The position numbers and the translations under genes were made by a program. The notes under the pieces were generated by a model that worked only from the letters and a program-made list of their open reading frames with translations, was not told the DNA's origin and did not search any database. A stretch of DNA of 33,883 nt from a virus. This document shows, piece by piece, positions 1-33,883 of the stretch (position 1 is its first letter; each line of letters begins with the position of its first letter). The DNA is taken from the IMG/VR virus record IMGVR_UViG_3300033153_002687, positions 1-33,883 of that record; one strand, 5' to 3'.

Positions 1-20
1 AATAATTAAAATTTAATTAA

Positions 21-290
21 ATGAAAAAAATAAAAGAAGAACAATTAAAAACAATACAAGATCAACAAAAAGAATTAAATAATCTTTTTACTGAAATTGG
101 GTATATAGAAACTCAGAAGCATAACATGCTGCACAGGATAAGTACTATTAGTCAATCTGTAGATGAGTTTAAAAAAGAACTCGAGAAAGAATATGGAAGT
201 GTAAACATTAATGTAAACACTGGAGAATACACTGAAATCGAGAAAGAGGAAGAAAAAACTGAATTAAAAGTTTTATCTAATGCTGAATAA
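21..290 (+). CDS. Small coiled-coil phage protein of unknown function
   Basis: An 89-aa soluble protein. Residues 1-60 are rich in Lys, Glu and Gln and should form a long helix or coiled coil (for example EEQLKTIQDQQKELNNLF). A short tail with NINVNTGEY follows, then an acidic end. I recall similar small proteins, with a helical part followed by a short V/I-N-I-N segment, in uncultured marine phages next to the gene that follows here, but no function is known to me. The ATG is preceded by an A/T-rich leader and no Shine-Dalgarno sequence. The stop overlaps the start of the next gene by 11 bases, which suggests translational coupling. It is clearly coding, being dense, in frame with the module and followed by overlapping genes. 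The role is unknown. Confidence 0.75.
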   Translation: MKKIKEEQLKTIQDQQKELNNLFTEIGYIETQKHNMLHRISTISQSVDEFKKELEKEYGSVNINVNTGEYTEIEKEEEKTELKVLSNAE

Positions 291-513
291 GATAAGGAAA
301 ATCAGTATAGGTGCAGATTACAAGAATGAAGCAATGCATTACTCCGTAGGTCAATCGGTCTACGGAGGTCATACTATTTGTGATATAATAGGAGATAGTA
401 AAGATGGAGAATACTTAATTTATATAAAAAAGAACGATGAAGTATTACCATGGAAGAAGTTTAACTCAAACATGGCTATTGCAGTAGAATTTGATCTAGA
501 GTACAGTGAATAG
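280..513 (+). CDS. Small conserved phage protein of unknown function
   Basis: A 77-aa protein beginning MLNKIRKISIGADYKNEAMH and containing a Trp-Lys-Lys-Phe-Asn segment (WKKFNSNMAIAVEFDL) near its end. The alternating pattern suggests a small beta-rich fold. I recall this kind of N-terminus (KIRKISIGADY) and WKKFN block in several uncultured marine phage genomes, always in the small-gene cluster before the terminase, but never with an assigned function. It overlaps the previous gene by 11 bases and the next one by 8, so the three are probably translated from one message. No signal peptide or membrane segment is visible. Confidence 0.75.
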   Translation: MLNKIRKISIGADYKNEAMHYSVGQSVYGGHTICDIIGDSKDGEYLIYIKKNDEVLPWKKFNSNMAIAVEFDLEYSE

Positions 514-1195
514 TTTATATGACTTTATAATAACCCCTGTAGAAAGTAGGTATAATAACGTTAAAAAGTTTGGTGATAAAGAACTAATAGTTAACACTAG
601 TATTGAAAACTTTAAAGCCATCAGTACGGAAGCTGTAGTAGTAAGTGTACCATTAGCTTTTAAACAACCTATTAAAAAAGGAGACAGAGTTAGAGTACAC
701 CACAACATCTTTAGAAGATGGTACGATGTTAAGGAGAAAGAAAGAAATAGTAGATCTTACTTTAAAGAAGATCTATACTTCTGCAGTATGGATCAGGTTT
801 ACTTATATAAGCAAGATGAATGGAAGTGTTTTGGAGAAAGATGTTTTATTACACCTTTAAAAAGTAAAGATGAAACTAACCTAGATAAAACTATAAAACA
901 AAAAGGTATTGTTAAGTATAACAATACTTTGTTAAATGAAATAGATATTTGGAAAGGAGACGTTGTTTCGTTTAAACCTGAACGAGAATTTGAATTTATA
1001 ATAGATAATGAATTATTATATTGTATGAAATCTAAAGATATTATTATAAAGCATGAACATAAAGGAGACGAAGAAATATATAATCCAAGCTGGACACGAA
1101 GCGGTGAAGGAACTGATAAAAGTAGCAAAAGAAGAAATTGTAGATACAGGGGAGGATGTGTCTGCGGACAGACTGAAAAACGCAGCTGCCACTAA
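506..1195 (+). CDS. GroES-like co-chaperonin with an overprinted C-terminal tail
   Basis: The ORF begins with GTG. It carries two GroES-like halves. Residues 1-115 hold YDFIITPVESRYNN, then VVVSVPL, IKKGDRVRVHHNIFRR (57-71) and a late DQVYLYK block. Residues 132-181 resemble the end of GroES, with GIVKYNN, GDVVSFK (151-157) and a strand-turn-strand finishing KSKDIII. GroES proteins cap GroEL during folding, and phage versions such as T4 gp31 help the host chaperonin fold the capsid protein. That role fits a gene placed just before the head genes. Residues 183-229 lie on top of the next gene in another frame and look non-native: Lys/Arg/Ser-rich with scattered Cys. They probably arose by loss of an earlier stop. 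The family call is from motif recognition only. Confidence 0.6.
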   Translation: MNSLYDFIITPVESRYNNVKKFGDKELIVNTSIENFKAISTEAVVVSVPLAFKQPIKKGDRVRVHHNIFRRWYDVKEKERNSRSYFKEDLYFCSMDQVYLYKQDEWKCFGERCFITPLKSKDETNLDKTIKQKGIVKYNNTLLNEIDIWKGDVVSFKPEREFEFIIDNELLYCMKSKDIIIKHEHKGDEEIYNPSWTRSGEGTDKSSKRRNCRYRGGCVCGQTEKRSCH

Positions 1196-1334
1196 AAAAC
1201 TTGCTATATTCGATGCTTTTGAAATTCTACAAAGAATTCAAGAAGAAGAAGAAATGTTAAAAGAAAAGCCAAAAAACGTAGACGAAAAACCAGTTAGAAA
1301 ATTTAAGGGCTTTGCAGAAGGGAGAAGTAAATGA
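1053..1334 (+). CDS. Small helical protein before terL; candidate small terminase
   Basis: A 93-aa protein, largely helical. The central stretch DRLKNAAATKKLAIFDAFE (residues 39-57) is followed by a Glu-rich segment and a basic tail ending FKGFAEGRSK. Its first 143 bases lie inside the end of the GroES-like reading frame, in a different frame. This frame looks like the genuine one because it gives a sensible amphipathic protein and its stop is fused to the TerL start (ATGA overlap). Position and size make it a candidate small terminase (DNA-recognition) subunit, which usually sits directly before terL. No DNA-binding motif is obvious, so this is inference from context. Confidence 0.7.
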   Translation: MNIKETKKYIIQAGHEAVKELIKVAKEEIVDTGEDVSADRLKNAAATKKLAIFDAFEILQRIQEEEEMLKEKPKNVDEKPVRKFKGFAEGRSK

Positions 1335-3562
1335 GTTACAAGCAAACCTTATGGACAGAATTAAAAGACGTTGTTAATCCCAAAATACTTAAAAAACAAA
1401 ACAAGTTAAAAAAATGGGATTATGGTTATAACAAAGACTACGATTTTATTGTAATAAGTAAAACTGGAAAAATTGGACAGATCATTGAGATACAAAATCT
1501 CCGCATTGCATTACCAGAAGTTAATGAACCATTTAAACGAAGCGAAGATAAAGAGGAGCAGTACTGGGAACAATTTGAATACCCGAAAGAACTAAAGAGA
1601 ATAAAGAGTAGATTTGACTGGGAGAAATATCCTGAAGAGTTTAGAGGTAAATGGTGGGATTATATAGATGAAGAATTTAGAAGAAGAGACGAGGGATTTT
1701 GGTTTTTTAATAATGGCAATCCTACTTATATTACTGGTACTCATTACATGTACTTGCAATGGTCAAAAATTGACGTTGGAGCACCTGACTACAGAGAGGC
1801 AAATAGACTATTCTTTATATTCTGGGAAGCTTGTAAAGCTGACGCCCGAGCTTATGGAATGTGTTATCTTAAAAACAGACGATCCGGTTTTTCATTCATG
1901 TGTTCAGCTGAACTGGTTAATCAAGCAACCATATCATCCGACAGTAGATACGGGATTCTATCTAAAACTGGTGCAGATGCTAAAAAAATGTTCACAGATA
2001 AAGTTGTACCAATCTCGATTAATTATCCGTTTTTCTTCAAACCAATCCAAGATGGTATGGATCGCCCTAAAACCGAATTGGCATATAGGGTTCCGGCATC
2101 TAAACTCACACGTAGAAAGCTGGAAGTTAATGAAGAGCTTAGAGAATTAGATGGATTAGACACTACTATAGATTGGAAAAATACAGGAGATAATAGTTAT
2201 GATGGTGAAAAACTAAAACTATTAGGCCATGATGAAAGTGGTAAATGGGAAAGACCTGATAACATAAAGAACAACTGGAAAGTAACTAAAACTTGTTTAC
2301 GATTAGGTAGTAGAATTATTGGCAAATGCATGATGGGTTCTACTTCTAATGCTCTTGATAAAGGAGGACAAAATTTTAAAGATATATATAGTGGATCTAA
2401 TTGTTTACAAAGAAACAGGAACGGTCAAACTAAAGAAGGGTTATATTCTTTATTTATTCCAATGGAATGGAATTTTGAAGGTTTTATAGACCGTTATGGA
2501 TACCCCGTGTTTGAGACGCCAGATAAACCTACATTAGGTATAGATGGTAATTACATTGAAATTGGAGTAATAGAACATTGGGAAAACGAAGTAGAAGGAT
2601 TAAAGGAAGACCAAGATGGATTAAATGAATATTACAGACAATTTCCACGTACAGAAAAGCATGCTTTTAGAGATGAGACTAAGGAATCACTATTTAACTT
2701 AGTTAAAATATATGAGCAAATTGATAACAACGAAGATTTAAATAATCTCGCAAATGTTACACAAGGTAGTTTCATGTGGGAAAATGGAGTTAAAGATACA
2801 AAAGTAATATTTACTCCAAATAAACAGGGAAGATTTAAGGTTTCTTGGATTCCACCTAAACATCTTCAAAACAATGTGATAATAAAGAATGGAGGGAAAT
2901 TTCCTGGTAATGAGCACGTTGGAGCTTTTGGCTGTGATAGCTATGATATATCAGGTACTGTAGATGGTAAGGGTTCTAATGGATCTTTACATGGGTTAAC
3001 TAAGTTTAATTTAGAAGACGCTCCATCTCATAGTTTTTTTCTTCAATATATAGCTAGACCTCAAACGGCAGATATTTTCTTTGAAGATATATTGATGGCT
3101 TTACATTTTTATGGAATGCCATTATTAGCAGAAAATAACAAGCCAAGATTACTGTATTATTTAAAAAGACGTGGTTACAGATTGTTTTCGATAAATAGAC
3201 CTGATAAACTCTACAACAAGTTATCAGTTACAGAAAGAGAAATAGGTGGAGTACCCAACTCCAGTGAAGATATGAAACAAGCTCATGCAGCTGCTATAGA
3301 GTCTTACATAGAAGATTATGTTGGCTTAGATCCTGATGGTCAAGCAGGTGATATGTATTTTCAAGAAACGTTAGAAGATTGGGCAAAATTTAATATAAAT
3401 AATAGAACTAAGCATGATGCGTCAATAAGTTCTGGTTTAGCCATTATGGCTTGTAACAGAAACAAGTATCATCCTGTAGCAAAAAGACAATTAAAGAGCA
3501 TGTATCTAGGAATTAAAAAATACAACAACGAAGGTTTAAATTCTAAAATAATTAATAAATGA
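1331..3562 (+). CDS. terL: Terminase large subunit (DNA-packaging ATPase and nuclease)
   Basis: A 743-aa protein with both TerL domains in order. ATPase: a deviant Walker A, KNRRSGFSF (181-189), with its Lys at the start as in lambda gpA; a Walker B, KLKLLGHDES, with D301 and E302; and a coupling motif, GSTSN (336-340), after a hydrophobic strand. Nuclease: an RNase H-like domain with CDSYD (535-539) as the likely first metal-binding site and D696 in KHDASIS as a late acidic residue. TerL cuts concatemeric DNA and pumps it through the portal into the prohead. It overlaps the upstream gene and the portal gene by four bases each (ATGA), which implies coupled translation. Length and motif style fit crAss-like phages. 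The function is secure; the lineage is inference. Confidence 0.93.
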   Translation: MSYKQTLWTELKDVVNPKILKKQNKLKKWDYGYNKDYDFIVISKTGKIGQIIEIQNLRIALPEVNEPFKRSEDKEEQYWEQFEYPKELKRIKSRFDWEKYPEEFRGKWWDYIDEEFRRRDEGFWFFNNGNPTYITGTHYMYLQWSKIDVGAPDYREANRLFFIFWEACKADARAYGMCYLKNRRSGFSFMCSAELVNQATISSDSRYGILSKTGADAKKMFTDKVVPISINYPFFFKPIQDGMDRPKTELAYRVPASKLTRRKLEVNEELRELDGLDTTIDWKNTGDNSYDGEKLKLLGHDESGKWERPDNIKNNWKVTKTCLRLGSRIIGKCMMGSTSNALDKGGQNFKDIYSGSNCLQRNRNGQTKEGLYSLFIPMEWNFEGFIDRYGYPVFETPDKPTLGIDGNYIEIGVIEHWENEVEGLKEDQDGLNEYYRQFPRTEKHAFRDETKESLFNLVKIYEQIDNNEDLNNLANVTQGSFMWENGVKDTKVIFTPNKQGRFKVSWIPPKHLQNNVIIKNGGKFPGNEHVGAFGCDSYDISGTVDGKGSNGSLHGLTKFNLEDAPSHSFFLQYIARPQTADIFFEDILMALHFYGMPLLAENNKPRLLYYLKRRGYRLFSINRPDKLYNKLSVTEREIGGVPNSSEDMKQAHAAAIESYIEDYVGLDPDGQAGDMYFQETLEDWAKFNINNRTKHDASISSGLAIMACNRNKYHPVAKRQLKSMYLGIKKYNNEGLNSKIINK

Positions 3563-5937
3563 TTTACACTAATACAAGAAGTTCATTTCCTGATCAGGTA
3601 GTACCTGAAGCAGAAAAAATGAGTTTAGAATATGGCCTAAGAGTAGCACAAGCTATTGAAGGAGAATGGTGGAGTCAGGCATATGGTGGGTATAGATACC
3701 AAAATAATTATAATATATTTTTTAATAGAAGATTATACGCTAGAGCCGAACAACCTGTTCAAAAGTACAAAGATGAAATGTCTATTAATGGTGATTTATC
3801 TTATTTGAATTTAGACTGGAAACCAGTTCCTATAATACCAAAGTTTGTGGATATCGTAGTAAATGGTATGTCTAATAAGTTATATGATATTAAAGCTTAT
3901 GCTCAAGATCCTGCTTCTCAAAAACTAAGAACTGAATATGCTGAGGCTTTGCACAAGCAGATAAAAACTAGAGAATATATAGAAAAAGTAAAGCAAGCTT
4001 TAGGAGTTGATTTAAATACTATTAAAGGTGAAGGTATTCCTCAAACCGAACAAGAGTTAGAGATTCATATGCAACTAGATTACAAACAGTCTATCGAAAT
4101 TGCAGAGGAAGAAGCTATCACCAATGTATTAGCTAGAAATAAATATGATCTAGTTAGAAGAAGAGTAAATAAAGATTTAGTTACATTAGGTATAGGCGCT
4201 GTTAAAACTAATTATAACAAGTCTAATGGTATTACAGTCGAATACGTAGACCCAGCTAATCTAGTTTGGTCATATACTGACGATCCTAATTTTCAAGACA
4301 TATATTATGTAGGAGAAGTTAAGTCTTTAAGTATTCCAGAACTTAAGAAACAATTTCCTGGTCTTACCACTGTTCAATTGGAAGAAATTCAAAAAATGCC
4401 TGGTAACACAAACTATACTAGGAATTGGGAGGGAAAAAATAATAATAACACAGTTCAAGTATTATATTTTGAGTATAAAACATTTGCTGATCAAGTCTTT
4501 AAAATAAAACAAACTGATCAAGGTTTAGAGAAAGCATTAGAAAAAACTGACGAATTTAATCCACCGCCTAATGATAACTTTGAAAGAGTAAGTAGATCAA
4601 TAGAGGTATTATATCATGGCGTTAAGATATTAGGACATCCTATAATGTTAAAATGGGAGATTGCAGAGAATATGACTCGTCCATTTTCAAACTTGACTAA
4701 AGTAAACATGAACTATCAAATATGTGCTCCAAGTTTATATAAAGGTGGCATTAACTCTTTAGTTGAAAGAATGATTGGTTTTGCAGATATGATACAACTT
4801 ACATCGTTAAAAATGCAGCAAGTTCTTTCTAGGATGGTACCTGATGGTGTATTTGTAGATGTAGATGGTTTAGCAGAAGTAGATTTAGGCAATGGAACAA
4901 ACTACAATCCTCAAGAAGCTTTGAACATGTATTTTCAAACTGGTAGTATTGTTGGTAGATCTATGACTCAGGATGGTGATCAGAATATAGGTAAAGTACC
5001 TATACAAGAGCTACAGACATCAGCTGCTCAAGCTAAAATACAATCTTTAATAACAACGTATCAGTATTATCTACAAATGATTAGAGATACAACAGGTTTG
5101 AATGAGGCAAGAGATGCAAGTAATCCTGATCCTAATTCTCTAGTAGGTTTACAAAAATTAGCTGCTGCTCAATCAAACGTTGCTACAAGACATATTCTAG
5201 CTGCTAGCTTATTCTTAACACTGAGAGCGTGTGAAAATATATCATTAAGAATTGCAGATACGCTTGATTTTCCACTTACTAGAGAAGCACTAGTTAACAG
5301 TGTTAGCATGTATAACACAGCTACGTTAGAAGAGTTGGAAGATTTAAACTTATTTGATTTTGGGATATATTTAGAATTAGAACCCGATGAAGAAGCAAAA
5401 GCACAATTGGAAGCTAATATTCAAATGGCACTTCAACAAAAAACAATTGACTTAGCTGATGCTATTGATATTAGAGAAATTAAAAATCTAAAATTAGCTA
5501 ATCAATTATTAAAATTAAGAAGAAAACAAAAGCTTAAAGAAGATCAAGAGGCACAGCAAGCTAATATTAAAGCTCAAGCCGAAGCTCAAACTAAATCTAG
5601 AGAACAAGAAGCTATGTTTGAAGTACAGAAACAACAAGCATTATCTCAAACTAATATACAGTTTGAACAAGCTAAAAGTCAATTTGAAATCCAGAAGATG
5701 GAGATCAAAGCGGAAATAGATAAGCAATTAAAAGAAGTACAATTTGCATTTGATATGCAACTTGAAAAACAAAAAATGGGTGCAACAGTGCAAAAGGAAG
5801 TTATGATAGAAGATCGTAAAGATACCAGAAGCAAACAAGAAGCTACTCAACAAAGTCAATTGATAAACCAAAGCCAAAACAATGGTTTACCACAAAACTT
5901 TGAAACTCCCATTAATGACTTAAATTTTGGGATATAA
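3559..5937 (+). CDS. Portal protein
   Basis: A 792-aa protein directly after terL, the usual place and size for the portal of crAss-like podoviruses. The portal is a dodecameric ring at one capsid vertex through which DNA enters and leaves, and to which TerL and the tail attach. The N-terminal 500 residues include a conserved-looking block, WKPVPIIPKFVDIVVNGM (87-104), and a mixed alpha/beta core with a segment GLNEARDASNPDPNSLVGLQ near 515. From about residue 605 to 755 the protein becomes a long Gln/Glu/Lys-rich helical barrel or coiled coil, typical of portal crowns that reach into the capsid. The start shares ATGA with the terL stop. There is no recognisable catalytic motif. The call rests on position, length and architecture. 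Confidence 0.82.
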   Translation: MIYTNTRSSFPDQVVPEAEKMSLEYGLRVAQAIEGEWWSQAYGGYRYQNNYNIFFNRRLYARAEQPVQKYKDEMSINGDLSYLNLDWKPVPIIPKFVDIVVNGMSNKLYDIKAYAQDPASQKLRTEYAEALHKQIKTREYIEKVKQALGVDLNTIKGEGIPQTEQELEIHMQLDYKQSIEIAEEEAITNVLARNKYDLVRRRVNKDLVTLGIGAVKTNYNKSNGITVEYVDPANLVWSYTDDPNFQDIYYVGEVKSLSIPELKKQFPGLTTVQLEEIQKMPGNTNYTRNWEGKNNNNTVQVLYFEYKTFADQVFKIKQTDQGLEKALEKTDEFNPPPNDNFERVSRSIEVLYHGVKILGHPIMLKWEIAENMTRPFSNLTKVNMNYQICAPSLYKGGINSLVERMIGFADMIQLTSLKMQQVLSRMVPDGVFVDVDGLAEVDLGNGTNYNPQEALNMYFQTGSIVGRSMTQDGDQNIGKVPIQELQTSAAQAKIQSLITTYQYYLQMIRDTTGLNEARDASNPDPNSLVGLQKLAAAQSNVATRHILAASLFLTLRACENISLRIADTLDFPLTREALVNSVSMYNTATLEELEDLNLFDFGIYLELEPDEEAKAQLEANIQMALQQKTIDLADAIDIREIKNLKLANQLLKLRRKQKLKEDQEAQQANIKAQAEAQTKSREQEAMFEVQKQQALSQTNIQFEQAKSQFEIQKMEIKAEIDKQLKEVQFAFDMQLEKQKMGATVQKEVMIEDRKDTRSKQEATQQSQLINQSQNNGLPQNFETPINDLNFGI

Positions 5938-5957
5938 CAATTATATAATATTTTATC

Positions 5958-7142
5958 ATGTCAGAAAAACAAGAATTAAAGACTCCTGAAAAACCAGTGG
6001 TCGATGAAAAAGTAGAACCTTTGAAGATCAAAAAAAGACCTAAAAATCTAGGAAAAAAAGATGAGGTAGTTAAAGTTGATCTAAAAAAGAAAAAAGAAAA
6101 TAAGGATGCCGTTACAGAGTCAAGCACAGTGCGCGTGGATGCGGATAAACAAACCGAAAATGTACGAACGGTGGAAGGCAGCGTATCCGAACCAGAAATG
6201 CAAGAATCTTCCAAAGAAGAAACTAAAGAAAATAAAATAGAAAATCCTGTTATTCAAGAGATAACAACAAAGGACGAAGAAAAATATACTCCTACTACAA
6301 CACAGGTTGATACAAGACAGTTAAATTTACCTGAAAATGTTGAGAAGTTAGTTTCGTTTATGAATGAAACTGGAGGAAATATAGAAGACTATGTAAGATT
6401 AACAGCTGATTACTCACAAGTAGACGATTCAGCTTTGTTAAAAGAATATTATAAACAAACTAAACCTCATCTATCACTTGAAGATGTTGATTTCATAATG
6501 AATGAGAAATTTTCATATGATGCTGATTATGAGGACGAAAAAGAAATTCGCAAGAAAAAGCTTGCGATGAAAGAAGAGGTTGCGAATGCCAAATACCATT
6601 TAGAGAAAATGAAACGTGATTACTATGCTGAGATTAAAGCTCGACCTGGTGTCAATCATGATCAACAAAAGGCAATGGAATTCTTCAACCGATATAACAA
6701 CGAGCAAGAAATGGCTAATAAACGTCATCAGGATTTTGAAAAAAATACTAAAGATTTATTCTCTAATGATTTCAAAGGTTTTGATTTCGACTTAGGAGAA
6801 AAGAAATTTAGGTATGGAGTAAAAAATCCTACAGACGTAGCAACCGCCCAATCTGATATCGCCACATTTATTAAGAAGTTCTTAAATGAAGATGGGAGTG
6901 TGAAGGATTACACTGGTTATCACAAAGCTATTTATGCTGCACGAAACGCTGACACTATTGCTAAGCATTTTTATGACCAAGGAATAGCAGATGCTACTAA
7001 GGATATAGTTAATAAATCAAAAAACATAAGTAATGATATAAGGCAAGCGCCTCCATCTGATACTGTGTCTTTTAATGGAATGACTATTAAATCAGTTAGT
7101 GGAGTAGATAGCTCAAAGTTAAAAATTAAAAGAAAACGATAA
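5958..7142 (+). CDS. Scaffold-like protein between portal and capsid
   Basis: A 394-aa, highly charged protein. Residues 1-115 are disordered, first Lys/Pro-rich and then Glu/Ser/Thr-rich. A helical middle follows, with LVSFMNETGGNIEDYVRL and then a long charged helix near 190-225 (EIRKKKLAMKEEVANAKYHL). The end is very basic (KLKIKRKR). Proteins like this between portal and major capsid protein are usually internal scaffolds that direct capsid assembly, so scaffold is inferred from position and composition. I recall similar middles in marine phages of this type. Roughly bases 6105-6205 use G/C-ending codons (GCG, GTG, ACG) more than the rest of the gene. No protease triad is visible, so a maturation protease is less likely. 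Confidence 0.65.
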   Translation: MSEKQELKTPEKPVVDEKVEPLKIKKRPKNLGKKDEVVKVDLKKKKENKDAVTESSTVRVDADKQTENVRTVEGSVSEPEMQESSKEETKENKIENPVIQEITTKDEEKYTPTTTQVDTRQLNLPENVEKLVSFMNETGGNIEDYVRLTADYSQVDDSALLKEYYKQTKPHLSLEDVDFIMNEKFSYDADYEDEKEIRKKKLAMKEEVANAKYHLEKMKRDYYAEIKARPGVNHDQQKAMEFFNRYNNEQEMANKRHQDFEKNTKDLFSNDFKGFDFDLGEKKFRYGVKNPTDVATAQSDIATFIKKFLNEDGSVKDYTGYHKAIYAARNADTIAKHFYDQGIADATKDIVNKSKNISNDIRQAPPSDTVSFNGMTIKSVSGVDSSKLKIKRKR

Positions 7143-7152
7143 AACTTAAAAC

Positions 7153-8592
7153 ATGGCGTTTACAAACATGAATGCTGGATTACAACCGTATCCAGACAGG
7201 GTAGCTTTAACAAGCAATTATCTACAATGGACAGATGCTGGAGCTGGTGCTCCTGGCTTCTTGGACTTTGCTGATTTTGCTCAACAATATCTACCTGAAC
7301 TTTATGAACAAGAAGTAGAGAGATTTGGTAACAGAACTATCTCTGGTTTCTTAAGAATGGTCGGGGCTGAAATGCCGATGACATCAGATCAAGTAATCTG
7401 GTCTGAACAAAATAGATTACATATTGCTTATGATGACGTAGCTGAAGCTGCTGGTGTATTTACACCTGTACTTCCTGCTGGTACTCCATCTCACGCAGTA
7501 AGAGTTGGTAACACTATTGTTGCTTATAACCCTCTTACAGGAGTAACTTTAAAAGGTCAAGTTACAGCTGTTAATGCTGGTGCTACAAACTTCACAGCTG
7601 CTTGTTATACACAAGCTGGTTGGGGTGGTTTAGCTGCTACAGGAAACAGATTATTTGTTTATGGATCTGATTTTGGTAAAGGAACAAATGGAATGCTAGG
7701 AGCTGTAGAGCCTGCTTTCACTCAGTTCTCTAATAAACCAACAATCATTAAAGATCGTTACGAAGTATCTGGATCTGACACTGCTCAAATTGGTTGGGTA
7801 GAAGTTGCAACAGAAGATGGAACAACTGGGTTCTTATGGTACATGAAAGCTGAATCAGAAACTAGATTGAGATATGAAGATTATCTTGAAATGGTTTGTG
7901 TTGAAGGTGAAATTGCTACTGTTGGTTCAGATGTTGCTGCTCTTGCTAACAATCAAACTTCATATGGTACGCAAGGTATGTTCTCTGCTATCGAAGAGAG
8001 AGGTAATGTGTATGCTGGATTTGCTGGTGCTGCTGCTCCTGGAGCTGGTGCATTAGGAGATTTTGATACAATCTTACAGCAATTAGATAAGCAAGGTGCT
8101 ATTGAAGAAAACATGCTTTTCTTAGATAGAGCTACTGCTCTTGATTTTGATGATATGATCGGTGCTCAAGCTGGTGGAGGTTATTCTTCAGTTGCTTCTG
8201 CTTCTTATGGTCTATTTGATAATTCAAATGAAATGGCTTTAAACTTTGGTTTCTCTGGGTTTAGAAGAGGTTCTTATGACTTCTACAAAACTGATTGGAA
8301 ATATCTAAACGATGCTTCTACTAGAGGAATGGTTGACAATATCAAAGGTGTTATGATACCTGCTGGTACTTCAACTGTTTACGATCAAATGATGGGTCAA
8401 AACATCAGACGTCCTTTCTTACACGTACGATACAGAGCTTCAGAAACAGATGATAGAAGAATGAAATCTTGGATCACTGGTTCAGTTGGAGGTGCTTACA
8501 CTTCTGATTTAGATGCGATGGAAGTACACTACTTGTCAGAGAGATGTCTTTGTGTTCAAGCTGCTAACAATTTTGTATTATTTACAGATTAA
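7153..8592 (+). CDS. Major capsid protein
   Basis: A 479-aa protein in the normal place after the scaffold. The most telling stretch is residues 57-90, including RFGNRTISGFLRMVGAEMP and then TSDQVIWSEQNRLH. I associate this pattern with crAss-like capsid proteins of about 480-500 residues with the HK97 fold. The rest is rich in Gly, Ala and aromatic residues, and the C-terminal part (RRPFLHVRYRA, then a Trp/Gly/Ser block) looks like a packed shell domain. Codon use favours GCT, GGT, TTC and AAC more than neighbouring genes, as expected for the most abundant phage protein. It starts ten bases after the scaffold gene with an A-rich leader. The capsid role is well supported by position and motif; no homology search was possible. 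Confidence 0.85.
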   Translation: MAFTNMNAGLQPYPDRVALTSNYLQWTDAGAGAPGFLDFADFAQQYLPELYEQEVERFGNRTISGFLRMVGAEMPMTSDQVIWSEQNRLHIAYDDVAEAAGVFTPVLPAGTPSHAVRVGNTIVAYNPLTGVTLKGQVTAVNAGATNFTAACYTQAGWGGLAATGNRLFVYGSDFGKGTNGMLGAVEPAFTQFSNKPTIIKDRYEVSGSDTAQIGWVEVATEDGTTGFLWYMKAESETRLRYEDYLEMVCVEGEIATVGSDVAALANNQTSYGTQGMFSAIEERGNVYAGFAGAAAPGAGALGDFDTILQQLDKQGAIEENMLFLDRATALDFDDMIGAQAGGGYSSVASASYGLFDNSNEMALNFGFSGFRRGSYDFYKTDWKYLNDASTRGMVDNIKGVMIPAGTSTVYDQMMGQNIRRPFLHVRYRASETDDRRMKSWITGSVGGAYTSDLDAMEVHYLSERCLCVQAANNFVLFTD

Positions 8593-8618
8593 TTTATTAA
8601 CTTTTAAAATATAAAATT

Positions 8619-8981
8619 ATGGCACTTATAAAATTTGACACGACACAAAGCGGAACTATTGCTTCGGCTTCTACAACTCCGTTAATCGTAGATGTAGATT
8701 TACCAATTGCTTTAAGTAACTATTCAGCTCCTGGAGCTGGAGTTGCTTTAGTAGATATCTCTATTTTATCTGGAACTGCATCTGATATTCAGGTGGAATT
8801 TGGACCAGATGCTAATGGAGATGCTATCACTGCAGATGGTATAACAGGAAATTTAAACAATTTGATTGAAGCGGCTGTAGCTGATCCATATCATATTCCA
8901 GAATTTGCTGATGCTTTTACAGCAGCAGGATATTTGGAAGCTGATAACAGGTATGCTATCAACGATATTAAATTAGTTTAA
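8619..8981 (+). CDS. Small head protein, probable capsid accessory/decoration protein
   Basis: A 120-aa acidic protein directly after the capsid gene. It is rich in Ala, Asp, Ile and Thr, has alternating hydrophobic strands (for example PLIVDVDLPIAL and VALVDISIL), almost no basic residues, and no signal peptide or membrane segment. It shares the capsid gene's taste for GCT and GGT codons. It lies between the capsid gene and a strong terminator, so it is probably made on the same abundant transcript. Small beta-rich proteins in this position are often capsid decoration proteins. That is inference from context, as I do not recognise the sequence itself. The leader before its ATG (TTAACTTTT then AT-rich) resembles the one before the 9044 gene. 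Confidence 0.65.
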   Translation: MALIKFDTTQSGTIASASTTPLIVDVDLPIALSNYSAPGAGVALVDISILSGTASDIQVEFGPDANGDAITADGITGNLNNLIEAAVADPYHIPEFADAFTAAGYLEADNRYAINDIKLV

Positions 8982-8992
8982 TATTACTATAC

Positions 8993-9021
8993 AAAGACCC
9001 CTTTAATTAGGGGTCTTTTTT
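8993..9021 (+). terminator. Intrinsic terminator after the capsid genes
   Basis: Bases 8993-9001 (AAAGACCCC) pair perfectly with 9010-9018 (GGGGTCTTT) around an eight-base AT loop, and the stem runs into a T tract at 9016-9021. This is a classic rho-independent terminator. It follows the capsid accessory gene by 11 bases and would end or attenuate the highly expressed capsid transcript. The A residues at the 5' foot would also allow weak function in the other direction. Confidence 0.85.
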
Positions 9022-9043
9022 AACTTTTTAATTATATTATATT

Positions 9044-9802
9044 ATGTCAATAAAAGAATTAGAAGATAAATGGGAGATCAAGGATCGTCATTATTATCTT
9101 AATATGGGAAAAAGTCCCTTATCTTATACTTTAGCGTCTAAACATACACAGAGATTTCCTCTGTTATATTTTGATGAAGAAAAAGGTTATAATAGAGAGC
9201 TTAGATATGCTACTAATCAGAAGTCTGTATTTGTTGATGAACAACAAGGTTCATCTACATTAGCTCATATTATATTTAAAGATGGAGGATTATATGTTCC
9301 AAAAGAAAAACAAAATTTACAAAAATTATTATCTTTATATCACCCTCAAAAAGGTAAAAGATATGCAGAGCAAGATGATGTTAAAGAAGCTAGTAGCGAC
9401 TTAGAAGATATAGAAATAGAATTTATGGCTTTAGAAGCAGCTAGACACATTGAAATGGAGCACGCTGAAGCTATACTAAGAGTAGAGCAAGGTTCTAGTG
9501 TATCAGATCTTAGTTCTAAGGAGTTGAAAAGAGATTTATATCTATTTGCTAAAAGAAATCCTAGATTGTTTTTAGAATTAGTTTCTGATGAGAATGTGAA
9601 ATTGAGAAATTTCGCTATAAAAGCTACAGAAGCTGGAATCATTAAATTGTCTGATGATCAAAGAACATTCAAATGGGGAAGTAACGGTAGAAAATTAATG
9701 ACAGTTCCTTTTGAAGAACACCCTTACTCAGCATTTGCTGCTTATCTCAAAACTGATGAAGGATTAGAGGTATATAAATCTATGGAAAAGAAAATGAGTT
9801 AA
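9044..9802 (+). CDS. Phage protein of unknown function between two terminators
   Basis: A 252-aa soluble protein. The N-terminal half is beta-rich and aromatic (WEIKDRHYYL, then SPLSYTLASKH and PLLYFDEEKGY). The middle, about residues 115-170, is a Glu-rich helical segment (DLEDIEIEFMALEAARHIEM). The C-terminal half contains KRNPRLFLELV and the block SDDQRTFKWGSNGRKLMTVP. I recall this general pattern from marine phages, where it is annotated only as hypothetical. The location between capsid and connector genes suggests a virion or head-completion role, but nothing in the sequence proves it. It forms its own unit, with a terminator on each side. The leader before the ATG begins in the T tract of the upstream terminator. 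Confidence 0.7.
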   Translation: MSIKELEDKWEIKDRHYYLNMGKSPLSYTLASKHTQRFPLLYFDEEKGYNRELRYATNQKSVFVDEQQGSSTLAHIIFKDGGLYVPKEKQNLQKLLSLYHPQKGKRYAEQDDVKEASSDLEDIEIEFMALEAARHIEMEHAEAILRVEQGSSVSDLSSKELKRDLYLFAKRNPRLFLELVSDENVKLRNFAIKATEAGIIKLSDDQRTFKWGSNGRKLMTVPFEEHPYSAFAAYLKTDEGLEVYKSMEKKMS

Positions 9803-9829
9803 ATCTTTTCTAAACCTGTGATACTATTT

Positions 9830-9855
9830 AAGGCGGCACTACGCCGCCTTTTTTT
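9830..9855 (+). terminator. Strong GC-rich intrinsic terminator
   Basis: Bases 9830-9837 (AAGGCGGC) pair perfectly with 9843-9850 (GCCGCCTT) around the five-base loop ACTAC, followed by seven T residues from 9849. The GC-rich stem stands out sharply from the AT-rich surroundings. It ends the 9044-9802 gene and separates the head module from the connector and tail module. Confidence 0.9.
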
Positions 9856-9872
9856 CAATAAAGAAACCACCA

Positions 9873-10610
9873 ATGGCAATAAACGTAAATACAGTATATA
9901 GAACTTGCTTGTTTATAATAAATAAAGAACAAAGAGGTTATTTAACTCCAGCGGAGTTTAATAGTATAGCTACACAGGTACAATTAGAAGTATTTGAAAA
10001 ATATTTTGAAGATAAAAATCAACAGTTAAGGTTACCAGAAAATGAAAGTGAATATGCGAATAGAGTAAAAAACGTTGACAATCAAATATCTATATTTAAA
10101 GAAATTACTTCATTAGCTCCTGATTGGATAGTAGGGACTAATGAATTTAATCAACCAGCCAATGTCCACAGGATAGGTACTGTAATCTACAAAGACGAAC
10201 AAGAATTACAAAGAGTGGAGCGCAACGATTGGCTACGAATTAACATGTCTAAACTCACTCGTCCGAGTGCGAATTATCCTATATACATCTATGAGAGTGA
10301 TAAGATTATTATTCAACCTCCTAGTTTAGTAGTTCCAGATCCCTTAAACCCAGCTCAAATTTTAGATCAATTTAGTTTAAGCTATGTTAGAAAACCGTTA
10401 AACCCTGTATGGTCTTATACGGTTCAACCTAGTAATGGAGCTTTTATATATGACTCACTAACTTCTCAAGATTTTGAAATAGATGACGTTGATCAAACAG
10501 AAGTTATACTAAAAGTATTATTATATGCTGGTGTAGTAATTAGAGACCCTCAAATTGTACAAGCCGCTGCAGGTCAAATTGCCGCAGAAGATCAAAACGA
10601 AAAAACTTAA
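9873..10610 (+). CDS. Head-tail connector (ring-like) protein 1
   Basis: A 245-aa protein. The N-terminus (NVNTVYRTCLFIINKEQRGY, with LTPAEFNSIA following) is a helical adaptor-like segment. The middle is beta-rich (IYIYESDKIIIQPPSLVV, residues about 137-154), and the end is a helical block, QTEVILKVLLYAGVVIRDP, then QAAAGQIAAEDQNEK. I recall this ending, a helix that leads into a short 'QxAAxxxAxE' tail, from the ring/connector proteins that sit between portal and muzzle in crAss-like phages. It would form a collar that joins the portal to the tail. The first gene after the second terminator, it begins a long same-strand run of genes. The assignment is by pattern and position. Confidence 0.65.
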   Translation: MAINVNTVYRTCLFIINKEQRGYLTPAEFNSIATQVQLEVFEKYFEDKNQQLRLPENESEYANRVKNVDNQISIFKEITSLAPDWIVGTNEFNQPANVHRIGTVIYKDEQELQRVERNDWLRINMSKLTRPSANYPIYIYESDKIIIQPPSLVVPDPLNPAQILDQFSLSYVRKPLNPVWSYTVQPSNGAFIYDSLTSQDFEIDDVDQTEVILKVLLYAGVVIRDPQIVQAAAGQIAAEDQNEKT

Positions 10611-10616
10611 TAAATT

Positions 10617-11951
10617 ATGGCTAACTATGGATTTTCTCCAAACGGAGGTTTTATAAATGAAACTAACGAACAGTATTATGTAGGACACCAAGCTAAAGTA
10701 GCAGATGGTAGTTCTTCTTATAAGTTTACTTTTGATGAGGTTTTAACAATGGCAGCAGCAGCTAGCCCTACTACTCCAACTGATTGGTCTTCTTGGAATC
10801 CAAGTGATCCCAACTTTATGTTGAATAATTTTGACTTGATGATTAGCACAGGTGGTTTAGATCCTTATGTACTATGGGATGGTACAAATGGTGGTATAGC
10901 TGGCGGTCCTTATGGTTTCAAAGTTTCTCAATTTTCTGACACTCAAGATTTTAGTGTTATAGAATTCTACGATATAAATACTGGTTTACCTGCAAATGCA
11001 GTTGCTAATGGGTATTATATACAGGTTAGATTAAAATCTATGTTAGTTGATGGAGCACCTAATTACGGAGATTATCAGTTTATTTCTATTAAAGATATTG
11101 TTAATAATTTTTTAGTAGGTTATGTTGGAGAAGGTAAATTAATTCCACATGCTAAAAGAACTGATATTATGTTCCATGCTAAAAGAGGTTTACAAGAATT
11201 TTCCTATGATACTTTACCTAGTATAAAATCTCAAGAAATAACTATCCCACCAACATTATCTGTCATAATTCCACAAGACTACGTTAATCATGTTCAATTG
11301 TCATGGGTTGATGATAATGGTATAAAAAGAATTATATATCCTACCACGTTAACTAGTAATCCCACCGAAACACCTTTACAAGATCAGAACATAACTCAAA
11401 ATAGTAATTATGGCTTTGCTTTTCCAAGTGAAGGATATGGTATACCAATGCAAGATCAGTTTGGTGAAAATCTAGAGGGAACTTCTTTAACAGAAGAAAG
11501 ATGGGAAAACATACCAGAAAATCTTGAAAAAGAATGGGCACAATATGGAAGTGTTTGGAGTTATAGGAACTTTTGGGGAGCTTATGGAAAAAGATACGGA
11601 ACAAACCCCGAACTAATGCAAGTTAATGGATGGTATACTATAAACAAAAGAGAAGGTAAATTTTCTTTCAGTAGTAATTTAAGAGGGAGATTGATTTTAT
11701 TAGAGTATATTTCAGATGGACTAGCATACGAAGAAGATATGAAAGTTCCTAAGCTTGCTGAAGAAGCTTTATACATGCACATAGCTCACGCTGTTCTAGC
11801 AAGTAGAATGAATGTTCCAGAATACATTGTACAGAGGTATAAGAAAGATAGAAGAGCAGCATTAAGAAATGCTAAGATAAGATTAGAAAATATAAAACCA
11901 AATGAGTTTGTACGTATTGCTCGTGGAAAATCTAAATGGATTAAATATTAA
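10617..11951 (+). CDS. Head-tail connector (ring/stopper-like) protein 2
   Basis: A 444-aa protein six bases after the first connector gene. The N-terminal 170 residues are Gly/Ser/Asp-rich and look like an exposed beta domain. Residues about 170-260 form a beta core with a Pro-rich turn (EITIPPTLSVIIPQDYV). The C-terminal 75 residues are helical and basic (KLAEEALYMHIAHAVLASRM, then RLENIKPNEFVRIARGKSKW). That C-terminal block is what I recall from conserved connector proteins of marine and crAss-like podoviruses. It probably forms part of the tail collar between portal and muzzle. No enzymatic motif is present. Confidence 0.6.
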   Translation: MANYGFSPNGGFINETNEQYYVGHQAKVADGSSSYKFTFDEVLTMAAAASPTTPTDWSSWNPSDPNFMLNNFDLMISTGGLDPYVLWDGTNGGIAGGPYGFKVSQFSDTQDFSVIEFYDINTGLPANAVANGYYIQVRLKSMLVDGAPNYGDYQFISIKDIVNNFLVGYVGEGKLIPHAKRTDIMFHAKRGLQEFSYDTLPSIKSQEITIPPTLSVIIPQDYVNHVQLSWVDDNGIKRIIYPTTLTSNPTETPLQDQNITQNSNYGFAFPSEGYGIPMQDQFGENLEGTSLTEERWENIPENLEKEWAQYGSVWSYRNFWGAYGKRYGTNPELMQVNGWYTINKREGKFSFSSNLRGRLILLEYISDGLAYEEDMKVPKLAEEALYMHIAHAVLASRMNVPEYIVQRYKKDRRAALRNAKIRLENIKPNEFVRIARGKSKWIKY

Positions 11952-11955
11952 TTAA

Positions 11956-14900
11956 ATGGCAGAAAGTAAGAATACATTTATTCAGTCCAAGATGAACCAA
12001 GACTTGGACGCTAGAATTATTCCTAATGGTCAATATAGAAGTGGATTAAACGTAAGTATAAGCAGATCAGAATCTGCAGACGTAGGAGCGTTAGAAACAG
12101 TTTTAGGTAATTTAGAGATAACTGATTTTGGTTTAACAGATTGCAATCTAAAAGCTATTGGTCATTATATGGATGTTGCTAATGATAGAATTATTGTATT
12201 TTTAACAAACTATAGTGATAGTTCTCCTACTAGGTTAGATAACATTACAGGTTCATCTGTCAACAACGTTGAGTCTTATATAGCTTATTATGATATAAGA
12301 AACAATACAGGTAGTTTATTAGTAGGAGGTTCATTTTTAAACTTTTCTAAAACACATCCTATTCATGGTATAAATTTAATAGAAGATTTACTTTTTTGGA
12401 CTGACAATAGAAATCAACCAAGAAAAATTAATATCTCTAATGCTATTAATGAACCTTATGTACCAAGTGTAAGTCAAGGTTATTACTACAATGAAGATCA
12501 AATTTCAGTAGCTAAGTATTATCCACATGAAGCTATTTATTTATTAGAACCTAATACAACGCCAAGCGCTTTTGATAGATATGAAAGTGGTATGAAGGAT
12601 GTTGTTAGCGAGTGGTTACCACCTCATTGCTTGCTAGAAGTAAAAGCACCTTCAAGTAATACGTTTATAACAGTTTCAGGTGTTCATGAAATAGGTAGTG
12701 GTAAAACACTAGATCCTAGTTTTGCATTAGCACAATCTGATAGAATAACTGGACCTAATATAGAACCTACCGTGGGTGCTGTTCCTTTTGAAGTTGTTAT
12801 TCAAAGTGCTTCTATAGTTGGGTCTGATACAGTTATAGGATTAGCTAATTGCTTGAATGCTCCAAACGTTGGAGATATTCTTTATGTACAAAGAAGAAAT
12901 CCTTATTACAATGCTAGTTGGCCTGGAGATCCTGACTATTTAAAAGATAAATTCGCAAGATTTAGCTATAGATTTAAATTTGATGATGGAGAATACTCTC
13001 TTATAGCTCCGTTTACTCAAATAGCTTTTGTTCCCGAACAAGATGGTTATTTTCTCACAAATAACATTAATCCCAATAACATAGACAATTCTGGTCCTGA
13101 TCAAGAAACAGAAACGTACAGAAGTACAGTTGTTTCATTTATGGAAAATAAAGCAAATGACATCACACTAACTGTGCCTGCACCTACAGATTTAGAGATA
13201 GATGGATCTTTAATGGCTTGGTCTGAAGTAAATGACAGGTTAAAGATAGTAGAAGTTGATATATTGTGGAAATCTGCAGATGATCAATCTATAAAAGTAA
13301 TAGAAACTTTACCTATTGATTACTTTAAAGATAATAATACTTCTTACCTTAGTTATAATTATCAATCTACTAAACCTTGGAAAACTTTACCAACAGCTGA
13401 ATTAACTCGAGTATATGATAAAGTTCCTGTAAGAGCTTTAGGGCAAGAAAGTGCTGGTAACAGAATAATCTATGGCAATTTTTTAGATAAACATACTTCT
13501 CCACCACCTTTAGATTATACCGTTATAATTGATGAAAAAATCAACTTACCTGATGAGACAAGTGAAGCATTTAATTTAAACCAATATGTTAGAAAAGAAT
13601 ATCAAAATCACACTTTAAAACAAAATAGAACTTACCAAGTAGGGGTTGTTTTAGCTGATAGATATGGAAGACAGTCAGATGTTATTTTATCAGCAGTTAC
13701 TAATGGTGATTTTGGAAAAGCTTCTACTATTTATCATCCTTATAGAGACAAAAACGCTTATTTAGTTACAGACCGAAATGACGCACAAGATCCAAATGAT
13801 ACTTGGCCAGGTGATCAGTTAATAACTTTATTTAATAATACTATTCCAAAATCTATATCTACTGCTGCTGGATATCCAGGTTTATTTAGTATAAATGACG
13901 GATCTATCGCTTCTGTTAAAAACATTACATCCTTTGATCCTGCTGAATGGGTTACAGGTGTACCAGCATGTGGATCAGGTTGTTTTTTTATAATAGATAT
14001 TAACGGTGCTGAAATGAGGTTTGAAATCTGTGACAATGGAAGTGGTGTAGCAGAGATAAATTTAGAAAGCATTGAATTTACAAACACAGAAGGAAAGTTT
14101 GTAAATGGTGAGGTTGTTGATGTTTGTAAAGCAAATGCACTAGCACTACCATTCTGCAATAACGCTGCTATACCTAATAGTTGTTTTCAAATGGAAGTAT
14201 CATGTCCAGAAAACAATCCTCTAGGTTGGTATAGTTATAAAATAGTTGTTAAACAAACAGAACAAGAATACTACAATGTCTATTTACCAGGAATGTTAGC
14301 TGGTTATCCTAGAGACATTATCGGTTCTTCTTTAGTAGTAGATCCCGTCACAGGTACTGTAAGTAGCCCATTGGTTACGGGAGAAAAATATCCTTCAGGT
14401 TTAACAGAAAAAGAATGTCACATAGTACTAATTAATGATAACGTTAATAAAGTACCTAGAGATCTTAAAGAAGTGGGTCCTGACCAACAACAGTTTAGAA
14501 GTAGTGTTACTCTTTATGGGAGAGTTGAAAATAAGAAAGAAGAAGCTGATGGAGGCCAATGGATGAATATAAATCAACAATATCAACCTGAAATAATTGG
14601 TGATACTGTTACTACTATAGGTCCTATGGGAGAGTTAAGCTTAGGAAGTTTTGACCAAGCAGGAACTAGTAATTTAAACTACAATAGAGAAGGCGCTGGT
14701 GCTTTAGATCCTTTACTTCCTCCTCACTGGTACAGTGGTGATAGCAACCCTTTAATTGCTAGAATTTCTACTCAAAAGCAAATTGGTCAACCACAAGTGG
14801 GTAACCCAGGTGCTTGGGATGATGAAACTATGACACCTTTTTTGTCAGTTTACGAAACAAAACCTATTGAATCTTTATTAGATATTTATTGGGAAACCAC

Positions 14901-17184
14901 AACATCTGGTTTAATATCAGAACTTAATAAAGAGATAGTATTATCAGAAGATGGAGTGTTTGCAGAAACTATTTCTAATGCACAAATAATAATTCCAGAA
15001 GAAGGGTATGCTGATGGTGTTACTCCTATTTCCGCTATATTTTGGGCTGAAGGGCCAAATGGTCTTGATTTAGATGACGCTAGTTTTCAAGCTACAATTG
15101 AATTAGTGAATGTGACTTACGCAGATGGAAGCGTGTCTTTACCTCAAAAGTTTCAATTGCTATCTGCAGGAATTCCAGGTAAAAATAGATATTATTTAAC
15201 TAAAGCGTATGGACAATATCAGTTAGCATATGAAGATCCTAACAAAACAAACTTAAAGTTCATATTTGAAGTTACTCAAGTATTACCAAACCCAAGCGGT
15301 GGTGCTGGACTTCCAATTACCACTACTATTGTTGTACCCGGTATTGTGACAAATGAAGTTCCTAATGAGGTTATGTATCCTGATCGTCAAGCAATTAAGG
15401 AATTAAATTATTTAAATTTCCTATTTCCTTCTGCAAACCCTTATCCTTATGGAAACACTGGTGGTACAGGAACAAGTGGAACAAGCGCAGCATGTAGAGA
15501 GTTAATAATGCCAAATTTACAAGCATGTCTATATCCTCCAACCCAAGGAAACAACTACTTAAACTCTTTCCAATATTATACCCCTACTTATTCTGATAAA
15601 GCAAATGTAGGAACTGGAGTTAATTATTGGTTAGCTGATGGAGATCCATATGAAAGAGAAACTGGTAAAGGAGTAGTTTTAACTGCACCTGGTTATAATT
15701 TTAATCCAGCCTTTGCTTGGAATGGTGAATTTGCAGCGAAAAATGGTGTTTATGGGTCGACTGATCCTGTTCCACCATTACCTATTTCTTACCAAGTTTG
15801 TGATGAAATTGTATATGAAGTTGTAAGAGCTTATCAGGTAAGTGCTATTTTAAGTTATAATCAAACAGAATGGAATGCAGATAATGATAGAAACAATGGG
15901 CTTGACTCTTGTGTTAGACCTGAAAACGCAGCTTCAGAAGATTCTTCTCAAGTTCCTCCTCCACAAATAGAATATGTTTTTGGGCAACAACCCACTTTTG
16001 TTGACGCAAACGGTGTTGGTTTAGCAAACATGGTTAATGGTACTGATCCTTCTACAGGTAATGGATATAAAAGTATACAGTATAGATTAGGAATGAATCA
16101 ACGTGTTCAAATAGATCCAAATAGCTGTCCATCAAATCAAAGACATTATGCTGACCAAATATTAAATGGGCCTCAATATATAGACTATCAACCTAATTGG
16201 GGTATACCTAATCCAGCAGATAATAGTCTTAGTGGTAATGGAGAAAAATATGTAGGAGAAAAGTATAATGCTTCAATTGGTACTGACAGCGCTCCAAGAC
16301 ATTACTGGGTAGATCTAGATGCTAAAATGAGGTTTTACACTAGGAGAAGAGATGCTGGAGATCCATCTCTTCCTGCTAATTTTTGGGATAATATTGAAGC
16401 AGCAGCTTTTGGTACTTATAATATATGGTATGATAGCACTTGTGGAGCTGATAACCCAAATGGAGCAGATCAAGTTTTATTACCATTTAAGTATGGGAAT
16501 AGTAATTTTGATCCTAACGCTGGCGCAAATGGAGAATACGGACCATGGCCAAGTTCAACAAACACAGCTTTAGATTATTCAATCGTAAATGGAGCACAAG
16601 TAGAACATTACCAAATGCAAGAAATTAATGCAGTAAATATTTGGGGAACTGCTGGACCTTGGTCGTTAACTGGTACAAGTACTAATGTTGAGAATGGTAA
16701 TGGTCTAGCTTTGACTTTACGACAGATGCCTAATTTAAATGCTTCATATTCTACTTCTCAAAGAGCTGCATGGAGTCGATCATATTGGAAACAACGCACA
16801 CCTCATTTTGCAGCTAGAAACAATGGAAATTGCTCATGGGGTACGTCTGCAGCTAAAGGTTTATTGGAAGTTGTTCCTGGTGTTGTCGGAGGTCAAGAAA
16901 TTAAAATGCCTCCAGGTAGATACGTAGTGACAGTTGCAGCTATAGATAAAAATGGTTCTGGTTTAAGATATGAATGGGATATACCTGTAACTATATACGA
17001 AACTGCTATACATGAAGGAAGGTTTCCAAATGGAATAGGTGATGGGTCTTGTAATGGTACTGGTTTACTCGTTAATACTAATATTGCTGGCAATAATACT
17101 GGTCCTATTCGTTCATCATCTTCTCCTTATGGATGTGTTACTACATACGATCTAAATTGTAGTGGTATTCAGAGATGTACTTAA
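11956..17184 (+). CDS. Large muzzle/nozzle-type tail protein (N-terminal part)
   Basis: A 1742-aa structural protein. Residues 8-52 (FIQSKMNQDLDARIIPNG, then YRSGLNVSISRSESADVG) resemble the start of crAss-like muzzle proteins and of P22-type DNA-stabilisation proteins. Further familiar blocks are DNRNQPRKINISN (about 154-166) and a strand segment FSYRFKFDDGEYSLIAPF (about 336-353). The later two thirds are Gly, Pro, Asn and Tyr-rich beta material with scattered Cys, ending in a Cys/Ser/Gly-rich tail (YGCVTTYDLNCSGIQRC). The muzzle closes the podovirus tail and controls DNA exit. Blocks I expect in the second half of a muzzle are absent here but occur in the next gene, so the protein looks divided. 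The long extra region may include a receptor-contacting part. Confidence 0.65.
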   Translation: MAESKNTFIQSKMNQDLDARIIPNGQYRSGLNVSISRSESADVGALETVLGNLEITDFGLTDCNLKAIGHYMDVANDRIIVFLTNYSDSSPTRLDNITGSSVNNVESYIAYYDIRNNTGSLLVGGSFLNFSKTHPIHGINLIEDLLFWTDNRNQPRKINISNAINEPYVPSVSQGYYYNEDQISVAKYYPHEAIYLLEPNTTPSAFDRYESGMKDVVSEWLPPHCLLEVKAPSSNTFITVSGVHEIGSGKTLDPSFALAQSDRITGPNIEPTVGAVPFEVVIQSASIVGSDTVIGLANCLNAPNVGDILYVQRRNPYYNASWPGDPDYLKDKFARFSYRFKFDDGEYSLIAPFTQIAFVPEQDGYFLTNNINPNNIDNSGPDQETETYRSTVVSFMENKANDITLTVPAPTDLEIDGSLMAWSEVNDRLKIVEVDILWKSADDQSIKVIETLPIDYFKDNNTSYLSYNYQSTKPWKTLPTAELTRVYDKVPVRALGQESAGNRIIYGNFLDKHTSPPPLDYTVIIDEKINLPDETSEAFNLNQYVRKEYQNHTLKQNRTYQVGVVLADRYGRQSDVILSAVTNGDFGKASTIYHPYRDKNAYLVTDRNDAQDPNDTWPGDQLITLFNNTIPKSISTAAGYPGLFSINDGSIASVKNITSFDPAEWVTGVPACGSGCFFIIDINGAEMRFEICDNGSGVAEINLESIEFTNTEGKFVNGEVVDVCKANALALPFCNNAAIPNSCFQMEVSCPENNPLGWYSYKIVVKQTEQEYYNVYLPGMLAGYPRDIIGSSLVVDPVTGTVSSPLVTGEKYPSGLTEKECHIVLINDNVNKVPRDLKEVGPDQQQFRSSVTLYGRVENKKEEADGGQWMNINQQYQPEIIGDTVTTIGPMGELSLGSFDQAGTSNLNYNREGAGALDPLLPPHWYSGDSNPLIARISTQKQIGQPQVGNPGAWDDETMTPFLSVYETKPIESLLDIYWETTTSGLISELNKEIVLSEDGVFAETISNAQIIIPEEGYADGVTPISAIFWAEGPNGLDLDDASFQATIELVNVTYADGSVSLPQKFQLLSAGIPGKNRYYLTKAYGQYQLAYEDPNKTNLKFIFEVTQVLPNPSGGAGLPITTTIVVPGIVTNEVPNEVMYPDRQAIKELNYLNFLFPSANPYPYGNTGGTGTSGTSAACRELIMPNLQACLYPPTQGNNYLNSFQYYTPTYSDKANVGTGVNYWLADGDPYERETGKGVVLTAPGYNFNPAFAWNGEFAAKNGVYGSTDPVPPLPISYQVCDEIVYEVVRAYQVSAILSYNQTEWNADNDRNNGLDSCVRPENAASEDSSQVPPPQIEYVFGQQPTFVDANGVGLANMVNGTDPSTGNGYKSIQYRLGMNQRVQIDPNSCPSNQRHYADQILNGPQYIDYQPNWGIPNPADNSLSGNGEKYVGEKYNASIGTDSAPRHYWVDLDAKMRFYTRRRDAGDPSLPANFWDNIEAAAFGTYNIWYDSTCGADNPNGADQVLLPFKYGNSNFDPNAGANGEYGPWPSSTNTALDYSIVNGAQVEHYQMQEINAVNIWGTAGPWSLTGTSTNVENGNGLALTLRQMPNLNASYSTSQRAAWSRSYWKQRTPHFAARNNGNCSWGTSAAKGLLEVVPGVVGGQEIKMPPGRYVVTVAAIDKNGSGLRYEWDIPVTIYETAIHEGRFPNGIGDGSCNGTGLLVNTNIAGNNTGPIRSSSSPYGCVTTYDLNCSGIQRCT

Positions 17185-17195
17185 AATAAATAATT

Positions 17196-19109
17196 ATGAG
17201 TTACGCTTTAAGAGTAAAATATTTTAATTCTTTTTGGTTAAAGAAAGCAGTAGGTAATACTACTGATAGTGCTAGTACAGTTGAGGCGTCATATGCTTAT
17301 GATATGCCTAAGTCTACACCTGTAGCAATGTGGCCTGGTGTTCCGTGGTTAAACCAAGATAACAACAATGATGTACCTGCAGGCTCGGCAGGAGCTTTAG
17401 GTTTTCCACAATTTCCTTGGGGAGATGGTTTATTAAATGGCAATCCTGATTATCCAAACACTAAAAGGAATTGGTTTGTTGAAGAAGCAAGAATAAAAGG
17501 TGGTTATAATAACACTACGGTTGATTTCGGAGTAAGAGCTTATTTAGTTGACCCTAATAATGAACAACAAAGAAGAATAAACACTTTAATATATTCAGGT
17601 ATTTTTAATTCTAGAACCGGAATAAATGATACTAATGTTTTTTCTGTTGGTGAAGATATAACTAAATCTCTCGATCCAGCTAATGGTTCTATTCAAAAAC
17701 TTTATGCAGAAGATACTAACTTATTAGTGTTCCAAGAAAACAAAGTAAGTAAAGTTTTAGTAGATAAAGATGCATTATATACAGCTGAAGGAAATGCTAA
17801 TGTTACATCAACCAACTTAGTATTAGGTCAAGTAGTACCTTATTTAGGAGAATACGGCATTAGTACAAATCCTGAATCTTTTGCTGTTTATTCTTATCAA
17901 AAGTATTTTGCTGATAAAAATAGATCAGCTATATTAAGGTTGTCAAGAGATGGAATAACAGAAATATCTCAATACGGTATGCGGGATTATTTTAGAGACT
18001 ATTTAAATACAGTAGGAAGTGAATTTGTACCTAATTCTTTAATATATAATAACATCATAATAACTAGTAAAGAGACAGCAACAGGTTCTATATTAAACTT
18101 TACAGTAAGTTCTGAAGACAATTGCGGATGTTGTGGTATTCAAATAGGGTCAACAGTTAGTTTTATAAATAGTTTAGGTAACTGGCAAGAAACTAATTTG
18201 TTCATACAAAACATTTCTACTAATGCTGTGTCAGGAAGATGTGAAATCTCCATGTCTAATAGAGCTCAACCTAGTGATTTTGGATTTGTGACTCCAACTG
18301 AGTTAGCAGCTAACGGAGTTAAATTTACGTCATACAATAAACCTCAAATTGAAGGAGGTTATGATATTCATACTAAATCTTATGTTGTATCAATGCAGCC
18401 TTTAGTTTATGTAGAAGGATGTGAACAAGAAGAAGTATATGATACATTAAATTTTGATGAATCTATAAATGGTTGGGTTAGTTATTATAGTTATAAACCA
18501 ACTTGGTGTGATAGTTTAAAGAGCACATTCTACTCCATGGATGATTGGAAACTATATAAGCATTATGAAGGAACTATAACAAGCAACCATGGAAACTTCT
18601 ATGGAGAATATACAGGATCTAGCATTGAATTTATTTTTAATGACGCACCTTCAATGGTTAAGAATTTTCAAACTGTAGAGTATGAAGGAACAAATGGTTG
18701 GCAAGTTGAGGCTTTCATATCAGATCCTACTGAACTAGATCAATTCCCCGCTCCAATATATCCACCAACTGACCCAATAACAACAACTGGTTTATGGGCT
18801 ACATTTAATGATAGAACTACAGCTGTATTAAGTTATGAAGAAGGAGCTTATATTGATCCTGTTGATGGATCGATACAAAGAACAGGTTTTTACAGAAAAG
18901 AAAACAGATATGTAGCTAATCTTAAAAACTCAGGAAGTAATACTCAAGCAGAACAGGTGATATTATCTGAAGACGGTTTTGGTGGAGGGACAATGAGTGG
19001 TATTAAAGGTTTCTATGCAACGGTGGTTGTATCTACTGATACTGTAACAGACCCAGGAGGAATGAAAGAACTCTATGCAGTGGGAACTAAGTATGTTAAA
19101 TCTTCATAA
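17196..19109 (+). CDS. Muzzle/nozzle-type tail protein (C-terminal part)
   Basis: A 637-aa protein starting 11 bases after the 1742-aa gene. Residues 169-199 (LYAEDTNLLVFQENKVSKVL followed by an Ala-Glu-Gly end) and 216-266 (YLGEYGISTNPESFAVYSY, then RLSRDGITEISQYGM and RDYF) match my recollection of the beta-propeller-like core of crAss-like muzzle and stabilisation proteins. A CGCC cluster lies at 310-313. The end is beta-rich with a final AVGTKYVKSS. It probably assembles with the preceding protein to make the tail nozzle, either as a native two-gene arrangement or from an old split. Its stop codon shares one base with the next gene's ATG. Confidence 0.7.
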   Translation: MSYALRVKYFNSFWLKKAVGNTTDSASTVEASYAYDMPKSTPVAMWPGVPWLNQDNNNDVPAGSAGALGFPQFPWGDGLLNGNPDYPNTKRNWFVEEARIKGGYNNTTVDFGVRAYLVDPNNEQQRRINTLIYSGIFNSRTGINDTNVFSVGEDITKSLDPANGSIQKLYAEDTNLLVFQENKVSKVLVDKDALYTAEGNANVTSTNLVLGQVVPYLGEYGISTNPESFAVYSYQKYFADKNRSAILRLSRDGITEISQYGMRDYFRDYLNTVGSEFVPNSLIYNNIIITSKETATGSILNFTVSSEDNCGCCGIQIGSTVSFINSLGNWQETNLFIQNISTNAVSGRCEISMSNRAQPSDFGFVTPTELAANGVKFTSYNKPQIEGGYDIHTKSYVVSMQPLVYVEGCEQEEVYDTLNFDESINGWVSYYSYKPTWCDSLKSTFYSMDDWKLYKHYEGTITSNHGNFYGEYTGSSIEFIFNDAPSMVKNFQTVEYEGTNGWQVEAFISDPTELDQFPAPIYPPTDPITTTGLWATFNDRTTAVLSYEEGAYIDPVDGSIQRTGFYRKENRYVANLKNSGSNTQAEQVILSEDGFGGGTMSGIKGFYATVVVSTDTVTDPGGMKELYAVGTKYVKSS

Positions 19110-19519
19110 TGGAATTAAATATAAGAAAACTAATAGAATCAGATTATAATACTTTATGTGAATGGTGGAAAGCGTGGCCAAATTGGAGCGCTCCATCAAG
19201 AGAATTTTTACCGGAAAATGGAACTGGTGGGTACATGATTGAAAAAAATAATAAACCCATAGTAGCTGGATTTGTTTATATAACAAATTCTAAGGCAGTT
19301 TTATTGGAATGGATAGTATCAGACCCAGACTATAGAGAAGATGATAGAGACATGGCTATAACATGTTTAATATCCACTATAGAGAAACTAGTTAAAGAAT
19401 GGGGTTATAAGTATATGTTCACAATAGGTAGAACTCAGAAGTTAATTGAAAAACATAAAAGCTTAGGATGGCATGTAGATAACAAACCATCTCACGAAAT
19501 TGTTAAAATAATAAATTAA
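19109..19519 (+). CDS. GNAT-like N-acetyltransferase
   Basis: A 136-aa protein with a GNAT-style layout. It opens NIRKLIESDYNTLCEWW, as many GNAT proteins do (beta-1, then an acidic helix). A strand pair follows (KPIVAGFVYITNSKAVLLEW, residues 49-68), then the motif-A region IVSDPDYREDDRDMA (69-83), then a helix, and finally YMFTIGRTQKLIEKHKSLGW. The acetyl-CoA loop lacks the usual R/QxxGxG/A, reading REDDRDMA instead, so the loop is degenerate. GNAT enzymes transfer an acetyl group from acetyl-CoA to an amine; the substrate here is unknown. It lies between the tail and ejection-protein genes with a one-base overlap upstream, so it is expressed with virion genes. It could modify a virion or host protein. 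Confidence 0.65.
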   Translation: MELNIRKLIESDYNTLCEWWKAWPNWSAPSREFLPENGTGGYMIEKNNKPIVAGFVYITNSKAVLLEWIVSDPDYREDDRDMAITCLISTIEKLVKEWGYKYMFTIGRTQKLIEKHKSLGWHVDNKPSHEIVKIIN

Positions 19520-19524
19520 AAAAA

Positions 19525-20283
19525 ATGGCAGAATCAACAGCAGCACTTGTTGGAGGTGCGGTAGGAATAGGTGCTAGTGTAGCTACAGCAGTTGGCGCAA
19601 AGAAACAGGCAGACGACGCTAAAGAGTTAGCGGCAATAGCTCAAGGTAACCTAGAAACCATCCAAGCAAATAGACAAAGAGTAATAAACCCATATGAGAA
19701 TATGAGTAATCAATATGCAAATCTAGGAGTAGCTACTGGAGCAGCAGAAATGCAAGCTGAAGAAGCTGATGTTGCATTGGCAAATACTTTAGATACTTTA
19801 CGAGCTACAGGTTCTAGTGCTGGTGGAGCTACTGCTTTAGCAATGGCTGCTTTAAAATCTAAACAAGGTGTTGCTGCTAACCTTGAACAACAAGAATTAC
19901 AAAACGAAAAACTAAGAGCTCAAGGTCAAATGGAAGTTGATAAACTTAAAGCTCAAGGAGAACAATTTAAATGGCAATCTCAAGAGAATAGAGAAATGAT
20001 AGAGCTAGATAGAGCTCAAGGTCTTATAGACAAACATGAAACTCAAATGAATGCTTCACAAGCTGCTATGTGGGGTGCAATAGGTAACATGGGTAATGCT
20101 GCTATGCAAACTGGAATGAATGTTTCGAGAATTAAAAGTGGTACCTTAGGAGATACAGATACTTCAAAACAAAAATATGGATCTGAATGGGCTGATATTC
20201 AAGGAGGAACTAGTAGTATTGCAGGGCAAGGACAATTTGGTTCTTATGAGGAATTCGCGACTTGGATGGATAATAATTATTAA
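19525..20283 (+). CDS. Ala/Gly-rich internal virion (ejection) protein, small
   Basis: A 252-aa protein. Residues 6-25 (AALVGGAVGIGASVATAVGA) form a hydrophobic Gly/Ala segment able to insert in a membrane. A long helical, Gln/Glu/Ala-rich region follows, from about residue 30 to 170, with heptad-like spacing. The end is Gly/Ser-rich with a final EEFATWMDNNY. This build (Gly/Ala membrane-active start plus coiled coil) and the position before two larger internal proteins match podovirus ejection proteins such as T7 gp14, which pass into the cell envelope during infection. Sequence identity to gp14 is not claimed. The start follows an A-only leader (AAAAAAAATGG context). Confidence 0.6.
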   Translation: MAESTAALVGGAVGIGASVATAVGAKKQADDAKELAAIAQGNLETIQANRQRVINPYENMSNQYANLGVATGAAEMQAEEADVALANTLDTLRATGSSAGGATALAMAALKSKQGVAANLEQQELQNEKLRAQGQMEVDKLKAQGEQFKWQSQENREMIELDRAQGLIDKHETQMNASQAAMWGAIGNMGNAAMQTGMNVSRIKSGTLGDTDTSKQKYGSEWADIQGGTSSIAGQGQFGSYEEFATWMDNNY

Positions 20284-20288
20284 GAAAT

Positions 20289-22121
20289 ATGGGAACTTAT
20301 AGACAACCAGGATTAAACACTAATGTTAACTTTGCTACTATAAATCAAGTAGTAGCAGAAGGTCAAAAAGCATTTCAAGCTAATTTCGAACAAATGAGAA
20401 AAGAGTATGCTGCAAATGCTGCTCGTAATCAAAAAGCTAAAGATAAGCAAGATTTAGCGAGAGCTAATGGAATGGCTAAATGGAACAAAGCTTTAAAACA
20501 GGCGACACCAAAAGGGGGTTTTACTCAGACGCAAGATGAATTTTTAAGAGAGAAACAAAGTGAATATTTTAATTTATTAGGAAAGAATGATGAATACTCA
20601 TTATCTAGATTAGGTCAACTATTAGCATTACCAGATGAAATGTCTTCTGGTCAAGGAGCTTTTCAAGCAATAGGTAAACAATATGAAGCTTCCACTAATT
20701 TGGGTGATGGTGTTGGTGGAGTGGATTGGTATAATTCTGATGCTAGTCATATAGATTACTTGCAAGATTATCAATTAAATGGTGCAGGTAACATAACTCC
20801 AAGAGAGATAGATGGTAATATGTATTGGGTTTTGACTGATCCAGAAACAGGAGAAGAACAAACATTAAACAACCATGAACTAGTTAAAGGTTCTTTAGAA
20901 GGAAACTCGTTTTTTGCTACCACAGGAGATATTTCAGCAACAATGAAACCTTTTATGGAAGAACAAATAGCAGGGTTACCAGGTGATTATAAAGGAAAAA
21001 ATATAACAGACAGAAGAGGTAAAACTCAAACAAGCTATAAAGACTATACTGACGATAACGCTGCATTAAGAGATAATCTAGCTAAGTCAGATTTCTCTAA
21101 AACCATGTCTAATCAAAAGTACATGACTAGTGTGTTTCCACAGTTAATTAATAGAGTTCAGAAAGCTGCAGATGCAGGTGATGAAGACGCTATGAGATTA
21201 CTATATGGAGATGATATGAAACCAGGTGGAACAGGCGCTGATGCTGATTATGATATGTTAACTAATGAAAAAGCACATGCTATAGATGCAAACCTTAGCG
21301 TTGGATCATGGGTTGGTAGTGAACCTGGTTTTGGAGAGATTGCAGAAAAACAAAAAGCAATTGCTAAGTTTGGAATGATAAACTGGGCAATGGATTCTGA
21401 AAATGGTTTAGTAAAACCTGATAGAGTACAAACAGGAATTACTTACACTTCAGGTGATTCAGGAAGTTCAGGACTTACTAGTTCACAAAAGAATTTTTAT
21501 GGTAGAGTTCAGAAACCAGAAAATATAGAAAGATATAACAATGTTGCTAGGACCGCTAGTCAAATTGTAAACAGATTCGAGTTTAAAGATGATGGAGATG
21601 GTGATGGTATAGATGTAATGGTAGGTAGATCTGATATAGGGGTTGATTTGCTAGTGTCACAATTAAATGAAGCTGCAAAAGATAAAGCTTTAAATTCTCC
21701 TAATAATCCGTCTGTTGGAGGGGAGTATGTTAAAGATAGTCAAGGAAATATAGTATTTAAATATGATCCAAGTCCAAGCACAGGTAAAGCTAAAAAACCG
21801 ATGAGAAATATTATTGATCTTGATGTTCCTAAAGATCAATTACTTTCTGATGTTAAAGAATTATTAGGAAAAGTAAGAGGTATCAAACAAGAAGATATGG
21901 ATTACTACGACAAGCAGTATGGTTCAGATGTGTATGCTTTTAAATATGATAAAGACGATAAAAATCCATATGCCAAAGGGCATAGTGGTAGAGGATATAA
22001 AATAAAACCTGGAAACAGTTATCAACCTAAAAATGATACTGAGTTAGAAGAAATGAAAAAGAAAATGAAAAAGGGAGATATTTTATATTATAAAGGAAAA
22101 ACTTATCAAAAAACTAAATAA
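20289..22121 (+). CDS. Internal virion (cargo/ejection-like) protein, medium
   Basis: A 610-aa hydrophilic protein. Residues 1-90 are helical (VVAEGQKAFQANFEQMRKEY and an Ala/Lys/Gln-rich continuation). Residues 150-240 are beta-rich, with NMYWVLTDPETGEEQTL. A Gly/Asp-rich acidic loop, DDGDGDGID (434-442), resembles a calcium-binding loop but lacks other supporting structure. The last 50 residues are very basic and Lys-rich (EEMKKKMKKGDILYYKGKTY). I recognise no enzyme. Lying between the small ejection-like gene and the giant gene, it is most likely an internal protein carried in the capsid and delivered with DNA, comparable in place to T7 gp15 or the crAss-like cargo proteins. That is inference from position. 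Confidence 0.55.
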   Translation: MGTYRQPGLNTNVNFATINQVVAEGQKAFQANFEQMRKEYAANAARNQKAKDKQDLARANGMAKWNKALKQATPKGGFTQTQDEFLREKQSEYFNLLGKNDEYSLSRLGQLLALPDEMSSGQGAFQAIGKQYEASTNLGDGVGGVDWYNSDASHIDYLQDYQLNGAGNITPREIDGNMYWVLTDPETGEEQTLNNHELVKGSLEGNSFFATTGDISATMKPFMEEQIAGLPGDYKGKNITDRRGKTQTSYKDYTDDNAALRDNLAKSDFSKTMSNQKYMTSVFPQLINRVQKAADAGDEDAMRLLYGDDMKPGGTGADADYDMLTNEKAHAIDANLSVGSWVGSEPGFGEIAEKQKAIAKFGMINWAMDSENGLVKPDRVQTGITYTSGDSGSSGLTSSQKNFYGRVQKPENIERYNNVARTASQIVNRFEFKDDGDGDGIDVMVGRSDIGVDLLVSQLNEAAKDKALNSPNNPSVGGEYVKDSQGNIVFKYDPSPSTGKAKKPMRNIIDLDVPKDQLLSDVKELLGKVRGIKQEDMDYYDKQYGSDVYAFKYDKDDKNPYAKGHSGRGYKIKPGNSYQPKNDTELEEMKKKMKKGDILYYKGKTYQKTK

Positions 22122-22127
22122 AATATA

Positions 22128-25100
22128 ATGGAAGACGAAGATTTCGAAATCATAGAAACTGACGAGCTTATAGAAGGACCTGGTGATGACTTTGAAGAAG
22201 TTGAAGAAGTTGAAGGAGATTATAAGACGTTTAAAGATGGAGACAAAGCATACAAGGTATCCAAAGAAACGGAGCAACTTTTTTTAAAAGATCATCCGTA
22301 TGCTGAGTCTATTCCTGATGGCGGACCATATCAGTATGATGAGACATACTTATATGAGAGTGATCCTATAAATCCTGATAAAAGACAAATAAATCAAATA
22401 GGAAATGATTTTGAGATTATAGATAGTGGACCAGACGCTTTTGATCTTGATAACATAGAAAGAGTTTTAGAACAAAACAAAAAAAGAGATGCTGATCTTT
22501 TCGCACAAGAAGATGATTATATAAAGTGGAAAGAAGATAAAGGTTATTTGGAAACAGAAGATGACGAAGATAGTGAAGATGATCTTTATAGGCAGCTTGA
22601 AGCGCCAATGCTACCAGGTTCGTTAGAAGTAGTAACACCTGTACAACATCAACAAATACAGGAGAATATATACCTTGATCAATACTTAAAAGATAAGAAA
22701 GATAAAGTTAAAAAAGAACATTCTGATACTTATGGAGTAGAATATACTAATGCAGTAGAAAAAGGGTTTGTTAATCCTGTTTTTATGAGTAAGTCAGAGA
22801 TAGAACAGTTTGATGAAGAAACACCTTATTCCTATGATATATGGCAACCTGAAAATGAAACTGTCTCTAATCCGTACTTTAATTCTTCTAACTATACTGA
22901 GTTAGGTTTTAGAGGTGGTCAGCCAATGGAAAATATTCCTAAAAACCAAGCTGAAGTAGAATCTGATTGGAACATGTGGTTAGGTAGAGAAGGAGAAAGA
23001 ATTTATAATACAGACGTAAAAGACCTAACAAACACACTCGCATTAGAATATACAAGAGATGGTTATAAAATTACAGATGGAAAAAGTTTTTATCCCACGC
23101 CTTTAAAAACTATTACTAGAGAACAGTTAGAAGCTGAAGCTAGAGAAAAGATTAATGGAGATAGAGAATATGTAACATCTCAGTATGCTAGTAACGACAT
23201 GAATAACTTAAAGAAGTTACAGCAAGAATACGTTAGTGTATCAACATTAAAAGGACCAGGATCTCCAGAAGCTATAGCATTAAAAAAGCAATATGAGTCG
23301 CAATGGGAAAAAGTCATGAATAGCGATGGAGCTGAGCAATTATATAATCCTATTACTGAAGAGTTTTTAAAAGATAGACCTGAAAGAAAAGAACAAATAA
23401 ATGTTGAAGCTAAAGAACTCGCTGAAACAACTCCCATCCAAACATTAACTGACGAGCATATGCATTTATACTACCGTTTAGTAGCGATGAATAATGTAAT
23501 GACTGAAGGTAATGGATATAGACGAGTGTGGGGAGATAAGGATAGAAGCGAAATGGGAGTCACTGAGAGAATTGCTGCTAGCTTTGATGGTTTACAAGAA
23601 GGTTACTTAATGTTACAAGAATCTATTGGTGATAAAGGAGATTTAGGAGAAAAAGCTAAAGGAAGAGGTTTAACTTATGACCCGATTACTGGGAATAAAG
23701 TTAATTTATCAATGAACGAAGATGTTCAGAGAATGTTTTTGAACAAAAAAGAAGGAGTACCAGGTAATAGAATGCCTTATCCTGGTACGCCATTACAAAA
23801 TAACTCAAGGTTTAATGAGTTTTATAATGAACAGTTATTAAGATTTATAACCATTGGTAAAGCTTTAGAATATAATTACAATCCATCTACATTAGAACAA
23901 ACAGGTTTTGCAGATCATTTTATAATGGGAGCTGTAGATATATTAGCTGAAGATGCAAGCCCATTTCTACAGGGAGGAGATAAAGAAGCTAAGCGATGGG
24001 TAGAAGGAATGGAGTTTTTACGAGGCAAAGAAGGTGTTACTGAAGAAGAAGTAGAAAGAGCAAAGGATAGAACAAGAGATTTAATAAGTGGAGGTGTACC
24101 AGAGTTTATGCTTTTAATGGGTATAATGGCTACTACTAAAACTCCAGTTGCTGGCGGGTTAACTAGAATAACTGCACTTGGAGAACAGATTTTTGGTAGG
24201 ACTCTAGTTGGAGAAACCTTAGGAACAGCGAGTAGAGGCTTTCAGAAAATAGCATTAGAATCTGTAGGAGCTCCAGCTGCAGTTGTAGAAGGAGCTGGCA
24301 CAGCGTTTGGAACTTCACCTGCTTTAAGTTTAACAGCTGAAATGGTAACTAACGGTATTGTTGAAGTAGGAGCTGGTTACGCAGCAGATAAAACATTAGG
24401 CGCTTTAGGTGGAGAGGAAATGGGTTGGTCTATATGGGCAGGTTTTGGAGCAGCAAATCCTATATCTAAAAGATTGATAAATAAAATACTTACTCCGGTA
24501 ATGATGGGAGAAACTAAAGGTTTATTGAATTGGAAAAATGCTTATAGAAACAATGAAGGTTTTAAAGCTATTGTAGATGGAACTGTTAGTTCAACAACTG
24601 CTTTACCAACAACTGTTGCTGTAGAATTATTTGATGCTACTTTTATAGATACAGATAATCCTGATAAAACTTTAGCTCATATTACAGATCCAGAAAAGTT
24701 ATTTATTTTATGGAGTCAAATAATGTTAACAGGAGGATTTTCTTCAAGATCCGAGTACGCTACTGGATTAAGAAAGTTTGGTAGCGGGTTAAATGACGCT
24801 ATCATGGGTTATCCTTTAAATAGTCCACAAGCAAATGCAGCAGCTAAACGACTAGGTATTCGTAGTACTAGAAAAACTAATGGAGAACTTAATGATATAC
24901 ATGTAGCTAAAGAACAAGAATTATTAAATGATCCTAAATACGCTGATCAACAAAAAGATGGATTAGCTCTAGAAGGAACAGAGTTAGCTACTAAACTAGA
25001 AGAATTAAATACTGATTTAAAAAGTATTATGTTTCATAATGAATTATTAACCATCCAGAAGCAGATAGGTAAAATTCAAGATCCCAATGGAGTATACCAA

Positions 25101-28100
25101 CAGAAACAAAAACAAGGTAGAGATTTATTAGAGTCTATAGTGGAACAATCTATGCAATTAAAAGAAGGTGAATCATTAAGTACAGAGAATATAACACTTA
25201 CTCCGGAAAATATAGATTACCTAGCTAACACTCCTCAAACTTTAATAGACATGGCTCTTAGTGGTCCAGTTAGAAGTTCTGAAAACATAGAAATGTCTGC
25301 TAAGTTAAAAGCTTTAAAACAAAAAGCACAACAATACCAACAAAAGATGGATGGTATGGGCTTTAAGAAAAACACTACACAATATAAAGAAGCATTAGAG
25401 ATTATTGAAGAATCTACTAGGTTAGAAAACGAAGCAAAAGAATTACAAAAAGAAAGACAAGGTAACGTGCTTCCTCCTGTATTGGTAGATAATGCTATTA
25501 AAAAGAACAAAGCTAGACAAAAAGAGTTAAGTGAAATTTTAGAAGCTAAAGAAATAGAAAACCAAGGTTATTTAGAAACCGCTCGATTAGAAGATATTAG
25601 AATAGCTGAAGAGCAAGCTAAGAAATATTATCCTGAAAGTGAATTCAAAACTTTTGAAACTACTGAAGATTACTTAGCAAAAGCAAAAGAGCTAGGTGTA
25701 GATGCAAAAGGAAGTGAAGGCTTTTTTATTGACAAAGGAACTGGTAAAGTATTTATAGATTTACAAAGAGCAAGAGAAATAAATAATATAACAGTAGGGA
25801 CTCATGAGGTTTTACATCAGTTAATGGAACCTCAATTAAGAGATGCTAAAGTTACAGATAGATTAGTAGAAGAGTTTAAAAAGGAATTATCTTGGGAACA
25901 GTTACAAGCTGTAGAAGGCAAGATGGCTAAACAAGCAGAAGGTAATAGAACAAGTAAAGAATGGTTTAATGCTTTCAACGATGCTATTAGAGATGGTGAT
26001 ATTCCTCCACCAACAGCTAAAACAGATGGTATTTGGAAGAAAATTGGTAACCCTATTTTAAATGTACTAAAACGTGGTGGTGCTAGAAATGCAGAGTTTA
26101 AAACCGGTAAAGATGTTTATAATTTTATAGCAGATTATGCGAGTGGAAAAGAAGTTGCTAAAGTAAAAGAAATTAAATCTCAACCTGAAACAGGTAAGAT
26201 GGCTGCTTCAAGAACAAAAGAAATAGCTACTGAATTAAAAAATTTAGTACCTGAATGGAAGAAAGCTGAAGGACCTGAGAAAGTAAAACTGCAAGAGCAA
26301 ATGAAAGAGCTTACTGCAGAGAAGAAATCTTTAGAACAAGCTAATAATAAGAGAGTTGCTGATTTTAAAAACTTATCTAATAGGTTTAAAGATTTAAGTC
26401 CCAAAGGAAAAGAAAAAACTATTAACGAGTTAGTAGAAAAAGATGGTAAACGTTTAACAAATTCTGAATGGCAAGAGTTTTTATACACTGATCTCAAGGA
26501 TCATGGTGGTAAAGGTCTTATATTAGATAAAGTTGTTGATATGTTTGAAGGTGCTATTGAAGGCAAGATAAAAGGTAAATCAGTTACTGGTGGTACAGGT
26601 GAAAATAAAAACACTGTATCAAGAGCTGAAGCAATGGAGATACTTAGAGATGAATTAACATCTAGAAAATTCCAATGGGATAAAATAATTAATTTTGATC
26701 CAGCTGTTAACAAAAGTTTTTCTGGTTACATGAATAGTATTATTCATAATGCTTATAAGTCTACTTTAGATAAGATAGGTAAAAAACCTAAATCAAAATC
26801 TTTAGATGAAACTTATGATGGTGGAAAAAATGTCATGGAAGCAGAATCTAAAGACTTATCGCCAGAAGAAGCGGCCGATAGAGCATTAGCTGCTGAAGCT
26901 GCAGAGAAAGCTCAAGCAAAAAAAGAACAACAACTTAAAGATAAAGGAGCATCAGCTAAAGCTATAGAAGAAGCAGGTGGTAGATCTACTATGAAAACTA
27001 GTATAGATCTTTCTAAACCAGAACAGACTAAAGTAAAAGAATTTGCAGAAGAAGTAATACAAAAAGAAATTGATAACTTAGCTAAAGAAGATTTTACTTT
27101 CTTTGAAAAACCTAAATTTAGAAAAGAAGTTATTAAAAACTTTGGTAAAGAATTCTTAGAAAAAATACCTCATCCTAGTCAACAGTCTGTTAAAGAATCT
27201 AAAAAAGGAAAGACTCCAAAGGAAATAAAAGAGATCAATGATAAAGCTAAAGCTGATTATGAAAAATGGCTTAAAGAAAAGTTATATCCTGAGGTAGTAA
27301 AAAGAAATAAACCTATAAAAGAAGGTGGAGATCCTAGTATATTTAGAAGAATGAACTGGGATATAATGTATGAACCCACTGGAAAGAAGTATACTTCTAA
27401 AGAAGCTAAAGCTATACAAGTAGAACAAGGTATAAAGAATGTTAAGTCTCAAAGAGCTGAGTATAGAGAAAAAACTCCAACAGCTGAACAGTTTGTTGAT
27501 TATATATTACATCGTGGAGAATTTAAAAATGCTAAATCTAGACCAAATGAAAAGCGTTTAAGGATTGGAGATTTTTTAGCTGAATCAATATTAGGTGATG
27601 CAACAGTAGATGTTATTAAGAACTCTAAAAATATTAGTGAGTTTCAAAAAAGTGAACTACTTAGAGACAACTCATTGAGTCGAGTAGCAGAGATACTTAA
27701 GAAAGATCCTAAAATTAGTTTTACTAAAACTGTTGAAACAGCAATAAAGGATAATGTAGGCGTTGATGGATTAGAAAAAATATTAGATTTAAACGATTCT
27801 AAAGTTAGAAAAGGATTAGAAGAGATTAATAGAGTTGTTAGAAGTCAAGAGATCAAACTATATGCAGAAGAAAATGGTTTAAAAGATCTAGCATTAGCAG
27901 AGAAAATGTTTGAAGCTGATGGAAAGAGTTGGAAAAAAGTTATTGTAGATAACGGAGGAGAATATATACCTCCTAGAGAAAGACTATATGCAGAAAATAT
28001 AGATAAACACAAAGAAGTTTCTAATGGAATTGTTGATGCTTTAGAAAGAAGGTTTGGTGATTTAAACAACCCTGAATTAAAGTCTATCAGATCAGCACTA

Positions 28101-31100
28101 ATGCCTACGTTAGGTTTTGGTAATTTAGTTACTCCATTTATGAGAGTAAATTCTAAAGGTAAAGTAAGTCAAAGAGTTTTAGCTAGTGAAATGTTTATTA
28201 CTCCCAAAGAGAAGGCTAATAAAACTAAAGTTAGCTCTATGGAAGTTGTTAATAGATTTTTAGGAAGAGAACCTTATTCTAAACCTTTAACTACTCAACA
28301 AAAGAAGAATATAGCTAAAGCTAAGAACGCATGGCAACCAGCCTGGACTCAAGCAGGTTTCAAAGGAAAAGCTGAGATCTTAATGGATAAACTAAACAAA
28401 GGTGAGATAACCAAGAGTGAGTTTGTAGATGGAGCTAGAAAGCTTTTAACTAATCCTAAGTTGAGAAACGAACCTAATGGTTATGAAAAAACCATGGAAG
28501 CTAACGACATTGTTAAAGACATGTTCTATGAAGGTTTAAATGACTATTATAACTCTTTCAAGACTAAAGAAGGTAGATCCAATGCTGAGCAACAAATAGC
28601 AATGCTATTACAAAACCAAACAAATGCAGCGACTGGCCTGAATAAAGGTTTCTTCCCAATGGAAAGTGTTACTACTAGACCAGAAGCTAAAAGTAAAGAT
28701 AGTAAAGTTCTTACTCATAATGAACACATGACTGATCTAAGACCAGCTAATCAAATGGTTTTAGAATTAATTAAAAATACTAAAGGCAATAAAAAAGCTT
28801 TTACAGAAGGTTTAAAATTCATATCTAGAGATCTTAAGCAAGGGTTAATATCGAAAAAAGCTCAAACACTAAAAGACGCTACTGAACGTGGTGGAGCAGG
28901 AACATTATCTTCTAAAGACTATTTATTAAACACTTTTCTTTCTAATAAAACAGCTGGAGAACAAATATTTCTAGGTGGAGAAAATAAAGGGAAGACAGTT
29001 GCTGAAGTATTACAAGAGAAATATAGTAGAAAATATTTATTAGATAAACTAACTAGTATTCCTGAAAGTAAAAGAACAGTTGATGTAGTAAAGTTAATAC
29101 AGCAGTTAGAATATAAATCTAATTTTGACAAAGCATTTGCTCACAATGAAAGCTCTCTACCTCAGTTTAGTAAAACTAGAGATCCTAAAAATATAAAGCA
29201 ACAAGTAGAAGCTATGACTATTACTGATAAAGCTTTGGAGTTAGGAAGAAAGTTAGATAAAAAACCTAAGAAAGCTAGGGTATTTGATTTTGATGACACT
29301 GTAGCTAGAACAAATAGTAATGTGTTATATACAATGCCTGATGGTAGAAAAGGTAAGATAACACCTGCTGAGTTTGCTAAAAAAGGAGAGGCTATGGAAG
29401 CGCAAGGAGCTAAATGGGATTTTTCTGAGTTTAATCAGGTTGTTGATGGGAAGAAAGGTCCATTGTTTGATGTGATGAAAAAGATGAAAGAAGCTGCTGG
29501 TGAAAGAGACATGTTTATATTAACAGCTCGAGCACCAGAAGCAGCTCCAGCTATACACAAGTTCTTAAAAGAAATGGGTATTGATATTCCAATAGAAAAT
29601 GTAAAAGGTCTAGGTAATAGTTCACCTAATGCTAAAGCTGAATTTATAGTAGAAAAAGCGGCAGAAGGTTTTAATGACTTTTATTTTGCTGATGATCATA
29701 CTGGTAATGTTAAAGCCGTTAAAGATGTATTAGATCAACTAGACGTTAAATCTAAAGTACAACAAGCTAAGTTCTCTAAAACTCTTGATAAACAATTTAA
29801 CGAATTAATAGAGCAAACTACAGGTCTTGAATGGTTTAAAGACTTTTCAAAGGCTAAAGGAGAAGTAATAGGTAGAAAGAAAGGTAGAGGTAAATTTTTT
29901 ATACCTCCATCTGCAGAAGATTTCTTAGGTTTAACTTATGCTACTTTAGCTAAAGGTAAGTTAGGAGAAAGACAACAAAAGTGGTACAAAGAAAATGTGT
30001 TCGATCCTTATTCTAGAGCTATGGATAATTTGTCTACTGATAGAGTTAACTTAATGAACGACTTTAAACAATTAAAAAAAGAATTAGATGTACCTAAAGA
30101 TCTACGTAAAACGAATGAAACTGGTTTTACGAATGAGCAAGCAGTTAGAGTTTATTTATGGGATAAGACTGGGCAAAGAATACCTGGTATTTCAAAAACT
30201 GATTTAATAGAGTTAAAGAGAGTTGTAGAAAGAGATAGTAAACTACAAGCATTTGCAGATCAAATACTTGATGTAACTAAAGGAGATGGATATAGTACAC
30301 CTAAAGAAAACTGGTTAGCAAGTACAATAACTGGAGATTTAATTGATTTACTAAATACAACTAAAAGAGGTAAATACTTAGCTGAATGGAAAGAAAATAT
30401 AGACGTTATTTATTCTGAAAAGAATTTAAATAAGTTAGAATCTCTATATGGTCCAAAATATAGAGAAGCTTTAGAGAATATAATCACCAGAATGAAAGCT
30501 GGTAAAAATAGAATACAAAGTGGTAATAGATTAAGTGATGGAGTATTAAATTATATTAATCAGTCTCAGGGAGCTATCATGTTCTTGAATATGAGATCAG
30601 CATTACTACAAACTATATCAGCTACAAACTACATGAACTGGAGTTTTAATAATCCTGTTAAAGCAGGTAAAGCTTTTGCTAATCAAAAACAATATTGGAA
30701 AGACTTTGTAGATATAATGAACTCTGATTATTTAGTAGATAGACGTAATGGTTTGAAATTAAATATTGCAGAAAATGAAATTGCTGACGCAGCTAAGACT
30801 AGTAAAAATAAAGCTAAAGCTGTATTAAACTATATCATTGAGAAAGGATATTTACCTACTAAATTTGCGGATAGTTTTGCTATTGCTAGTGGTGGTGCTA
30901 CTTTTTATAGAAACAGAGTAAATGATTTAATCAAGAAAGAAGGTAAAACTAGAGCTGAAGCAGAGAAACAAGCGTTTACAGAATTTAAAGAAATATCTGA
31001 GCTATCTCAACAATCGTCTGATCCTAGTAAAATATCACAACAACAATCAGGAGACTTAGGAAGAATTGTTTTGCAATTTGTCAACACACCAATGCAATAT

Positions 31101-31841
31101 TCAAGATTACAGAAAAGAGCATTTCAAGATCTGGTAAAAGGTAGAGGAGATTGGAAAAGTCATATTAGTAGAATACTATATTATGGTGGAATGCAAAACT
31201 TATGGTTTAATGTTATGCAGCAAGGAGCATTCGCATTAGGTTTTGGTGATGCAAGCGATGAAGAAGAAGAGAAAATGTATAATAATATATACAATGGTAT
31301 GTCTGATAGTATATTAAGAGGACTAGGTATGGGTGGAATGACAGTATCTGTATTAAAAAATACCTTTTTAGATATATATGAAAGAAGTGGAAGAAAAAGA
31401 CCAGAATATTCTAAAGCATGGGAAGAGTTATTAGGTTTTTCTCCTGCTATAAAAAGAAAACTAACTCACTTTAAAGGAGCTGCATGGCCATTTGATTCTA
31501 AAAAGCGTAGAAAAGAGGTATTTGAAAAAGGATTTAGTTTAGATAATCCAGCATGGCGATCTTTAGCTAAAGTAATTGAAGGAGCTACAGCGCTTCCTGC
31601 TGATAGGTTGTTTCAAAAAGTAGAAAATATCGAAGCCGCGTTAAGAGAGGATCAAGAGGTTTGGAAGTCAATAGCTTTATTTATGGGTTGGCCAGAATGG
31701 CAGATAGATAAAGAAGGAGCTGATGCTGCTAAAGGTAAAACTCCAAATACTAATAAAAATAAATCTAGTTCTAAAGCAAAAAGTGGTGAAGTTGAGAATG
31801 TAGATTATTATATGAAGAATGGTAAAAAAATATATTTCTAA
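22128..31841 (+). CDS. Giant multi-domain internal virion protein (zincin, sigma-like, HAD)
   Basis: A 3237-aa protein, nearly a third of the window. I can see, in order: an acidic disordered N-terminus (1-150); a hydrophobic Gly/Ala region (about 620-880) that could enter membranes; helical, coiled-coil material (900-1180); a zincin-type motif THEVLHQL with H1226, E1227 and H1230; a sigma-70 region-2-like segment (about 1450-1590) with NFDPAVNKSF and SLDET; a Lys-rich helical tract (1600-2380); an HAD phosphohydrolase core with FDFDDT (2386-2391), ILTAR (2464-2468) and DD at 2522-2523; and a C-terminal region with FVNTPMQYSRLQKRAFQDL and MGWPEWQID. This resembles the polyvalent proteins of phages and plasmids that enter the host with DNA. 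No RNA-polymerase DxDGD motif is seen. The giant is certainly one intact reading frame; the separate activities are inferred. Confidence 0.8.
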   Translation: MEDEDFEIIETDELIEGPGDDFEEVEEVEGDYKTFKDGDKAYKVSKETEQLFLKDHPYAESIPDGGPYQYDETYLYESDPINPDKRQINQIGNDFEIIDSGPDAFDLDNIERVLEQNKKRDADLFAQEDDYIKWKEDKGYLETEDDEDSEDDLYRQLEAPMLPGSLEVVTPVQHQQIQENIYLDQYLKDKKDKVKKEHSDTYGVEYTNAVEKGFVNPVFMSKSEIEQFDEETPYSYDIWQPENETVSNPYFNSSNYTELGFRGGQPMENIPKNQAEVESDWNMWLGREGERIYNTDVKDLTNTLALEYTRDGYKITDGKSFYPTPLKTITREQLEAEAREKINGDREYVTSQYASNDMNNLKKLQQEYVSVSTLKGPGSPEAIALKKQYESQWEKVMNSDGAEQLYNPITEEFLKDRPERKEQINVEAKELAETTPIQTLTDEHMHLYYRLVAMNNVMTEGNGYRRVWGDKDRSEMGVTERIAASFDGLQEGYLMLQESIGDKGDLGEKAKGRGLTYDPITGNKVNLSMNEDVQRMFLNKKEGVPGNRMPYPGTPLQNNSRFNEFYNEQLLRFITIGKALEYNYNPSTLEQTGFADHFIMGAVDILAEDASPFLQGGDKEAKRWVEGMEFLRGKEGVTEEEVERAKDRTRDLISGGVPEFMLLMGIMATTKTPVAGGLTRITALGEQIFGRTLVGETLGTASRGFQKIALESVGAPAAVVEGAGTAFGTSPALSLTAEMVTNGIVEVGAGYAADKTLGALGGEEMGWSIWAGFGAANPISKRLINKILTPVMMGETKGLLNWKNAYRNNEGFKAIVDGTVSSTTALPTTVAVELFDATFIDTDNPDKTLAHITDPEKLFILWSQIMLTGGFSSRSEYATGLRKFGSGLNDAIMGYPLNSPQANAAAKRLGIRSTRKTNGELNDIHVAKEQELLNDPKYADQQKDGLALEGTELATKLEELNTDLKSIMFHNELLTIQKQIGKIQDPNGVYQQKQKQGRDLLESIVEQSMQLKEGESLSTENITLTPENIDYLANTPQTLIDMALSGPVRSSENIEMSAKLKALKQKAQQYQQKMDGMGFKKNTTQYKEALEIIEESTRLENEAKELQKERQGNVLPPVLVDNAIKKNKARQKELSEILEAKEIENQGYLETARLEDIRIAEEQAKKYYPESEFKTFETTEDYLAKAKELGVDAKGSEGFFIDKGTGKVFIDLQRAREINNITVGTHEVLHQLMEPQLRDAKVTDRLVEEFKKELSWEQLQAVEGKMAKQAEGNRTSKEWFNAFNDAIRDGDIPPPTAKTDGIWKKIGNPILNVLKRGGARNAEFKTGKDVYNFIADYASGKEVAKVKEIKSQPETGKMAASRTKEIATELKNLVPEWKKAEGPEKVKLQEQMKELTAEKKSLEQANNKRVADFKNLSNRFKDLSPKGKEKTINELVEKDGKRLTNSEWQEFLYTDLKDHGGKGLILDKVVDMFEGAIEGKIKGKSVTGGTGENKNTVSRAEAMEILRDELTSRKFQWDKIINFDPAVNKSFSGYMNSIIHNAYKSTLDKIGKKPKSKSLDETYDGGKNVMEAESKDLSPEEAADRALAAEAAEKAQAKKEQQLKDKGASAKAIEEAGGRSTMKTSIDLSKPEQTKVKEFAEEVIQKEIDNLAKEDFTFFEKPKFRKEVIKNFGKEFLEKIPHPSQQSVKESKKGKTPKEIKEINDKAKADYEKWLKEKLYPEVVKRNKPIKEGGDPSIFRRMNWDIMYEPTGKKYTSKEAKAIQVEQGIKNVKSQRAEYREKTPTAEQFVDYILHRGEFKNAKSRPNEKRLRIGDFLAESILGDATVDVIKNSKNISEFQKSELLRDNSLSRVAEILKKDPKISFTKTVETAIKDNVGVDGLEKILDLNDSKVRKGLEEINRVVRSQEIKLYAEENGLKDLALAEKMFEADGKSWKKVIVDNGGEYIPPRERLYAENIDKHKEVSNGIVDALERRFGDLNNPELKSIRSALMPTLGFGNLVTPFMRVNSKGKVSQRVLASEMFITPKEKANKTKVSSMEVVNRFLGREPYSKPLTTQQKKNIAKAKNAWQPAWTQAGFKGKAEILMDKLNKGEITKSEFVDGARKLLTNPKLRNEPNGYEKTMEANDIVKDMFYEGLNDYYNSFKTKEGRSNAEQQIAMLLQNQTNAATGLNKGFFPMESVTTRPEAKSKDSKVLTHNEHMTDLRPANQMVLELIKNTKGNKKAFTEGLKFISRDLKQGLISKKAQTLKDATERGGAGTLSSKDYLLNTFLSNKTAGEQIFLGGENKGKTVAEVLQEKYSRKYLLDKLTSIPESKRTVDVVKLIQQLEYKSNFDKAFAHNESSLPQFSKTRDPKNIKQQVEAMTITDKALELGRKLDKKPKKARVFDFDDTVARTNSNVLYTMPDGRKGKITPAEFAKKGEAMEAQGAKWDFSEFNQVVDGKKGPLFDVMKKMKEAAGERDMFILTARAPEAAPAIHKFLKEMGIDIPIENVKGLGNSSPNAKAEFIVEKAAEGFNDFYFADDHTGNVKAVKDVLDQLDVKSKVQQAKFSKTLDKQFNELIEQTTGLEWFKDFSKAKGEVIGRKKGRGKFFIPPSAEDFLGLTYATLAKGKLGERQQKWYKENVFDPYSRAMDNLSTDRVNLMNDFKQLKKELDVPKDLRKTNETGFTNEQAVRVYLWDKTGQRIPGISKTDLIELKRVVERDSKLQAFADQILDVTKGDGYSTPKENWLASTITGDLIDLLNTTKRGKYLAEWKENIDVIYSEKNLNKLESLYGPKYREALENIITRMKAGKNRIQSGNRLSDGVLNYINQSQGAIMFLNMRSALLQTISATNYMNWSFNNPVKAGKAFANQKQYWKDFVDIMNSDYLVDRRNGLKLNIAENEIADAAKTSKNKAKAVLNYIIEKGYLPTKFADSFAIASGGATFYRNRVNDLIKKEGKTRAEAEKQAFTEFKEISELSQQSSDPSKISQQQSGDLGRIVLQFVNTPMQYSRLQKRAFQDLVKGRGDWKSHISRILYYGGMQNLWFNVMQQGAFALGFGDASDEEEEKMYNNIYNGMSDSILRGLGMGGMTVSVLKNTFLDIYERSGRKRPEYSKAWEELLGFSPAIKRKLTHFKGAAWPFDSKKRRKEVFEKGFSLDNPAWRSLAKVIEGATALPADRLFQKVENIEAALREDQEVWKSIALFMGWPEWQIDKEGADAAKGKTPNTNKNKSSSKAKSGEVENVDYYMKNGKKIYF

Positions 31842-31847
31842 TTACAA

Positions 31848-32123
31848 ATGAAGATAAGTGAACAAACAGAAGTAAAATTAGACCTCAAAGGTATAATAAA
31901 AATAGTAATGTTAACTGCTACTTTCGTAGGTATGTATTACACTTTACAATCTGATATTGAGGAAGCAAAGACACTTCCTCCTGCTGAAATTAAAAGACTT
32001 GAATATGATTTAAAGCAAGAGTGGCAAACAAAGCATATTGAAAAATTAGAAAACAAAGTAGATGAAATATTGTATTGGTGTAAAGAAGTAGATAAAGAAA
32101 TATATAAAAATAAAAAGAAATGA
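31848..32123 (+). CDS. Small single-pass membrane protein (holin- or spanin-like candidate)
   Basis: A 91-aa protein. Residues 1-14 are soluble (KISEQTEVKLDLKG), then about 15-34 form one hydrophobic span (IIKIVMLTATFVGMYYTL), then a charged helical, coiled-coil-like tail with LENKVDEILYW. The N-in, C-out layout with a coiled tail would fit an inner-membrane spanin or a small holin-like protein, but there is no defining motif. It starts seven bases after the giant gene and overlaps the secreted-protein gene by four bases (ATGA), so the two are probably co-translated and may act together at the envelope. I recall similar proteins at the ends of structural modules in marine phages, without known function. 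Confidence 0.65.
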   Translation: MKISEQTEVKLDLKGIIKIVMLTATFVGMYYTLQSDIEEAKTLPPAEIKRLEYDLKQEWQTKHIEKLENKVDEILYWCKEVDKEIYKNKKK

Positions 32124-32977
32124 AATATTTATTAACATCATTATTAGCTTTAGCTTTTTTATTAGGATATTCTCAATGTAATAATGGTACTAACTATTAT
32201 CCATCGTTTATTTATACACCAATAGAGGAAACATGGGATTACGCTTCTAGTTGCAATTGGGCTGGTGAAGTTATACAGTTGAATGTTAAAGCAGGAGATA
32301 CATATGAATTCTCTACATGTGATCAGTATGGTTTTACACAAGCTAGTTATGATACTCAGATAACATTGTTAGATGGTTTAGGTAATTTATTAGATTTCAA
32401 TGATGATTATAACGGCTGTGCAGGATACACATCTTACCTTAGGTGGGTTGCTCCTTACAGTGGTACAGTATATTTACATTTAAATGAATACTATTGTTTA
32501 GATAATCTTACATGTACTACAGTAATGATATATCGAACACCTTCATTTAATTTACCTATAGATCTTATTTCTTTTAATGCAGAGTATTTGGGTAGTGAAA
32601 CACACCCAGTAGTAATTGTCACGTGGGAAGTTGCTTCTCAAGTTAATAATGATTACTTTGAAGTACAACGTAGTGTAAATGTAGAAAATTGGTATACTGT
32701 AGAAACCGTGACAGGAGCTGGGAATAGTAACACCCAAATGTCATACAGTATCATTGACACTAATCCTTTTTATGGAATTTCTTATTATCGTTTAAAACAG
32801 ACTGATTACGATGGACAACACGAATCATTTCATCCCGTGTCAGTCTTAATCAGTTCAGAAGAAAAAATTATAAAAAAAGTTGTAAACTTTATGGGACAGG
32901 AGATAAATGATAATCATAAAGGAATGGTAGTAGAAATATATCAAGATGGAACATATGTAAAAAAATATTATAAATAA
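32120..32977 (+). CDS. Secreted protein with Bacteroidota T9SS-cargo architecture
   Basis: A 285-aa protein built like a Bacteroidota type IX secretion cargo. Residues 1-18 are a signal peptide (KYLLTSLLALAFLLGYS) with a likely cut before Q19; Gln next to C20 rules out a lipobox. Residues 47-138 form a beta domain (VKAGDTYEFSTC, then YLRWVAPYSGTVYLHL) like the PPC-type domains in such cargos, with C45, C67, C100, C126 and C132. Residues 145-243 hold LPIDLISFNAEY, NNDYFEVQRS, GAGNSN and YYRLKQTDYDG, a hallmark block that usually precedes the sorting domain. Residues 249-285 (VVNFMGQEINDN, then EIYQDGTYVKKYYK) look like a T9SS C-terminal signal. The host T9SS could export it to the surface. It ends the plus-strand operon. 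Function unknown; host origin is inferred. Confidence 0.8.
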   Translation: MKYLLTSLLALAFLLGYSQCNNGTNYYPSFIYTPIEETWDYASSCNWAGEVIQLNVKAGDTYEFSTCDQYGFTQASYDTQITLLDGLGNLLDFNDDYNGCAGYTSYLRWVAPYSGTVYLHLNEYYCLDNLTCTTVMIYRTPSFNLPIDLISFNAEYLGSETHPVVIVTWEVASQVNNDYFEVQRSVNVENWYTVETVTGAGNSNTQMSYSIIDTNPFYGISYYRLKQTDYDGQHESFHPVSVLISSEEKIIKKVVNFMGQEINDNHKGMVVEIYQDGTYVKKYYK

Positions 32978-33020
32978 AGGAACAAAAGAAATGGGCACCA
33001 TACCCAAAGTTCCTGTAACA

Positions 33021-33053
33021 AAAAAGGGGATCTCAATACGAGGTCCCCTTTTT
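33021..33053. terminator. Bidirectional terminator between convergent genes
   Basis: Bases 33021-33033 pair with 33041-33053, with AAAAAGGGGA against TCCCCTTTTT at the core and one G-T pair near the seven-base loop. The plus strand ends in a T tract and the minus strand has six T residues after the stem, so it can end both the virion operon and the convergent reductase transcript. A second, imperfect stem-loop (32978-33014, AGGAAC with GTTCCT, inner TGGG with CCCA) lies just before it. Confidence 0.85.
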
Positions 33054-33072
33054 AATTTGACTAAATTTATAT

Positions 33073-33883
33073 TTATTTAATCTCACACGCGCCACCAGCA
33101 CAAGCTAGTTCGCCTGATAAGTCTGTGTTATCTTCCGTTTCAACTATTTTACTTAGATCTACTTGAGTTAAATGTTGTAACCTATTTATATAAGTTCCTT
33201 CATCTATGTCTTCGAAAGGAGCTTGAGTATAAGTACCACCATCAAATGGTAGTACAGACAACCCATTGTAATGCTCTCTGTTTTCCCACATCCACTCACC
33301 AGCATCGTCCCATTCCTCAGCTTTTAAACTAACTGTTGCTGAAACATTATGAGTATTGGATCCTTTCCTATGACCAGGTGTAACCCATTCAGTAGCTACT
33401 TTCTTTATACGTTCAAGTAGTTGAAAAGGTGATTCAGTCCTAAGTATAGATCCTTCAGGTGCTTTCTGTGGTATGCTTATTACAGCAGTGTCATGAGGTC
33501 TGAAATACTCATCTTCTACTAACATAGGATGATTTTCAATTAAGTATTTATACATACTTTCGTTTTTACCAACTCTGATCCTACGGATATAATAATCATT
33601 ATGCCATGCATGAATACCAGATGAAGTTCCTAACGCCAGAGATGTCGTCCCAGCAGGCTTTACGGTTGTACATCTTGCGGCTTTATTAATTCCAATCAGT
33701 TTCGCGACTCTTGTGTTTTCTCTTTTTACAACTTGAGCGGCTTTCCCCATGTCGTATCCTAACACCGTTCCACTCCCGATCCCCGTCATGCTCACTCCAA
33801 TCAGTGCGTCTTTTTCGGTTGTCTCTTGCCATATCTCTCTTAAATAGTGAAAGTCTGTATAGCCAGCTTGTAATGTTCCAATG
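33073..33883 (-). CDS. nrdJ: Class II (B12-dependent) ribonucleotide reductase, C-terminal part
   Basis: The minus-strand frame stays open to the window edge, so the gene is cut at its 5' end; the GTG near 33795 is internal, because in-frame residues upstream (GYTDFHYLREIW, then EKDALIGV) continue the family pattern. Visible family signatures are CTTVKPAGTTSLALGTSSGI, YYIRRIRVGKNESMYKYL, and GLSVLPFDGG, ending in ELACAGGACEIK. The C-terminal CxxxxC pair matches the mobile cysteines that re-reduce the active site of monomeric adenosylcobalamin-dependent reductases such as Lactobacillus leichmannii RTPR. The enzyme makes deoxyribonucleotides for phage replication. It converges on the virion operon with a shared terminator and probably opens a nucleotide metabolism module. 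Confidence 0.88.
   Translation of the reverse strand, partial: IGTLQAGYTDFHYLREIWQETTEKDALIGVSMTGIGSGTVLGYDMGKAAQVVKRENTRVAKLIGINKAARCTTVKPAGTTSLALGTSSGIHAWHNDYYIRRIRVGKNESMYKYLIENHPMLVEDEYFRPHDTAVISIPQKAPEGSILRTESPFQLLERIKKVATEWVTPGHRKGSNTHNVSATVSLKAEEWDDAGEWMWENREHYNGLSVLPFDGGTYTQAPFEDIDEGTYINRLQHLTQVDLSKIVETEDNTDLSGELACAGGACEIK

Follow-up and report, generated by a model that had tools for sequence, protein, structure and literature searches.

The question raised by this locus is whether the last gene of a phage virion operon encodes a protein that leaves the infected cell by the type IX secretion system (T9SS) of the host and, if so, what such a protein would do there. The window (the whole analyzed stretch of DNA) is an IMG/VR virus record of 33,883 bp, and the gene in question, coding for 285 aa, occupies exactly positions 32120-32977 of the plus strand, starting from ATG and having no internal stop.

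The virus is marine and probably infects flavobacteria. Its terminase shares 62% identity with that of MW202828; the identity drops to 45% for the elemo phages of Flavobacterium and to 37-38% for the Cellulophaga phages phi38:1 and phi13:2. The hosts of the nearest cultured relatives are Flavobacterium and Cellulophaga. The gene order in the window is GroES, large terminase, portal, several virion proteins, a 3237-aa giant protein, a 91-aa membrane protein, and the 285-aa gene, beyond which the end of a ribonucleotide reductase gene lies on the opposite strand. The GroES-like co-chaperonin gene (506-1195) precedes the terminase gene also in phi38:1 and the elemo phages. The giant structural protein (22128..31841, plus strand) is syntenic with that of the cultured relatives phi38:1, elemoF and phi13:2, where it closes the virion operon and where the general gene order is similar. 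In residues 2379-2550 it contains an internal match to phrog_415 (polynucleotide kinase), and a HEVLH zincin-like motif is also present in it; on these two features, the giant protein may comprise enzymes carried into the cell.

A convergent intrinsic terminator (33021..33053), near-perfect and bidirectional, with a 14-bp stem and a 5-nt loop (-21.7 kcal/mol, z -4.8), separates the virion operon on the plus strand from the ribonucleotide reductase gene on the minus strand. As this strong terminator stands directly behind the 285-aa gene, the late transcript most likely ends with that gene, and, given this last position in the late virion operon, its product is probably made late. The slot between the genes of the giant protein and the reductase is variable among the relatives (variable-slot genes at 4953-5615 and 5729-6004 in L002/L016, 4802-5044 in L006, and 6465-6989 in L006/L008), and its contents include a weak match to glycosyltransferase-2, DUF6321, a holin-like small membrane protein, and Cys-containing coiled-coil-like proteins.

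The gene immediately upstream encodes a one-helix membrane protein (31848..32123, plus strand; phrog_20984), and a preceding sequence-only reading of this DNA regarded it as coupled to the 285-aa gene, suggesting that the two may be one functional unit. The two genes indeed overlap by 4 nt (ATGA, 32120-32123), but this arrangement is not conserved. The scan with the membrane protein yielded 202 loci, and among the best 80 of these 202 a homologue of the 285-aa gene is found nearby in 8, at a spacing of 0-617 nt and once on the other strand; in turn, two close homologues of the 285-aa gene (L002 and L016) stand behind other genes, with no membrane protein in the record. The membrane protein mostly occurs without the cargo gene, and the single-unit interpretation has to be dropped: this is a neighbor and not an obligate partner.

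The 285-aa protein starts with a Sec/SPI signal peptide (residues 1-18, 32120..32173), a call judged from the sequence and the structure model. It reads MKYLLTSLLALAFLLGYS and is followed by Gln-Cys, so that the cut falls before Gln19, and residues 2-16 form a helix in the AlphaFold model (built with 18 phage sequences, mean pLDDT 80). The Q19-C20 pair is invariant in 18 of the 18 aligned phage sequences, and cleavage before Gln is in keeping with the Bacteroidetes Q-rule (PMC5837995). An alternative interpretation of the protein as a lipoprotein was rejected, since position -1 of Cys20 is occupied by Gln and there is no lipobox.

Behind the signal peptide, the model contains two beta domains (39-140 and 148-244), followed by three C-terminal strands. 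The first one is a predicted jelly-roll (residues 20-142, 32177..32545, plus strand), which retains its fold when modelled alone (pLDDT 89, pTM 0.85). Among its nearest solved folds, according to Foldseek, are the PPC domain from the Bacillus anthracis collagenase and the collagen-binding domains (CBDs) of clostridial collagenases, the similarity being moderate (5sv5, TM 0.53/0.59; ColG/ColH CBD, TM 0.50-0.56; best E 1e-3). The protein has no Pfam match to the PPC domain (PF04151), and thus the PPC-like assignment made earlier may hold for the modelled fold only. The several cysteines noticed in this domain are C20, C67, C100 and C126, all of them invariant among the 18 aligned phage sequences. 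Domains 50-57% identical to it occur in secreted proteins of Flavobacteriales.

The second domain is Fn3-like (residues 145-245, 32552..32854, plus strand; predicted strands 148-244). It carries the NNDYFEVQRS / YYRLKQTDYDG block pointed out by the sequence-only reading, and both the block and the domain are conserved, the latter in phage and bacterial homologues. Its match to choice_anch_U is sub-threshold (17 bits, the cut-off being 32). No Pfam, NCBIfam or PHROGs model scores over the cut-off for the 285-aa protein, and a profile search of PDB sequences gave no match. The fold search of PDB with the whole model retrieved only generic beta-sandwiches (TM 0.24-0.30), with no solved C-terminal domain (CTD) among the listed matches. 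As no catalytic family is recognised in the protein, a binding role would be the natural reading.

The C-terminal 40 aa (residues 246-285, 32855..32974 of the plus strand, with the profile match at 32864-32971) had been taken for a T9SS sorting signal. It is not a signal of the standard kind: TIGR04183, TIGR04131 and PF18962 do not match the protein even at E<=1, and by the curated cut-offs it belongs neither to type A (TIGR04183/PF18962) nor to type B (TIGR04131) CTDs. On the two models that the sequence-only reading had named, this outcome speaks against its proposal. What stands is a module of the short type. It reads NFMGQEI-NDNHK-GMVVEIYQDGTYVKKYYK, where NFMGQEI is motif B, GMVVEIY is motif D and KKYYK is motif E, and it answers to the description of a short CTD: it closes the protein, falls in the length range of about 40-55 aa, contains motifs B, D and E, and leaves few residues between B and D. 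The strands predicted here are 251-255, 268-274 and 279-284. Most phage homologues retain this C-terminus, and others have a full TIGR04183 CTD in its place, so that on conservation the outcome is in favor of the earlier proposal.

Short CTDs are known from Prevotella intermedia, where they have been shown to act as T9SS signals; they comprise 40-55 aa, their motifs B and D each contain an invariant Gly and lie 1-6 aa apart, a basic motif E forms the end, and a single three-stranded sheet is predicted (Ye et al. 2025, PMC11969387). The same study confirmed where the CTD is cut in five short-CTD proteins, stated that cargo with either short or long CTDs can be glycosylated at the mature C-terminus, and named P. 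intermedia as the sole species with reports of both kinds (PMC11969387). Likened by anatomy, the phage tail agrees with the Prevotella CTDs in length, terminal position, association with a signal peptide, motifs B, D and E, invariant glycines in B and D, tight B-D spacing, basic end, three strands, and the presence of long CTDs alongside. Unlike them, tails of Flavobacteriales and phages have the signature (L/M)GQEV...KG(M/I)V.E.Y.DG...K.

The same tail is common in Flavobacteriales. Searched with a profile of 36 positions built from nine phage C-termini only, 94 of 199 genomes of this order contain a match (E<=0.01 per genome, the best value being 6e-16), and the strongest bacterial matches, among the fetched examples, all end 0-7 aa before the stop codon. 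The proteins carrying it are unrelated to each other and include PHB-depolymerase-like esterases and a P-domain protein. Complete tail-bearing ORFs have a signal peptide in 17 of 20 cases (by a crude rule) and a Q-rule site also in 17 of 20. Conversely, phage tails score 44-61 bits against a model constructed from bacterial short CTDs only (55 bits for the 285-aa protein). Outside Flavobacteriales, the module is all but absent: apart from the seed MAG, 297 genomes of the phylum gave two weak partial tail matches. None of the Pfam or NCBIfam models covers the short tail in the scanned, mostly bacterial proteins, whereas both libraries detect the full CTD of the phage homologue L023. SprA is present in 196 of the 199 sampled Flavobacteriales genomes, the host lineage being taken from the phage relatives; since T9SS is near-universal in this sample, the co-occurrence of short CTDs with SprA is uninformative. 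In the Flavobacteriales MAG from which L015 derives, TIGR04183 has 77 matches at E<=1, the majority exceeding the cut-off, and the short-tail profile has four. Genes with short CTDs often stand in tandem (L042, L052 and other Flavobacteriales loci, with three in a row in contig G009:C33), pointing to an expansion of this class of cargo.

Could the tail be something other than a sorting signal? The protein might be exported to the periplasm only, the last 40 residues being a beta extension that stabilizes the preceding domain. The Fn3-like domain does often precede the tail, and besides the lack of matches to standard CTD models, comparison of the short and long CTD profiles by hhalign is not significant (probability 2-3%), and cross-scoring of short and long CTDs versus shuffles is weak and one-sided (with one model, 16 of 42 exceed the 95th percentile; with the other, 1 of 23). 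Still, the tail also terminates proteins having no Fn3-like domain, such as the PHB-depolymerase-like esterases, and its strongest matches all lie at the very C-terminus. Moreover, TIGR04183 CTDs replace it at the same junction. The phage homologues L022, L023 and L024 have the same N-terminal and Fn3-like domains followed by a full TIGR04183/PF18962 CTD, and in the bacterial esterases related to L066 either a short tail or a long CTD directly follows the catalytic domain. The short tail is found in 27 of the 30 nearest esterases, all within L251-L278, and in four more distant ones; the long CTD is found in nine more distant ones (L283, L284, L286, L291, L293, L295, L298-L300), one long-CTD esterase sharing its MAG with short-tail proteins. 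No other evidence speaks as strongly for an equal function of the short and long CTDs as this swap at a shared junction, and the swap makes export to the periplasm alone an unlikely explanation. The phage tail thus resembles type A CTDs (TIGR04183/PF18962) in position, motif B, terminal motif, signal-peptide cargo and the same-junction swap, and differs from them in being a short module without the PNP strand region, about half as long, undetected by their models, and having no significant homology to them.

Taken together, we estimate at about three in four the probability that the gene encodes host T9SS cargo, a captured and shortened flavobacterial secreted protein with a short-type CTD. 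The predicted routing through T9SS is well supported; the host export proposed earlier is retained by way of the short-type CTD and not by way of the TIGR04183 or TIGR04131 domains. The captured protein would consist of a Sec signal, a substrate-binding jelly-roll, an Fn3-like spacer and the short-type CTD, and two bacterial proteins (L335 and L336) have this architecture, with signal peptide, N-terminal domain, Fn3-like domain and short tail. After Sec export, the signal peptide would be cleaved before Gln19 with formation of pyroglutamate, the protein would fold in the periplasm with disulfides, PorV/SprA would recognise the short CTD via motifs B, D and E, and the cargo would finally be released to, or attached at, the cell surface.

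As for the role of such cargo, the likeliest one, although at odds well below even, would be to coat the infected cell or debris and mask receptors, a purpose like that of Llp of phage T5. By analogy, both would be phage proteins at the host outer membrane with proposed receptor masking (PMC9586334), but Llp is a small lipoprotein, and the 285-aa protein has no lipobox and is predicted to take the T9SS route. The homologue in another phage type (L018, 5652-7787) is located two genes ahead of an amidase/peptidoglycan-binding endolysin, and this proximity makes a lysis-time role possible. Second in our ranking is an adhesin-like change or aggregation of the dying cell surface or of released material. 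Decoration of virions would be third: exported, or freed at lysis, the protein would bind particles and help them to stick to surfaces or hosts. The place of the gene within the virion operon, next in line after those of the giant structural and small membrane proteins, and the resemblance of the N-terminal domain to a substrate-binding one, agree with that. On the other hand, the signal peptide would remove the protein from assembling particles, the L018-L025 homologues are outside any recognisable virion operon, and in the cultured relatives the last gene of this operon is the one for the giant protein, all of which makes decoration highly improbable.

Homologues of the 285-aa protein were found in at least 19 viral contigs in two scans, and additionally in L092, while the scan of genome contigs with the gene retrieved one locus, bacterial relatives coming from searches of genomes. 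In the podovirus clade, the gene stands between the genes of the giant protein and the reductase, and most of its longer versions have an extra domain of about 190 aa. The gene context is different in L018, L019 and L022-L025. Marine megaphage relatives have either the short tail (LR745206) or the long CTD (LR756500). Neither the TIGR04183 nor the short-tail profile matched anything in MW202828, phi38:1, elemoF, phi13:2 or Gundel_1, and among 46 long related records that had been selected on other grounds than the gene, only one has it. It is thus an accessory gene in its own phage clade, and the possibility of its being a core gene is ruled out by the same count. At the same time, the gene is under purifying selection: dN/dS is 0.13-0.16 for the whole gene versus the three closest homologues and 0.06-0.21 for the CTD in the six closest homologue pairs, whereas the values obtained with the signal peptide or with distant pairs are noisy and partly saturated. 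Hence, its rarity, its variable slot and the existence of host proteins with the same architecture notwithstanding, dN/dS well below 1 in both gene and CTD of close homologues and retention in many contigs and unrelated phage types leave hardly any room for a passenger gene, recently captured from the host and of no benefit to the phage.

The sequence-only reading called the routing of a phage protein through T9SS a little-described strategy, which is fair, although there are precedents. Phage-encoded T9SS cargo, known by inference, has been reported in Cryophage (Bellas et al. 2020, PMC7468147), and T9SS proteins, likewise known by inference, in crAss-like contigs (PMC6949934). As in the present case, these are phages of Bacteroidota encoding cargo for the host T9SS, and the Cryophage genes are variable and accessory. 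The difference is that in Cryophage the sorting domains are of type A and are found on enzymes and on a PA14 protein, while here a binding-domain protein with a short CTD is encoded after virion genes. New are the short CTD kind in phages, the spread of this tail across Flavobacteriales and marine phages, and its absence from the models searched; in the open-licence literature we have found no paper describing short-CTD phage cargo or the spread of the tail.

A broader reading, towards which we lean with less confidence than for the single gene, is that the short CTD is a widespread second T9SS signal of Flavobacteriales that the searched Pfam and NCBIfam models do not include, and that it has repeatedly been taken together with its cargo by several unrelated kinds of phages (Cellulophaga-type podoviruses, 70-115 kb phages and 600-kb marine megaphages) for display on the infected cell. 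Among other viral records, a contig of 151,931 bp (L009, G008) encodes three TIGR04183 proteins, including two neighboring genes of more than 1000 aa, and the megaphage records LR745206, LR756500, LR756502 and LR756504 (L301-L304) have one to three TIGR04183 matches each, at least one of them over the cut-off in every record. The paper on Mar_Mega_1 cites LR745206 for a related gene, and the host could not be assigned there (PMC9723777). Judged from their sequences, the T9SS tags in the marine megaphage records point to Bacteroidota hosts.

If the broader reading is true, phages of marine flavobacteria use the host T9SS as their own display route, and current models miss a part of the flavobacterial T9SS secretome, the module being present in roughly one of every two Flavobacteriales genomes sampled. 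The last 40 residues would then be a minimal, portable tag, and T9SS tags may serve as a host clue for viruses whose host is unknown, such as the marine megaphages.
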